The notes beneath the pieces were generated by a model. That model ran no database searches. It saw nothing but the letters and a program-made list of their open reading frames with translations, and was not told the origin of the DNA. From assembly GCA_004346725.1 (NCBI GenBank), contig SMDE01000003.1, positions 124,001 to 188,000 of the forward strand: a stretch of 64,000 nucleotides of DNA, read 5' to 3'. Both the position numbers and the translations under genes were made by a program. This DNA is from Phytobacter diazotrophicus (GTDB lineage: Bacteria > Pseudomonadota > Gammaproteobacteria > Enterobacterales > Enterobacteriaceae). Positions within the stretch are counted from its first letter, which is position 1, and every line of letters begins with the position of its first letter. Below are positions 1-64,000 of the stretch, one piece after another.

Positions 1-1126
1 AAGTGGTACCACGTACGATGGAGTCATCCACCAGCAGCACGTTTTTATCGCGGAACTCAGCGCGGTTCGCGTTCAGCTTACGGCGGACGGATTTACGACG
101 CAGTTGCTGACCCGGCATGATAAAGGTACGGCCAACGTAACGGTTTTTCACAAAACCCTGACGGTACGGCTTGCCAAGAATGCGGGCGATTTCCAGCGCG
201 ATATCGCAGGAGGTTTCCGGGATGGGAATAACCACGTCGATATCCAGATCTTCCCATTCACGCGCAATCTTCTCGCCAAGCTTGGTGCCCATATTGACAC
301 GCGCGCTGTAGACGGAGATTTTGTCGATGAAGGAGTCCGGACGCGCAAAATAGACGTATTCGAACAGGCACGGGTTGCTGACCGGATTATCCGCACACTG
401 GCGGGTAAACAACTGACCTTTTTCGGTGATGTAGACGGCTTCGCCCGGCGCGATATCGCGCAGGAATTCGAAGCCCAGCGTATCGAGCGCCACGCTTTCT
501 GACGCCACCATGTACTCAGTGCGACCGTCACCAATATCGCGTTTACCCAGTACCAGAGGACGAATACCGTTCGGGTCGCGGAAAGCAACCATACCGTGGC
601 CGATGATCATCGCAACACATGCATACGCGCCACGGATCTGGCGGTTGGTCGCGGCGACAGCGGCGAAAATGTTGTCTGCTTCCAGCGGATAATGGCGGAA
701 ATTATCCAGCTCGCTGGCGAAAATATTCAGCAGGATTTCGGAATCAGACGTGGTGTTGATGTGGCGGCGTTTTTCTTCAAACAGCTTTTTACGCAGCTCA
801 TGGGCATTGGTCAGGTTGCCGTTATGGGCAAGCGTGATGCCGTAAGGGGAGTTAACGTAAAAAGGCTGAGCCTCGGAGGCGCTGGAGCTGCCAGCGGTTG
901 GGTAACGCACATGGCCGATACCCATGTTGCCCTGAAGACGCTGCATATGGCGGGCTTCGAAAACATCGTTGACCAGACCATTTGCTTTGCGCAGACGGAA
1001 ACAATTATTTGCATCGATCGTGATGATGCCAGCGGCATCCTGACCACGGTGCTGAAGCACCGTTAACGCGTCATAAATCGACTGGTTGACCGGCATAACA
1101 CCGGCGATACCGACAATACCGCACAT
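1..1126 (-). CDS. purF: Amidophosphoribosyltransferase PurF (3' end outside window)
   Basis: First committed enzyme of purine synthesis: transfers glutamine amide nitrogen to PRPP to give phosphoribosylamine. The reading frame starts [10 protein letters not shown], so the catalytic Cys2 that is exposed after Met removal is present (Ntn glutaminase domain). The left edge of the window cuts the gene at about residue 375 of the usual 505, inside the PRPP-binding loop ([13 protein letters not shown] visible at positions 1-50). It lies 35 bp downstream of cvpA in the same direction, as in E. coli, so it should share the PurR-controlled cvpA promoter. The C-terminal quarter cannot be judged. Very sure of identity. 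Confidence 0.97.
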
Positions 1127-1161
1127 ACGTCTTTTCCTCGTTAAGCCACATCTCAGAGCGA

Positions 1162-1650
1162 TTACGCTCTGGGCAAGAAACTTGACGAACTTTGCAGATA
1201 GTCAAAGAACCATCTGATGATGAAACTGAATTGCGGGATAAGCTGCGACTTCTGCCAGTCTTCGCTTTTTGACAGGCCCGTAAAGGTATCGAGAAAGAAC
1301 AGAATGGCGGCGACAATTAGCACCCCGCGTAGCGCGCCAAAACAGATCCCCAACACCCTGTCTGTACCCGACAGGCCGGTTTTCTCCACAAGTTGACCTA
1401 TCACGTAATTGACGATAGCACCAACAATCAGCGTCGCGATGAACAGGATGGCGATGGATATCCCATTGCGTACCAGTTCGTCTTCAAAGCCCGTAAACCA
1501 GACTGACAGGTAAGTGTAGTAATGACTGGCAACAAAGAAAGCACAACCCCATGTCACCAGTGATAACGCTTCACGAACAAAGCCGCGGATGAGGCTAACC
1601 AGACAGGAAAAACCAATCACCGCGATGATGGCGTAATCAATCCAGACCAT
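1162..1650 (-). CDS. cvpA: Colicin V production / inner membrane protein CvpA
   Basis: A 162-residue inner-membrane protein of the CvpA family, named for its requirement in colicin V export. Its exact biochemical role is unclear, though it is linked to envelope robustness. Four hydrophobic stretches are visible (about residues 2-22, 28-46, 62-85 and 103-122) followed by a short polar tail. Length equals that of the E. coli protein. First gene of the cvpA-purF transcript. A PurR operator lies 56-71 bp upstream of the ATG, so expression should fall when hypoxanthine or guanine is plentiful. Confidence 0.96.
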
Positions 1651-1705
1651 ATGTGTCCCACGATTTACGCCCTGTCATCCAGTTCGGGGCGCATTCTAAC
1701 AGAAA

Positions 1706-1721
1706 AAGAAAACGTTTGCGT
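1706..1721 (-). promoter_or_regulatory. PurR operator of cvpA-purF
   Basis: Read on the minus strand the site is ACGCAAACGTTTTCTT, a full match to the known PurR box consensus (ACGCAAACGTTTNCNT). It sits just upstream of a -10-like GTTAGAAT (1693-1700). This is the classic arrangement for the cvpA-purF operon. Confidence 0.93.
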
Positions 1722-1823
1722 AGGGATTTCCTTCCCGCGCGTAAATAAAAATGGCGCTGAAAAAATATTCAACGCCATCGGATCTTTAGCCTCTTCGGGC
1801 GTGTTTTTGAATTCGTATTTACA

Positions 1824-1906
1824 CCCTCACCCCGGCCTTCTCCCTCAAGGGAGAGGGAGCAAACCATCCCCTCGCCCCCTTTGAGGGGAGGGTTAGGGTG
1901 AGGGGG
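1824..1906. repeat. Intergenic inverted-repeat element, copy 1
   Basis: An 83-bp element between cvpA and dedD. The outer arms CCCTCACCCCGGCC and GGTTAGGGTGAGGG are imperfect inverted repeats. Nested inside are two further palindromes (TCTCCCTCAAGGGAGA, and CCCC-rich/GGGG-rich arms around 1868-1890). A longer relative lies at 16297-16439. It encodes nothing and resembles the small non-autonomous REP/MITE-like elements scattered between enterobacterial genes. Confidence 0.8.
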
Positions 1907-1919
1907 AACAAACCGCACG

Positions 1920-2606
1920 CTAGTTCGCGCTATACCCCATTACCACACCGCTCAAGCCTGACAGTTGCTTAAGCTCCTCAAGCGACCCCTTGAGTTTATC
2001 TTTTGATGCATCCGGACCGACCAGGATGCGGGTGATTTTACCCTGTACTGGCGTAGTGGGCGCAGTATAAACGCGATAACCTGCACCGCGCAGTTTACCG
2101 ACAATTTCATTAACTTTGTCAGCGTTCTTAAGCGCACCCAGTTGTACCACCCAGGCTTTACCCACTGGCGCAGACTTATCCGCCGCGGGCGGCTGATCCG
2201 CAGGCGGCGTTGCCGCCACCTGTTCTGCGGGTTTCTGTGGCTGTGGCTTGGGCTTCTCAACCGGTTTTGGCTGTTCAACCTGCTTCGGCGCGACGGGTTG
2301 CGTCGTGACATCCGGCGTCGTCGCCCCACTGACAGCCCGCCGGGAGGCATCCAGCGACGGCGCTGCCGCCTCGCCAGCCTGGACCTCTTCCGCTGCCCCT
2401 TCCGGCGGCTGAGCCGGGAGCGCCTGCGTGGCCGCTGGCATCATATCCGGCTCATCGCGATCGCCGGGTTTGGGTACCAGAGGAATGGCGGCGAACTCAT
2501 CCTGATAATGCTTTTTTTGCCCGTCCAGCAGCCCGGGCAGAATAATCACCCCGAGCGCAACCAGCACAATGGTTCCCATCAAACGGTTCTGAAACTTACT
2601 TGCCAC
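1920..2606 (-). CDS. dedD: Cell-division SPOR-domain protein DedD
   Basis: Septal-ring protein that binds denuded peptidoglycan and supports constriction. I chose the GTG at 2604-2606 (protein begins ASKFQNRLMGTIVL after the start), because this matches the E. coli N-terminus and has a GGGGAG ribosome-binding site. The upstream ATG at 2723 would only add residues from the folC frame. Domains: one membrane anchor at about residues 9-25 (bitopic, N-in), a long Pro/Ala/Gln/Lys-rich periplasmic linker (about 50-145) and a C-terminal SPOR domain (about 150-228). It overlaps the end of folC by 11 bp, so the two are translationally close. Confidence 0.95.
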   Translation of the reverse strand: MASKFQNRLMGTIVLVALGVIILPGLLDGQKKHYQDEFAAIPLVPKPGDRDEPDMMPAATQALPAQPPEGAAEEVQAGEAAAPSLDASRRAVSGATTPDVTTQPVAPKQVEQPKPVEKPKPQPQKPAEQVAATPPADQPPAADKSAPVGKAWVVQLGALKNADKVNEIVGKLRGAGYRVYTAPTTPVQGKITRILVGPDASKDKLKGSLEELKQLSGLSGVVMGYSAN

Positions 2607-3864
2607 CGGTTCTCCCCGCTTCCATCGCTTCCATGACATGTGCCACCGTATGGAATGAACCACACACCAGCACGGTATCTTCTGCTGTGGCCTCCGCCAT
2701 CGCTGCCTGCCAGGCCTGCGCAACGTGTTGATACGCCTTCCCTTGCGGTAAGTGCGCCATCAACTGTTCTGCCGTCGCACCGCGTGGCCCCTCCAGAGGG
2801 GCACAATACCAGCTATCGACCACAGGCTCCAGACAGGCGAGCGTTCCGGCGATGTCTTTATCATGCAGCATGCCGATGACCGCCAGCACGCGACCGCGCT
2901 TAGGCTCTGCCGCCAGCCGCCCGGCAAGGTAAGCCGCTGCATGAGGATTATGCGCCACATCCAGAATAAGACGTGGGTTTTCAGCCACAATCTGAAAGCG
3001 ACCAGGCAAAATTGCGCTGGCGATACCGTCACGAATAGCCTGCTCGCTCACCGCCAGCCCACTGGCCCGCAGTGCTGCAAGCGCCGTTGCGGCATTTGGC
3101 TGCGGCACCTGCGGCAGCGGTAAACCGCTCAACTCGCCCTGGCCGTCGCGAAAACGCCACTGGCCCTGCTCTACTTCATACTGCCAGTCTACGCCCCGGC
3201 GCATCAGCAGAGCGCCTTTTTCCACAGCCACCTCGCCGATGGTATACGGCATATCGCTTTCGCCGACTACCGCCGGTTTACCGCCCCGGAAGACGCCCGC
3301 TTTTTCGCGACCGATACTTTCTCTGTCTGGCCCCAGCCAGTCGGTATGATCAAGCGCAATGCTGGTTACCACGGCGACATCCGCATCGACCATATTGGTG
3401 GCGTCAAGACGCCCGCCCAGACCCACTTCGAGGATAACAACGTCCAGCTTCGCCTGTTTAAACAGCCACAGCGCCGACAGCGTACCGTATTCAAAATAGG
3501 TTAATGATGTTTCACCGCGCACCGCTTCAATTTCGGCAAAAGAACGGGTGTGGTCGAGTTCCGTCAGCTCCTCGCCCTGTACGCGGACGCGCTCGGTATA
3601 ACGGATAAGATGCGGCGAACTGTAGACGCCCACACGATATCCGGCCGCCAGGAGAATGGATTCGAGGGTACGGCAAGTCGTGCCTTTACCATTGGTTCCC
3701 GCAACGGTAAAGACAAACGGCGCCGGTCGCAAAACATCAAGACGCGCTGCAACCTGGCTTACGCGCTCAAGTCCCAGGTCAATGGTTTTGCTGTGCAGGT
3801 TTTCCAGATAAGAAAGCCACGCGGCCAGGGGCGACGTGGCTTGCAAAATGCGTTTATTTTCCAT
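2596..3864 (-). CDS. folC: Dihydrofolate synthase / folylpolyglutamate synthase FolC
   Basis: Bifunctional cytoplasmic ligase: adds glutamate to dihydropteroate to form dihydrofolate, then extends the folate polyglutamate tail. The Mur-ligase-type ATP loop is visible at residues 56-63 (GTNGKGTT), with the family motif YFEYGTLSALW and the C-terminal-domain motif DVAHNPHA. Length 422 matches E. coli (422). It lies 72 bp downstream of accD and overlaps dedD, as in E. coli. Confidence 0.97.
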   Translation of the reverse strand: MENKRILQATSPLAAWLSYLENLHSKTIDLGLERVSQVAARLDVLRPAPFVFTVAGTNGKGTTCRTLESILLAAGYRVGVYSSPHLIRYTERVRVQGEELTELDHTRSFAEIEAVRGETSLTYFEYGTLSALWLFKQAKLDVVILEVGLGGRLDATNMVDADVAVVTSIALDHTDWLGPDRESIGREKAGVFRGGKPAVVGESDMPYTIGEVAVEKGALLMRRGVDWQYEVEQGQWRFRDGQGELSGLPLPQVPQPNAATALAALRASGLAVSEQAIRDGIASAILPGRFQIVAENPRLILDVAHNPHAAAYLAGRLAAEPKRGRVLAVIGMLHDKDIAGTLACLEPVVDSWYCAPLEGPRGATAEQLMAHLPQGKAYQHVAQAWQAAMAEATAEDTVLVCGSFHTVAHVMEAMEAGRTGGK

Positions 3865-3936
3865 GATGCCCGTAGGATGTTTGACGATGTAAAAAGCAAA
3901 AGGGCAGCGCCGTGATGGCCCTGCCCTTCGGTATTA

Positions 3937-4851
3937 TCAGGCCTCGGCTTCCTGATCGGGCACCGGGGGCACCACCACGCTTTCACGCGGCGCATCCGGG
4001 CTCGGTGCTGGCTGATTGGTCAGCTTCGCCAGGATGCTGGCCAGTTTCAGGCGCATTTCCGGACGACGAACGATCATGTCGATCGCCCCTTTTTCAATCA
4101 GGAATTCGCTGCGCTGGAATCCCGGCGGCAGTTTTTCACGTACGGTCTGCTCAATAACGCGCGGGCCGGCAAAACCAATGAGCGCTTTCGGCTCGGCAAT
4201 ATTCAGATCGCCCAGCATCGCGAAACTCGCGGAAACGCCGCCCATGGTTGGGTCAGTCAGTACAGAGATATACGGCAGGCCGCGCTCTTGCATCTTCGCC
4301 AGCGCTGCGGAGGTTTTCGCCATCTGCATCAGCGACATCAGCGCTTCCTGCATACGTGCGCCACCCGAGGCGGAGAAACAGATCAACGGGCAGTTATCTT
4401 CCAGCGCCTGCTCAACGGCGCGAACAAAACGCGCGCCCACGACAGAGCCCATTGAGCCGCCCATAAAGGCGAATTCAAACGCTGCCGCGACAACCGGCAT
4501 ACCATGCAGCGTGCCTTTCATTACCACCAGCGCATCTTTTTCGCCGGTCTCTTTCTGTGCCGTCGCCAGACGGTCTTTGTATTTTTTGGAGTCACGGAAC
4601 TTGAGCACGTCTTTCGGCTCGAGTTCGCTACCCAGTTCCACCAGTGAACCTTCATCCAGCAATGTATGCAGGCGGTTACGCGCAGTCATGCGCATATGGT
4701 GGTCACACTTCGGGCAGACCTCAAGGTTACGCTCCAACTCGGCACGATACAGTACCTGGCCGCAGCTATCGCATTTCGTCCACACGCCCTCAGGGATGCT
4801 CGCCTTACGGGTGGGGGTAATATTGCTTTTGATTCGTTCAATCCAGCTCAT
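3937..4851 (-). CDS. accD: Acetyl-CoA carboxylase carboxyltransferase beta subunit AccD
   Basis: Beta subunit of the carboxyltransferase that moves CO2 from carboxybiotin to acetyl-CoA, giving malonyl-CoA for fatty-acid synthesis; acts as alpha2beta2 with AccA. A four-cysteine zinc finger is visible (C27, C30, C46, C49), which in E. coli AccD also binds its own mRNA. The crotonase-fold body follows, with oxyanion-hole glycines ([10 protein letters not shown]). Length 304, as in E. coli. The short Pro/Glu-rich tail is typical and variable. Confidence 0.97.
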
Positions 4852-4954
4852 TGATAACCTTTATACATGAACCTGGTAGCCCATAAATGGGGCACATTAA
4901 AACATAACAGTTCGCAACTTGGGATAAAAAAGTGGTCGAACCGCCATAGACATC

Positions 4955-5614
4955 TTATTTTGCCTGTCGCGCTGCCGCTCGACGGTGGCGAATGATCTCA
5001 ATCACCCCAGGAAGTATAGACACCACGATGATCGCGACAATCAGTAACTTAAGATTTTCCTGCACCATCGGCAGCGTACCGAAGAAGTAGCCAGCATAAG
5101 TAAACAGTAGCACCCATAACAGCGCCCCGATCACGTTGAACGCCGCGAAATGACGGTAGGACATATGCCCCATCCCGGCAACGAAAGGCGCGAACGTCCG
5201 CACAATGGGGATAAAGCGGGCAAGGATAATGGTTTTGCCACCGTGTTTCTCATAAAACTGATGGGTTTTATCGAGATAGCTGCGACGGAACACTTTCGAG
5301 TTCGGGTTGCTAAATAGCTTGTCGCCGAACAGGCGCCCTATCGTGTAATTCACCGCATCGCCGAGAATGGCCGCAACAAGCATCAGCATCACCATAACGT
5401 GAACGTTGATATCGTTCGTGGGCAGCGAGGCCAGCGCGCCCGCGACGAACAGCAGCGAATCCCCCGGTAAAAACGGCGTGACCACAAGCCCGGTTTCGCA
5501 AAACAAAATCAGAAACAGGATCGCGTATACCCAGATACCGTATTGCGCGACCAGCTCCGCCAGATGAACATCAATGTGCAGAATGAAATCAATAAGAAAG
5601 CGAATTACGTCCAT
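4955..5614 (-). CDS. dedA: DedA-family inner membrane protein
   Basis: Member of the DedA/SNARE-associated family, proton-dependent membrane proteins needed for envelope homeostasis, several of which act as lipid (undecaprenyl-phosphate) flippases. The acidic pair known to be essential in relatives is present (E40 in [12 protein letters not shown]52 in LPGDSLLF), as is the arginine motif [18 protein letters not shown]. Several hydrophobic segments and a basic C-terminal tail are visible. The neighbours accD and truA are as in E. coli; 103 bp separate it from accD. Confidence 0.95.
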
Positions 5615-5640
5615 ATTGTCTATGCCTTGGTTGATTGCGA

Positions 5641-6453
5641 CTAGTCCGCGAGAAACAGCGGACCCATTGGCGGGCGGGGTAAGTTGAAACGGTCCGGGTA
5701 ATCGACCGACACCAGATACAACCCTTCTGCTCTCGCCGTTGCTGCCGCCAGCGTTCTGTCCTTAGCCGCCAGTAGCTCTGCTATCCAGCTCTCCGGCTGG
5801 TTGTTGGCACCCACTTCCATCAGGCTACCGACAATGTTTCTCACCATATGATGTACAAAGGCATTCGCTTTGATATCCACCACCACATACGCACCATAAC
5901 GCTGAACGTTAATGTGCATCATGTTGCGCCACGGCGTGCGCGACTGGCACTGTACCGCGCGAAACGAGGTAAAATCATTTTCACCCAGCAGACATTGCGC
6001 CGCACGCTGCATGCGTTCCGCATCAAGGGGCAGGTGATAATGCGTCACCCCCTGGTTCAGTACCGCCGGGCGTAAACGATGATTGTAGATAACGTAGCGA
6101 TAACGACGCGCTGTCGCGCTAAACCGCGCGTGGAAATCATCGGGCACATCTTTCACCCAACGTACCGCGATGTCTCCAGGTAAATTCGCATTTACGCCCA
6201 GGGTCCAGGCCGCGTCTTTACGTACCGCGCGAGTCTCAAAATGGACCACCTGCCCTGTGGCATGCACACCGGCATCGGTACGCCCGGCACAAAAAACCGT
6301 CACCGGCTCATTGGCGACCTGCGACAATGCTTTTTCCAGTTTTTCCTGCACGCTGCGTACTTCTTGCTGACGCTGCCAGCCGTAATACTTACTGCCGTCG
6401 TACTCAATACCGAGCGCAATTTTCAACAGCGGTTGTTCAACAACGTCTGACAT
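5641..6453 (-). CDS. truA: tRNA pseudouridine(38-40) synthase TruA
   Basis: Converts uridines 38, 39 and 40 of the tRNA anticodon stem to pseudouridine. The catalytic aspartate D60 lies in [15 protein letters not shown]. The frame is 270 residues, as in E. coli. Its ATG overlaps the last base of the usg stop codon (1-bp overlap at 6453), indicating translational coupling in the pdxB-usg-truA-dedA transcript. Confidence 0.97.
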
Positions 6454-7466
6454 TAGTACAGGTACTCCTGTACCAGTTTCTCAGCGATTTTCACCGCCAT
6501 CAGCGCCCCACCAAAACGTACGTTATCTGCCACCGACCAGAACTGAATCTGTTCAGGCAGGCCATAATCGTTACGTACGCAACTGACAGAGAGATGAGCG
6601 CTACCGGAAGCATCGCCAACCTGGGTCGGGAATTCATTCTCTTCGGACAGCACAATATCTTCACCGCGGGCAAACGCATCGCGGGCCTCTTCTGCCGCCA
6701 GTGGACGCAGCGCTTCGAAGCTGACCATCTGCGCGTGGCCATAAAAGACCGGCGCGCGGACGCAGTTCGCGGATATCATCAGCCCGTCGTCCTGCAGAAT
6801 TTTACGCACCTGGTCCACCAGACGACGCTCTTCCAGAACCGCACCTTCACGGTCCGGCAGAATAGGCAGCATGTTGAACGCCAGTTGCCGGCCAAAGAAG
6901 TCGTCCTCATCGATCGGAATGCCGTTGAGCAACTTCGCACTTTGCCCGGCAAGGGCATCCACCGCCGGTTTGCCCTGCGCCGACACGGAGAGCAGACTGG
7001 TCACGCCAATACGTGACAGGCCACCTTCGTCGATCAGCGGTTTCAGCGCGATCAGCAACTGGCTGGTCAGGCTATCCGGCACGGCAATGAGATTACGATT
7101 GCGGTAATCGGCCAGGACAAACGGGTTCACCTCTGGCACAACCAGCGGCACATCCGGCTCCAGCGCGAACAGACCGCTGGTGTCAATCACCAGACAACCG
7201 GCGTTGGTGGCTTCTTCAATATTCTCAGCCGTCGCCTGAGCGCCGGCGACAAAGAACGCCAGTTGCGCCTGCGTCCAGTCAAATTCCGCAACATCCTGAA
7301 CGCGTACGGTTTTTCCGCCAAAACGCAGCGTCTCACCGGCGCTTTCATTACGCGCCAGCGCATACAAATCGCCCACCGGGAACTCACGCTCCGCAAGCGT
7401 TTCGAGTAAGGCTTCTCCGACAGCGCCTGTCGCGCCCAGTACGGCAATATTCCAGCCTTCAGACAT
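6453..7466 (-). CDS. usg: USG-1, aspartate-semialdehyde dehydrogenase paralogue
   Basis: A semialdehyde-dehydrogenase-family protein with the N-terminal NAD(P)-binding motif [16 protein letters not shown]. The catalytic cysteine of true Asd enzymes is not there: the matching stretch reads [10 protein letters not shown]. Dehydrogenase activity is therefore unlikely, and the family is regarded as of unknown function. It lies between pdxB (63 bp upstream) and truA (1-bp overlap), the conserved enterobacterial order. Ribosome-binding site GGAG lies 9 bases before the ATG. Confidence 0.94.
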
Positions 7467-7529
7467 GGTGATTTACTCCAGAAAAAAGCGTACCCGCCGG
7501 AGTATCCGGCAGGTAGCATTAAGATGACA

Positions 7530-8666
7530 TTAACGAATTGGGTGATGGACAGCGTTGAAACCCAGCTTTTGCAGCAGTGTAGCCGCCTGGTCGTCATCAC
7601 ACTGCACATACAGCGATGACCATTCCCGACGCTCAAGATAATTTTTACGCAGCTTGTCGAACTCACCCGGGATGCCCGCCACTTTTCGCAGCAGTGCATC
7701 GTCGCGGCGCACATCATACACCAAATGAATGAGTCTTTTTAGGATCGACTGATCGAGCGGGCCGTGCAGCGTAATGCGACCGAACTCCGGCGCAGGCAGC
7801 AGCGTATCCAGCGCAACCTGCTGACGTTTGCCGATAAAATCGCTAAACGCTTCGAACACCTGTGTTGTGCCACGTGCTTTCCCTTCCAGCGTGTAGCCAG
7901 CGATATGCGCAGTACCGATATCCACTTTTGCCAGCAGCGCCACGTCGAGATCCGGCTCCGGTTCCCAGACGTCAAGGATAACGCTTAGCGGCTGACCTGC
8001 CTCCAGACGACGCAACAGGGCGGCGTTATCCACCACCGGGCCCCGGCAGGCATTAATCAGAATAGCGCCAGGTTTCAGGCGGCTAATTACCTCTTCATCC
8101 GCCAGATGCCAGCTTTTGTACGGCCCGTCTTTAAACAGCGGCGTGTGGAAGGTCAGCACATCAGCTTCGCGCACCAGGGCGTCGAGCGGCAGAAAATCAC
8201 CCTCATCGCCACGGTCGGCACGCGGCGGATCGCACAGCAATGTGCGTACCCCCCAGGCTTCCAGGCGCGCCTGCAGACGACAGCCGACATTACCCACTCC
8301 GACAATCCCGACGGTGCGGTCGCGCAGATCGAAACCGTCACGTTCGGCCAACAGCATCAGGGATGAGAAAACATATTCCACAACCGCAATGGCATTACAC
8401 CCCGGAGCGGCAGAAAAACCGATCCCCGCCTGCTGCAACCATTGCTCGTCAACGTGATCGGTACCCGCCGTTGCCGTACCCACGAATTTAATCGGCGTAC
8501 CGCTGAGCAGCGCTTCATTCACCTTCGTCACGGAACGCACCATCAGCGCATCCGCATCCGCCAATTCCGCAGCCGGAATGGGACGACCAGGCACAGCTTT
8601 TACCTCACCCAGACGACGGAACAAATCGCCGGCGTAGGGCATATTTTCATCAACAAGGATTTTCAC
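7530..8666 (-). CDS. pdxB: Erythronate-4-phosphate dehydrogenase PdxB
   Basis: Second step of the DXP-dependent pyridoxal-phosphate pathway: oxidises 4-phosphoerythronate. The D-isomer 2-hydroxyacid dehydrogenase fold is visible, with the nucleotide-binding loop GVGNVG at residues 123-128. Active-site histidine lies in the [14 protein letters not shown] region, and a PdxB-specific C-terminal dimerisation domain follows (from about residue 285). Length 378 equals the E. coli protein. Divergently arranged with flk, with 110 bp between the starts. Confidence 0.97.
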
Positions 8667-8776
8667 GTTACAGTACCGGTTAGAGAACGGGAGTTAAGCT
8701 TTTAAGTGTGCCATAATCTCGCTGCCAGGCATACCTGCAATGCCGCTACACGACGTGCGAGACCCAGAGGATTTCC

Positions 8777-9787
8777 ATGATGCAACCCATTCAGGGCACC
8801 CCCGCGCGCCCTCCGGGGCAAGACCCTACGCCCCCTACTTTGGCCGCCGGAGAGCAGCCGTTATCGACAATCCAGCGCACTGTGCTGGAGCGGTTGATTA
8901 TTCGCCTGGTGGCGCTCACGCAACAGCAGAGCGCCGAAGTCTGGGCCGGGGTTAAACATGATTTGGGTTTGAAGAATGACGCGCCGCTGCTGTCACGCCA
9001 TTTCCCGGCGGCAGAGCAGAATCTCAACCAGCGTCTGGATACCGCCACGCAGAATCACACCACCCGCCAGGTTATCTCGCAACTGACGGAATTGCTCGGT
9101 CAGGGTAATAACCGCCAGGCGGTTAGCGACTTTATTCGCCAGCAGTTTGGTCAGACGGCGCTGAGCCAGCTTACGCCAGAGCAGCTTAAAACGGTGCTGA
9201 CGCTGCTGCAGAACAACCAGATTTCGGTACCTCAGCCCTTGCAACGCCCGGCGACAGACCGCCCGCTGTTGCCCGCTGAGCACAATTCGCTCAACCAGGC
9301 GGTGACCAAACTGGCCGCTGCGACGGGTGAATCCGGTAAATTGATTTGGCAATCTATGATGGAATTATCCGGCGTGAAAACCGGAGAGCTCATCCCGGCA
9401 AAACATTTCACCCACTTAATGACCTGGCTGCAGGCGCGTCAGACATTAAGCACCCAGACATCCCCGACACTGCAAAGCGTGCAAACCGCGCTTAAGCAGC
9501 CGCTGGATAATGTTGAGTGGCAAACTATCACCGATTATGCCCGTCAGACCTGGCAGGCCACGCCGCAGACAGTACTGACAACGGCGCAAGTGCAGGACAT
9601 TCTCAATCAGGTTTTTTTACATCGCGCAGAACGAACTTCGGGTGTGCTGGAAGCACGAAATATTCAGCCGATCTACAGCCCGCTTTTCGCGCCGATCATC
9701 GAAAGCGTCAAAAACCTCTCAACCCGGCCTGGTCTGTTCCTGGTCGCGTTGCTTATTGCCTTCGCTCTTATCTGGCTGGTTATCTAA
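8777..9787 (+). CDS. flk: Flagellar biosynthesis regulator Flk
   Basis: In Salmonella, Flk controls the switch in flagellar export specificity by preventing premature hook-protein/FlgM secretion across the inner membrane. The frame has a Pro/Gly-rich N-terminus (MMQPIQGTPARPPG), a long Gln-rich helical cytoplasmic region and a single C-terminal membrane anchor (about residues 319-335, LFLVALLIAFALIWLVI). Two adjacent ATGs occur (8777, 8780); the first aligns with E. coli MIQPISG. Conserved neighbour of pdxB. Its presence agrees with a motile organism, as does the FliA-type promoter further on. Confidence 0.92.
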   Translation: MMQPIQGTPARPPGQDPTPPTLAAGEQPLSTIQRTVLERLIIRLVALTQQQSAEVWAGVKHDLGLKNDAPLLSRHFPAAEQNLNQRLDTATQNHTTRQVISQLTELLGQGNNRQAVSDFIRQQFGQTALSQLTPEQLKTVLTLLQNNQISVPQPLQRPATDRPLLPAEHNSLNQAVTKLAAATGESGKLIWQSMMELSGVKTGELIPAKHFTHLMTWLQARQTLSTQTSPTLQSVQTALKQPLDNVEWQTITDYARQTWQATPQTVLTTAQVQDILNQVFLHRAERTSGVLEARNIQPIYSPLFAPIIESVKNLSTRPGLFLVALLIAFALIWLVI

Positions 9788-9812
9788 AAAAATCCCCTCC
9801 GCTGGAGGGGAT
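9786..9812 (-). terminator. Rho-independent terminator of the GH1 gene
   Basis: Stem ATCCCCTCC / GGAGGGGAT (9792-9800 and 9804-9812), loop GCT. Read on the minus strand it is followed by a run of seven T. It sits 6 bp past the stop codon of the minus-strand GH1 gene and directly at the end of flk, so it may also serve flk partly. Confidence 0.85.
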
Positions 9813-9817
9813 CGTCG

Positions 9818-11263
<1,446 letters not shown>

Positions 11264-11473
11264 CTAAAAAAGTAATAAAAGAATAACTTACGTACGAAGA
11301 TAGCCTGACTATAGCAGCAATATAACTGCCTGAGAATATTGCATAAAATTATATGAATGGAATATGTTACACCAATAAAACAATATGTTTTTTCTGTGGT
11401 CTGGCGCGTATTTTTAATTATTTCCTGACGACAAAAATAGTGTTCAGAATTATGAGAGGTTGCGCTTTTATTA

Positions 11474-11502
11474 TTTCCGGCCCTCATCATGAAGGCCGGA
11501 AA
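11474..11502. terminator. Hairpin downstream of yfcJ, possible terminator
   Basis: Nine-base perfect stem TTTCCGGCC / GGCCGGAAA (11474-11482, 11494-11502) with an 11-base loop, 7 bp after the yfcJ stop on the minus strand. There is no strong T-run after the stem on either strand, so intrinsic termination is likely but not certain. Confidence 0.55.
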
Positions 11503-11508
11503 AGACGA

Positions 11509-12690
11509 TTATTTTCGAAATGAAATCAGCGTCACCACAATGCCAGTTACCGCCGCAATTGCTGCGGCCAGGAATACCGACGGGTAACCCAGCGAGGTCG
11601 CCAGCAGGCCGGTAAGTGGCCCGCTGATACCGTTCGCGATGTCCTGAAATGCCGCATACCCGCCCAGTGCAGTACCGCGAACCTGCGGGGCAACGCGTTT
11701 CACCACTTCAACGCCCAACGCCGGGAAAATCAACGAACAGCCACAGCCGGTCAATGCCGCACCGGCCATCGCCACCCAGGCGTTCGGCGCCTGCCAGAGC
11801 AACAACAGGCCCACCGTTTCCACCATCAACGAAACAGTTGCCACCCGCACGCCGCCAAAGCGATCCGGCATCCAGCCAAACAGCAGACGCATCAGAACAA
11901 AGGCACCGCCAAATGCCGTCAGCGTAAACCCGGCCATTGCCCAGCCGTTACTGGCAAAGTAGAGCGAAACGAAGGTACCGATAACCGCGAAACCTACACC
12001 CTGTAGCGCAAGGCCAAGGCCCGGCTGCCAGATTTGACCGACCACGCCCCACAGGGAGGGACGTTCCCCCGAATGAGCAGGCGTTTTCTGTACGCCGCCA
12101 TTAAATGCCCACGCCAGCAGCGGTAAAACCATCGTGATCGCCGCCAGGGCGGCAAAACCAAAACGACTGTGAATGAGCAGACCGAGCGGCGCGCCGACGG
12201 CCAGCGCACCGTAAATTGCCATACCGTTCCAGGACATCACTTTGCCCGAGCGTTTAGGCCCCACCAGCCCCATCCCCCAGGCGAGTGTTCCTGTGAGCAA
12301 CTGGCTTTCACCAAAGCCCAGAATTAAACGCCCGACAATCAGCAAGCCGAATTTTGCCAGTGCGCTTACCGGTAGCCAGGCCGCCAGCAACCAGGCGACG
12401 CCAGCCAGCCCGCAGGCCAACATCCCCTGCAGCGCCGAGCGCTTTGCGCCAAACTGATCGGCCAGACGCCCGGCATAGCCTCGCGTCAGGACGGTCGCCA
12501 GAAACTGGATACCGACGGCGATGCCCACCATGGTATTGCCGTAACCGAGTTCGTTATGCACAAAGAGCGGGATGACGGGCAACGGTAACCCGATGGTCAT
12601 ATAGGTCAAAAAAACGGCAATCACCAGCCGCAGCAACGCATTCGTGCCCGTGCCGGATGAGGAAGAAAGTGTTTGAGTCTCTACAGACAT
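11509..12690 (-). CDS. yfcJ: MFS transporter YfcJ
   Basis: A 12-helix major facilitator superfamily exporter/uniporter of unknown substrate. Features: the MFS motif-A-like [16 protein letters not shown] after the second helix, and an N-terminal helix start [16 protein letters not shown]. Length 393, as in E. coli (392). It lies upstream of the inserted GH1 gene and downstream of fabB, the E. coli order apart from the insertion. It likely has its own promoter in the 218 bp before the fabB terminator. Confidence 0.9.
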
Positions 12691-12865
12691 GCATTACTCC
12701 GTACCGCAGAGTAAGGCGAGGAAAAAAAGCCACGCCCCCTCCACCTGATGTTCAGGATTAAGGTGCGTTGGATAACGTTAAACGCTTACGCATTATCAGG
12801 GGGATAATGTTGCGGGTGAAGTTTGCCTGCCCATGCAGCGGCTTGTCAATGCATAAAAAACCGCA

Positions 12866-12894
12866 TAAAAAAGGGAGCTCGTTGGCTCCCTTTT
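12866..12894 (-). terminator. Rho-independent terminator of fabB
   Basis: Stem AAAAGGGAGC / GCTCCCTTTT (12869-12878, 12885-12894) with loop TCGTTG; on the minus strand it runs into a T tract. It lies 14 bp past the fabB stop codon. Confidence 0.9.
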
Positions 12895-12908
12895 CGAAAT
12901 TCAAAGGC

Positions 12909-14123
12909 TTACTTGAGCTTACGCATCACCAGCGTGGCGTTAGTACCGCCGAAACCGAAGCTGTTGGACATGACGGTATTCAGCGTCGCGTCAGTCGGTT
13001 TGGTGACGATGTTCAGGCCAGCAGCCTGCTCATCCATCTCGTCGATATTGATGCTCGGGGCGATAAAGCCGTGCTCCAGCATCAGCAGTGAGTAGATTGC
13101 TTCCTGCACGCCAGCCGCCCCCAGAGAGTGACCGGTCATGGCTTTGGTCGCAGAGATAGCCGGGCTGTTGTCGCCGAACACTTCGCGAATCGCACCCAGT
13201 TCTTTCACATCACCGACCGGTGTAGACGTACCGTGGGAGTTCAGGTAGTCGATCGGGGTATCAACACCGTGCATTGCCATCTTCATGCAGCGCACCGCGC
13301 CTTCACCTGACGGCGCAACCATGTCAGCGCCATCAGACGTTGCGCCATAGCCCACGATTTCAGCATAGATGTGCGCGCCACGTGCCAGCGCATGTTCCAG
13401 TTCTTCAACCACAACCATACCGCCGCCGCCTGCGATGATGAAGCCATCACGATGGGCGTCATAGGTACGGGACGCTTTTTCCGGGGTTTCGTTGTATTTG
13501 GTCGACAACGCGCCCATGGCGTCGAACTCACAGGCCATTTCCCAGCCCAGCTCTTCGCCGCCGCCAGCAAAAACGATGTCCTGTTTGCCCAGTTGGATCT
13601 GCTCAACCGCGTTACCGATGCAGTGTGCGGAAGTGGCACAGGCGGAGCTGATGGAGTAGTTCACACCGTGAATTTTAAACGGCGTTGCGAGGCACGCGGA
13701 AACCGCAGAGCCCATTGCTTTGGTCACGACATACGGTCCCACTGCTTTCAGGCCGCGCGGGCTACGCATTGCGTCCGCACCGAAGACCTGCGCTTTTGAA
13801 GAGCCGCCGGAACCGGCAATCAGGCCAACACGCGGGTTGTTCTGATAAACCTCTGCGCTCAGGCCAGCATCCGCAATGGCTTCTTGCATGGAGAGAAAAG
13901 CATAGATAGAGGCATCGTTCATGAAACGAACCACTTTACGGTCAATCAAACCGGTTGTATCCAGTTTGACGTTACCCCATACGTGGCTGCGCATTCCGGA
14001 ATCTTTGAATTCCTGAGAGAAAGTGATCCCTGAGCGTCCTTCACGCAGAGAGGCCAGGACTTCCTGCTGGTTATTACCGATGCTGGAAACGATGCCCAGG
14101 CCAGTAATCACTGCACGTTTCAT
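12909..14123 (-). CDS. fabB: 3-oxoacyl-ACP synthase I FabB
   Basis: Condensing enzyme KAS I, required for elongating unsaturated fatty acids. The catalytic cysteine is C162 ([12 protein letters not shown]). The two active-site histidines lie in [11 protein letters not shown] and [10 protein letters not shown], at about 297 and 332. It is 404 residues, one residue shorter than E. coli in the loop GSGGSSKAQ and lacking the last Asp. Upstream are a FabR palindrome and a FadR site, so unsaturated/saturated balance and acyl-CoA level should both set its expression. Confidence 0.98.
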
Positions 14124-14172
14124 TCAATACCCCTGTAAGTCGCACTAATTTAAGTTTTCGTGTCGCAAGATA

Positions 14173-14188
14173 GCGTACAGTTGTACGC
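14173..14188. promoter_or_regulatory. FabR operator upstream of fabB
   Basis: Perfect inverted repeat GCGTACA-GT-TGTACGC, 50 bp before the fabB ATG. It matches the known FabR palindrome at fabB/fabA promoters, where FabR represses in response to unsaturated acyl thioesters. Confidence 0.88.
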
Positions 14189-14190
14189 CG

Positions 14191-14205
14191 AACAAGTCCG
14201 ATCAG
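14191..14205 (-). promoter_or_regulatory. FadR activator site of fabB
   Basis: Minus-strand CTGATCGGACTTGTT agrees with the FadR operator known at E. coli fabB. It lies directly upstream of the FabR palindrome, the position from which FadR activates fabB. Confidence 0.82.
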
Positions 14206-14282
14206 ACAATTAATGGGTAAATTTGCGCCCTGGGGCGCACATCGTTAAGATCATGGCACTGCCTGTCCGACGAGTAACTTAC

Positions 14283-16283
14283 GTGAAACAAACCGCTATA
14301 CAATCTGCCAACCTCGAATTCAACGCTGAGGGTACACCTGTTTCCCGAGATTTTGATGACGTCTATTTCTCTAACGATAACGGACTCGAAGAGACCCGTT
14401 ATGTTTTCCTTGGCGGCAACGGTATACCAGAGCGTTTCGTCGGACATCCCCGCCCGCTGTTTGTCGTCGCGGAAAGCGGCTTTGGTACGGGTCTCAATTT
14501 CCTGACCCTGTGGCAGGCGTTCGATGCCTTTCGCCGCGCCAGTCCGCAGGCTACCCTGGAAAGATTACATTTCATCAGTTTCGAAAAATTCCCCTTAACG
14601 AAAGACGATCTGCGTCTGGCGCACCAGCACTGGCCGGAACTGGCCCCCCGGGCAGAGCAGTTACAGCAGCAGTGGCCGCTGCCCTTTGCCGGTTGCCATC
14701 GCCTGTTACTGGACGGTGGCCGCGTGACGCTGGATGTCTGGTTTGGCGATATCAATGAACTGACCGAAACCTTAGATGATTCACTACAACAGCAGGTTGA
14801 TGCCTGGTTTCTCGACGGCTTTGCACCGGCGAAAAACCCGGACATGTGGACACAGGGCCTGTTTAACGCAATGGCGAGACTGGCGCGTCCCGGCGCGACG
14901 CTGGCCACTTTCACCTCTGCTGGTTTCGTTCGCCGTGGGTTGCAGGACGCAGGCTTCACCATGCGCAAAAGCAAAGGGTTTGGCCGCAAGCGGGAAATGC
15001 TCACCGGGGTAATGGAAAGCACCACCCTACCGGTGCTGCGTGCGCCGTGGTTTGCCCGCACTGGCACGGAAAAACGCGCTGCTGCGATTGTCGGCGGCGG
15101 TATCGCCAGTGCGCTGCTATCGCTGGCCTTGTTGCGTCGCGGCTGGCAGGTGACGCTCTACTGCGCCGATGGCGAACCGGCACAGGGGGCATCCGGCAAT
15201 CGGCAAGGCGCGCTGTATCCGCTGCTCAGTGCACACGACCCGGCGTTGGCCCACTTTTTCCCTGCCGCGTTTACCTTCGCCCGTCGACTGTATGACGCCC
15301 TGCCCGTCGATTTCGATCATGACTGGTGCGGGGTCACCCAACTGGGGTACGACGAGAAAAGTCAGCAAAAAATTAGCCAGATGCTGACGCTGGGCCTGCC
15401 GGATGCTATTGCCCATGCGGTCAGCACCGAAGCGGTCGCGCAAATGGCGGGCGTAGAGACCGGATGCGGCGGTATTCATTATCCGGCTGGCGGCTGGCTG
15501 TGTCCGGCACAATTGACGGCGGCGGTGTTGGCATTAGCACAGCGTCAGGGATTATGCGTGCACTACGACCACCCGGTGACAAGCCTGGTTCAGCAGGATG
15601 GCGAATGGCGGCTGGAGCTTGCCGATGGCAGCCAGCGCGCTCACGCCTGCATCGTGCTGGCGAACGGGCACCGCATCAGCCATTTCGCCCAGACCGAAAA
15701 GCTGCCGGTTTACCCGGTTGGCGGGCAGGTCAGCCATATCCCCACGACGGCGAAACTGGGCGAACTGCGTCAGGTACTCTGCTATGACGGTTATCTGACA
15801 CCGCAAAACCCGCACAATCAGCATCACTGTATTGGCGCAAGCTACCACCGTGGGCAGGAGGAGACCGCTTACAGCGAGGAGGATCAGCAACAAAACCGCC
15901 AGCGTTTGTTGAACTGCTTCCCACAGGCACAGTGGGCGAAAGACGTTGATGTCAGCGGCGGTGAAGCGCGCTGCGGTGTGCGCTGTGCAACCCGGGATCA
16001 TTTGCCGTTAGTGGGTAATGTGGCGGATTACGCCGCGACACTGAATGCGTATGCTCATCTTGCAGAAGAGAGAACGGATGCGGTGAGCGCACCGGTTTAT
16101 GACGGGTTGTTTATGCTTGGCGCGCTCGGTTCACGCGGATTATGCAGTGCGCCGCTGGCGGCGGAGATTCTGGCCTCGCAAATGAGTGAGGAGCCATTGC
16201 CGCTGGATGGTGAAACGCTGGCCGCGCTGAATCCTAATCGTCTGTGGGTGAGAAAATTGTTGAAGGGGAAACAGGTTAAGTGA
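14283..16283 (+). CDS. mnmC: Bifunctional tRNA 5-methylaminomethyl-2-thiouridine protein MnmC
   Basis: Finishes the mnm5s2U34 wobble modification. The C-terminal FAD oxidase removes carboxymethyl from cmnm5s2U and the N-terminal SAM methyltransferase methylates the product. SAM motif [17 protein letters not shown] sits in the first quarter; the FAD-binding [17 protein letters not shown] is near residue 264. I chose the GTG at 14283 ([17 protein letters not shown]), which aligns with the E. coli start and gives 666 residues (E. coli 668). An ATG at 14253 and an upstream frame to 14223 are possible but lack family support, and no start has a strong ribosome-binding site. Divergent from fabB. 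Confidence 0.94.
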
Positions 16284-16296
16284 GTGCAGGCTGATG

Positions 16297-16439
16297 CCCT
16301 CACCCCAGCCCTCTCCCACAGTGAGAGGGAGAAAAACCTGCTCGATCTGTCTCCTCTACCTTGAGGAGTGAGGAATTCCCACAAAATGCGAGCACGAACG
16401 GTCCCCTCTCCCTTGAGGGAGAGGGTTAGGGTGAGGGGG
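16297..16439. repeat. Intergenic inverted-repeat element, copy 2
   Basis: 143 bp between mnmC and yfcL with the same outer arms as the element at 1824-1906: CCCTCACCCCAGCCCTCTCCC at one end and GGGAGAGGGTTAGGGTGAGG at the other. About 100 bp in between include a central part absent from the first copy. Non-coding. Confidence 0.8.
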
Positions 16440-16513
16440 AAACCCGCGCACCCATGCTGCACCGGGAATATTCCCCGCTGGCGCTACGCTTAGCGGGCTA
16501 CAAGCAAGCTCGA

Positions 16514-16792
16514 TTACTGTGCCTGCGCCTTCTGGAACAGCGTGTCCCACATCCCCATCACCAGCGCCTGATCAGGCGGAGACAACTCACCCGCCTGAAT
16601 GGCTTTTTCCAGGCTCGCCGACACCCGGGCGTGCAGCGCTGCGGATGAATGATCCTCCCCCGCTTCCAGTTCCGCTACCGCCAGCGTCAGATGCCCACGC
16701 AGATAACCGCCAGCAAACAGCTCATCGTCACTGGCGTGCTCTACCATGTCATCAATTAACGCCAGAATGCGCGATTCAAATTCTGCGATCAT
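16514..16792 (-). CDS. yfcL: YfcL family protein
   Basis: A 92-residue acidic, mainly helical cytoplasmic protein of the YfcL family. No catalytic motif is visible and its function is not known. Starts [16 protein letters not shown]. It closes the prmB-aroC-mepA-yfcA-epmC-yfcL run, 13 bp after epmC, matching E. coli. The second repeat element begins 74 bp beyond its stop. Confidence 0.9.
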
Positions 16793-16805
16793 CTTCTTTC
16801 CTCAG

Positions 16806-17354
16806 TTATAAATCTTCCGGCCAGGGGAAGTGTTCCGCCTTTAGCTCAGGCGTGTGGTAGTAATCTTGCAGCGCCTTAATAAAACGCGCCGGACGTTCCG
16901 GGATCCCTTTGTCGAGATACTCCATTACCTGCGCATACACGCGGCGCTGGAATACAACGCGATCCGGTTCAAAATCCCCTTCCAGGTTGTCACAACTGAC
17001 GTTAAACGGATAACCCGCCGCCACGCAGAACAACCAGTCAAAAGCCTGCGGTTTAACCTCTACGTCTTCAAATTGACACTGGGTCGCCGCATCACGACCA
17101 TCCGGGCAATACCAGTAACCAAAATCCACCAGCTCGCGACGGGCTTTCCCGGCGATACACCAGTGGGAGATCTCATGCAACGCGCTGGCATAGAACCCGT
17201 GAGCGAAGACGATCCGGTTATAAGGCACTTCTTCATCAGCAGGAAGATAGATCGGTTCGTCGTCGCCTTTGATCAGACGGGTATTAAAATCGTCGGCAAA
17301 GCAGCCGTCAAAAAGGGTAATTAATTGTTCGTAATGATGTGTTGTGGTGTTCAT
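16806..17354 (-). CDS. epmC: Elongation factor P hydroxylase EpmC
   Basis: Hydroxylates the beta-lysylated lysine of elongation factor P, the last step of its maturation (formerly YfcM). The metal-binding HExxH-type motif HEISHWC is at residues 60-66. Length 182 matches the family. It starts within the last codons of yfcA (4-bp overlap, 17351-17354), which suggests coupled translation. Confidence 0.94.
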   Translation of the reverse strand: MNTTTHHYEQLITLFDGCFADDFNTRLIKGDDEPIYLPADEEVPYNRIVFAHGFYASALHEISHWCIAGKARRELVDFGYWYCPDGRDAATQCQFEDVEVKPQAFDWLFCVAAGYPFNVSCDNLEGDFEPDRVVFQRRVYAQVMEYLDKGIPERPARFIKALQDYYHTPELKAEHFPWPEDL

Positions 17355-18163
17355 GCACTCACCCCCAGAAACTGGAGGATCTCCTGCCCATGGCTGTCAT
17401 AAAGTAATTTTGCGCTCATTACTGCCGAGACGATAACAATCATCGGACGAATGAGTTTTTGCCCTTTGCTGAGCACCAGACGTGAGCCCATACGCGCCCC
17501 CAGGAACTGGCCCGCCAGCATCACAAAGCCCGTTGCCCAGATCACCTTGCCGCCAATGATAAACAGCAACAGCCCGCCGATATTAGAGGTGGCATTAAGC
17601 ACCTTGGCGTGCGCGGTAGATTTGGCGAGGTTAAAACCGGCCAGCGTGACAAACGCCAGCGCATAAAATGACCCGGCACCGGGGCCAAAAAAGCCGTCAT
17701 AGAACCCCACACAGCCGCCCGCAACCAGCGCGAAAGGCAGGCCATGCAGCCGACGCTGGCGATCCTCTTCACCCAGTTTTGGCATCAACAAAAAGTAGAG
17801 ACCAATACAGATGATAAGAACCGGCAAAATCTGGCGCAAAATATCAGACTGAACATGCTGAACCAGCAGCGCACCCGACGTTGAACCAATAAAGGTCATC
17901 AGAATATTGAGTTTCTGATCGGCAAGACTCACCACTTTACGGCGCAAAAAATAGAGCGTGGAAGAGATAGAGCCACCGCAGGCCTGCAGTTTATTGGTGG
18001 CCAGCGCCTGCGCCGGGGTCATCCCGGCGGCCAGCAATGCAGGTACGGTCAGTAAACCGCCGCCACCGGCTAACGCATCAATGAATCCCGCCAGCGTAGC
18101 GACCACGAAAAGCACCACCAGAAGCAGTGGCGACACCATAAATATCTCTTGAAATGCATCCAT
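17351..18163 (-). CDS. yfcA: TSUP (TauE/SafE) family membrane protein YfcA
   Basis: Predicted inner-membrane permease for a sulfur-containing or organic anion; the substrate is unknown. Two repeated halves are visible, each starting with the family pattern (GFIDALAGGGGLLTVPALL at about residue 21, GFYDGFFGPGAGSFYAL at about residue 153), with eight or so hydrophobic segments. 270 residues. Overlaps mepA by 1 bp and epmC by 4 bp. Confidence 0.92.
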   Translation of the reverse strand: MDAFQEIFMVSPLLLVVLFVVATLAGFIDALAGGGGLLTVPALLAAGMTPAQALATNKLQACGGSISSTLYFLRRKVVSLADQKLNILMTFIGSTSGALLVQHVQSDILRQILPVLIICIGLYFLLMPKLGEEDRQRRLHGLPFALVAGGCVGFYDGFFGPGAGSFYALAFVTLAGFNLAKSTAHAKVLNATSNIGGLLLFIIGGKVIWATGFVMLAGQFLGARMGSRLVLSKGQKLIRPMIVIVSAVMSAKLLYDSHGQEILQFLGVSA

Positions 18164-18984
18164 TACAATACGTGCTCATCCAGTAATGCCTGACAGGAAG
18201 CAGGCAGCGGCGGTGGTGTCGTCTTCTCAGGAGTCGTAGAAGGTTTGGCCGGTTTGAACCAGCTTTGCAATTCCGCGCCACAGCCGTCGCCATCCGGCGG
18301 CAAAGGTTGATCCTGGCACTCAAGGCTATCTGCCGGGCAGCGCAAACGGACATGCATATGCGCGCGATGCTGGAACCAGGGACGCACTTTCCGCAGCCAG
18401 TCGCGGTCTGTACCGGCGTCCAGGCATAACTGCTGCTTAATGGCCGGGTTGACGAAAATGCGCGTGACGTCGTTATCCTTCGCCGCCAGCTTAATCAGGC
18501 TGGTAATTTCAGGTTTCCATAATGACGACACCACCTGCTTGCCATCGCTGGAAACCAAATCCAGCGCCTGCGGTTTTAACAATTGCGCGGAGCTCCAGCG
18601 TGCTTTCGGCAGTTGCAGGAAAATGTCCACATCCAGCCCCGTCTGGTGGCTGGCGTGACCGCCGTTAAAGCGCCCGCCGGCTGGCATACCCATATCCCCC
18701 ACCAGCACCGTCCCCAGCCCCAGGTTATGCACCTGATTACCCAGACGCTGAATAAACAGAATCAGGTCCGGATGACCAAAGTAGCGTCGCTGATCGGTAC
18801 GCATGACCTGGTAGGTGTCGGATTGCAGCGGCAGTTCATGCGCGCCAACAATACAGCCATTCGAGAAAGCACCAATAGATTGCGGTGTGCCCGCAACCGG
18901 ATGGGTAATTTTCTGCCAGGGCGTTGCCGCCTGGCAGGTCAGCGTTGCGCAAAACGCCAGGAGCGCAATTGCAATTCGTTTCAT
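18163..18984 (-). CDS. mepA: Penicillin-insensitive murein endopeptidase MepA
   Basis: Periplasmic zinc LAS-type endopeptidase that cuts D-Ala-mDAP cross-links in peptidoglycan. Signal peptide residues 1-19 (cleavage near CQA-ATPWQ). Zinc/catalytic residues H110, H113 and D120 lie in [15 protein letters not shown]; the other histidine site is [12 protein letters not shown] (about 209-211). Six or more cysteines agree with the disulfide-bonded family. Tail is Pro/Thr-rich. Three bases separate it from aroC. Confidence 0.95.
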
Positions 18985-18987
18985 TGT

Positions 18988-20073
18988 TTACCAGCGAGGA
19001 ATAGTGGTCGTCACATCGCCATTCTGCGCGCGCTGACGCATAAAATGGTCCATCAGCACAATGGCCAGCATCGCTTCGGCGATCGGCACCGCGCGAATAC
19101 CGACACACGGGTCGTGACGCCCTTTGGTAATCATCTCTACTTCTTCGCCAAAGCGATTAATCGTGCGTCCCGAAACGGTAATGCTTGAGGTCGGTTTCAG
19201 CGCGATATGGGTAACGATTTGCTGCCCACTGCTGATACCGCCCAGAATGCCGCCCGCGTGGTTGCTCTGAAAACCGTCTTTCGTGATTTCATCGCGATTC
19301 TGGCTGCCGCGCAGGTTGATCACACCAAAGCCGTCGCCAATCTCCACGCCTTTAACCGCGTTGATGCTCATCATCGCATGGGCGATATCGGCATCCAGAC
19401 GATCAAAGACCGGCTCGCCGAGGCCCGCCGGAACACCGTCCGCCACAACGGTAACTTTCGCACCGATGGAGTCGCCCTCTTTTTTGAGCCCACGCATCAG
19501 TTCGTCCAGCGCGTCGATTTTGTCCGGGTCGGGGCAGAAAAACGGATTTTGTTCGACCTGATCCCAGTCTTTCATCGCCAGTGGAATGTCGCCCATCTGG
19601 GTCAGACAACCACGGATCACGATGCCGAATTTATGGGCGAGGAATTTCTTGGCAATCGCCCCTGCAGCCACACGCATTGCGGTTTCACGCGCCGAGGAGC
19701 GGCCACCGCCACGATAGTCGCGCAGGCCATATTTTTGCTCGTAGGTGTAATCAGCGTGGCCCGGACGGAAGACGTCTTTGATTGCGCTGTAATCCTGAGA
19801 GCGCTGATCGGTATTTTCAATCAGCAGGCCGATGCTGGTGCCGGTGGTCACGCCTTCAAACACGCCGGAGAGAATTTTCACCTGATCCGGTTCGCGGCGT
19901 TGGGTGGTATAGCGAGAGGTGCCGGGGCGGCGTCGGTCCAGGTCATGCTGGAGGTCGGCTTCGGTCAGTGGAATGCCCGGCGGTACGCCATCGACGATGC
20001 AGCCCAGCGCAATGCCGTGCGATTCGCCGAAGGTCGTTACGCGAAAGAGTTGTCCAATAGTGTTTCCTGCCAT
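18988..20073 (-). CDS. aroC: Chorismate synthase AroC
   Basis: Last shikimate-pathway enzyme: makes chorismate from EPSP using reduced FMN. The family signatures [14 protein letters not shown] (near residue 16), [12 protein letters not shown] and [16 protein letters not shown] are all intact. Length 361, as in E. coli. Co-directional with prmB (35 bp upstream) and mepA. Confidence 0.98.
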
Positions 20074-20108
20074 TACGGCTCCGTTGTCGTCGTTATGTTG
20101 TTAGCGTT

Positions 20109-21041
20109 TTAATCTTTATAGATGCTGAAATGTTCCTGCGCGGCCAGCAACTGCGCTTTGGTCAGCATGAAGACACCGTCACCGCCATTATCAAATTCAA
20201 GCCAGGTGAACGGTACATCCGGATATTGTTCCATCAGATGTACCATGCTGTTGCCCACTTCACAAATCAGCACACCATTGTCGGTGAGGTAATCTGGGGC
20301 GCAGGCCAGAATGCGACGCGTCAGTTTCAGGCCATCGCTACCAGACGCCAGCCCAAGCTCCGGCTCATGGCGATACTCTGATGGCAGATCAGACATATCC
20401 TCTTCATCAACGTACGGCGGGTTGGTCACAATCAGGTCGTACTGCACTTTTGGCAGGTCGCGGAAGAGGTCGGAACGAATCGGCGTGACGTGATGAATCA
20501 GGCCGTGGTCTTCAATGTTGTGTTCTGTTACCGCCAGCGCATCCGGGGAGATGTCTACCGCGTCCACTTCCGCTTCCGGGAAGGCGTAAGCGCAGGCTAT
20601 GGCGATACAGCCGCTACCGGTACACATATCCAGAATGTGCTGCGGCTGTGCGTCGATAAGCCCGGCGAAGTGGTTATTGATCAACTCGCCAATCGGTGAA
20701 CGCGGCACCAGCACGCGTTCATCAACGTAAAACTCGTGGCCGCAGAACCAGGCTTTATTGGTGAGGTAGGCAACCGGGATACGTTCATTGACGCGACGAA
20801 TGACTCGCTCAACGATACGGTGACGCTCGCTGGAGGTCAGCCGCGCATTGCGCATCTCTTCCGGGATATCCAGCGGCAGGTAAAGGGTAGGCAACACCAG
20901 TTGTACGGCTTCATCCCACGGGTTATCGGTGCCGTGGCCGTACCAGATGTTTGCCGCGCTAAATCGGCTTACCGACCAGCGCAACATGTCCTGAATGGTA
21001 TGCAGTTCACTTACTGCCTCATCAACGAAAATTTTATCCAT
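20109..21041 (-). CDS. prmB: 50S ribosomal protein L3 glutamine methyltransferase PrmB
   Basis: Methylates Gln150 of ribosomal protein L3. SAM-binding motif [16 protein letters not shown] (residues 136-151) and the glutamine-binding NPPY at 207-210. Length 310, as in E. coli. First gene of the prmB-aroC-mepA-yfcA-epmC-yfcL run, divergent from smrB. Confidence 0.97.
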
Positions 21042-21205
21042 CTTATCCTCCAGGACACGCTCGCAAGAAATTCGGCGGCTAGTTTGCCATGAAGACGGCG
21101 ATAAATCAGCATTGTCGCTTCGCGTCGCGGCCTAAAAATGCATTTTGCTGAACAGCAGGGAGCGAGTCGGGTACACTAAAAAAAAATAAAAGATGAGATG
21201 CGCAG

Positions 21206-21757
21206 ATGAAAAAGAAACCATCGCTTAGCGAGGAGGAGCAGACGCTGTTCCGACAATTAATGACCGGCACGCGTCAAATAAAGCAGGATACGGTAGTCCA
21301 CCGCCCGACACGTAAAAAAATCAGTGAAGTCCCGGTGAAGCGCCTGTTGTCGGAGCAGGCGGATAACAGCCACTATTTCTCTGATGAATTTCAGCCATTG
21401 CTGAACACTGAAGGGCCGGTGAAGTATGTGCGCGACGATGTCAGCCATTTTGAACTAAAGAAGATCCGCCGCGGTGACTATTCCCCGGATCTGTTTCTCG
21501 ACCTGCACGGCTTAACGCAGCTACAGGCTAAGCAGGAGTTGGGGGCGCTGATCGCCGCCTGCCGACGCGAACACGTTTTTTGTGCCTGCGTTATGCACGG
21601 GCACGGTAAACATATTCTCAAGCAGCAGACACCGCTCTGGCTGGCACAACATCCGCATGTTATGGCCTTTCACCAGGCACCCAAAGAGTACGGTGGCGAT
21701 GCGGCAATACTGGTGTTGATTGAAGTCGAAGAGTGGCAACCGCCTGAGCTTCCCTGA
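21206..21757 (+). CDS. smrB: SMR-domain endonuclease SmrB
   Basis: Ribosome-rescue endonuclease recruited to collided ribosomes, where it cleaves mRNA between them. The C-terminal SMR domain carries [14 protein letters not shown] and the catalytic-type HGHGKHILK. The N-terminal basic/helical part binds ribosomes in the E. coli protein. Length 183, as in E. coli. Confidence 0.95.
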
Positions 21758-21779
21758 ACGCAACGGACGCGCAGAAACG

Positions 21780-21808
21780 TAAAAAGCCGCACAAGTGCGG
21801 CTTTTTTT
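21780..21808. terminator. Bidirectional terminator between smrB and sixA
   Basis: Stem AAAAGCCGCAC / GTGCGGCTTTT (21782-21792, 21795-21805) with A and T tracts on the two sides. It lies 22 bp after smrB and 15 bp past the sixA stop on the other strand. Confidence 0.92.
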
Positions 21809-21822
21809 CACGGTCCGGCGAA

Positions 21823-22308
21823 TCAGATTGCTTTTGGCATTCTCAGGTTGCAGGGACTCATTTGCCAGTTGTAAACGCCTTTACCGCTCTCATCCAGCGT
21901 CACGCTGGCAATCGCGGAGGTAGTGAACATTGGCGGTGTTTCACCCGGGCAAAGCTCGGACACCAGATACCCCACCAACGGCAGGTGAGAAATCACCAGC
22001 ACAGAGGAAGTACCTTCGTTTGCCAGCGCCTGGAGATAGGCGCTGACCAGACCAACATCACCACAAGGGGTCAGTTCGGGCAGGACATCCACGTTGTCTG
22101 GCAGGTTCATGCATTCACCCACCTCGTTTAGCGTCTGTTCAGCACGAAGAAACGGGCTGACCAGAACACGTTCGACATCCACTTTTTGACCTTTCAGCCA
22201 GGTTGCCATCTGACGAGATTCATCACAACCACAAGGGGTTAAGGGACGAACTGAGTCGCTGGCTGCATCGAGGGCTGCATCGCCGTGACGCATGATAAAA
22301 ACTTGCAT
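21823..22308 (-). CDS. sixA: Phosphohistidine phosphatase SixA
   Basis: Histidine phosphatase with the RHG motif at residues 7-9 (MRHGDAALD). In E. coli it removes phosphate from NPr in the nitrogen-PTS. Length 161, as in E. coli. It sits in the conserved position between smrB and fadJ, with its own 209-bp upstream region. Confidence 0.94.
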   Translation of the reverse strand: MQVFIMRHGDAALDAASDSVRPLTPCGCDESRQMATWLKGQKVDVERVLVSPFLRAEQTLNEVGECMNLPDNVDVLPELTPCGDVGLVSAYLQALANEGTSSVLVISHLPLVGYLVSELCPGETPPMFTTSAIASVTLDESGKGVYNWQMSPCNLRMPKAI

Positions 22309-22517
22309 ATTGCACCGCTTTTGTTAACCAGAAGCATTAACACTCCCCGCGTGAACAGTTCCATTACGACAGGAAATATCAATGGCCGGGCATTGTGCCT
22401 GATCCATTCGATGAATGAAACGCTGTTTTTTACCTCAATGGCGTAAGTATAGTCAATGACTGTTTACAAAATAACCATTGCCGCTTCATTCAACGCCGGA
22501 TTTACCCTTTTTTGACC

Positions 22518-24665
22518 TTAACTTACAAAATCAGTTTCCTGCTTGTCCCAAAACTTTTCGCCCTGCTCAGCCATTTGTAACAAAAGCTGACAAGGTGCAA
22601 AACGTTCCCCATAAAGCGAAGCCAGGCGCTGCAGAGTTGCGACAATATCACCCGCGCCAAGGGTATCCATATAGCGGAACGGGCCGCCCAGGAAAGGCGG
22701 AAAACCGATGCCAAACACCGCGCCAATATCACCATCTCGCGGGCTGCGAATCACCTTCTCGGCGAAACAGCGTGCGGCCTCGTTAAGCATCATCATGACG
22801 CATCGTTCGGCAATCTGTTCTGCCGATAATTTGCCTGTGCCAGATGCCCCCACAAGCGGGTAAATTGCCGGGTCAGGCTGTTTGTTGCTTTTACGCCCTT
22901 TCTTACCGTAAAGATAGAAACCGCGCTCATTTTTTCTGCCTTTGCGATCGTCATTCAATATTGCAGAAACGACGCTTGCAGGGGCACTAAAACGATCACC
23001 ATAAGCAGCCTCCAGTACAGGGATAATTTTAGTCCCGGTGTCGATGCCCACTTCATCCAAAAGTTGGATTGGGCCGACAGGAAAGCCAAATTTTACCAGC
23101 GCCTTATCGATATTCTCGATACGTTCCCCTTCGCTCAGGAGCCGCATCGCTTCGCTCATATAAGGCGCCAGAATGCGGTTCACGTAAAAACCCGCTTTGT
23201 CCGCCACGACGATCGGCGTTTTGCCCTGCTTCTTAGCCAGTTTCACCACTGTTGAAATAGTTTGTTCGTCGGTACCGGCATGGGGAATGACTTCCACCAA
23301 TGGCATCTTCTCAACCGGGCTAAAAAAATGTAATCCGATAATATTCCCAGGACGTGCAGCCCTGGCCGCAATATCACCAATCGGCAATGACGACGTATTG
23401 GAGGCAAAAATGGTCTGCGGCGCACACTGCGCTTCAATCTCCGCCACCATCTGTTGCTTAAGAGTCAAATCTTCGAATACGGCCTCTATCACCACATCCC
23501 GATGGGAAAAACCGCTGTAGTCCGTAGTACCGGAAATGCGCGCCATTTGCGCATCACGCTCAGCAGATTTGAGATGGCGGCGACGCACCTTTTTATCAAG
23601 CTGTTCCCAGCTATATTTCAGCGCGTGGTTAATGCCTTTCGGATTAATATCTTTTATGCGAACCGGGAGATTACCCTTCACTGCCGTCACGTAGGCGATC
23701 CCGCCGCCCATTAACCCACCGCCGAGAACACCAACAGAGCGCAGCGGACCGGCGGCAACCGGGCTGCCGGGGTCTTTTTTCACCTCAGTGCTGGCAAAGA
23801 AAATATGCCGCAGCGCCTGCGATTGCGGGGTCATAGCCAGTTGACCAAACGCGCGTGCTTCGGCGTCATAACCACTGCTACTGCCCTGGCTTAAGCCCGT
23901 TTCGATAACATTCAGAATACGGGTCGTCGCGGGGTAGTTGCCCTGGGTTTTTTGCTCGGTTTTTTTCGCGACCATGCGGAATAACAGCGCGCGGACCAGC
24001 GGCCCGGCCAGCAGACGTTCACGTACCGGCAGGCTGCGGCTGGCAGGACGGCCCTGCGCGGCAAGCTCTGTGGCAGCATCCAGCAAAATGGACACCGGCA
24101 CGACATCATCCACCAGCCCGGCTTTTAACGCCTGGCGCGCGCGCAGTTGTTTACCGGTCAGGATCATATCCAGTGCAGTGCTTACTCCGACCAGACGCGG
24201 CAGCCGCTGGGTGCCACCAGAACCAGGCAGCAGACCAAGCTGCACTTCGGGCAGCCCCAGGACCGTCTTCACATCATCCGTACAAATTCGGCGATGGCAG
24301 GCTAATGCCAGTTCCAGACCGCCGCCAAGACATGGGCCATGGATGGCGGCGATCACCGGGATCGACAGCGCGTGGATCTCGGCCATGATCTGCTGCCCCT
24401 GGCGCGCCAGATCTTCGGCCTCTTTCGCCGTTTTGCAGCGATCGATCATGTTGATATCCGCCCCGGCGATAAAATTATCCGGTTTTGCGGAAATGAACAC
24501 CACGCCGCGAATCTGTTTGTTTTCACGAATTTGTTTAAGGATGGCGCGTACCTGGCTGCCAAACTCCGCCTTTAGCGTGTTCATCTTTTCGCCGGGAACA
24601 TCAATAGTGACAACGGCAACATTGTCCGGGCGTACAACGAGGGTAAATGCTGAGGTCATGTCCAT
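22518..24665 (-). CDS. fadJ: Fatty acid oxidation complex alpha subunit FadJ
   Basis: Anaerobic beta-oxidation multienzyme. The N-terminal half is enoyl-CoA hydratase/isomerase, with the crotonase signature ending [15 protein letters not shown]. The C-terminal half is L-3-hydroxyacyl-CoA dehydrogenase, with NAD-binding [18 protein letters not shown] and the [16 protein letters not shown] motif. Length 715 (E. coli 714). Its start overlaps the last base of fadI, so the pair is coupled and works as a FadI-FadJ complex. Confidence 0.97.
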
Positions 24666-25975
24666 TATTCGGCCTCCAGAACCATAGCTGCGCCAAGCCC
24701 GCCTGCGGCACAGGCGGTGACAAGGCCAAATCCGCCGCCGCGTCTGCGCAGTTCATGCAAGGTTTGGGTGATCATTCGCGCGCCGGTTGCCGCAAACGGA
24801 TGCCCGTAAGCAATTGATCCCCCCAGCACGTTGAATTTGCTGTCATCCACCTCACCCGTTGCCTGCGACCGGCCCAATACATCGCGGGCAAAACGCTCGC
24901 TGGCCATCAGTTTCAGGTTGGTCAGGGTTTGCGACGCAAAAGCTTCGTGCATATCCAGTAAGGTTAAATCCGCCATCGTCAGCCCTGCTCTGTCGAGCGC
25001 CAGCGGCGTCGCCCAGGCGGGTCCCAGCAGCATGTCCTGCTGCACGTCAATGGCGGTGAAAGCATAGCTTCGCAGGTATCCCAGAGGCTGCAAACCCAGC
25101 TCTTTCGCCCGCGATTCGGTCATCAGGATCACTGCTGCCGCGCCATCGGTAAGGGGAGTACTGTTCGCCGCGGTCACGGTGCCGTGTCGACGATCAAAGG
25201 CCGGACGCAGTTTGGCGTAATCTGCGAGGCTGGAATTTTGCCGTACATTATTGTCCTGGGTTATCGGATCGCGAAAAGGTGGCGCATAGGCGGTCATCAC
25301 TTCATCCGCCAGCTTTCCTTCAGCCCAGGCCTGCGCCGCAAACTGGTGAGAACGGTGGGCCAGCGCATCCTGTTCTTGACGCGTGATGCCATAGGTTTTC
25401 GCCATCTGCTCTGCGGTATCGCCCATGCGTAAACCGGTAGAATATTCAGCTACCGCAGGCGGCACCGGCAGTAAATCACGCAGCCGTAAACGGGAGAAAA
25501 GCTTTAATTTTTGCCCCGTGCTGCGCGCTTTGTTGGCATCAACCAGCACGCGAGCCAATTTTTTGCTCACGCCGATGGGCAACACTGATGAGGAGTCAGC
25601 ACCACCCGCGATACCTGCACGGATCGTCCCCGCCATCAGGCTTTCGGCAACGTTTGCCACCGCCTGAAAACTGGTGGCACAGGCGCGGCTGACGCTGTAG
25701 GCATCGGTGTGCACGCTCATGCCCGTTCCCAGCACGATTTCTCGCGCGATATTCGGCGCTTCCGGCATTTGCACCACCTGGCCAAAGACCAGTTGCTCAA
25801 TGATTTCCGGCGGGATTTCGCTACGGGCAAGGAGTTCGCCCACCACCATTTTGCCGAGATCGATAGCCGGGACACCGTGGAATACCGTTGCCTGACGGGC
25901 AAATGGCGTACGTAATCCACTGACAATGGCGATGCGGTCGCCCTGACGGGTGACAAGCGGTAATGCCTGACTCAT
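24665..25975 (-). CDS. fadI: 3-ketoacyl-CoA thiolase FadI
   Basis: Thiolase partner of FadJ, cleaving 3-ketoacyl-CoA to acetyl-CoA. The nucleophile C99 lies in [13 protein letters not shown]. The C-terminal motifs [17 protein letters not shown] (His) and [16 protein letters not shown] (second Cys) are intact. Length 436, as in E. coli. A FadR operator lies 31 bp upstream. Confidence 0.97.
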
Positions 25976-26004
25976 AACACTCCCCTGTTAACAGCATGAT
26001 GCAC

Positions 26005-26023
26005 TAGTGGTCGGACCTGATAA
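26005..26023. promoter_or_regulatory. FadR operator upstream of fadI
   Basis: TAGTGGTCGGACCTGATAA. The reverse complement TCAGGTCCGACCACTA carries the FadR core GGTCCGACC. It is located between yfcZ and the fadI start, so FadR repression, lifted by long-chain acyl-CoA, is expected. Confidence 0.82.
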
Positions 26024-26097
26024 CAGTCTTAACTAATTATTTACATTTAGCCAATGGGGGAAAGAAAAAAGTGGGAGGTAAAACACAGAGATGATTG

Positions 26098-26125
26098 AAA
26101 AAACGCTCCCGCAGATGCAGGAGCG
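26098..26125 (-). terminator. Rho-independent terminator of yfcZ
   Basis: Stem CGCTCC / GGAGCG (26104-26109, 26120-26125) followed on the minus strand by a run of six T. It lies 13 bp past the yfcZ stop. Confidence 0.82.
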
Positions 26126-26137
26126 CAGGCAGGAAGA

Positions 26138-26422
26138 TTAACGCAGACCTAACTGGAAAATCAGGGTTTCCGCTTCGCAAGCGAAAACAAAATCGATATC
26201 CAGACGCACGCCGCCATCAACCTCAGTGAACGTTGAGGTGATCTGGCAAGGATCTGACTCCACGCCACGCGCGCGCGCCGTCAGCGCAGCCAGCGTCTCT
26301 TCTGCATCGGTGCGGTTTGTGAACACACGGCTATACGAGGCGGTGCAATCGGAGTTGTCCATGATGGTACCAACATCCATACAGCAGCAAACCGGGGTTT
26401 CATCAGCACTGCATTTACTCAT
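26138..26422 (-). CDS. yfcZ: YfcZ/YiiS family protein
   Basis: A 94-residue small cytoplasmic protein, cysteine-rich at the N-terminus (MSKCSADETPVCCCMDVG), of unknown function. The ATG at 26422 is used in E. coli and follows a GGAAAT-type ribosome-binding site. The frame stays open 58 codons further upstream, but that part has no counterpart in the E. coli protein. Divergent from fadL, between fadI and fadL as in E. coli. Confidence 0.92.
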   Translation of the reverse strand: MSKCSADETPVCCCMDVGTIMDNSDCTASYSRVFTNRTDAEETLAALTARARGVESDPCQITSTFTEVDGGVRLDIDFVFACEAETLIFQLGLR

Positions 26423-26792
26423 TGTGATTTCCTCTGAATTCGCACCCAAGGTGCCAAATAAACGTTGTGCATATTTTACCCCCCTCAATAACGCGTCTCC
26501 AGTTGATAATTTGAGGAAGCGCCCTAAGTGACCGAAATCACACTTAAAAATGATCCAGAACAAAAACCACCCATTATCATTAGCGGCGCTGGCCACAATT
26601 TTGCCACGCAGATCCCGTTTCGAAGATCACAATTGAAAAATTTTATATACAAGCTTGCAACATTTGCTCTGGTCCGACCTATACTCTCGCCACTGGTCTG
26701 ATTTCTATGAAGTACCGCAGACCCTACACTTCGCGCTCCTGTTACACCACGTAACATAGTTTAAATAAAAATAACCGGATGAGGTTTTGGTC
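26423..26792. promoter_or_regulatory. fadL regulatory region with two FadR operators
   Basis: 370 bp without a gene, between the divergent starts of yfcZ and fadL. Two FadR-type sites are present: CTGGTCCGACCT (26669-26680) and CTGGTCTGATTT (26693-26704), in the spacing known for E. coli fadL (OL1 and OL2). The yfcZ side is AT-rich. FadR repression of fadL is the expected outcome. Confidence 0.88.
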
Positions 26793-28121
26793 ATGAGCCA
26801 TAAAAACCTGTTTACCAAATCTGCACTCGCAGTTGCAGTGGCAATCGTCTCCACCCAGGCCTGGTCCGCAGGCTTCCAACTCAACGAGTTTTCTTCTTCT
26901 GGTCTTGGCCGCGCCTATTCCGGCGAAGGCGCTATTGCAGATGACGCGGGCAACGTCAGCCGCAACCCGGCGCTGATCATGATGTTTGACCGTCCGACTT
27001 TCTCCGCGGGTGCTATTTTCGTTGACCCGGATGTTGATATTTCAGGCACGTCACGAACAGGTGCCAGCCTCAATTCGAAAAATATTGCGCCAACAGCATG
27101 GGTTCCAAACCTCCATTTCGTCGCGCCAATTAATGATCAGTTTGGCTGGGGCGCGTCGGTTACCTCTAATTACGGTTTAGCAACCGAGTTTAATAACAGT
27201 TATGCCGCAGGCGCATACGGCGGTAAGACAGATCTGGAAACCCTGAACCTGAACCTGAGCGGTGCTTATCGTCTGAATAACCACTGGAGTTTCGGTCTGG
27301 GCTTTGATGCGGTGTATGCCAAAGCGAAGATCGAGCGCTACGCAGGTGACCTGGGCAAAATCGTTGTTGGCTCAGGCGCGTTACCACCGATCCCAGGCCT
27401 TGCACAGCAGGTTGCAGGTATCCCGGCAAATACTCAGATAGCTTATCTGAAAGGTGATGAGTGGGGCTTCGGCTGGAACGCCGGTATCCTTTATGAACTC
27501 GATAAAAACAACCGTTACGGCTTAACCTACCGTTCTGAGGTGAAAGTCGACTTTGATGGCGATTACAAGAGCAGTCTGCCTTCAGCCTATAACCAGATCC
27601 TCGGCAACTTCGGTCTGCCAATGGGCACCAATGGCAGCACCACTGGCGGTTCTCTGACCCTCAACCTGCCGGAAATGTGGGAAATCTCAGGCTATAACCG
27701 CGTTGCGCCGCAATGGGCTATCCACTACAGCATGGCCTATACCAGTTGGAGTCAGTTCCAGGAGCTGAAAGCGACAAACAGCAACGGTCAGACTCTGTTC
27801 TATAAAGATGAAAGCTTTAAAGATTCTTACCGTATCGCGCTGGGTACCACCTACTATATGGACGATAACTGGACCTTCCGTACCGGTATCGCCTTTGATG
27901 ACAGCCCGGTTCCGGCCGACAAACGTTCTATCTCCATTCCGGACCAGGACCGTTTCTGGCTGAGCGCAGGTACCACTTATGCGTTTAATAAAGATGCGTC
28001 TGTGGATGTCGGCGTGTCTTATATGCACGGTCAGAAAGTGAGCTTCCAGGAAGGCCCGTACAAGTTCACATCAGAAGGTCGTGCGTGGCTGTACGGCGCG
28101 AACTTTAACTACGCGTTCTGA
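26793..28121 (+). CDS. fadL: Long-chain fatty acid outer membrane transporter FadL
   Basis: Fourteen-strand outer-membrane channel for long-chain fatty acids. Signal peptide [10 protein letters not shown]... to AWSA (residues 1-26), mature N-terminus [20 protein letters not shown], which forms the hatch, and the C-terminal aromatic FNYAF typical of Omp proteins. The ATG at 26793 with GAGG ahead is chosen over a TTG six bases upstream. 442 residues. The surface loops around residues 190-215 and 265-285 differ most from E. coli, as expected for phage-exposed loops. Confidence 0.96.
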
Positions 28122-28135
28122 TTTATTGCAGACGT

Positions 28136-28166
28136 AAAAAAGGTGAGCTTCGCGCTCACCTTTTTT
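28136..28166. terminator. Bidirectional terminator between fadL and mlaA
   Basis: Stem GGTGAGC / GCTCACC (28142-28148, 28154-28160) flanked by six A and six T. It serves the converging fadL and mlaA transcripts. Confidence 0.93.
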
Positions 28167-28169
28167 CGT

Positions 28170-28922
28170 TTATTCGGAGTCGATATCTTTGAGGTCACCC
28201 TGAATCGCCTGGGCGTTCGGGTTTTCCTGCGGTTTGAGCTTACCGCCGTTGGCGATAAAGTCATGACGCTGGAAGTAGGCTTCACGCACCATAATATAAG
28301 GGTCGGAAGACTGACGCAGCAGGCCGTCGGAATCGAGCAACTGCGCGCGGGTTTCAATACCTTCCACCGTCCATTTACCAACCGACAGCGGCCAGGTCAG
28401 CCAGGACAGCACCGGATAGAGCGTATCCGCCATGTCGCCGCCATCTTCACGAAGCGTAAAGCTGCCGTAGAATGGCAACTGCATGTACGGCCCGTACCCA
28501 ACGCCATAATGCCCCAGCGTGCTACCAAAACGGTGCGGTTCAACGCGCTGCAGTTTCGGGTTCGACATCCCTGCAACATCCATCAGGCCACCCATACCCA
28601 GCAAGGTGTTGAGGAAGAAGCGCGTAAAGTGAACCATACCCTGATAGGGATCGCCCTGCAGGAAGTAGTTCACCATGATGGCCGGTTCTTCAAGGTTGCT
28701 GGTGAAATTGCTCAGGCCGTTACGCGCGGGCTGCGGCACATAATCACGCCATGCCACCGCAACGGGACGCACAACATATGGGTCCAGGACATTAAAGTTG
28801 AAGTTGTACATGGTGCGGTTAAATCCTTCCAGTGGATCTGAACGCCCCTGCGTGTCTCCTGAACTGGCGCAGCCCGCCAACAGTGTGGTTGCCAGCGCAA
28901 TCGCCGACACACGAAATTTCAT
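28170..28922 (-). CDS. mlaA: Outer-membrane lipid asymmetry lipoprotein MlaA (VacJ)
   Basis: Outer-membrane component of the Mla system, removing mislocalised phospholipids from the outer leaflet together with OmpC/F. Lipoprotein signal with lipobox LLAGC, lipidated Cys18. VacJ-domain stretches FNRTMYNFNFNVLDPYVV and RFFLNTLLGMGGLMDVA are intact. 250 residues (E. coli 251). The acidic tail is variable. Confidence 0.96.
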   Translation of the reverse strand: MKFRVSAIALATTLLAGCASSGDTQGRSDPLEGFNRTMYNFNFNVLDPYVVRPVAVAWRDYVPQPARNGLSNFTSNLEEPAIMVNYFLQGDPYQGMVHFTRFFLNTLLGMGGLMDVAGMSNPKLQRVEPHRFGSTLGHYGVGYGPYMQLPFYGSFTLREDGGDMADTLYPVLSWLTWPLSVGKWTVEGIETRAQLLDSDGLLRQSSDPYIMVREAYFQRHDFIANGGKLKPQENPNAQAIQGDLKDIDSE

Positions 28923-29231
28923 AGGTGTCTCCCTGAAGAAAATGGCTTTCGCTCAGTGCCATCCAGAAGGGCACAAACGCAATCTGCCTTGGTTCGCGTC
29001 ATAAACATGCAAGGCATTGTATCAGCACACCTTGTGTTGTCTACGCAACGCGCGAATCTCATATTGAGCATAGTCGCAGTTTGTCCCCTCGTTTCGTTAC
29101 AATTTTATCTCATCTTCGCCAAAGTCATATCACCATAGCTGCCATCTCCACCAAATTAGGAGGAAGCCCTCCAGACCTTCTAAAAAAAGTCGCTACGCTT
29201 AGACCATGGGCCACAAGTAGACAGAGGCAAT
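28923..29231. promoter_or_regulatory. Divergent mlaA / yfdC promoter region
   Basis: 309 bp between the divergent starts of mlaA and yfdC with no reading frame I believe. It should hold both promoters. A small GGAGG-AAGC-CCTCC palindrome (about 29159-29172) is visible. I recognise no specific operator. Confidence 0.5.
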
Positions 29232-30158
29232 ATGGACGGCATCAAAGACGAGAAAATCGACAAACACAGCGACGGAATAGATGTGGAAAGCGAAGAGAAA
29301 ATAGGTGGCGAGCAAATTGAAGTAGATGAAGAGCGCCTCCCCTCCCGCGCGATGGCTATCCATGAGCATATCCGTCAGGACGGCGAAAAAGAGCTGGAAC
29401 GCGATGCCATGGCGCTGTTTTGGTCCGCTATCGCCGCCGGGCTGTCGATGGGTGCCTCGCTGCTGGCAAAGGGGATTTTTCACGTTCAGCTCGCAGGCGT
29501 ACCGGCCGCCTTTATTCTGGAGAACCTCGGCTATACCTTCGGCTTTATTATTGTGATTATGGCCCGCCAGCAGCTTTTTACTGAAAACACCGTTACCGCT
29601 GTACTTCCAGTGATGCAAAAGCCCTCATGGGTCAATTTTGGCCTGATGATGCGCCTGTGGAGCGTTGTGCTGCTGGGGAATCTCATTGGTACGGGTATCG
29701 CGGCGTGGGCTTTTGAATATATGCCGATTTTTGATGAACCGACGCGCGACGCGTTCGTTAAAATTGGTATGGATGTAATGAAGAATTCGCCGATGGAGAT
29801 GTTTTCCAACGCCATTATTTCCGGCTGGATTATCGCCACCATGGTCTGGATGTTCCCGTCTGCGGGTGCTGCGAAAATCGTGGTTATTATTCTGATGACC
29901 TGGCTTATCGCTCTGGCCGACACCACCCATATCGTGGTGGGTGCGGTGGAGATTTTTTATCTCATCTTTAATGGCAATATCCACTGGAGCGAATTTTTCT
30001 GGCCGTTTGCGCTTCCGACCCTTGCCGGAAATATCTGCGGCGGTACGTTTATCTTCGCGCTACTGAGCCACGCGCAAATTCGCAATGACATGATTAACAA
30101 ACGCAAAGCCGAGGCAAAAGCCAAAGCAAAACAGGAAACAGCCGAAAACAGGGGCTGA
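29232..30158 (+). CDS. yfdC: Formate/nitrite transporter family protein YfdC
   Basis: FNT-family inner-membrane channel-like protein, substrate unknown. A long charged N-terminal cytoplasmic region (about residues 1-62) precedes six hydrophobic helices, with FNT-like repeats such as AAGLSMGASLLAKGIFHV and FALPTLAGNICGGTF. The C-terminus is Lys/Ala-rich. 308 residues, start supported by GAGG 6 bases upstream. Conserved neighbour of mlaA and argW. Confidence 0.92.
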   Translation: MDGIKDEKIDKHSDGIDVESEEKIGGEQIEVDEERLPSRAMAIHEHIRQDGEKELERDAMALFWSAIAAGLSMGASLLAKGIFHVQLAGVPAAFILENLGYTFGFIIVIMARQQLFTENTVTAVLPVMQKPSWVNFGLMMRLWSVVLLGNLIGTGIAAWAFEYMPIFDEPTRDAFVKIGMDVMKNSPMEMFSNAIISGWIIATMVWMFPSAGAAKIVVIILMTWLIALADTTHIVVGAVEIFYLIFNGNIHWSEFFWPFALPTLAGNICGGTFIFALLSHAQIRNDMINKRKAEAKAKAKQETAENRG

Positions 30159-30232
30159 CTGGCGACACTTTAACCACTCGGGCGCAGGACACTTAACGCA
30201 AAGGCGAAATGACGTTATACTCCTGCCGCCTC

Positions 30233-30307
30233 GTCCCCTTAGTTAAATGGATATAACGAGCCCCTCCTAAGGGCTAGTTGCAGGTTCGATTCCTGCAGGG
30301 GACACCA
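30233..30307 (+). tRNA. argW: tRNA-Arg (anticodon CCT)
   Basis: Full cloverleaf with encoded CCA: acceptor GTCCCCT / AGGGGAC, anticodon loop CTCCTAA with anticodon CCT at 30266-30268, and T arm with GGTTCGATTCC. It differs from E. coli argW at only a few bases. In E. coli K-12 this gene is the attachment site of prophage CPS-53; here it marks the end of E. coli-like gene order. Confidence 0.97.
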
Positions 30308-30910
30308 TACACACCACTCCTGACCTCTGGCGAAACCGCTCTTCCCGGCGTATGCCCGTATGCCATGCCACCATTAGTGGGTCAGTTGATCTTCATTTCC
30401 AGGTTTACCTTTTAACTACCTAAAGACAAATTTATCTGATGTCGGCTAAATCAGTGCTGATAAGCGCTTATTGTCATGATAGCTACGCCGATCTGATTAT
30501 CATTGCCGGATATCGCCGGAACAACGCATTGCGATTCAGACCCGCTATGACCTGAGCGGTTAATATACGCAAGGCGGCAGACATTCTCAGACATACATCC
30601 ATGTAAAGCCATTCGGATGAGATCAATGTCAATATTTTCTATTTATCAGGATAAGCATCCGCTAAAAAACGCTTTCCCCGAATCATTATTTTTAATCTGA
30701 CACCCTTAGTTAATACAACAACTCCCGGAATAGCCCAAATCGTATGTAAATAACCAGACCCACTTTTTTAATGTAGCAACAGTACAATATTCATAAAGCA
30801 GTGCTTTAGCGTAAATTATTCGACAAATGGCAATAACCAGCCACACTTTTAATGTTGTTTTCTCGCATCTTTCCAGCTCTGCACATTTCAACATCAATAA
30901 GGAGTTAGTT
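30308..30910. other. Non-coding stretch between argW and the tail-collar gene
   Basis: 603 bp, more AT-rich than the core. I see no credible gene, no integrase remnant and no repeat of the argW 3' end. A perfect 12-bp palindrome ATAAGCGCTTAT lies at 30460-30471. The last 150 bp, with several TATAAT-like strings, probably hold the promoter for the tail-collar gene. Confidence 0.6.
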
Positions 30911-31486
30911 ATGGACTGTTATATGGGAACAATTCTTCCTTTTGCTTTTAACTACGCACCAAGCTATTTTGATTTCTGCAATGGGCAACAATATAGAGTT
31001 TCGCAATATCAGGCGCTTTTCGCTTTGTTGGGCAAATTTTACGGTGGTGATGGCGCAACAACGTTTAACCTGCCTAATCTCCAGGGGCGAATGCCTATTG
31101 GTTTCGGTCAGCTACAAACGGTTATTCATAACATGGGCGATACTGGTGGCACTGCCAATGTTCAGTTGTCTACGGCAAATATGCCAGCACACACGCATAC
31201 CCCCGCTTTACAGGTAAAATTACAGGCCAGCGGCACTGCCAACCCCACAACACCGGCCAGTATCCCCTCAGCACAGGCGCCGTTCATTGGTGCATCCGGC
31301 GGCGGCACGGGGCTGGCAACCATCTGGTCAACCACACTAAAAGATCCTGTAGACGTCGGCGGTACCAGTATTACGGGTCAACTGAACCCTACAGGCGGGA
31401 ATGTCCCTGTATCTGTCATGAACCCATTTCTGGCGATTAACTTCTGTATCGCAGTCACCGGAATATTCCCCATGCGCAATGATTAA
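30911..31486 (+). CDS. Phage-tail-collar (MdpB-like) protein
   Basis: A 191-residue protein of the tail collar family, like the microcystin-dependent protein MdpB. It has the hallmark N-terminal pattern MGTILPFAFNYAP...FDFCNGQ, then LFALLGKFYGGDGATTFNLP and LQGRMPIGFG (residues about 35-72). A Ser/Thr/Pro/Gly-rich middle and the family C-terminus NPFLAINFCIAVTGIFP follow. No signal peptide. The ATG at 30911 follows AAGGAG 7 bases upstream; an earlier in-frame ATG at 30827 is rejected. No other phage genes are near. The function of such stand-alone collar proteins is unknown; a surface or export role is possible. Confidence 0.85.
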   Translation: MDCYMGTILPFAFNYAPSYFDFCNGQQYRVSQYQALFALLGKFYGGDGATTFNLPNLQGRMPIGFGQLQTVIHNMGDTGGTANVQLSTANMPAHTHTPALQVKLQASGTANPTTPASIPSAQAPFIGASGGGTGLATIWSTTLKDPVDVGGTSITGQLNPTGGNVPVSVMNPFLAINFCIAVTGIFPMRND

Positions 31487-31503
31487 CATATCCAGAGGGT
31501 CTT

Positions 31504-31839
31504 ATGCTGGAAGAAATTAACAGCCACTTATTTACATCTTTTATTGGGAAAACCTGTACGATGGATGCTGATAATGGTATGGCGTTAACTTTATCAGTGC
31601 AATCCGTCACATTGCTACCAAGAGCACAAATGCCTACGAAGCGGAATATATCACGTACTCCGTTTATTGTAGAACTGCAGGCCATGGCAAATACACCGTT
31701 GGTGAATGTCTATGGCATCTTACGATTACCTGAAACCACTGAACATCAGGAGTTAAAAATAGAAGGCGTCAATATCAACCGTACTCTGGAAATGGGAAGA
31801 GATCCTGCTTACAGTTATTTCCAGCTCATTTTTAATTAA
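31504..31839 (+). CDS. Small protein following the tail-collar gene
   Basis: 111 residues, starting MLEEINSHLFTSFIGKTC, ribosome-binding site GAGGG. It has no signal peptide or membrane segment and a beta-rich appearance. It looks like the short uncharacterised family (DUF6916-like, from memory) often encoded beside MdpB-type tail collar genes. It starts 17 bp after the collar gene, so the two are probably one transcript ending at the hairpin 31846-31867. Function unknown. Confidence 0.7.
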   Translation: MLEEINSHLFTSFIGKTCTMDADNGMALTLSVQSVTLLPRAQMPTKRNISRTPFIVELQAMANTPLVNVYGILRLPETTEHQELKIEGVNINRTLEMGRDPAYSYFQLIFN

Positions 31840-31845
31840 CGCCCT

Positions 31846-31867
31846 GGCGCAGAAAAATTTCTGCGCC
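31846..31867. terminator. Hairpin between converging operons
   Basis: GGCGCAGAAA-AA-TTTCTGCGCC, a 10-base stem 6 bp after the small-protein gene and 7 bp past the acetyltransferase stop on the other strand. Suited to terminate both directions, although only short T runs follow. Confidence 0.7.
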
Positions 31868-31874
31868 AATATAA

Positions 31875-32384
31875 TTAGCTGTCTGAGGGGTACCACACCC
31901 ATTTATCCGCAACTGTACCTTGTTCCTCACACCGAAATCCCAGAGCCAGATATAACCGTTGGGCATCGTGATTCATTCGCCAGACGGTAGCACTGAGCGG
32001 GCAGCCGACTTTACGGGCAGCAACCTGTAGTTGCTGTAATATCAGGCGTCCGTAACCTTGTCCACGCGCTTGCGGCAACATAGCAATGAATATCACCCTT
32101 GCCTCATTAAGACCAAAATCGACCATCACGGTGCCGACATTCGAACCTGCACGCTCCACCATAAAATGCATGGCATTAGGGTGCTGTTCACCGCTGGATT
32201 GCTGCATCATATACCACTGTTGCTCTCGTACGGTCTCTATAAGCGCCTGTTCACCATCAATCCATTGCAAATCAGGTCTGGCACTCTGATAAATTTGCTC
32301 AATCAACGGCATATCCGATGTGCGTGCAGGCCGCAAAGATAAAACATCTATAGACTTCGAAACCACGGGCTTAGACACCATCAT
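31875..32384 (-). CDS. GNAT-family N-acetyltransferase
   Basis: About 169 residues; acetyl-CoA-binding motif A is visible as PQARGQGYGRLILQQL, followed by YLALGFRCEE typical of GNAT C-termini. Preferred start is the ATG at 32384 (MMVSKPVV), just after AAAGGAG, which is rather close; the ATG at 32381 is equally possible, and an upstream extension to 32462 would overlap the previous gene. It is the last gene of the minus-strand operon, 38 bp after the protease-adaptor gene. The substrate cannot be told; modification of a peptide or of the cluster's exported protein is conceivable. Confidence 0.85.
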   Translation of the reverse strand: MMVSKPVVSKSIDVLSLRPARTSDMPLIEQIYQSARPDLQWIDGEQALIETVREQQWYMMQQSSGEQHPNAMHFMVERAGSNVGTVMVDFGLNEARVIFIAMLPQARGQGYGRLILQQLQVAARKVGCPLSATVWRMNHDAQRLYLALGFRCEEQGTVADKWVWYPSDS

Positions 32385-32422
32385 GACTCCTTTATGAAAG
32401 GTAAATCCTGCCTCCAGACGGA

Positions 32423-34522
32423 TTACAACCCCGCCTCCCGACCCAGACTGACCACCAGCCACTGCCAGGCACGTTGTAAAAAACTATGATGCTCACTCTG
32501 TAACACCACTTTTCCGGCCATCTCACGCTCTGGCGAAAGGCGTGTTTCGCAGGCGTCCAGACGAACGCGGAAAATGGTGTTGATGGGCACCAGACGCTCA
32601 TTAATGATCTGCACCGGAATGCCACCGCCATACACCGATGCCAGCAACGGTTGATCAAGCGTCGTTTGGTTAAGCCTGTCAACCTGGCCGACTTTACAGC
32701 GAATCGCACTTGTTTCACCGCTGTCCGGCACAAAGAATGCAGCATCGCCAGGGCGCAGGGTCGTGACCGTATCTTCATCCACCCAACCTTCACCACGCAT
32801 ACCCTCTTTACCCAGAACTTGCATCAACCGTTCGCCCTGAACCACTACGGTGCCAGGCTTTAACGTATCGCTGGCATCCGCTATACGTCCGGCGAAAGGG
32901 GCGGTTAATGTCAGCCGCGCTTGCTGACGTAATAAACTTTCGATTTGCTGCTGAGCGGCCAGCGCCAGCTTTTTCAGTGCCGCACCTTGTTCATCAAGCC
33001 CCTTTGAAAAAGGCTGCTGAGCAACCTGCCAGGCCAGATTCGCAGCGATAACCTTAGCCTGCGCTATCTGGTAATCAAGGCTGTCCGACGTCAATACCGC
33101 CAGTACCTGCCCTTGTTGCACCCAGTCGCCATCATGCACATTCACCTGCCCGACTAACGCATCCTCTGGCACATAAATAGCCTGAGATTGTGCCGCGTCC
33201 ATCACGGCGGGTGCCGAAACGCCCCGCTGCCATGGCACGGCCAAAAAAAGCACTATCACAGTCAGGAAAAACAACGTGCGCCAGGTTCTGAATCCCCAGC
33301 GTAAATCATGGCGCCGCCGCCACCAAACCTGTAATTCATTAACAAAGGGTCGCACCACAAACCACCCCAGTTCCACCATCAGTAATATTATCCCCAGCGT
33401 TTTAAAAAAAAGGTGATAAACCAAAAACGCGATGGAGGTGAAAATGACCAGGCGGTATAACCAGGTCAGCCAGGCAAAAATAAGTAAACCACGTCGCCGT
33501 GAAGCAGAGAAATGCTCTGGCTCGGGATCATCAAGCCCCAACAACACTCGTCTCAAGTGCCAGCGTGCCAGCGCGAAGGACCTGGCGTGTAGATTTGGCA
33601 TCTGCAGCAGGTCCGATAACAGAAAATAGCCGTCGAACCGCATAAAGGGGCTGGCATTAATAGCCAGCGTCGCCAGCCAGGTTGTGCTGGCTAAGAGAAA
33701 AATACCGGCGCGAAACGGGCTATCGTGTAAGAAACACCAGAGTAACGTCGCGCAGGAGGCCAGCGTCAGTTCAGCCATCATTCCGGCGCCGCCAATCAAT
33801 AATCGTTGCCGACGCGACGGTAATTTCCACGCATCATTGGTATCGGTATACAGCACCGGGACCATCACCAAAAAAGCGATCCCCATGGCGGGCACCCGGC
33901 ACCCAAAATGGCGGGCGGTAAACGCATGTCCCAGTTCGTGAACCACTTTAGCGACACTCAGGGCCACCGCAATCCCTACCGCCGCCATCCAGCCGCCATA
34001 ACTTGAAAACGTATGCGTGAAGGCATCCCACTGCTGAGACACCATAAACAAGCCGCTCAGGGTTATCAGCGCCATTAGCCACCAGAATCCCGGGCGAAAA
34101 ACCCAACTGATCCAGGGTAACAAGCGAGCCAGAAGCGCATCCGGGCGAACCAGAGGAATACGGAAAAACAGATAATGACTGAGCAGCCAGGATAAATAAC
34201 CGCGATGGCGATGCTGATGCAAACGCCACAGCTCTTCGCTCGACTCTGTTTGCAGTAACTTATTTTCGCGCAGAAATTGCACCAGGTGGTGGATATCGTG
34301 CATATCCAGCGTCAATGTGGTTTGCGTATTGACGGCCTTCATCAGGCGCCCGGCATCCCGTGCTCCCCAGCGTGACAGCATCTCAAAACTGGCCCACCCC
34401 AGCAGGAAAAAACGGTTTGCCGCCGGGTCGTGCAGCACCCAACCTGGCGAGCCATCCTGCTGATCCGGCCCGGCATGCAGGGTCAGTTCCTGACGCAGTG
34501 GAGGAAGCAGGAAATTGTCCAT
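32423..34522 (-). CDS. PqqD-like / site-2 protease (M50) / HlyD fusion protein
   Basis: 699 residues with four visible parts. Residues about 5-95 resemble a PqqD-like winged-helix peptide-binding domain (WVLHDPAANRFFLLG, LVQFLRENKLL). From 145 there is a polytopic site-2 protease core with zinc motif HELGH (195-199) and third ligand D297 in NASPFMRFDGYF. More membrane helices run to about 430. From 445 there is a HlyD-type adaptor (biotinyl-lipoyl halves around VYVHDGDWVQQGQVLAV-like sequence and TAPFAGRIAD). The ATG at 34522 is preferred over a TTG 12 bases upstream; it lies 1 bp after the previous stop. All catalytic residues are intact. Probably an inner-membrane protease/adaptor handling a peptide substrate; actual function unknown. 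Confidence 0.85.
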   Translation of the reverse strand: MDNFLLPPLRQELTLHAGPDQQDGSPGWVLHDPAANRFFLLGWASFEMLSRWGARDAGRLMKAVNTQTTLTLDMHDIHHLVQFLRENKLLQTESSEELWRLHQHRHRGYLSWLLSHYLFFRIPLVRPDALLARLLPWISWVFRPGFWWLMALITLSGLFMVSQQWDAFTHTFSSYGGWMAAVGIAVALSVAKVVHELGHAFTARHFGCRVPAMGIAFLVMVPVLYTDTNDAWKLPSRRQRLLIGGAGMMAELTLASCATLLWCFLHDSPFRAGIFLLASTTWLATLAINASPFMRFDGYFLLSDLLQMPNLHARSFALARWHLRRVLLGLDDPEPEHFSASRRRGLLIFAWLTWLYRLVIFTSIAFLVYHLFFKTLGIILLMVELGWFVVRPFVNELQVWWRRRHDLRWGFRTWRTLFFLTVIVLFLAVPWQRGVSAPAVMDAAQSQAIYVPEDALVGQVNVHDGDWVQQGQVLAVLTSDSLDYQIAQAKVIAANLAWQVAQQPFSKGLDEQGAALKKLALAAQQQIESLLRQQARLTLTAPFAGRIADASDTLKPGTVVVQGERLMQVLGKEGMRGEGWVDEDTVTTLRPGDAAFFVPDSGETSAIRCKVGQVDRLNQTTLDQPLLASVYGGGIPVQIINERLVPINTIFRVRLDACETRLSPEREMAGKVVLQSEHHSFLQRAWQWLVVSLGREAGL

Positions 34523-34523
34523 G

Positions 34524-35849
34524 CTACCACCCAAGCCACTGTCGGGCGGCGGTCAAAGGACGCCGCAGAGCATAGTAGCCCAAAGGAACCCAGTCGCCAT
34601 AAATACGCGCGGTGCCCATCTGCCCAATCATGGGTGTCTGTTTTGGCGCAAGGAATTTGGCCTGCAGGCGATAGCTCAGCACGTTGCCATCACTGACCTC
34701 TGCTTTATACGCTATTCTTACCAGGGTCGCGTCAAAGGCGCTAAAGGGCGATGCGTTTGGGTAAAGAGTGACTTTCGCCCCCGGTTGCAGATGAATAGCA
34801 TCTGCCGCGGGTAACCAGGCCGCCAGCTCCACATGTTCCGGATCGGCCAGGGTCATCACTTTCTCACCAACGTTAACCGCTTTTCCCTGCCATTCCTCAG
34901 CATCGGAAAACACCACCACGCCGCTGCCCGGCGCCGTCACGTTAAGTTTATCCAGCGCCTTTCCGGCATAGTCGGCCGAGATGTCTTTTGCCGCCAGACG
35001 AGATTTATCCTCAGCCAGTTCCAGCTTATTCTTGTCGCTGGTCACCGCCATCTGCGCACTGATCCGAAAGCGCTCTTTTGCCGCCAGCGCCTCCTGTTTT
35101 GCCAGGGCGAACTGCCCGGCCAGTACCGTTGCGTCCAGGGCGAAAAGCGCCGTTCCCTTCTGCACCACCTGATTCGGCTGTACCAGCACTTTATCGATAA
35201 CCCCAACTACGGGGGCACGAATTAGCTCGGGATCCGATGGCACCACCTCTGCCCGCGCAAGCACACTCATCCGCACGGGTATACATAACAGGAGCAGCGG
35301 CGCCAGCAGCCACCATTTACGACGCGGCGACGCTTTCAACCAGGCCTGAAATTTCTGACGGCTATTCAGGTGAGGCAGATGTTGAACCAGTGCAAAACGG
35401 TAGCCGTGGATCAGCTCCTGGGCCAGATGGAGGGTTTCGTCATCCCAGGGCTCATCGCTGGCAAACAGTAATGCACCCGCAGACCCCAACGGGAACCAGA
35501 CGGCATGGGCGGGTAGCCACTGAGACCAGTCCGCAGCCAGAGACTCAGGTAAAGCCGCAGCCGTTAACGCCACATAAGGCGGTAAGTCAGGGTGGTGTTG
35601 ATAAAGAAATCGAAAAACGCCGCTTAACCACTGTAAATAGGGTGACGTGGCGTCAGCTTCCGCAAGCCCGGAGACGGAAACAACCTGACGGCGCAGCCCC
35701 TCCTGCCAGAACGCCGCCTGGCGATAAACCAACAACTGGCGGGACTCATTCACCATAATGAATCCCAGACGTAGCGGACTTTGCGCCTCTCGCGCCAGAT
35801 GGAGAAGATGCAGCAGTACCGCCAGCCCGTTATGTTGCGCTTGTTCCAT
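34524..35849 (-). CDS. HlyD-type adaptor with large cytoplasmic N-terminal domain
   Basis: 441 residues. The first 170 or so are soluble and could be a GAF-like or otherwise regulatory domain (motifs weak). One membrane helix follows (KWWLLAPLLLLCIPV, about 181-196), then a periplasmic adaptor domain with lipoyl halves (IRAPVVGVIDKVLVQPNQVV and LNVTAPGSGVVVFSD) and a short helical hairpin. I chose the ATG at 35849 with AAGG 7 bases before it; an upstream GTG at 35879 would overlap the preceding gene by 23 bp. It ends 1 bp before the protease-adaptor start. Likely forms a heteromeric adaptor with its two neighbours. Confidence 0.82.
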   Translation of the reverse strand: MEQAQHNGLAVLLHLLHLAREAQSPLRLGFIMVNESRQLLVYRQAAFWQEGLRRQVVSVSGLAEADATSPYLQWLSGVFRFLYQHHPDLPPYVALTAAALPESLAADWSQWLPAHAVWFPLGSAGALLFASDEPWDDETLHLAQELIHGYRFALVQHLPHLNSRQKFQAWLKASPRRKWWLLAPLLLLCIPVRMSVLARAEVVPSDPELIRAPVVGVIDKVLVQPNQVVQKGTALFALDATVLAGQFALAKQEALAAKERFRISAQMAVTSDKNKLELAEDKSRLAAKDISADYAGKALDKLNVTAPGSGVVVFSDAEEWQGKAVNVGEKVMTLADPEHVELAAWLPAADAIHLQPGAKVTLYPNASPFSAFDATLVRIAYKAEVSDGNVLSYRLQAKFLAPKQTPMIGQMGTARIYGDWVPLGYYALRRPLTAARQWLGW

Positions 35850-35856
35850 ATCAACC

Positions 35857-36618
35857 TTAATTAAAGTTTGCCCACCCACTCATACCGGGTAACAAATTCT
35901 CCGCATTCCCGGTGATAACGCCAATCACCGGAATGGTCTGGCTGACAGGGTCGATTTGCGCACCTGTACGCTTGATTTTTGCCGGGAAGGTCTGCCCCAA
36001 CTCATCAATCGTCACCTGGAATGTGGCACCGGCGTTTAAGCGCGGTAGCCATTTTGACGGCACCAGCATACGTAACTCCAAATCCTGGGTTGCCACAATA
36101 TCGAGAACCGGTGCGCCTGGGGTCATATACTGCCAGGCGGCGGCATGTCGCTTTGAAACACGCCCATCAAAAGGTGCTGTGATCGTGCATTTTGAGACCA
36201 GCGTTTGCATATAGCTGACATCCGCCGCCGCCTCATCAAGCTTTCCTTTTGCCTGGGTCAGCTCCAGGGTGCCGACAGAATTGTATTTCGCCAGTTGATT
36301 GTTCACTTTCAGCAACTGGCTGGCGGCCTCCTGCACGGCCTGCGCCTTACGCAGTTGTGCGCGATAGGTCGCACAATCGAACTCAATCAGTGTCTGGCCC
36401 TGTCGAAAGCTGTCGCCTTCCGATACTTTGAGTGCGGCAATGCGCGCCGCGATTTCGCCGGAGAGCGTGACCGCATGGGGAGAGAGCAGTTCAACACGAA
36501 TCCCGCCATCACTACTGCCTGACGGCGTGCTCTCCGGCGTCGGTGATGAGCTGGTCGTTGCGCCAACCGCGCTGGCGCTCAGGACGCCCGCCATCAACCA
36601 CAGCGCGTATTTTTTCAT
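35857..36618 (-). CDS. Periplasmic HlyD/MFP-type adaptor
   Basis: 253 residues. Signal peptide about 1-20 (MKKYALWLMAGVLSASAVGA), Ser/Pro/Thr linker, then a compact membrane-fusion-protein fold: first lipoyl half SGEIAARIAALKVSEGDSFRQG, coiled coil about 85-140, second half CTITAPFDGRVSKRHAAAW, and a beta-barrel end. Bridges an inner-membrane component to an outer-membrane channel. It overlaps the TolC-like gene by 4 bp (ATGA), so it is translationally coupled. Confidence 0.88.
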   Translation of the reverse strand: MKKYALWLMAGVLSASAVGATTSSSPTPESTPSGSSDGGIRVELLSPHAVTLSGEIAARIAALKVSEGDSFRQGQTLIEFDCATYRAQLRKAQAVQEAASQLLKVNNQLAKYNSVGTLELTQAKGKLDEAAADVSYMQTLVSKCTITAPFDGRVSKRHAAAWQYMTPGAPVLDIVATQDLELRMLVPSKWLPRLNAGATFQVTIDELGQTFPAKIKRTGAQIDPVSQTIPVIGVITGNAENLLPGMSGWANFN

Positions 36619-38135
36619 TGTTTATCGCCTGCCATTTGCTTAGTGACGCGGGCTGTAACGCCTTTAAAGGCTTGATCCAATGAGGCAATATCATATCCCC
36701 GCGTATCTTCCGGCAAAGGATCAAGCCCAAGGCTGGCCCCCATTTGTCCGTAGGCGTTTTGTAATGCGCCATAGGACTGATAGAGCCGTAATGATGAGTA
36801 GACCGCGTTAGCATCAGCCAGAATACCCTGCAAACGTGCCGATGCGCCGCTCTCTACCGCATGGCGTGTCTGCTCGTAAATCGTTTGATCAACCGTATTC
36901 AACTGGCGTTCCAGTTCAAACTGTTTGGTTTTACCTTCATAATCCAGCCAGGCGATATTCACCTGAGTCAGCACCGCCATGCTCAACGCCAGGCGCTGGG
37001 CATCGTTGACTTGTTTTTCCGCCTCAGCCGCTTTGGTAATCGGCCCGGCATTAAACAGATTGAGCAGATTCCAGCTCACACGTAACCCGGCATATCCCCA
37101 GGCATTGTTTGTCAGGAATTTATTGCTGTCATAGCTTTGCCCAACGCTTAACTCAATACCCGGTAATAGTTTGGCGATCGCTTTACGGGTTTCCAGTGCG
37201 CTGATGCGCTGGCTGTAATTCGCTTCCACCATTTCAGGACGGTTAAGCAGGGCGATATCTTCCATCTTATCGACGGGGATACCCAACTTAGGTACTGGCA
37301 TATCATCAGATACCGCGACACTGAAATCGAGCCCAGGGGAAATGTTCATTAATGCTGCCAGCCGCGGTTTTGCCTGAGCCAGCGCGCTGCGCACCGCCGT
37401 TAGCTGGCGAATAACATCCAATAACTGACGCTGATAATTCAGGGCTTCCAGCGGGGAACGCAGTTTTAAGCTTTCGACCTCCCTGGCATCTTCCAGCGCG
37501 GACTGGGCCTGAGCAAGAAGGGTATCGATTCGCCCTTGTAACTGCTGCGCGCCTGCGGCCTGCCACCATGCTTCGCGCACTTGCTGAACCAACTGTTGTC
37601 CTACCCGGCGTTTACGTTGTTCCAGAATCAAAACGCGATCAGCCTGTTGCTGCGCGGTGTAATAACTCACGCCAAAATCCAGCACGTTCCAGCTCAGGCT
37701 TAAATCCGCCATGCGGTCCTGTTTTTCGGTTGAGATAGACGGAGCAAGGGATTGTTCGCCAGTGGCGATATTTTGCGATGAAGAGGCGTTGTCTTTATCC
37801 CTGGCGGTATAACCGGCAGAGGCGGCAAGTTTGGGCAACATATCCAGATTCGCCACATCCAACTGACGTTGTCCCATGGCCTCTTCCATGAGCTTGACGC
37901 GGTAATCCATATTGTATTTCAGCGCCCGGGCCATGGCATTTTCCAGAGTGATCGGCGCTGATATTTTTTCCTGGCTGCCAAACAGCGTTTGTTTATCGGC
38001 GGCGGCAGTGGCCTGCCGCTCTTGCAGGCTCACAGGATGCGGTTTGACCATACACCCTGACAGCAGCAGAGCGACCGCGACAGGGAGAAGGACAAACCGG
38101 CCTGGATGACGTTGTGCGGATAACGTACCTTGCAT
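36615..38135 (-). CDS. TolC-family outer membrane lipoprotein
   Basis: 506 residues. Lipobox LLLSGC, lipidated Cys28. Two tandem outer-membrane-efflux-protein repeats with long helices (about 60-270 and 290-490), as in TolC/OprM/CusC-type channels. Signature-like stretches WNVLDFGVSYYTAQQQADR and WNLLNLFNAGP appear in the two halves. Ribosome-binding site AAGGA 10 bases before the ATG. It supplies the outer-membrane exit for the cluster. 67 bp separate it from the giant gene upstream with no visible terminator. Confidence 0.9.
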   Translation of the reverse strand: MQGTLSAQRHPGRFVLLPVAVALLLSGCMVKPHPVSLQERQATAAADKQTLFGSQEKISAPITLENAMARALKYNMDYRVKLMEEAMGQRQLDVANLDMLPKLAASAGYTARDKDNASSSQNIATGEQSLAPSISTEKQDRMADLSLSWNVLDFGVSYYTAQQQADRVLILEQRKRRVGQQLVQQVREAWWQAAGAQQLQGRIDTLLAQAQSALEDAREVESLKLRSPLEALNYQRQLLDVIRQLTAVRSALAQAKPRLAALMNISPGLDFSVAVSDDMPVPKLGIPVDKMEDIALLNRPEMVEANYSQRISALETRKAIAKLLPGIELSVGQSYDSNKFLTNNAWGYAGLRVSWNLLNLFNAGPITKAAEAEKQVNDAQRLALSMAVLTQVNIAWLDYEGKTKQFELERQLNTVDQTIYEQTRHAVESGASARLQGILADANAVYSSLRLYQSYGALQNAYGQMGASLGLDPLPEDTRGYDIASLDQAFKGVTARVTKQMAGDKQ

Positions 38136-38202
38136 GCTACCATCCTTAATATATCAATTGATTTTAGTTATAAAAAACAGCGCATTAGATATTGGGTAAA
38201 CA

Positions 38203-41200
38203 TTACACCTGTTTTTCAGGCGTCATCAGTCGCCCTGCAAAAACGGTCTTTTGAGCAGCGATTTGTTGATCCAGACCGGGCTTGCCCGGTGATGCCTGAA
38301 GACTTGCCGAAGGGGTGGCTTCCCGCGGCCCGGCGACTTTCAGCTCCAGATGGCTGGTACCTGAATGCCCTTGTTTATCCACCACCCGAATTTCAATAGA
38401 GACGGGTTGCTTCCATCCGGCGGGTGGCTGTCCGGAAAACCGCCCGGTTGCTGGATCGAATTTAATCCATGAAGGCAGCGGCATACCGTTACTTTGGCGC
38501 ACGGTCACCGATAAGTTTGCCATAGATTCACGGGTTAAAATCGTGCCTGCCGGGAGTGACACGCTAAAGCTTTGGCCGGATACGACCCCTACACTGCCCA
38601 CATCCGCCCGCACTTCAAGGGCTGCCGTCGGGCTACTGGTAATAGAGCCAATATAAGAAGGCGATGCCGAACCGCCCGGAACCGCAAACTCACCAAAGGC
38701 TGGGGTAACGGAGAGGGTTAACGGTAAGGTTGCGTTTCCTGTTGCCAGCAAACCATCCCCGGTCAAACTTAACGCTGGCGTACTGATGCCGTTGAGCGCT
38801 GTTAAAACAATATTGGGCGCGATGGGAGAAGGAGCAGCCTCCTGAAACAGGCCTTTCATTGAAGCGCTGAGCGGCGACTGCAGTGCTATCGCCGGCGCCG
38901 AATTCCCCGGCACCACTGGCGATACGGTAGACGGAGTTGTCGGCGTCACAGGTGTAACAGCAGGCGCGACCTGATACACCGGAACGCTGGCCTGCGAGCC
39001 TGACAACGTGTTCCCCGCGATGTCTTTAATAGTGCTATCCACAAAACCCAGGGTGACGGTGCCAGTGCCCTGGACACTTAATACAGCCTGCCATGTCGTG
39101 GCGTTGATCTGAGTAACCGAAACGATATGCGCCTGGACATTGCCCGTGACCAGCGCCTGCAACTCACTCGCGGATAAAGTCTGAACAGGTTTCGTGAAGG
39201 AGATGTTATACCCGACCTGCCCCTGGGCCCCTGTAAGCGTATTCTGCGCGGTAACTGCCTGCACCTGAGGTGCGGTGGTGTCCACCGTAAAGGTTGCAAA
39301 CGCCGTCGCGGCACTGACGTTACCGGCGGTATCCGTCGCGGTGGCGCTGACCGTATGCGCGCCGTCGATCAGCGGAGTCGCGACGTTGTACTGCCAGACG
39401 CCGTTGCCGTCCGCGGTGGTGGTGCCGACAGCCGAGCCATCGATATAGACCGTCACCAGGCTGCCCGCGCTCGCCGCGCCCGTGAGGGTCGGCTGGTTAT
39501 TACCGGTCACCCCGTCACTGGCGCTGGCGCCGGTATCGGTGGCTGCGGTCAGCGCAATCCCTGTCGGGATCGCCGGGGCGGCGGTGTCCACCGTAAAGCT
39601 CCGGGGGGTTGCCGCGGCACTGACGTTACCGGCGGTATCTGTCGCGGTGGCACTGACCGTATGCGCGCCGTCGATCAGCGGAGTCGCGACGTTGTACTGC
39701 CAGACCCCGCTGCCGTCTGCGGTGGTGGTACCGACAGCCGAGCCATCGATATAGACCGTCACCAGGCTGCCCGCGGTGGCTGCCCCCGTGAGGGTCGGCT
39801 GGTTATTACCGGTCACCCCGTCACTGGCGCTGGCGCCGGTATCGGTGGCTGCGGTCAGCGCAATGCCTGTCGGTACTGCCGGGGCGGCGGTGTCCACCGT
39901 AAAGCTCCGGGGGGTTGCCGTGGCACTGACGTTACCGGCGGTATCTGTCGCGGTGGCACTCACCGTATGCGCGCCGTCGATCAGGGGGGCCGCAACGTTG
40001 TACTGCCAGACCCCGCTGCCATCCGCGGTGGTGGTGCCGACCGCCGTTCCGTCGATATAGACCGTCACCAGGCTGCCCGCGCTCGCCGCGCCCGTGAGGG
40101 TCGGTTGGGGATTACTGGTCACCCCGTCACTGGCACTGGCGCCGGTATCGGTGGCTGCGGTCAGCGCAATCCCTGTCGGGATCGCCGGGGCGGCGGTGTC
40201 CACCGTAAAGCTCCGGGGGGTTGCCGCGGCACTGACGTTACCGGCGGTATCCGTCGCGGTCGCACTCACCGTATGCGCGCCGTCGATCAGCGGAGCCGCA
40301 ACGTTGTACTGCCAGACGCCGTTGCCGTCCGCGGTGGTGGTGCCGACCGCCGTTCCGTCGATATAGACGGTCACCAGGCTGCCCGCGGTGGCTGCCCCCG
40401 TGAGGGTCGGCTGGTTATTAGCGGTCACCCCGTCGCTGGCGCTGGCGCCGGTATCGGTGGCTGCGGTCAGCGTAATCCCTGTCGGGACTGCCGGGGCGGC
40501 GGTGTCCACCGTAAAGAGCCAGGGCGTGGTCGCGGCACTGACGTTACCGGCGGTATCTGTCGCGGTAACGCGTACCGTATGTGGACCGTCCGGCAATAAC
40601 CCAGCGACGTTATACTGCCAGACTCCGCTGCCGTCCGCGGTGGTGGTGCCGACCGCCGTTCCGTCGATATAAACCGTCACCAGGCTGCCCGCGGTGGCTG
40701 CCCCCGTGAGGGTCGGCTGGTTATTAGCGGTCACCCCGTCACTGGCGCTGGCGCCGGTATCGGTGGCTGCGGTCAGCGTAATCCCTGTCGGGATAGCCGG
40801 GGCGGCGGTGTCCACCGTAAAAGTCCGGGGGGTTGCCGCGGCACTGACGTTACCGGCGGTATCCGTCGCGGTGGCGCTGACCGTATGCGCGCCGTCGATC
40901 AGCGGAGCCGCAACGTTGTACTGCCAGACCCCGCTGCCGTCCGCCGTTGCGGTGCCGACAGCCGTTCCGTCGATATAGACCGTCACCAGGCTGCCCGCGG
41001 TGGCTGCCCCCGTGAGGGTCGGCTGGTTATTAGCGGTCACCCCGTCACTGGCGCTGGCGCCGGTATCGGTGGCTGCGGTCAGCGCAATACCAGTCGGGAC
41101 TGCCGGGGCGGCGGTGTCCACCGTAAAGAGCCAGGGCGTGGTCGCGGCACTGACGTTACCGGCTGTATCTGTCGCCGTAACGCGTACCGTATGTGGACCG

Positions 41201-44200
41201 TCCGGCAATAACCCAGCGACGTTATACTGCCAGACCCCGCTGCCGTCCGCGGTGGTGCTGCCAACAGCAGAACCATCGATATAGACCGTCACCAGGCTGC
41301 CCGCGGTGGCTGCCCCCGTGAGGGTCGGCTGGGGATTACTGGTCACCCCGTCACTGGCGCTGGCGCCGGTATCGGTGGCTGCGGTCAGCGCAATACCAGT
41401 CGGGACTGCCGGGGCGGTGGTGTCAATCACTACCGACACGTTAGCGGAAACCACACTGTTCACGCTGCCGAGCGTAGCCATCGCGCTAACCGCATGGCTG
41501 CCTTCACTCAACGCACTGGAAGGGGTAAATGACCAGGCGCCACTGCCATCCGCCGTTGTGGTGCCCACTGAAACAGTATCGACATACACAGTCACGGTAC
41601 TTCCCGCCTGGGCCGTGCCGATAAACGTTGGCTGTACATTGCGGGTTATGCCATCGGAAGCGCTGCTCCCCGTATCGCTGGCGGCTGTGATCCCGGTGAC
41701 AGAGGGTACGGGAATGGACATAGCGATAGAGCGCGTTACGGTCGCACTGTTTTTGATTCCGTCGTTCACCGTAATACTGATAACCCGGGTTGCTGTATTG
41801 GGCGTGGTGGCCCCATCAGCCCAGGTCACCGCCCGTAATGCCGACTGCCACTGGCTAAGGGTCGCGGTAGCGCCAGCAGACGTCAGCGTTAATACTCCCG
41901 TGCCGCCATTATAGCTGGCAACGATATTGCCAAATGTCGCGCTGTTGGTATTGGTAAAGGCCAATACATCCTCTGCGGAGTGGAAGTTGCCGGTAATGGC
42001 GACGGTAGCGCTGGAAAACGTGGCGTTATCCAGGTCTGATAATGTCAGGCCGCTGTCCACCGCAATGGGCGTACCAGGGGTTCCCAACGGATACGTGGTG
42101 CCAGGGCCAGATGTTGTTGCGATAGGGCTTTGATCCGTACTGGCAACCGTCACGTTTCGTGTCGCTGCGGTACTGGTTTTCGTGCCATCGTTGACGCTAA
42201 AGCTGATGGTTCTTGTCGCGGTATTAGGGGTGATTGCCGTATCCGTCCAGGTCACGGACCGTAACGCAGCCTGCCACTGGCTCAGGGTCGCGGTAGCGCC
42301 AGCAGACGTCAGCGTTAATACCCCCGTGCCGCTATTATAACTGGCGACGATATTGCCAAATGTCGTGCCGCTGGTATTGGTAAAGGCCAATACATCCTCT
42401 GCGGAGTGGAAGTTGCCGGTAATGGCGACGGTAGCGCTGGCAAGGGTGGTGTTATCGATATCGGAGATCGTGAGAGCGCTGTCGATGACAACGGGCGTCG
42501 AGGGGGTGTTATCGCCGGCGGTAAACGCAACACTGCCGCCACTGGTCGTCAGTATCGGCGTCTGATCTGTCGCGGTAACGGTTATCTGCCGTGTCGCTAC
42601 AGCGCTGTTTTTCGTCCCGTCATTAACGGTAAAGCCCACCGTCCGGGTCGCCGTGTTGGGCGTCACCGCTAAATCTGTCCAGGTAACCGCCCGTAACGCC
42701 GCCTGCCACTGGGCAACTGTTGCCGTCGCACCGCTTGACGATAAGGTCAAGATACCGGTCGCGCTATTATAACTACCGACAATATTGCCATATATCCCGG
42801 CATTGTTATTGGTGAATGCGAGTGCATCCTCACCGCTATGGAAATTGCCGGTAATAGCCACGGTTGCCGAAGCGAATGTCGTATTGTCCAGGTCTGCTAA
42901 GGTCAGGCCGTTATCAACAACCACTGGCGTCGGCGCGGTATTATCACCCGCGGTAAAGGCTGCGCTGCCGCCGCTGGTGCTCACTATCGGTGTCTGATCG
43001 ACAGCCGTTACCGTGACCGTCCGGGTGGCGACCGGGCTACTGTTGCTGCTGCCATCAGTGACCTGGAAACTGATAGTACGGGTAGCCGAATTGGGCGTCA
43101 CGGCGGTATCCGTCCAGGTGACCGCTCGCATCGCCGCCTGCCACTGCGCAATCGTCGCCGTCGCGCCACTGGAGGTCAGTGTTAAAACACCGGTTGCCGC
43201 ATTATAGGAAGCGACGATATTGCCATAGGTTGTCGTGTTGGTATTGGTGAATGACAGAACGTCTTCGCCACTATGAAAATTCGAGGTAATGGATACCGTG
43301 CCGGACGCCAGCGTACTGCTGGCATGATCAACAATACTCAGCCCACTATCGATAACCACTGGTGTTGAAACGCTATTATCCCCGGAGGTAAAAGCGGCAC
43401 TGCCGCCGCTGGTGGTAACCAGGGCATTATTGTTCATGGCAATGGTGACACTGGATGCACTGCTGGTCTGCCCGCGGCCATCATTCACCACCACTTGTAT
43501 TGTACGGTTTCCCGTTGTCGGCGTGGTGGCGCTATTGTAATAGGTCAGGGCATCAACCAGTGTCGAGACACGGCTGGCTGTCGCATTCGCGTTAAAGGTA
43601 ATACTCAGATTATCGCCGTTTATCCCATCACCGTTGGTGGCAATACTCCCGATAGCGACGCCGCCAACAGAGATAACACTGCCTGCGGTCGTGCCATTAC
43701 TGGCGGTCACCGTACCACTGGTATCGATACCCAGAACATCTTCTGCGCTATGGCCGTTAGCGGTGATTTGTACTGTCAGGTTTCCGCCATTGAAACTGGT
43801 CGTATCGCTATCGGTGACCGTTGCAGCGGTTCCGCTGTCCAGATGCACTGCCGTCCCGCCTGCATAAAATGTCCCGCTATCGCCATTAAGATTGCTGATA
43901 ACAGGCGCGACATCCGCAGCAACGGTGACAATACGCGTTACGGTGCTACTGGTATTACTGGAAGCATCGGTAATGGTAAAAGAGAGTGTTCGGGAACTGG
44001 TATTTGGCGACAGAGAGCTGTCCTGATAAGTCACCGCTTTCAGCGCTGCCTGCCACTGCGCTGTCGTAGCTGTGCTGCCAGAAGAGGTTAATGTCAGCAG
44101 GCCCGTTGCACTGTTATAAGAACCGATAATATTGCCGTACGTCGTGGTATTAGTATTACTAAAGGCCAGCACATCTTCGCCACTGTGAAAGTTTCCGGTG

Positions 44201-45735
44201 ATGGCAATTGTCGCGCTGGTCAGCGTAGAGGCGGCGGTATCGGTTAGCGTGATACCGCTATCGATGGCAACAGCGTTTCCAGTACCGCTGCTGTATGCTG
44301 TGCTACCACCACTTGTCGTTAATACCGGGCCTGGGAAATGGAAGTTAGTGGCATTAATCGCGCCAATACCAATTAAGCCTGTAATAGTATGGCCATTTGC
44401 CGCCGTAACGCGAAAGGAATCAATGTCCTGAAAAGCAGAATTAGATGAGACATTAAATGTGACAAGATTGCCACTGTTGTTTATGTCACTAACATTCAAT
44501 GTTAACGTTGCACCGCTGACCGCAGAACCATTCAGATAACCGGTTAACGTAACGGTTCCCCCGCTAAAACCGGAATCATAGCCATTAACCACCACGCCAA
44601 TAGAATTCAGCGTAAACAAAGAGCCATCGTTGGGTTTAACCGAAAAGTAGGTGATTTGCTTAGAACCATCGCTCAAAGCATCGACGGTTTCCACTGAACT
44701 GGAACCATCTTTTTCCACAAGGATCATTTCGTTCTGACCATCAGATGGTGAATTCATCTGCATGGTAAAGTCCCACCCCATGTAATTAGGCGCCGTTATC
44801 GATGACTGGCCATTGGGGATGACCGTTAAAGAGCCATCGAGGGAATCAAAGAACGTTGTTCCTGACGTAGGACGAGTAAGGAGGCCGTCATAGCCCACTA
44901 AATCCAGGGCCGCGACATGTAACTTATCGGTGCTGTATTCGAGGGTCCAGTTACCGCCCAATGCTGCGGCACCAGTGGGATCCGTAGAACCCGCGACGGC
45001 ATGTTGTGTGTCCTTAGCCAAAGCGCCAATCAATGCGGCACCGTCACTGCCCTGCGCAATACTACAGCCATACAATAAAATATCGCCATCGGCGCTCAGT
45101 GCCTGGCCGATGGTCGCCAGTTCACTTTCGTAATTCGCTATATTGGCGCTGTTCAGCGCTACCGTTCCCAGCATCAGGTCATTCTTTTCACCATGTGAAA
45201 GAATATGCATCGCACTGTAACCACTATGGGTACTGGCCCAGGCGGCGATTTGCGCCAGACCATCTTTTGAACTGTCCAGCACGACCACTTCATAACCGGA
45301 CGGTAATTGATTGATCAGAGATTGATAATCCTTCACATCCGACTCCACAAATACGACCTGTGGCCCGCTGGTACTGCTCGTGCCGGATACAACGCTGGCA
45401 GCAGAGGTTTTACTGGTGTCCTGTGTTGTTGTGTTGGATGCAGAAGACGTTGAACTGGATGTGACGGCAGTGGCGCCCGATGTGGTTTTGCTGGTTTCGG
45501 CTGTTGTGGTCGCCGCCGCCGTGGTGGTGTCCGTATGCGCCACACTCACGGATGCCGTGGTATGCGATGCCGTATCGGTGTGAGTGGCATCCGCGGTCGC
45601 GGTAGTTGCGCTGACGGCAACACCATCAAACATCATTCTGGGCTCCAGCGCCTGAAGCAACAAGCGCCGGGGTTCAGGGGCTGCCGTTGAATTAATGATC
45701 GTTTTTTTTCCAGAAAAGACTTTCCACCACGACAT
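38203..45735 (-). CDS. Giant DUF4347/LEPR-motif repeat protein, candidate exported substrate
   Basis: 2510 residues from the ATG at 45735 (AGGGGAG 6 bases ahead; a GTG two codons earlier is less likely). The basic N-terminus lacks a normal signal peptide and carries LEPRMMFDG at 30-38. A Thr/Ser/Ala-rich spacer (40-125) leads to a DUF4347-type domain (about 126-285). That domain has caspase-like His181 (MHILSHGE) and Cys224 (LLYGCSIAQG). Next come a beta-rich domain (290-475), about six cadherin-like repeats of 142-144 residues, one Ig-like repeat, and seven near-identical 102-residue Ig-like repeats. A C-terminal He_PIG-like domain ends the protein. There are no RTX nonapeptides and no LPxTG or PEP-CTERM. 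Likely a secreted or surface adhesin-like protein handled by the downstream genes; inferred, not shown. Confidence 0.88.
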   Translation of the reverse strand: MSWWKVFSGKKTIINSTAAPEPRRLLLQALEPRMMFDGVAVSATTATADATHTDTASHTTASVSVAHTDTTTAAATTTAETSKTTSGATAVTSSSTSSASNTTTQDTSKTSAASVVSGTSSTSGPQVVFVESDVKDYQSLINQLPSGYEVVVLDSSKDGLAQIAAWASTHSGYSAMHILSHGEKNDLMLGTVALNSANIANYESELATIGQALSADGDILLYGCSIAQGSDGAALIGALAKDTQHAVAGSTDPTGAAALGGNWTLEYSTDKLHVAALDLVGYDGLLTRPTSGTTFFDSLDGSLTVIPNGQSSITAPNYMGWDFTMQMNSPSDGQNEMILVEKDGSSSVETVDALSDGSKQITYFSVKPNDGSLFTLNSIGVVVNGYDSGFSGGTVTLTGYLNGSAVSGATLTLNVSDINNSGNLVTFNVSSNSAFQDIDSFRVTAANGHTITGLIGIGAINATNFHFPGPVLTTSGGSTAYSSGTGNAVAIDSGITLTDTAASTLTSATIAITGNFHSGEDVLAFSNTNTTTYGNIIGSYNSATGLLTLTSSGSTATTAQWQAALKAVTYQDSSLSPNTSSRTLSFTITDASSNTSSTVTRIVTVAADVAPVISNLNGDSGTFYAGGTAVHLDSGTAATVTDSDTTSFNGGNLTVQITANGHSAEDVLGIDTSGTVTASNGTTAGSVISVGGVAIGSIATNGDGINGDNLSITFNANATASRVSTLVDALTYYNSATTPTTGNRTIQVVVNDGRGQTSSASSVTIAMNNNALVTTSGGSAAFTSGDNSVSTPVVIDSGLSIVDHASSTLASGTVSITSNFHSGEDVLSFTNTNTTTYGNIVASYNAATGVLTLTSSGATATIAQWQAAMRAVTWTDTAVTPNSATRTISFQVTDGSSNSSPVATRTVTVTAVDQTPIVSTSGGSAAFTAGDNTAPTPVVVDNGLTLADLDNTTFASATVAITGNFHSGEDALAFTNNNAGIYGNIVGSYNSATGILTLSSSGATATVAQWQAALRAVTWTDLAVTPNTATRTVGFTVNDGTKNSAVATRQITVTATDQTPILTTSGGSVAFTAGDNTPSTPVVIDSALTISDIDNTTLASATVAITGNFHSAEDVLAFTNTSGTTFGNIVASYNSGTGVLTLTSAGATATLSQWQAALRSVTWTDTAITPNTATRTISFSVNDGTKTSTAATRNVTVASTDQSPIATTSGPGTTYPLGTPGTPIAVDSGLTLSDLDNATFSSATVAITGNFHSAEDVLAFTNTNSATFGNIVASYNGGTGVLTLTSAGATATLSQWQSALRAVTWADGATTPNTATRVISITVNDGIKNSATVTRSIAMSIPVPSVTGITAASDTGSSASDGITRNVQPTFIGTAQAGSTVTVYVDTVSVGTTTADGSGAWSFTPSSALSEGSHAVSAMATLGSVNSVVSANVSVVIDTTAPAVPTGIALTAATDTGASASDGVTSNPQPTLTGAATAGSLVTVYIDGSAVGSTTADGSGVWQYNVAGLLPDGPHTVRVTATDTAGNVSAATTPWLFTVDTAAPAVPTGIALTAATDTGASASDGVTANNQPTLTGAATAGSLVTVYIDGTAVGTATADGSGVWQYNVAAPLIDGAHTVSATATDTAGNVSAAATPRTFTVDTAAPAIPTGITLTAATDTGASASDGVTANNQPTLTGAATAGSLVTVYIDGTAVGTTTADGSGVWQYNVAGLLPDGPHTVRVTATDTAGNVSAATTPWLFTVDTAAPAVPTGITLTAATDTGASASDGVTANNQPTLTGAATAGSLVTVYIDGTAVGTTTADGNGVWQYNVAAPLIDGAHTVSATATDTAGNVSAAATPRSFTVDTAAPAIPTGIALTAATDTGASASDGVTSNPQPTLTGAASAGSLVTVYIDGTAVGTTTADGSGVWQYNVAAPLIDGAHTVSATATDTAGNVSATATPRSFTVDTAAPAVPTGIALTAATDTGASASDGVTGNNQPTLTGAATAGSLVTVYIDGSAVGTTTADGSGVWQYNVATPLIDGAHTVSATATDTAGNVSAAATPRSFTVDTAAPAIPTGIALTAATDTGASASDGVTGNNQPTLTGAASAGSLVTVYIDGSAVGTTTADGNGVWQYNVATPLIDGAHTVSATATDTAGNVSAATAFATFTVDTTAPQVQAVTAQNTLTGAQGQVGYNISFTKPVQTLSASELQALVTGNVQAHIVSVTQINATTWQAVLSVQGTGTVTLGFVDSTIKDIAGNTLSGSQASVPVYQVAPAVTPVTPTTPSTVSPVVPGNSAPAIALQSPLSASMKGLFQEAAPSPIAPNIVLTALNGISTPALSLTGDGLLATGNATLPLTLSVTPAFGEFAVPGGSASPSYIGSITSSPTAALEVRADVGSVGVVSGQSFSVSLPAGTILTRESMANLSVTVRQSNGMPLPSWIKFDPATGRFSGQPPAGWKQPVSIEIRVVDKQGHSGTSHLELKVAGPREATPSASLQASPGKPGLDQQIAAQKTVFAGRLMTPEKQV
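39278..41419 (-). repeat. Seven 306-bp tandem repeats (102-residue Ig-like units)
   Basis: The sequence GTGTCCACCGTAAA recurs every 306 bp (39278, 39584, 39890, 40196, 40502, 40808, 41114). Neighbouring units are nearly identical in DNA. The units encode Ig-like modules starting TAPAVPTGIALTAATDTG. Two alternating sub-versions occur (…LIDGAHTVSATATD and …LPDGPHTVRVTATD). High identity implies recent duplication or gene conversion, so copy number may vary between strains and in assemblies. Confidence 0.92.
41740..44330 (-). repeat. About six 426-432-bp cadherin-like repeats
   Basis: Landmark strings such as ATATTGCCA recur near 41930, 42350, 42783, 43215 and 44131, with one divergent unit around 43500-43900. 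Each unit encodes a module with FHSGEDVLAF-TNTN and WQAALRAVTWTD. Identity is high between the units at 41870-42010 and 42290-42440 and lower elsewhere, showing both old and recent duplication. Confidence 0.8.
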
Positions 45736-45972
45736 AATCACTCCCCTTAGGCCCGAAGGTATTTGCCTTAAAAACCCGCAACACGATCCTATCGGCAGCT
45801 AAAAAATTTACTTTACTCTTACATTTTTTTACCAATCGGCAGAAAAGCACATAAAAATAGTGGGAATCAGGTGGTTAGCTTTCTTAAAAAAAATTAAAAG
45901 AGAGAAATCCGTCACATATTTCTTTCAATGTAACGACTGTGTTATGAGGGGAGTGTCTACAACACGCTAAAC

Positions 45973-45995
45973 GCTGGCCCCGCACCGGGGCCAGC
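45973..45995. terminator. Hairpin after ttrA
   Basis: Ten-base stem GCTGGCCCCG / CGGGGCCAGC with loop CAC, 6 bp past the ttrA stop. Very stable, but without a T-run; likely ends the ttrBCA transcript. Confidence 0.7.
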
Positions 45996-46000
45996 TTCCA

Positions 46001-49000
46001 TCACACTTTTTCAATACAAGCTGGTAGTCCCTGACGCACGGACGACCCGGTTACCCAGTCAAGCCAGGGGCCGGGCACCTTGCGGGTGGGATCGGCAAAG
46101 CCCAAATCGTTGAGATTGACGCCGGATGCTATCTGGCTTTTATGCGCCAGCGGTTCACCGTCAAGCCAGTGCTGACGCGCCCCCATCTCCGTATGCCCAT
46201 ACCCATGTTCCATAGCAATCACACCCGGCATCACGCCTGAGAGCAAACTCACCCGCGCCTCCACACTGCCTCCCGGCGTCGTTATCTTTGCCTTGTCGCC
46301 ATGCTGTAACCCAAAGCGTTTGCCATCGTCGGGGTGAATGGCCACCAGCCCCATCGGCTTAACGTGATGCAGCCGCTCAACAACTGCCGTGGAGCTACTC
46401 ATCAGGTTTGATTTAAAAGACATCAGTTTCATCGGCCATGTTGTCTGCGGGAAGACCTCCTCCAGCGCCCGTCCATCGGACAACCGCGCGGGATACCAGG
46501 TCGGGCAGCCGCTGAATCGCTCGCCGGTCATGGCATATCTGAAGGCCGCCACCTGGGCGTTCCAGATCTGCAACGGCCTGGCCCATTCACCGCCGACCAT
46601 CCCCTCTTTACGTCCTGAGGCATCGGGCGCAAAACGCCCTCCCCGGCTGTAAAGAAAGGCAACGGGTAGTGCCTCTTCTGATTTCAACGTACGCTTTATT
46701 GCCGGAAATATGCGCTCAACGCCAGACAGCGCCACATCCTGCTCGCCAGCCGGCGGCAGCGGTTTCTGCCCGGCAAAAGCAATATTGGCCGCCACGCGCA
46801 GGTAGTAATCCTCCGCGCGGTTCAGGCCATGCATCACCCCTTGCGCATCCGGTATCGCTTTCTCGCCAAATCCCGGCAACTGCATCCGTTTAGCCACCGC
46901 AATACAGAAGGATTCCATGGATACCGGGTCACCTTGTAGCGTCCTGACGGTCGCGGGAGCGACAACAGGCCAGCGCGCCGTTGCGGTTTTACTCGCCACG
47001 CCCCCCCAGGGAGCGCTGAATCCCCAGCTTTCAAAGTTATGGGTATCCGGCACGATATAATCCGCCAGCGCAGTGGTCTCATTCATAAAAGCATCGATGG
47101 CGATAAACAGCGGCAGACGTTGCGGATCTTTAAGCCGCTCTTCAATGACCGTGCGCAGACCGGGCACGCCGTACAGCGGATTGGTCATATTCGAAATCCA
47201 CGCTTTTAATGGATAGGGATAGCCCTTCAGCGCGGAGGGTAAAAGTTCCGTCAGTTGCCCGGCAACAAACGGGTACCACGGCGCATTGGCGGGCCACGGC
47301 GACTGACCGACGGCCACTTTTGCCTGATACTCATCGGATTTGGCGTAGTCGGCTTTACTGCGCGCGATATTGAGCCCTTTGGGCGCGATCTTGCCGGGAA
47401 ATTGTTCAATGTTGTAGCACGGCCCGTTAATCTCGCCGTTGAATTTACCCCCGCCGACAAATACACCGCCGCTCAGACTCATATTGCCCAGCAGCACATT
47501 GAGCATCATCACCGCCCAGGCATTATAAAAACCGTTGCCGGACATCATCCCGCCATGGGTCACCACCGCTGCCTTACGCCCGTGATCGGTAAACGCTTTC
47601 GCCAGCGCATGAATCTGTTTAACCGGCACGCCGCATTCCATGCTGTATTGCTCCAGCGTGAAACGGTGGGCCGATTCAGTCAGGCATTGAAAGCTACTTT
47701 TCACCGTAACCGTAGCGCCATCATGCAGCGTGACCGCCTGCGATACCCGCAACGTCCCGCGATCGCACTGGCTGACAGGCACCAGCTCTCCCGCCTCGTT
47801 CACCACCAGCGGTTCATCTGCCTGCCCGTCGCCGCCATTGAGATGGGATACGCTCAGGTGCTGTCCGCTCAGCGGATGGTTTTCATCGGTAATAACCAGC
47901 CAGGTGGCATTGCTCCAGCTTTTTTCTCCGGCGCGCGTCATCGCTTCCCGACTGGTCAGCTTCAGGTACGCGGCCACGTAGCGTTCGTTATCAATAATCC
48001 AGCGGATCATAGCCATCGCCAGCGCAGAATCCGTTCCCGGTTTTATCGGCAACCAGTGACCATGGTCATCAGCCAGTACCGTGGTCAGGGGCAGCGCGGG
48101 AGACACCACAACGTAGTTAAAGCTTTTACGTAAGCGGGCGCTGGCAAGCTGCCTCGCCTGGCGTTTGAAGGGATTGCCGGATTGTGCGGGAGATGTCCCC
48201 ATAAACAGCGCAAACTCGACGTTTTCCCAATCGGGTTTAACGTGGGGATTTTTATCCAGATCGCCCATCAGCGCACCGGAACCGGCGCGATAAGAGAGTC
48301 CACAGTAGGCACCGTGCGCGCCAAAGTTCTTTGAGCCAAAACTGTTCAGCGCAAAACGGCGCAGGAAGCCATCCCTGCCTTCATCGCTGGTGTTGGTAAC
48401 CAGCAACTGGTTGGCCTTCGGGCCATAGGCGGGATGTTTCGCATCAACGGGCGTGTTGAGATCGCGAATGGTACGCAGCCCGTCGACGTGGCCTTCGCCA
48501 AACAGGTTACCGCCCTCCACCACCTCTTTAACCAGTTGCTCAAAGCTGATGCGCTGCCACTTGCCTTCCCCGCGCTTTCCGGCGCGTTTCATCGGCGTAA
48601 GAATACGCAGCGGGCTGTTCAGGCTCTCCAGCAGAGTGGCGCCGCGCGCGCAGGCGGTAGAGCGGGATTCAAGCCCGCTTTCCCCCGCCATCTTTTGCAG
48701 CGCTTCGGAAAACGGCATCATGCTGTCAAAAGGCTTCTCGTGTGACAGCGGGTGCCATGGGTTTCCGGCGATGCGTAAGACTTTATTCTCTGCTCTGTTC
48801 ACACGCACGCGAATGCCGCATAGCGTCCAGCATCCAAAACACTGGGTCATGGAGACCGCCTGATCGGGGTTACTCTGCCAGCCGCCGTGCGCGCTACCTT
48901 CCGGAACAAGAGCGTTACCGTGGATCCTGTCCCGCGTAACCTTCCCGGACGTGCCATTGACCAGCCCGTCCACGGCCCGTTTTGCAACATCACGATAGCT

Positions 49001-49072
49001 CAAACCGAACGCGGCAAAGCCCCCTACAGCTACCCCAATTTTTAGCCATTGACGGCGGGATAATTCAGACAT
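46001..49072 (-). CDS. ttrA: Tetrathionate reductase catalytic subunit TtrA
   Basis: Periplasmic molybdopterin-guanine-dinucleotide enzyme that reduces tetrathionate to thiosulfate as anaerobic electron acceptor. Twin-arginine signal SRRQWLKIG at residues 5-13. The [4Fe-4S] ligands are C78, C81, C85 and C141 (CFGCWTLCG, STACARG). The molybdenum-site region is GAYCGLSYRAGSGALMGD. 1023 residues, close to the Salmonella protein. Translation starts inside the end of ttrC (8-bp overlap) with GGAGG 7 bases before the ATG. Confidence 0.96.
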   Translation of the reverse strand: MSELSRRQWLKIGVAVGGFAAFGLSYRDVAKRAVDGLVNGTSGKVTRDRIHGNALVPEGSAHGGWQSNPDQAVSMTQCFGCWTLCGIRVRVNRAENKVLRIAGNPWHPLSHEKPFDSMMPFSEALQKMAGESGLESRSTACARGATLLESLNSPLRILTPMKRAGKRGEGKWQRISFEQLVKEVVEGGNLFGEGHVDGLRTIRDLNTPVDAKHPAYGPKANQLLVTNTSDEGRDGFLRRFALNSFGSKNFGAHGAYCGLSYRAGSGALMGDLDKNPHVKPDWENVEFALFMGTSPAQSGNPFKRQARQLASARLRKSFNYVVVSPALPLTTVLADDHGHWLPIKPGTDSALAMAMIRWIIDNERYVAAYLKLTSREAMTRAGEKSWSNATWLVITDENHPLSGQHLSVSHLNGGDGQADEPLVVNEAGELVPVSQCDRGTLRVSQAVTLHDGATVTVKSSFQCLTESAHRFTLEQYSMECGVPVKQIHALAKAFTDHGRKAAVVTHGGMMSGNGFYNAWAVMMLNVLLGNMSLSGGVFVGGGKFNGEINGPCYNIEQFPGKIAPKGLNIARSKADYAKSDEYQAKVAVGQSPWPANAPWYPFVAGQLTELLPSALKGYPYPLKAWISNMTNPLYGVPGLRTVIEERLKDPQRLPLFIAIDAFMNETTALADYIVPDTHNFESWGFSAPWGGVASKTATARWPVVAPATVRTLQGDPVSMESFCIAVAKRMQLPGFGEKAIPDAQGVMHGLNRAEDYYLRVAANIAFAGQKPLPPAGEQDVALSGVERIFPAIKRTLKSEEALPVAFLYSRGGRFAPDASGRKEGMVGGEWARPLQIWNAQVAAFRYAMTGERFSGCPTWYPARLSDGRALEEVFPQTTWPMKLMSFKSNLMSSSTAVVERLHHVKPMGLVAIHPDDGKRFGLQHGDKAKITTPGGSVEARVSLLSGVMPGVIAMEHGYGHTEMGARQHWLDGEPLAHKSQIASGVNLNDLGFADPTRKVPGPWLDWVTGSSVRQGLPACIEKV

Positions 49073-50087
49073 GACGGAACCTCCTTGAAAGCCAGTTGAC
49101 GCATTCCCTGATGGTTATCATGAGGGCGAACCACAGCCCGAAGGTGCCGATAATGGCCAGCAGACCGTCGGTCCCAGGGGGAAGGTGGTAGTCGTTAATC
49201 AGGGCGTTGTATTTCGGGACCGTTTGCCCGCCAATCAGCAGCGCCCAGCGCAACGTCCAGCACAGTGCCGCCACCAGCAGCGTGCTCGCCAGTGTCAGCG
49301 ATAACGGAAAGTCGTAGCGGTTCGCAGCGAGCGCCAGGACCAGCACGACGCCCCATAACGTCACCATCACCAGCATGTAAAAACGGATATCCGTAGCAAG
49401 CCGCCACTGCTGGCGCAGGGCCTCGCCCGACAACGTATCCCCCAGCAGCCATACCAGCGCCACGGCCCCGAGCAGCAGTAGCGTTACCACCTGCCCTTTC
49501 GCCAGCAATTTGCCGCAATAGCGATGCTTATGCAGGGCCAGGCTGAGGAGTGCCAGCAGCGCACTTATCGCACTTATAAACATCACCAGCGGATACCCAT
49601 AGCTGAACCATATCGGTCTGGCCTGCACGACCGAAACTTCGCGTCCGGTATAGAGCAGCAAGCCGACCGCCGTCAGCGCCGCGGCGAGAGCAATCCAGCG
49701 CATCAACGGTGTAAAGCGTTCCGTGACCACGCGCAGATGGAAAAGTAAAAACCACAGCCCAACAAACACGGTAAACAGCGGCAAAAACAGCGCGCCCCAG
49801 GGCATCCATGACCAGGGCGTCGGCCAGGCATAAAAGTGCCAGAAGCGGGCGGTCTGATGCAGATCGGCGGTTAACGCCAGCGGCGCGGCAATCCCGCAGG
49901 TTAAAGCGAGGAACAGGCAAATTCGCTCAAACGCTTCGCGATACCGGTGCTGAGACCAGCGTGCCGCGCAGGCCAGCAGCACCGCGCACGAGGCGATACC
50001 GATAAAGAAAAAATACTGTACGGCCCAGGGAAGCCAGGTAATGTCCTGCGGCTGAGCCAGCACCTCATCAATGATCATGGGTGACAT
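49065..50087 (-). CDS. ttrC: Tetrathionate reductase membrane subunit TtrC
   Basis: NrfD-like integral membrane quinol oxidase subunit that anchors TtrA-TtrB and feeds electrons from menaquinol. About nine hydrophobic helices over 340 residues, starting MSPMIIDEVLAQPQDITWLP, which aligns with Salmonella TtrC. GGAGG 7 bases before the ATG at 50087 fixes the start. Overlaps ttrB by 13 bp and ttrA by 8 bp. Confidence 0.95.
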   Translation of the reverse strand: MSPMIIDEVLAQPQDITWLPWAVQYFFFIGIASCAVLLACAARWSQHRYREAFERICLFLALTCGIAAPLALTADLHQTARFWHFYAWPTPWSWMPWGALFLPLFTVFVGLWFLLFHLRVVTERFTPLMRWIALAAALTAVGLLLYTGREVSVVQARPIWFSYGYPLVMFISAISALLALLSLALHKHRYCGKLLAKGQVVTLLLLGAVALVWLLGDTLSGEALRQQWRLATDIRFYMLVMVTLWGVVLVLALAANRYDFPLSLTLASTLLVAALCWTLRWALLIGGQTVPKYNALINDYHLPPGTDGLLAIIGTFGLWFALMITIRECVNWLSRRFRHV

Positions 50088-50824
50088 ATTTCCACCTCCT
50101 GCCAGAGCGCGGGCTGTGCACGCCCCTGCAACGGGGAGACAAAGGCGTCGTCGAGCCCCAGATAAAAGACGTGCGGGTGGGTGTTATTCTCCGGCTTGAG
50201 GACTTTTATCTCGTCCCGGTGCGCCGCCAGCAGCGTGCTGATCGTACTGTTGGGATCGTGTAAATCGCCAATAATCCGCGCGCCACCCACGCAGGATTCC
50301 ACACAGGCAGGGAGCAGCCCGACCTCCAGTCGGTGTGCGCAAAAGGTGCATTTATCCGCCGTTTGGGTCGTGTGATTAATAAAGCGGGCATCATACGGGC
50401 AGGCCTGCACGCAGTAGGCACATCCCACGCAGCGGGTGTTGTCGATAACCACAATCCCGTCCTTGCGTTGAAAGGTGGCCTGCACCGGGCAAACCGGCAC
50501 ACAGGGCGGATCGTCACAGTGGTTACACAAACGCGGCAGCAACACGTTGGTCACCTCGTCGCTGTCGGCGAGCTTCACCTGATACTGGTTCACCGTGGTG
50601 CGGAAAGCCCCCTGCGGGGTCTGGTTTTCTATGGTGCAGCTCACCGTGCAGGACTGGCAGCCAATGCAACGGCGCAAATCAATAAGCATGGCGTAACGCT
50701 GCTTGTCGGAGCCTTCGTGCCGTTCAGGCTTTAATGAGAGACTCGCCTGCGCCAGCGGTATCAGTGATGCCCCGGCGGTGACAACACCCAATTGCTGCAA
50801 GAAATGTCGCTTACTGATGTCCAT
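50075..50824 (-). CDS. ttrB: Tetrathionate reductase iron-sulfur subunit TtrB
   Basis: Electron-transfer subunit with four [4Fe-4S] clusters, linking TtrC to TtrA. Cysteine clusters CIGCQSCTVSC, CNHCDDPPCVPVCP, CVGCAYCVQACP and CTFC...CVESC are all intact. The N-terminus KRHFLQQLGVVTAGASLIPLA is a Tat-like signal with KR in place of RR, as in the family. The ATG at 50824 (249 residues) is preferred because GGAGGTCACT precedes it; an in-frame ATG at 50836 would absorb that ribosome-binding site. First gene of ttrBCA. Confidence 0.95.
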   Translation of the reverse strand: MDISKRHFLQQLGVVTAGASLIPLAQASLSLKPERHEGSDKQRYAMLIDLRRCIGCQSCTVSCTIENQTPQGAFRTTVNQYQVKLADSDEVTNVLLPRLCNHCDDPPCVPVCPVQATFQRKDGIVVIDNTRCVGCAYCVQACPYDARFINHTTQTADKCTFCAHRLEVGLLPACVESCVGGARIIGDLHDPNSTISTLLAAHRDEIKVLKPENNTHPHVFYLGLDDAFVSPLQGRAQPALWQEVEICHP

Positions 50825-50876
50825 AGTGACCTCCATTCAGTGCGCGGCTAAGGAAAAGATTAGGGATGGAATTACC

Positions 50877-50942
50877 TAACCAAATGTGATTAGTTACAGT
50901 CTAAAAATCCCGCCAGGTCGCCCTCTATTGTGGTTAACCACA
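50877..50942. promoter_or_regulatory. ttrBCA / ttrS divergent promoter with two inverted repeats
   Basis: Within the 167 bp between the divergent ttrB and ttrS starts are an imperfect repeat TAACCAA-N6-TTAGTTA (50877-50896) and a perfect 14-bp palindrome TGTGGTTAACCACA (50929-50942). In Salmonella ttrBCA needs TtrR and FNR. These repeats are candidate sites, but which protein binds which is my inference; no perfect FNR box is seen. Confidence 0.55.
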
Positions 50943-50991
50943 TAAACGAAGCGGGCTTGATCTACCGCAAACGAAAAGGGGCATTTGTCGC

Positions 50992-52716
50992 ATGGATCGC
51001 ATCGCAAAAATCCTGTTGTGCCTGTTCATCGTCGGGTTTAGCTCCCCTCTTCTCGCCGCTGACTGGACCATCGGCATCCTGGCATTGCGCGGTGAAGCGG
51101 CAACTCAACGTCACTGGCAGCCGCTTATCGACTCGCTTAACGACACCGTACCGGATGCCCATTTTCGGCTGCTCCCCCTTGATCTCAACGCGATGCGCGA
51201 GGCGGTAAACGCAGGAAGCGTCCAGTTTGTCATCACCAATCAGGCGCAGTTTGTGAAGCTAAATAGCCACTATCATTTGCGCTGGCTGGCATCGCTACGA
51301 TCCGGGAAAGGGGCCGCCGGGGAGAGCATAGCCACCGGCAGCGCCATTCTGGTTCGCCGTGATAGCCCCATCACCCACGCGCGGGATCTGGCCGGACAAA
51401 CCCTGGGCGCAGTCGATGCGCAGGCCTTTGGCGGCTATCTGCTGGGCTACCGTGAACTGCTGGATGCGGGGTTACGGGTGGACGACCAGGTGAAGGTGAG
51501 ATTTTTGGGCTTTCCGGCTGATGCGCTGCTCTATTTGCTGCGCGAAGATGCCATTCAGGCTGCCATCGTTCCCGTGTGCCTGTTGGAAGACATGGACGCG
51601 GAAGGTCTTATTGCGAAAAACGCCTTTCGGGTTCTGCTTCAAAAACCGTCCGCATCTCCCTGCCTGACCAGTACCGCACTCTATCCTGACTGGTCGTTCG
51701 CTGCCCTGCCCGGCGTGGGTGACCGGGTTGCCGATGCCGTCGCAAAGGCGTTGCTGACGGCACCCCAGAGTGGTAGCTGGCACTGGGGCGCACCCGCCTC
51801 AACCAGCGATACCGAAGCCCTGCTTCGCGAACTTAACCGCCACCCGGAGCAGCAGCGGATCGGGCAAACCCTGCTTGCCTGGCTGAGCCAGCACAGGCTA
51901 ATGATTGGGCTGATCCTTGTGCTGGGCGTGCTGTTCGTTGCCAATTATGGTTGGGTGATGGTGCTGGTAAACCAGCGCGGTAAAGCGCTCGAGCAGGCAA
52001 ACGCCCGGCTGCGCGCCCAACAGCAGACGCTGGAACAGGCCCGACAGATGAGCGTACTGGGTGAGATGGCCTCCGGTTTTGCGCACGAGCTTAACCAGCC
52101 GCTAGCGGCAATCCGCATGTATGCGCAGGGAGGGCTTAATTATCTCCCGCAGCCGGAAAAGAGAGAATCCTTAGAAGAGGCGCTACACCACATCGATGCT
52201 CAGGCCGAACGCTGTGGACTTATCATCAAACATTTACGGGAATGGGCGAGTCCGCAGCAGCAAAGTGAAAATGCGCCCTGTGATGTCGCAGATACGCTCC
52301 GACACGTGCTCAGGCTTTTGCAGCTTGATAAAGCGTCACCCGACCTGCTTGTTGAGGTAAACATCAAGCGCCCCATGCCGCTTTCTCTGCCACCGGTCCT
52401 GCTGGAGCAGGTACTGGCAAATATCATTTTGAATGCGGTCCAGGCAGGCGCCACACGCCTTTGGGTTACGGAGGAACGTGTTGGTCAACAGCAGCAGATT
52501 ATGCTACTGGATAACGCGGGCGGCCTGTCAGCGGAACAGCTCTCGGCGCTGTTTCGCCCTTTTCACTCCACCAAAAAAGGGGGTATGGGGCTGGGACTCG
52601 TTATTTGCCAGCGCCTTCTGCGCAGCGTCAATGGTGAGATTAGTGTGAATAATCACAGCGCCCCGGATGGGCGTTATGGTTTACTCGTGGCCCTGACCTT
52701 TCCGACGGACCAATAA
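50992..52716 (+). CDS. ttrS: Tetrathionate sensor histidine kinase TtrS
   Basis: Membrane sensor kinase for tetrathionate. Signal/anchor residues 1-22, then a periplasmic PhnD-like substrate-binding domain (about 23-270), transmembrane helix (about 302-322), coiled region and a kinase core. The phospho-accepting H365 is in FAHELNQPLAAI; the N box is NIILNAVQAG and the G boxes are LDNAGGLS and GGMGLGLVI. 574 residues. ttrR follows after 14 bp. Confidence 0.95.
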   Translation: MDRIAKILLCLFIVGFSSPLLAADWTIGILALRGEAATQRHWQPLIDSLNDTVPDAHFRLLPLDLNAMREAVNAGSVQFVITNQAQFVKLNSHYHLRWLASLRSGKGAAGESIATGSAILVRRDSPITHARDLAGQTLGAVDAQAFGGYLLGYRELLDAGLRVDDQVKVRFLGFPADALLYLLREDAIQAAIVPVCLLEDMDAEGLIAKNAFRVLLQKPSASPCLTSTALYPDWSFAALPGVGDRVADAVAKALLTAPQSGSWHWGAPASTSDTEALLRELNRHPEQQRIGQTLLAWLSQHRLMIGLILVLGVLFVANYGWVMVLVNQRGKALEQANARLRAQQQTLEQARQMSVLGEMASGFAHELNQPLAAIRMYAQGGLNYLPQPEKRESLEEALHHIDAQAERCGLIIKHLREWASPQQQSENAPCDVADTLRHVLRLLQLDKASPDLLVEVNIKRPMPLSLPPVLLEQVLANIILNAVQAGATRLWVTEERVGQQQQIMLLDNAGGLSAEQLSALFRPFHSTKKGGMGLGLVICQRLLRSVNGEISVNNHSAPDGRYGLLVALTFPTDQ

Positions 52717-52730
52717 CACAGAAGATTTAA

Positions 52731-53336
52731 ATGATTCATTTAGTGGATGATGACGAAGCGGTGACCCGCTCATGCTCTTTTTTACTGGAAAGCCTGGGAT
52801 ACACCGTTCAGTGCTGGAACGAAAGTGAGCGCTTTCTGCGCGAAGCAGCGCTTAAAGATACGGGCGTCGTGCTGTTGGATATGCGGATGCCGGGTATGGA
52901 CGGGCATCGCCTGTTTCAGGCCATGCGTCACGATAACAGCACCCTTGCCGTTATTTTCCTGACAGGCCATGGCGATATCCCGATGGCGGTAAAAGAGATC
53001 CAGTCGGGTGCCGTTGATTTTTTACAAAAACCTGTCGCGCTTGATGCCCTAAAAGAGGCCATCAGTAAAGGCTACGAACACTCTGAGCGGCTGGCGAAAA
53101 TACAGGAGCTTAAACAGCGTTACGGCCAACTGACACCCAAAGAAAAAGCCGTGGCGCATTATGTAGCCGCAGGCATGATGAATAAGGATATCGCCTCGCA
53201 GATGAATATTGCATTGCGCACGGTGGAAGTTCACCGCTCACGAGTTATGGAAAAAATGGACGCCAGAACGATGGCAGAACTGATCATGCAAATGAATAGC
53301 ATTGATCTGTCAGGTGAGAATTTAAGCAGGGGATAA
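52731..53336 (+). CDS. ttrR: Tetrathionate response regulator TtrR
   Basis: FixJ-type response regulator that activates ttrBCA. Receiver domain with acidic pocket D6-D8 and phospho-acceptor D50 (VVLLDMRMPGMDG); conserved Lys in FLQKPV. The C-terminal LuxR-type helix-turn-helix (KEKAVAHYVAAGMMNKDIA, then RTVEVHRSRVMEKM) binds DNA. 201 residues. Forms a two-gene unit with ttrS. Confidence 0.95.
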   Translation: MIHLVDDDEAVTRSCSFLLESLGYTVQCWNESERFLREAALKDTGVVLLDMRMPGMDGHRLFQAMRHDNSTLAVIFLTGHGDIPMAVKEIQSGAVDFLQKPVALDALKEAISKGYEHSERLAKIQELKQRYGQLTPKEKAVAHYVAAGMMNKDIASQMNIALRTVEVHRSRVMEKMDARTMAELIMQMNSIDLSGENLSRG

Positions 53337-53599
53337 AATTGTCGAGATTTTTAGCAACTCCCTGTCGGCATAATAGAGCTCATTTCTCAGATAGCTTTTG
53401 CCTGGCCAGGTAGCCAGTAAACTTTTCACACACTCTCAGGCGAAACGAGTGTTGTATTCATTATCAGATTCACCGGATGCGCCATGTGACGTTCTCGTCA
53501 ATACAGCTAACCCCGTATTTTTGCTGGCAGACAAATCGCAAACAACCAGCACATTCTGGGGCTTAGAATCGGAAATGACGCAGCACGTGAACAGCCCGT

Positions 53600-53830
53600 T
53601 TAGATAAATTTCTGGGCCGCGGTCATAATGTCATCCGATGAAAGCTGTCGGTCAGTAGCGACACGAATCTCCAGATGATCACCGGTGAGTGAGTGAACGC
53701 CTGCGTGCATAATATTTAGGGTCGCTTTCTCGCCGTTAGGGTATTCACAATCAACGGTCTTATCGCTGGCATTTCTGTCAACAGCTTTGACTGGCTGAGA
53801 GTTGAAAAAAACCAAAACTTTTGATGTCAT
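53600..53830 (-). CDS. Small protein of unknown function
   Basis: 76 residues, MTSKVLVFFNSQPVKAVDRN at the N-terminus, supported by AAGGA 8 bases before the ATG. It has no membrane segment or cysteine motif beyond a single Cys. The pattern of alternating strands suggests a compact beta-rich fold. It lies 40 bp after the YmcF-like gene on the same strand and may be co-transcribed with the cold-shock gene. I do not recognise the family. Confidence 0.65.
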   Translation of the reverse strand: MTSKVLVFFNSQPVKAVDRNASDKTVDCEYPNGEKATLNIMHAGVHSLTGDHLEIRVATDRQLSSDDIMTAAQKFI

Positions 53831-53870
53831 AAGTCGATCCTTAATTGATTACGTGAGGCAGGCGAAATAT

Positions 53871-54071
53871 CTATGCGATATGCGTTGCTGTGATATTTCT
53901 GACAAATGGCACAGGATGCATTGTCGCTAAATTGTAACGTTCATTGGTTACCATTACGGTTTTGCAAAAAATACATTTTGCGCCATATGGATTAGTTTCT
54001 GTTACATCAAAATGCGAAACACGATATTGCGAGCCGTGACATTTTGGACAACGAAGATGAATATTAGAAAT
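53871..54071 (-). CDS. YmcF/YnfQ-like zinc microprotein with ATT start
   Basis: 66 residues, reading (M)SNIHLRCPKCHGSQYRVS, with CPKC (C8, C11) and CIFC (C33, C36) forming a likely zinc site. It is clearly related to E. coli YmcF and YnfQ, cold-induced microproteins encoded after cspG/cspB-type genes and reported to start at ATT. No ATG, GTG or TTG exists at the right place here; the ATT at 54069-54071 lies 10 bases after AAGGA, which overlaps the cold-shock gene stop. It begins 13 bp after that gene, so it is probably the second cistron of the cold-shock transcript. Function unknown, nucleic-acid binding possible. Confidence 0.8.
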   Translation of the reverse strand: MSNIHLRCPKCHGSQYRVSHFDVTETNPYGAKCIFCKTVMVTNERYNLATMHPVPFVRNITATHIA

Positions 54072-54084
54072 AGTGAAAGTGTCC

Positions 54085-54297
54085 TTAAAGTACTACTACA
54101 TTAACAGCGGAAGGGCCTTTCGGACCGTTTTCGACTGAGAATTCAACCTCTTGATTTTCTTCAAGCGTTTTAAATTCATTGCTTTGAATAGCAGAAAAAT
54201 GCACGAATACATCTTTGCTACCATCTTTTGGAGTGATAAAACCAAAACCTTTTTCAGGGTTGAACCACTTTACGTTACCTGTCGTTTTTGAAGACAT
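54085..54297 (-). CDS. Cold-shock protein, CspA family (CspB-like)
   Basis: 70 residues, single cold-shock domain acting as RNA chaperone. RNP1 KGFGFI and RNP2 VFVHFSAI are intact, as is WFN early on. Closest by eye to E. coli CspB ([15 protein letters not shown]). The cspA-type promoter, cold box and long leader upstream show that it is genuinely cold-inducible rather than constitutive like CspC/CspE. Confidence 0.96.
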
Positions 54298-54455
54298 AAT
54301 TTTTTACCTATATAAATGTAAGCCTTTCGGCATGCAGGGTCCGATTACAGAATAATCGCATAACTTTCAATGAAGACTCAAAAAGAGATATCTAAGGATA
54401 CTTAAAATGAGGGCTAAAAATGGAATGCTTTGGACTGGTCTGTGTATCAAACCGA
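54298..54455 (-). promoter_or_regulatory. cspA-type leader with cold box
   Basis: About 158-nt 5' leader of the cold-shock gene. It starts with TCGGTTTGATACACAGACCA (54436-54455), matching the cspA cold box region, and carries GCCGAAAGGC (54322-54331) shortly before the start codon, as in cspA. Such leaders refold with temperature to permit translation in the cold. Confidence 0.88.
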
Positions 54456-54458
54456 CAA

Positions 54459-54490
54459 CTCATTAAGGCATGTCATATCCTATTATGCAA
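54459..54490 (-). promoter_or_regulatory. cspA-type promoter
   Basis: -35 TTGCAT (54485-54490) and -10 region TTAATGAG (54459-54466) separated by 18 bases, the same words and spacing as in the E. coli cspA promoter. It reads toward the cold-shock gene. Confidence 0.85.
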
Positions 54491-54763
54491 GTTTTATTTT
54501 CCTGGTCCATTCACCCCCGTTACGTTCGCAAGCATTCGTTTAATGTTGAAATCGCCAGCGACGCGTTTCTGATGCAGGGGCTAATCATGCCTTTTAACGT
54601 AAAGAACTGCTACAAAACAGGCCAGGCCCGGCGATGACCTTTTTAACAAAGCGCCCTGACCAGCATGGATAATATCCCTGCTTAAATGGGAGCGAAAAAA
54701 TGAGTATGGGCAATGCGCGCAGGGATAGTGTATGGTTACAGCCCATTTATCAGGAAAGACCCT

Positions 54764-54934
54764 ATGCCACAACGCAAAGATTCAAAAAATAATCGCAACT
54801 ATCTCGTCAAATGCACCTGCCCTCACTGCACCAAACAGTCAGAACATAGCTTTACACGAGTCCAGAAAGGCTTGTCATTGATGTGCCCTCATTGCAGTAA
54901 ACTTTATAATCAAGACAAAACAGCCTTTGCTTAA
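54764..54934 (+). CDS. Small zinc-ribbon protein
   Basis: 56 residues, basic. Two CxxC pairs (CTCPHC near residue 18, CPHC near 43) make a treble-clef or ribbon-type zinc site likely. ATG at 54764 with AGGAAAG ahead; the frame is open 17 codons further upstream (54713) without a ribosome-binding site. Its CPHC spacing recalls the YmcF-like protein next door, though the sequences differ. Unknown function. Confidence 0.7.
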   Translation: MPQRKDSKNNRNYLVKCTCPHCTKQSEHSFTRVQKGLSLMCPHCSKLYNQDKTAFA

Positions 54935-55012
54935 GTCCGGTGTTTTTCCCGGAAATACATCACGGGTCAGAAGATCGTATAATACTTAAGTATTAATTTC
55001 ATACGAAACCCT

Positions 55013-55039
55013 CCCGTCTGGCTTTTTCACACAGACGGG
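55013..55039. terminator. Hairpin after the zinc-ribbon gene
   Basis: CCCGTCTG / CAGACGGG stem of 8 bases with an 11-base loop containing TTTTT. It lies 78 bp after the zinc-ribbon stop. No T-run after the stem; termination is only a guess. Confidence 0.4.
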
Positions 55040-55219
55040 TACCACAAAGCTATATGCTCTGAACTCTATAACAAATCTACTTGTTCGCCTCCTTTCCAGA
55101 GGAATTATCTTAATTTATTTCACGTACAAACTGTAACAAAATAAGCGCAACAGCTAACCAGCAAATGCTATAAATATTATCAGGATGGAAAATACAGAGT
55201 GCGGAAATAAGGAGTAAAT

Positions 55220-55486
55220 ATGAAAGTTAAACTAACAGCCCGATTTATGGCCAGAGTGCATTTATTTTTGGCGTTAATTTGGGCAGTGCTGACAATCCCA
55301 ACATTGCTGTGGTGGAAAAATAGCATACTCTGGGTTTCGCTGATGAGTATTTACGCCATCGTCATTTCGCATCTGGCAGCCTATAGTGCCGCACACGCCG
55401 AAAAAGCCGCCAGTCAGGCACTGAATGAAAGTGGCGAAGCTAATAAAAAAATACATGCGAAAAATACAGAGGCCGCAAAACAATAA
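55220..55486 (+). CDS. Small inner-membrane protein of unknown function
   Basis: 88 residues, AAGGAG 6 bases before the ATG. Two hydrophobic helices (about 12-30 and 35-55) followed by an Ala/Lys/Glu-rich cytoplasmic or periplasmic tail likely to be helical. No family recognised. The neighbouring hairpin CCTCGCCTGC / GCAGGTGAGG (55501-55523), 15 bp after the stop, may be its terminator. Confidence 0.7.
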   Translation: MKVKLTARFMARVHLFLALIWAVLTIPTLLWWKNSILWVSLMSIYAIVISHLAAYSAAHAEKAASQALNESGEANKKIHAKNTEAAKQ

Positions 55487-55730
55487 TTACCCGGAATTCA
55501 CCTCGCCTGCTTTGCAGGTGAGGACAGATTAACCGGGCGCAGTAATGTAGGGTTTCGATTCAATCTGACATAACATCAAAAAAACGCATCGCAGGAAAGA
55601 ACGTATATTATATTTCGTCACCCTGTCGCAGTAACGTCACTCTTCTGATAATACCCCACCCGGTCGGCTTCCCAACCAGAATCAGGCGACACAGTTTTTT
55701 AGAGATGCATTTACTCAAAAAATCAACGTA

Positions 55731-55991
55731 TTACTCATCCTTTTTTTTGAGAAGAGGTACTCTATTCATACTGATAATGCTGTGAAGGCGGGATGCCATT
55801 TTATTTTTCTCTTCTTGCGAAACGTCGGTGCAACACTCCGCCAGTTCCTGCCAGAGGAACAGCGCCCCCTCTGCCATCGTGTACCATGTAGCAGCCACCC
55901 GACCATACTCGGGGTCACATTCACGGATGGCCTTGTCCATCATAAGATTCAACACACTTTCGGTATGATCAGTTATCACATCAAGCCGCAT
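55731..55991 (-). CDS. Small acidic protein of unknown function
   Basis: 86 residues beginning MRLDVITDHTESVLNLMMD, GGAGAG 7 bases before the ATG. Predicted helical, with paired cysteines (ECCTD). Resembles the short orphan proteins common between core genes of enterobacteria; I cannot assign a family. Stands alone. Confidence 0.6.
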   Translation of the reverse strand: MRLDVITDHTESVLNLMMDKAIRECDPEYGRVAATWYTMAEGALFLWQELAECCTDVSQEEKNKMASRLHSIISMNRVPLLKKKDE

Positions 55992-56531
55992 AATTTATCT
56001 CTCCACGATACATTATGTATGGGATAGCGTAACGGTATAAGATTGTTAAAATTATTTATATACTACTGAATAATATATTTTCGGAATAAGCTTAAATTCT
56101 GATTTTTGAGACGAAGTGCAAAGGAATAGTATACCGCATTTGCTGCCAAATTAACTCAAGCAAAACATAGTGGTGGTGAAGATACCAGGCAAAAGGAGTG
56201 TGAGCCTCACTGTGTCGACCGAAAAAAGATTCCCCTTCACAATTGAAGCAGCACTGCATAAAAATTAATAAATACTTAAACCGCATCTTTCCGCCAGCAC
56301 GAAAGCATAGAGAAAAAAGCTGTTCTAATAACGTCAAAAAAAACACATGCAGCGAAGAGCAGGCAGAATACATACCTGAAACCTATGACGCCTCTTATGC
56401 GTTCATTCTTTACCATCGCCTTCTTCTATGAATAACAATTCACTTTTTCATAATAATAAAGTTGTAAAGGTTAGCCAGAAATGTGCCGATAGCACTTATA
56501 AGACAACACAGCAAATAAGGAAAATAACGAT
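55992..56531. other. AT-rich gap upstream of the chemoreceptor
   Basis: 540 bp. Two overlapping frames (56092-56373 minus, 56243-56431 plus) are open but have no ribosome-binding site or family resemblance, so I do not call them. The right end holds the FliA-type promoter listed separately. Confidence 0.5.
56465..56492 (+). promoter_or_regulatory. FliA (sigma-28) type promoter of the chemoreceptor gene
   Basis: TAAA-N16-GCCGATAG, close to the consensus TAAA-N15-GCCGATAA, 40 bp before the start codon. It puts the receptor in the late flagellar regulon. Confidence 0.75.
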
Positions 56532-58436
56532 ATGTCATGGATTTATCGTATTTCTATGAGAATGAAGTTATTTATCGCGTTATTCCCTCTGCTACTTGCG
56601 CTGATATGGTTTGCCGGTTCAGGCATGCTCAGCCGCATCGGTACCGAACGACAGATGGACACTATCGGTCAGTTAACAACGCTTGCCCGCAGCACGGGAG
56701 ACGTTGTTCATCAACTGCAACGTGAACGTGGAATGAGCGCCGGTTTTATCGGTGCGCGTGGGCAGCAGTTCCGCGATGAAATCCTCGTGCAGCGGAAATT
56801 AACTGACGACGCACTGGTAAAGTTAAACCAGGCGTTAGCCCGGACGGATACGAATTTAATACAGGGCAATATTGCCGCCACACTGAAAATGTTTAAAGAC
56901 AATATTCAGTCCCTCGACGCCACCCGTAATGCGATAAGCGCGCTGAATATAGAGGCGTCAAAGTCGACGCAGTTCTATACGCAGACCATCTCCGGGTTGC
57001 TGAGTTTCGTTGGTGGTATAGGTCAGTTAAGCGCCTCCGGCCCAATGGTGAATGAGCTGGCAGCCTTCTATAGCCTGCTGAATTTAAAGGAGCAGGCCGG
57101 GATCGAGCGCGCACTGCTCACCAATGTCTTCTCTGTTGATCGCTTTAGCGACGGTCAATTCCGTATGCTCAGTGATGTGGTGGGTAAACAAGAAGCCTGG
57201 CTGACCGCCACCCGCCGCTTTAGTAGCGAAGCTCAGGCTGCAGAGCTGGATAAAGCCCTTGCGTCGGCCGAAGTCACCCGCGCTCTTGAGCTGAGAACGA
57301 TTGCCTTGAATAAGGCGCAGGAAGGCGGATTTGGCGTTAAACCGACGGACTGGTTTACTGCCCAGACCAAACGCATTGAGATACTTCGCCAGGTAGAAAC
57401 CCAGGCGGCGGATGCCCTGCTCGCACATTCGGCGGCACTGGCCCACAACGCACGTGTTGACTGGCAATCTTTTCTGGCGATCAGTCTGATTGCCCTGCTC
57501 ATTGCTATTGCCTTTGCCATGATAGTGGTGCGCAGTATTCAGCAACAACTAACCAACACACTGAAAACCATCAATGAGATGGACGGCGATTTGACCCGCC
57601 GCCTCGATGTACCGGGTAGCGACGAGCTCTCTGCTCTTAATCGCGCCTACAATCAGGCAATCGAAAACATTCAGCATATCGTGCAGGAAATTAAATCGGG
57701 TGCGCTGATACTCAGTAACGCCAGCAGTGATATTACCGACGGTAACCAGGATTTGGCTCAGCGTACCGATGAGCAGGCTGCATCCATCGTTGAAACCGCC
57801 GCCAGTATGGAACAGATATCGACGGCCATCTCCCAGACGGCCCATAACGCCAGCGAAGCGGAACGACTGACCCAGTCGATGGCAAATGATGTCATGGATG
57901 CGACCCGCGTTTCCAACGAGGCCAGCCAGAGCATGGCGGCTATCCGTTCGTCCAGCGACAATATTTTCCAGATTGTGGCGTCAATCGATGAGATCTCGTT
58001 TCAAACCAACTTACTGGCGCTAAACGCCGCAGTTGAAGCCGCCCGCGCGGGGGAACTGGGCAAAGGTTTCGCCGTTGTGGCCGCAGAGGTGCGCCATCTT
58101 TCCCAACGCTGTGCCAGAGAGGCCAGCCTGATTCGGGAGTTGGTTAATCAGAACATGGATAACATTGGTGAAGGGGTGCAACGAGTTTCGGCGTCCGAGG
58201 CGGCACTGAAAGCGGCAGCGGATACAACCGGGCGGATGAAGCAATATGTCAGTGATATCGCCCGCGCAGCCAATGAACAATCGCTTGGCGTAACACAAGT
58301 GCATCAGGCACTGAATCAACTGGAGCAGGTCACTCAGCAAAACGCGGCGCTGGTTTCCCAGATGGCAACCGCCAGTCAAATGCTTGACGCACAGTCGAAA
58401 TCGATGTCCACGCTTGTTGACCGCTTTGTATCCTGA
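56532..58436 (+). CDS. Methyl-accepting chemotaxis protein with NIT-type sensor domain
   Basis: 634 residues. N-terminal membrane helix (about 12-32); a periplasmic all-helical domain (35-310) with NIT (nitrate/nitrite-sensing) hallmarks LQRERGMSAGFIGARG and KEQAGIERALL; second helix (about 314-337); HAMP; then the signalling domain with hairpin tip EISFQTNLLALNAAVEAARAG. There is no obvious C-terminal CheR/CheB pentapeptide (ends LVDRFVS). Ligand might be nitrate/nitrite or another small anion; not shown. Alone, with its own FliA promoter. Confidence 0.92.
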   Translation: MSWIYRISMRMKLFIALFPLLLALIWFAGSGMLSRIGTERQMDTIGQLTTLARSTGDVVHQLQRERGMSAGFIGARGQQFRDEILVQRKLTDDALVKLNQALARTDTNLIQGNIAATLKMFKDNIQSLDATRNAISALNIEASKSTQFYTQTISGLLSFVGGIGQLSASGPMVNELAAFYSLLNLKEQAGIERALLTNVFSVDRFSDGQFRMLSDVVGKQEAWLTATRRFSSEAQAAELDKALASAEVTRALELRTIALNKAQEGGFGVKPTDWFTAQTKRIEILRQVETQAADALLAHSAALAHNARVDWQSFLAISLIALLIAIAFAMIVVRSIQQQLTNTLKTINEMDGDLTRRLDVPGSDELSALNRAYNQAIENIQHIVQEIKSGALILSNASSDITDGNQDLAQRTDEQAASIVETAASMEQISTAISQTAHNASEAERLTQSMANDVMDATRVSNEASQSMAAIRSSSDNIFQIVASIDEISFQTNLLALNAAVEAARAGELGKGFAVVAAEVRHLSQRCAREASLIRELVNQNMDNIGEGVQRVSASEAALKAAADTTGRMKQYVSDIARAANEQSLGVTQVHQALNQLEQVTQQNAALVSQMATASQMLDAQSKSMSTLVDRFVS

Positions 58437-58509
58437 GATAACGGAAAGCAGACATCTGGTCTATCCGGGTGTCTGCCGCCCTCTCAGGACTCAACAACGC
58501 TTAATTATA

Positions 58510-59685
58510 TTAACCGTAAACGCGACATAACGTCCCGGTTATACTCAACGTCCAGTCACCGGTCACTGCCGGAATAAACACCGATTGCCCCTCCTTGAGT
58601 GTCGCCGTTTCTCCACAAGGATGATGCAATAACGCCTGCCCATCGATCACTAAAACAATCTCTGCACTCGTAGTCTGTATAGCAACATCTTTCACATCGC
58701 TATAGACATCAAAGCAAAAATCCTCCACCGGAATCGGATAATGGTGTTTTCCTGCTTCACTTATCGGCCGCATGCGTAATTGCGCCGCATACACCGGTTC
58801 AAATACCGTGCAGGCCATAAGCTCCTTCAGATTAATTTTTTTCGGCGTTAATCCGGCTCGCAAAACATTATCGGAGCTGGCCATCACTTCCACGGCGACG
58901 CCATGAACATACGCATGTAACGTACCGGGTGAAAGAAACATCGCCTCCCCTGGCTGCAATGTCAGGCAATTGAGAAACAGCGGCGCGAACAGGCCAATAT
59001 CGTCAGGATAATATTGATGCAGGCGTAATATAAACGTCGCCAGATTATCGTCATACCAGTCCCTGGCATTATCAATAAGCCGTTTTAATGCCTGCTGTTT
59101 TTCATCCTGTGGTAGCTGCATCACCAGGAGGAAAAATGCCTGCAGTGTTTCTGCGCAGGGGGAGACGGCTAATTGTGTTAACGCATCACTGAGTGACGGA
59201 ATATTAAGTGGCGTAAAGTTACCCACAATGTCAGCGGGGTTACGAAAGCCGTTCATCGCCATAAACGGCGTCAGCGCATAAACCAGCTCTGGCTTATGGT
59301 TATCATCGTTGTAATCAGGCGGGTTATCCGGATTTTGTTGTTGGCGCTGAAACCCCGCCTGCGCCTGCGCTTTTTGCGGATGAACCTGAATCGACAGCGC
59401 ACTTTCGGCGGCAAGGATCTTTAACAGATACGGTAGCTCACCGAATTGCCCGGCAATTTTACTGCCGAGCATGGCCTGCTTATCAGTAGCAATCAGTTCC
59501 GTCAAAGAACAGGTGCCGTCTTCACAGACAACCTGAGAAATCCCCGCCGGATGCACGCCCATCCATAATTCTGCCTGCGGTTGGTCATCAGGATTCGGAA
59601 TATGAAAACGTGCGTTGAGCGCAGAGCGACTCCCCCACGGATAATTCTTCACCACATTTACGAGTGGATAGAAACAGTGACTCAC
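58510..59685 (-). CDS. manA: Mannose-6-phosphate isomerase, class I
   Basis: Zinc enzyme converting mannose-6-phosphate to fructose-6-phosphate. Zinc ligands are visible in SIQVHP (Gln98, His100), KPELVYAL (Glu) and GTLHAYVHG (His); the last is followed by the family arginine in NVLRAGLTPK. 391 residues. Starts with GTG at 59685; its ribosome-binding site GAGGAG lies inside the final codons of the GH1 gene 5 bp upstream, so the two are tightly coupled. Given its setting, this may be a catabolic second copy. Confidence 0.94.
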   Translation of the reverse strand: MSHCFYPLVNVVKNYPWGSRSALNARFHIPNPDDQPQAELWMGVHPAGISQVVCEDGTCSLTELIATDKQAMLGSKIAGQFGELPYLLKILAAESALSIQVHPQKAQAQAGFQRQQQNPDNPPDYNDDNHKPELVYALTPFMAMNGFRNPADIVGNFTPLNIPSLSDALTQLAVSPCAETLQAFFLLVMQLPQDEKQQALKRLIDNARDWYDDNLATFILRLHQYYPDDIGLFAPLFLNCLTLQPGEAMFLSPGTLHAYVHGVAVEVMASSDNVLRAGLTPKKINLKELMACTVFEPVYAAQLRMRPISEAGKHHYPIPVEDFCFDVYSDVKDVAIQTTSAEIVLVIDGQALLHHPCGETATLKEGQSVFIPAVTGDWTLSITGTLCRVYG

Positions 59686-59690
59686 GTCGA

Positions 59691-61091
59691 TTACTCCTCG
59701 TCAGTGAACTGGTTGGTTTGGGCAAGCGTCTTAAACCATACCCCGTTGCGCTTTATATGCCGCTCCCCTGTTTCAATATCGAGACGATAAAAGCCATAGC
59801 GACGTTTGAAGGAATTAATCCACGACCAGTTATCAATGAAGGTCCACTGGTGAACACCAAAACAGTTCGCCCCATCCGCAATAGCCCGATGTAGCTGAAT
59901 TAAATGCTCCTTCATCAGACCGATACGGAAACTGTCATCAATCATGCCATCAGCCTGAACCGGTCCCTCAGATTCGAGATTCATGGCAATACCAATCTCC
60001 GCCAGATACCATTTAATATTGCCGTAGTTGTCGCGGATATTTGCGGCGATGTCATAAATCGCCTGTGGCAAAATTTCGTTATTATCCCGGTATGGGTTAA
60101 AGCGCCCGTGCGGATTCACATAATTTTCGAAATAAAATTCTGGGGTGAAATAATCGAGGGTGTAGGCGGACTCCCGTGCTTTTACACGCCGGGGGACATA
60201 ATAATTGACGCCAAGAAAATCGATATGCGATGAAGTAATCAGGTCAACGTCGGCTTTCACCACCTCCGGCAGGGACTTATTCGCGACGAGGATTTCGCAT
60301 AACTCTTTCGGGAACTGATGTTTCACCAGCGGATCGAGAAAACTGCGGTTGAACAGTAAATCAGCATACGCGGCGGCTTTTTTATCTTCAACAGAATCAT
60401 TGCGGGTGTAGGACGGCGTCAGGTTCAACACCACACCAATCTCGCCGTCCAGCGCCAGTTGTCGATAGACCTGAACCGCCTTTGCATGCGCCAGCATAAT
60501 ATTGAATGCCACCTGCGCCGCCAGCTTGCCATCTTTTTTGCATGGATAGTGGAAGTCATACAGATAGCCCCCTTCAACCGGCACAATCGGCTCGTTGAAG
60601 GTTATCCAGTATTTCACTTTATGGCCGAACAGGGTGAACGCGGTCTGTGCAAAACGGGCGAACAGGTCGGTGACTTTCGCTGATTCAAAACCGCCATATT
60701 TTTTCTGCAGCACTTCGGGCATATCAAAGTGGTAAAGGTTGATCATCGGCTCAATGCCGTTGGCGATCATCTCGTCCAGATATGCATGGTAAAAACGCAC
60801 CGCATCGGCATCGGGCTCACCCGTTTCAAAGTCGGCAATCAGCCGCGACCACTGAATCGAAGTGCGAAAAGAGTTGAAGTTCAACCCTTTCATTAACGCC
60901 ACATCGTCTTTGTATTTGGTGTAGGTTTCACATACCTTTTGCGGCCCCATTTGCTGATAAAACCGCTCAGGGTGTTCAGCAAACCAACTGTCCCAAATGG
61001 AACGATGGGCTTTCCCTTCTACACCTTCGGTTTGTGGGCCAGATGCTGCTGCACCCCAGAAAAATCCGTCCGGGAATTGATACCGGGTCAT
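59691..61091 (-). CDS. GH1 family phospho-beta-glycosidase
   Basis: 466 residues, cytoplasmic. Acid/base E167 in WITFNEPIV. The nucleophile region reads YLAEIGIAM, with E365 present but the usual ENG changed to EIG. C-terminal phosphate-binding-type FKRRYGF suggests a 6-phospho substrate. With ManA directly after it and a mannanase upstream, a 6-phospho-beta-mannosidase or -glucosidase acting on mannan/glucomannan fragments is plausible; specificity is inferred. GAGGAGG precedes the ATG. Confidence 0.88.
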   Translation of the reverse strand: MTRYQFPDGFFWGAAASGPQTEGVEGKAHRSIWDSWFAEHPERFYQQMGPQKVCETYTKYKDDVALMKGLNFNSFRTSIQWSRLIADFETGEPDADAVRFYHAYLDEMIANGIEPMINLYHFDMPEVLQKKYGGFESAKVTDLFARFAQTAFTLFGHKVKYWITFNEPIVPVEGGYLYDFHYPCKKDGKLAAQVAFNIMLAHAKAVQVYRQLALDGEIGVVLNLTPSYTRNDSVEDKKAAAYADLLFNRSFLDPLVKHQFPKELCEILVANKSLPEVVKADVDLITSSHIDFLGVNYYVPRRVKARESAYTLDYFTPEFYFENYVNPHGRFNPYRDNNEILPQAIYDIAANIRDNYGNIKWYLAEIGIAMNLESEGPVQADGMIDDSFRIGLMKEHLIQLHRAIADGANCFGVHQWTFIDNWSWINSFKRRYGFYRLDIETGERHIKRNGVWFKTLAQTNQFTDEE

Positions 61092-61106
61092 AACGCCTCC
61101 TCAGAT

Positions 61107-61136
61107 AAAAAAAGGCTGCGCCCAACGGACGCAGCC
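61107..61136 (-). terminator. Terminator between the mannanase and GH1 genes
   Basis: Stem GGCTGCG / CGCAGCC (61114-61120, 61130-61136) followed on the minus strand by seven T. It would end or attenuate the porin-mannanase transcript before the GH1-manA pair. Confidence 0.85.
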
Positions 61137-61143
61137 AATGTCA

Positions 61144-63339
61144 CTACTCTGCAGTCACTTCAATGGATTTAATAAACATGTAGCCCCAGTCGCCCGGGAA
61201 CTTGCCGAAACTAATGGTGTTTGTGCCCGCGTTTAGCGTCACAGGCACAACCATTTGCTGACCTTTTTCATCGGTCTGCGGGAATTCAACCTCGACTGGC
61301 GCCCCCTCGTTCACAACAAACGAATTCTTTTTACCGCCCCATTTGCCGTTGAAGGTCACGTGTAACGCGAAGCGCCCCTCCCAGGGAACCTCCACCTGCC
61401 AGGTAACCTTATCGCCTTCACTGGCGAACGGGCCGAAAAAACCGTCATCGCCAATGGCAAGCTGGTTTTCACTGGCTTTCACCACATTCAGTTTGCCTTT
61501 ACTGACGTCCAGCACGCCGCCGCCAAAAGTACAGTAATCAGCGGGTGATTTACCGACGGCCTCTTTCACCGTGACGTTGACGGTTTTGCTCGTACTCAGC
61601 AGGCCGTCGTCAGCCGTAAACGTCAGGGCATAAGTACCCGGCGCGGAGAACCAGGCACGCGTGTCGGCTTTACTGCTGTCGCACAGATGCACCTTGTCAT
61701 TGCCGTTATTGCTCCAGCTCAGCGCCAGTTTGCGGTCAGGCAGATTGTCGTCTGTCGCGGTGGCTTTCAGCGCCACGCCTTTATCCTGTGTTGTCGCCAG
61801 GGAAGCGGTCAGCGCAACGGTCGGGGCTTTATTCTCCTGAGTATGTTTCACGCTGATCACGTTCGATGGTGCTGATGCCCCGCTCTCGTTTTTGGCTATC
61901 ACGCGGTAGTAATAGGTTTTTCCCAACTGTAAGTTGCGGAAGTCGTCGCGGAACAAGGCCATCGTTGCCGGGTTCCACTCGTTCACCCCATCAGAGATAT
62001 CTTTGCCGACCACCTGCCAGGGGCCGGTTGCCGAGGCGGCACGCTCAACATCGTAATTGCGCCCAACGGCGGCCCCCATCCAGTTAATGGCAAAAGGTGA
62101 ATTGGTTTCACGCAGACGCGGCGCATCCGGTACGGGGAGCGCAGGTGCTTTATCTAAACCAGCAAGCTGCGCTGAGGCCCTGCGCACCAGATTCACCACC
62201 TCCATTTCCTGATTCGCTTTACCTTCTAGCGGGAATCCTGGCAGGTGGTAGCTGTAGTGGCCGGTGTACTCTTTGTGCCAGTAAAAACCGCCGTCATGGC
62301 GATGGCCGCGAAAGCCCCAGATAAAGCCGCCGACGGCCTGCGCGCCGTTGACCTCGCTGTGCACAATCGATTGCATAATGTCATTGAGCTGCGCGTGGCC
62401 AAGCAGGCCAAATTCGCCGACCAGATAGGCTTTTTTACCGCCGATGGCCTGCAGATCTTTGCTGACCTGATCGGGGTGGTTATTCCCGGCATTGGTGTAG
62501 TAGTGGTTGCTGACGATATCGATATTCGGATCGGTCAGGGCAAACGCATTTATCTTTTTATAGGTGCCGTCGACGATGAGCTGATGCGGTGCCCACTTAC
62601 GGATCCATGCCGCCGTTTGTTTGAGGAAATCGGCATTGGTGTCTTCCAGCTCATTGCCCGTTTCCCAGGCCATGATTGCTTTTTCATCGAAGTAGGCTCG
62701 CCCGGTTACCGTATTGGTACGAGTAATCACCTGACGAATAACGTCCAGATAGGCTTTAAAGGTTTTACTGTCAGTACGGTAAAAATCCTCGGGTTTTTCA
62801 TGATAGAACGCGGCCAGTTGTTCACGGCCGCCCCACCACCACCAGTGATCGATAAAGGGCAGGATTAAACGCAGTCCTTGTTTATCGGCTTGCGCAATCA
62901 TGTTGTCGTAAACTTTCATCGCCTCTTCATTCAGACGCGGCATGCCATCCGGCGTTTCAGGCGCGAGAATATGCGTTGCGCGCCCGCAGGCTACATCGTT
63001 TTCCTGTTGAACAGAGAGCACATAGACACGCTGCGCTTTGGCGCCGGTTTGCACTATCGCGCGGATCCAGTTTTCCTGTTCTTCTGCGGTTGGCCATTTG
63101 AAGTACTGCCCCCAACCGCGTGGATCGGCTTTGCAAACTCCACGCGCGTCATCCTCAATGCGATGCAACTCCGGCGCGTGGATACCGGCAAAGCGAAAGA
63201 CGTTGTTGCCGTCTTTCAACTGCGCGCCATCACGGGTGATAAAGTTTTCGAAATGCGACTGTTCTGCGGCCATGGCCCCTGCGCTTCCCAACACCGAAAG
63301 CATCGACACCAGCAGCCATTTGCGTAAAGGTTTAGACAT
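61144..63339 (-). CDS. Secreted multidomain beta-mannanase (GH5-like)
   Basis: 731 residues from ATG 63339 (an ATG 6 bases earlier sits too close to GGAG). Signal peptide to about residue 25 (AGAMA-AEQS). Clan GH-A barrel (30-395) with acid/base E230 in WETGNELED, HYY motif and nucleophile E309 in YLVGEFGLLG; the sequence pattern suits mannan endo-1,4-beta-mannosidase. Then a fibronectin-III-like domain (about 400-500), a PKD/Ig-like domain (about 503-600) and a beta-sandwich carbohydrate-binding-like module (about 615-731) with many Trp/Gly. Export or surface attachment is expected. It lies 12 bp after a LamB-type porin. Confidence 0.87.
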   Translation of the reverse strand: MSKPLRKWLLVSMLSVLGSAGAMAAEQSHFENFITRDGAQLKDGNNVFRFAGIHAPELHRIEDDARGVCKADPRGWGQYFKWPTAEEQENWIRAIVQTGAKAQRVYVLSVQQENDVACGRATHILAPETPDGMPRLNEEAMKVYDNMIAQADKQGLRLILPFIDHWWWWGGREQLAAFYHEKPEDFYRTDSKTFKAYLDVIRQVITRTNTVTGRAYFDEKAIMAWETGNELEDTNADFLKQTAAWIRKWAPHQLIVDGTYKKINAFALTDPNIDIVSNHYYTNAGNNHPDQVSKDLQAIGGKKAYLVGEFGLLGHAQLNDIMQSIVHSEVNGAQAVGGFIWGFRGHRHDGGFYWHKEYTGHYSYHLPGFPLEGKANQEMEVVNLVRRASAQLAGLDKAPALPVPDAPRLRETNSPFAINWMGAAVGRNYDVERAASATGPWQVVGKDISDGVNEWNPATMALFRDDFRNLQLGKTYYYRVIAKNESGASAPSNVISVKHTQENKAPTVALTASLATTQDKGVALKATATDDNLPDRKLALSWSNNGNDKVHLCDSSKADTRAWFSAPGTYALTFTADDGLLSTSKTVNVTVKEAVGKSPADYCTFGGGVLDVSKGKLNVVKASENQLAIGDDGFFGPFASEGDKVTWQVEVPWEGRFALHVTFNGKWGGKKNSFVVNEGAPVEVEFPQTDEKGQQMVVPVTLNAGTNTISFGKFPGDWGYMFIKSIEVTAE

Positions 63340-63351
63340 GTTCATCTCTCC

Positions 63352-64000
63352 TTAGAACCACACTTCAGCCTGGACGCCAAAGTTTACGGTATCCGTACTG
63401 CCGCTGCGGCTGTACCCCCCGGCGGAGATGGTGTTGGTGCTCCAGTCATAGTTGCCGTCCAGGGCATCAGATACGCCTTTATCCCATTTGGCGTACGTTA
63501 CAAAGAAGCGCAACTGCGGGCGACTCCAGTAACCCGAGTCGAACGTCAGGGTTGGCGCGACGGTCACTTTCGTCAGCCCCCCTTTACCTTTGCCATTCAC
63601 ACCTTTGTAGTTTTCATCATCCAGATACTCGTAGCCCACTTCATACTGCATGGCGAAATTCTTAGTTATCTGGTGATACGGACGAACCCCGGCAACCCAG
63701 CGCGTGCGGCCCCAGCCGTCGGCATCGCTGCTCCACCAGCGGTAATTTTTATCCTTCTGGTAATAAGCGAAGGTCGAGATATCAACGTTATTCACTGACG
63801 CCATGCTATCCAGTATGACGCGCCACGACTGGGTATCGTCCAGGTTGGCCCAACCCCAGCCATTTTTACCCAGCGAATCCCCCGCCCCCAGGCCGCGTCC
63901 ATACTGCATAACCAGTTTTGAATAGCCGCCGGTCAGTCCCCAGAAACCATCAAAATTGTAAACCCCGGTGATGCCATAGCCTTTTTCAGCAGACGTTGGA
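63352..64000 (-). CDS. LamB-type sugar porin (5' end outside window)
   Basis: C-terminal 215 or so residues of a maltoporin-family outer-membrane channel, cut by the right edge. Typical stretches: GYGITGVYNFDGFWGLTGGY, WRVILDSMASVNNV, PQLRFFVTYAKWDKG and the terminal EVWF with C-terminal Phe. Probably lets oligosaccharides released by the mannanase 12 bp downstream enter the periplasm. Start and signal peptide lie outside the window. Confidence 0.9.
   Translation of the reverse strand, partial: PTSAEKGYGITGVYNFDGFWGLTGGYSKLVMQYGRGLGAGDSLGKNGWGWANLDDTQSWRVILDSMASVNNVDISTFAYYQKDKNYRWWSSDADGWGRTRWVAGVRPYHQITKNFAMQYEVGYEYLDDENYKGVNGKGKGGLTKVTVAPTLTFDSGYWSRPQLRFFVTYAKWDKGVSDALDGNYDWSTNTISAGGYSRSGSTDTVNFGVQAEVWF

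Follow-up and report, generated by a model that had tools for sequence, protein, structure and literature searches.

A putative csp-ymcF-ynfN cold-shock operon of Phytobacter diazotrophicus with an inferred AUU start codon, compared with its enterobacterial relatives

Bacterial start codons other than AUG are described as well characterised for few genes (PMC5472188), and those tied to a reason are fewer still. The closest described systems to the locus analysed here are found in Escherichia coli. In the RefSeq genome of E. coli MG1655, ymcF (1051684-1051872) lies directly behind cspG and begins with ATT, and the copy behind cspI in another E. coli strain also begins with ATT, these genes being named ymcF or ynfQ in the records. 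Both annotations bear out a preliminary description of the present locus, which had named ATT as the reported start of E. coli YmcF and YnfQ; the claim reportedly goes back to D'Lima and co-workers in 2017 (cited in PMC10191623). Annotation of ymcF from ATT extends to phage Tritos and a Salmonella plasmid record, and a Klebsiella plasmid ymcF is annotated from ATG with no csp annotated in the stretch examined. The further statement that standard gene callers miss the ATT start fails for the RefSeq E. coli, phage Tritos, and Salmonella plasmid records but agrees with a phage collection in which nine records match YmcF and six of these have no feature annotated there. Among viral contigs, five stretches fitted a pattern and none was a relative. 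A literature search of titles and abstract openings, outside the main source papers, retrieved neither family-wide AUU conservation nor an AUU/AUG swap, a result that speaks for that search and not for the printed literature as a whole. The E. coli relatives are already annotated from ATT, and the locus described below adds another member to that group.

Operon layout and protein family in the window

The window is a stretch of 64,000 nucleotides of Phytobacter diazotrophicus (assembly GCA_004346725.1, contig SMDE01000003.1, positions 124,001 to 188,000), and the putative operon lies on its minus strand. A promoter-like stretch of the csp type (TTGCAT, 17 nt, and CTTAAT in TGCCTTAATG; 54461..54490) was recognised by reading the sequence and is graded as weak because a consensus promoter scan reported other sites and not this one; a comparable stretch (TTGC ... 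TGCGTTAATG) is present ahead of some related csp leaders. The cold box GGTTTGATACACAGACCA (54436..54453) has no mismatch to the pattern GGTTTGANNNACAGACCA, which we take to be the cold-box consensus, and in the control, for which the upstream stretches of the 140 loci compared below were reverse-complemented, the best match had two mismatches in one stretch, three in two, and at least four in 137. The cspA thermoregulator RNA, comprising leader and csp coding region (54076..54456), scored 126.3 bits against Rfam RF01766 (gathering threshold 78). The cspA-type leader and cold box of the preliminary description were confirmed. The csp gene (54085..54297) encodes a 70-residue protein of the CspA family (Pfam CSD, 111 bits) with CspG and CspE as nearest models, scoring 131.6 bits with the NCBIfam CspG model (below its cut-off of 144) and 129.3 bits with the CspE model (above its cut-off of 120). 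The csp stop codon TAA is merged with the ymcF Shine-Dalgarno sequence in TAAGGA (54082..54087), the inferred ymcF start codon ATT (54069..54071) follows after 10 nt, and the ymcF-like gene (53871..54071) comprises 66 codons and a stop.

A ynfN-like frame of 76 residues (53600..53830, minus strand) lies 40 nt downstream of ymcF and was assigned by its likeness to the ORF annotated ynfN in phage Tritos (47.9% identity over 96%); it had no match in Pfam or NCBIfam. Frames similar to it were found in eight phage records, and a ynfN-like frame stands on the same strand 220-285 nt past the first Cys codon of ymcF in 20 other loci. A simple terminator scan of the interval between ymcF and the ynfN-like frame of the window returned no terminator-like site. 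The genome of the window holds one PF23641 match and eight cold-shock-domain matches. Divergent to the csp operon is a YnfU-family zinc-binding gene on the plus strand (54764-54931; NF038384, 75.3 bits, cut-off 36), and YnfU-like frames near ymcF were seen by eye at least in L011, L083, L084, L085, L086, L090, L115, L123, and L129.

The frame behind csp was assigned to the YmcF-like family on the basis of Pfam PF23641 (79.7 bits, cut-off 27, E=1.9e-22), and its best NCBIfam match, the ECs_2282 family, reached 23.9 and stayed under the cut-off of 37. With this match, an uninterrupted frame of 66 codons, and paired CxxC motifs, the YmcF/YnfQ homologue first read from the sequence was upheld. The nearest relatives found are those of Phytobacter ursingii (L025, 92% identity) and Kosakonia sp. 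S29 (L026, 88%); four cysteines and the motif CIFCK are invariant across a five-sequence alignment, and the CxxC pairs and CIFCK are conserved at the protein level in loci of 46 genus labels. AlphaFold2, run with five sequences, gave a poor model (mean pLDDT 49.4), and a search of solved structures by sequence gave no significant relative (best E 0.055). YnfQ has been modelled with a rubredoxin topology (PMC13348028). The 66-residue, four-cysteine protein may have a zinc-ribbon or rubredoxin-like fold, with predicted metal binding.

The ymcF frame is open from just past a TAG at 54093-54095 to the TAG at 53871-53873. Between the upstream in-frame stop and the first Cys codon there is no ATG, GTG, or TTG, and ATT 54069-54071 is the sole ATT, ATC, or ATA accepted by the Shine-Dalgarno rule, at a distance from the Shine-Dalgarno sequence 3 nt longer than the commonest spacing among the loci. 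The window shares with E. coli YmcF and YnfQ an ATT at Shine-Dalgarno distance in the absence of a canonical start, as the preliminary description had noted for the ATT after AAGGA; its placement of this codon at the matching position did not stand. Counted back from the first Cys codon, the annotated E. coli ATT is codon -8, whereas in the window codon -8 is ACT and ATT follows at -7, one codon downstream. The distance from the csp stop to the first Cys codon is 34 nt in the window and in both E. coli loci alike. Since the window and Kosakonia sp. S29 have ACT ATT and P. ursingii has ATT at both -8 and -7, the ymcF start appears to have slid by one codon between relatives.

Start codons across relatives and the state of csp

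In the window's family, 131 of the 392 genomes, belonging to 45 of 154 genera, carry a PF23641 match; a sample of 394 genomes from the order yielded 21 with one, 20 of them over the cut-off. The locus set of 149 loci and the window was reduced to 140 by removing five without a frame by motif (L023, L029, L076, L090, and L142) and five duplicates (L003, L027, L028, L098, and L101), and six matches under the family cut-off in the family-wide search were left outside it. Start class was taken per locus from codons -12 to -3 before the first Cys. By this rule, 84 loci have ATT, ATC, or ATA without ATG, GTG, or TTG, 46 have ATG, and 10 have only GTG or TTG; the whole open stretch is free of a canonical start in 47 of the 140, spread over 19 genus labels (E. 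coli and g21 counted apart). The weight of a missing canonical start lies in this recurrence, since one short stretch alone without one is not improbable. Alignment of the start region across enterobacteria had been proposed as a check on the conservation of ATT: recurrence of the non-AUG start was borne out by the 84 loci, and universality was not, with 56 of the 140 offering a nearby ATG, GTG, or TTG. Assigned by Shine-Dalgarno spacing, the inferred starts in the 84 loci are ATT in 55, ATC in 21, and ATA in one, with seven lacking a Shine-Dalgarno match. Where the spacing is 34 nt (44 loci), codon -8 reads ATT in 28, ATC in seven, ATA in one, and another codon in eight including the window; four g207 rows of this group (three ATC, one ATA) also have ATG at -9.

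A csp gene was counted as adjacent where its frame ends at most 70 nt upstream, which applied to 79 of the 140 loci (59 without a canonical start, 14 with ATG, and six with GTG or TTG). A csp-leader profile built from 78 of these (L032 left out) and applied at E < 0.01 to the 61 other loci detected a csp-type leader upstream on the correct strand in 33; a 34th match, in L081, belongs to a different csp on the opposite strand and was not counted. For 16 of the 33 (g10, g12, g158, and three from g236), 20-60 nt lie between the end of the leader match and the first Cys codon of ymcF; ymcF has therefore replaced csp there. Other loci have a truncated, decayed, or fused csp (L100, L074, L055, L069, and L006), with a decayed copy also in L048, and an intact csp lies further upstream in L048 and L075. 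A single open frame of 143 residues joins csp to ymcF in L006 (G218), and ATG occurs inside it at codon -8. A csp-type leader directly before ymcF, with no csp found between, has a cold box with one mismatch in L089, L092, L093, and L096 and with three mismatches in L099, L102, and L105, and these seven are possible stand-alone cold-shock ymcF genes.

The 33 leader loci in which csp is lost, decayed, fused, or moved have ATG in 25, GTG or TTG in four, and no canonical start in four, and the ATG stands at codon -8, usually ATT elsewhere, in 15 of the 25 and at -7 in three. Counted by locus with relatedness ignored, the ratio of non-canonical to canonical starts is 59:20 with csp adjacent and 4:29 in these 33 leader loci (Fisher 7e-10). 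By genus label, again ignoring relatedness, labels with only non-canonical and only canonical starts stand at 21:5 and 1:10, respectively (Fisher p = 8e-5; mixed labels, two with csp and one without, left out, and E. coli and g21 counted apart), five csp-intact labels using canonical starts only. Relatedness was addressed with a YmcF protein tree (140 rows and 54 columns; stars for support on 14 of its 126 inner branches) and a DNA tree built from the 112 loci with a csp leader (stars on 21 of its 108 inner branches), the 10 rows with only GTG or TTG being left out of the protein-tree start label and of one of the two DNA-tree tests. On starred branches, the protein tree held three independent pairs, on average 1.5 in the expected and 1.1 in the opposite direction, and the DNA tree two pairs, on average 1.6 and 0. 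Greedy pairing on the best DNA tree, weak branches included, gave 10 pairs with six to eight in the expected and none in the opposite direction over 200 draws, which is not proof. The association between csp state and start codon is therefore not established: the supported branches of these poorly resolved trees hold only three or two independent pairs, near even in the protein tree. Judged from the locus counts, the choice between AUU/AUC and AUG within the csp-leader lineage appears to track the state of the neighbouring csp.

For the remaining 28 of the 140 copies no adjacent csp and, at E < 0.01, no csp leader was found, and a canonical start is missing from 21 of them; csp coupling therefore cannot be the whole reason for the non-AUG start. 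The same 21 copies led us to reject a rule of AUG whenever csp is absent. In five of the 28 (L070, L077, L078, L079, and L081) a csp gene does lie farther away, about 540-920 nt upstream, and three of these five have no canonical start. Thirteen of the 21 form a clade of g7, g167, and g171 with an inferred ATC start at codon -7 (stand-alone ymcF in L018, L019, L020, L121, L122, L124-L126, L130, L134, and L136-L138), in 10 of which the frame just upstream of ymcF is presumably YcgN-like, and four others (g227) have ATT. Because no csp leader was detected for this ATC clade and g227, a non-AUG ymcF start can persist without csp. Under the cold-shock leader, ymcF outlives csp in several genera, so that YmcF itself may be useful, and its survival after csp loss argues for a function of its own.

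Coupling, IF3, and alternative explanations

Homology, gene order, the lack of a canonical start, and AUU or AUC recurring at Shine-Dalgarno distance are read directly from the sequences. The locus is probably a csp-ymcF-ynfN cold-shock operon with an AUU start coupled to csp translation, for which we infer initiation at AUU, the coupling itself, and induction in the cold. As judged from its family, the cspA-type leader would cause the mRNA to build up and to be translated at low temperature, ribosomes would finish csp at the stop codon inside the ymcF Shine-Dalgarno sequence, re-load, and begin ymcF at AUU, and translation from there would give the 66-residue, four-cysteine protein. Coupling is suggested because the csp stop codon sits inside the Shine-Dalgarno sequence, being followed by GG in 51 of the 79 csp-adjacent loci and not in the other 28. 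The AUU would most likely keep ymcF dependent on both csp translation and the cold-shocked initiation machinery. Initiation factor IF3 ordinarily selects against AUU.

Gating of the ymcF AUU by initiation factor IF3 is suggested by analogy, since IF3 is described as repressing non-canonical starts, infC itself starting at ATT (PMC5472188), and since infC auto-repression is lost at low temperature, a loss described as a major factor in the cold induction of infC (PMC6511841). The same paper gives a rise of IF3 relative to ribosomes of at least 3-fold in the cold; taken alone, stronger repression of AUU would therefore be predicted, which counts against gating. In vitro, more IF3 is reported to lower the product ratio for the AUU/CAU pair (PMC10158994). 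It is unlikely, in our estimate, that the AUU or AUC of ymcF is a selected thermal gate that IF3 shuts in the warm and the cold-shocked ribosome opens, and that becomes superfluous once csp is lost and the thermosensing leader acts on ymcF directly, AUG then replacing it at the same codon. Were this the case, genes behind csp would gain a second cold switch, and the part of the operon retained in some lineages would be YmcF rather than Csp.

The AUU might instead be simply tolerated, any near-cognate codon sufficing behind a heavily translated csp, and would then be a neutral leftover without a regulatory role. This account deserves real weight and is nonetheless doubted: AUC and AUA are also used, the start slides by one codon between relatives, and 14 of the 79 csp-adjacent loci have ATG, all as expected of a neutral codon, but none of the 44 equal-spacing loci has ATG, GTG, or TTG at codon -8, although a single base change turns ATT into ATG and 15 of the 33 leader loci lacking an intact adjacent csp do have ATG there. 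ATT also predominates over ATC and ATA more strongly at the csp-linked inferred starts (45, 6, and 1) than among the Ile codons after the first Cys in the 84 genes (136, 72, and 21), the rows in this comparison being related.

A prfB-like +1 frameshift at the csp stop (CUU U-A-A) would produce a Csp-YmcF fusion in which ATT is a plain Ile codon. In the window, as in both E. coli operons, the frame of ymcF is +1 to csp, the csp genes ending in CTT TAA (window), CTC TAA (cspG), and CTT TGA (cspI), and in L006 csp and ymcF occur naturally as an in-frame fusion. Against such a frameshift, the frame relation among the 59 csp-adjacent non-canonical loci is +1 in 47, 0 in nine, and +2 in three, genus g172 contains two of these relations, and 25 further non-canonical loci have no adjacent csp and thus nothing to fuse to; moreover, the usually-ATT codon is ATG in 15 of the 25 ATG copies with a csp leader and no intact adjacent csp and is therefore marked as the start. 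As a general rule the frameshift was rejected, the fixed +1 relation being absent and copies without csp existing; for the window alone, itself +1, it would be excluded by analogy, and overall it is considered very improbable. Barely credible is an untranslated ymcF frame that owes its conservation to an RNA element or a shared csp duplication, given the CxxC pairs and CIFCK kept at the protein level and the persistence of ymcF after decay or loss of csp. RNA folding near the ymcF start was unremarkable in the four sequences folded (z of 0.83, -0.30, -1.26, and -0.04), which neither helps nor excludes an RNA element.

Comparison with known systems

Close relatives within one small-protein family use either AUU or AUC, or else AUG, at a single codon, and the question of why a bad start codon is kept becomes directly testable via translational coupling and IF3 in the cold. 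A different small enterobacterial protein, RcsD-Hpt of Yersinia, has an AUU start shown by mutation (PMC10191623), but this is an internal start in a frameshifted gene and involves no cold-shock operon. The sigR gene of Streptomyces is a stress gene whose GTC start is described as repressed by IF3, the rare start limiting output (PMC5472188); codon, gene, and stress all differ from ymcF. The IF3 gene infC is cold-induced and has an AUU start that makes it IF3-sensitive (PMC5472188, PMC6511841); it shares no protein function with ymcF, and the IF3 sensitivity known for infC would extend to ymcF by analogy. The closest counterparts are E. coli YmcF behind cspG and YnfQ behind cspI, members of the same PF23641 family that lie at the same 34 nt behind csp and are annotated from ATT, the cspI copy being followed by ynfN as ymcF is by a ynfN-like frame in the window. 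The window differs from them in a start one codon downstream, a different C-terminus, and the finding of no terminator-like site before ynfN.
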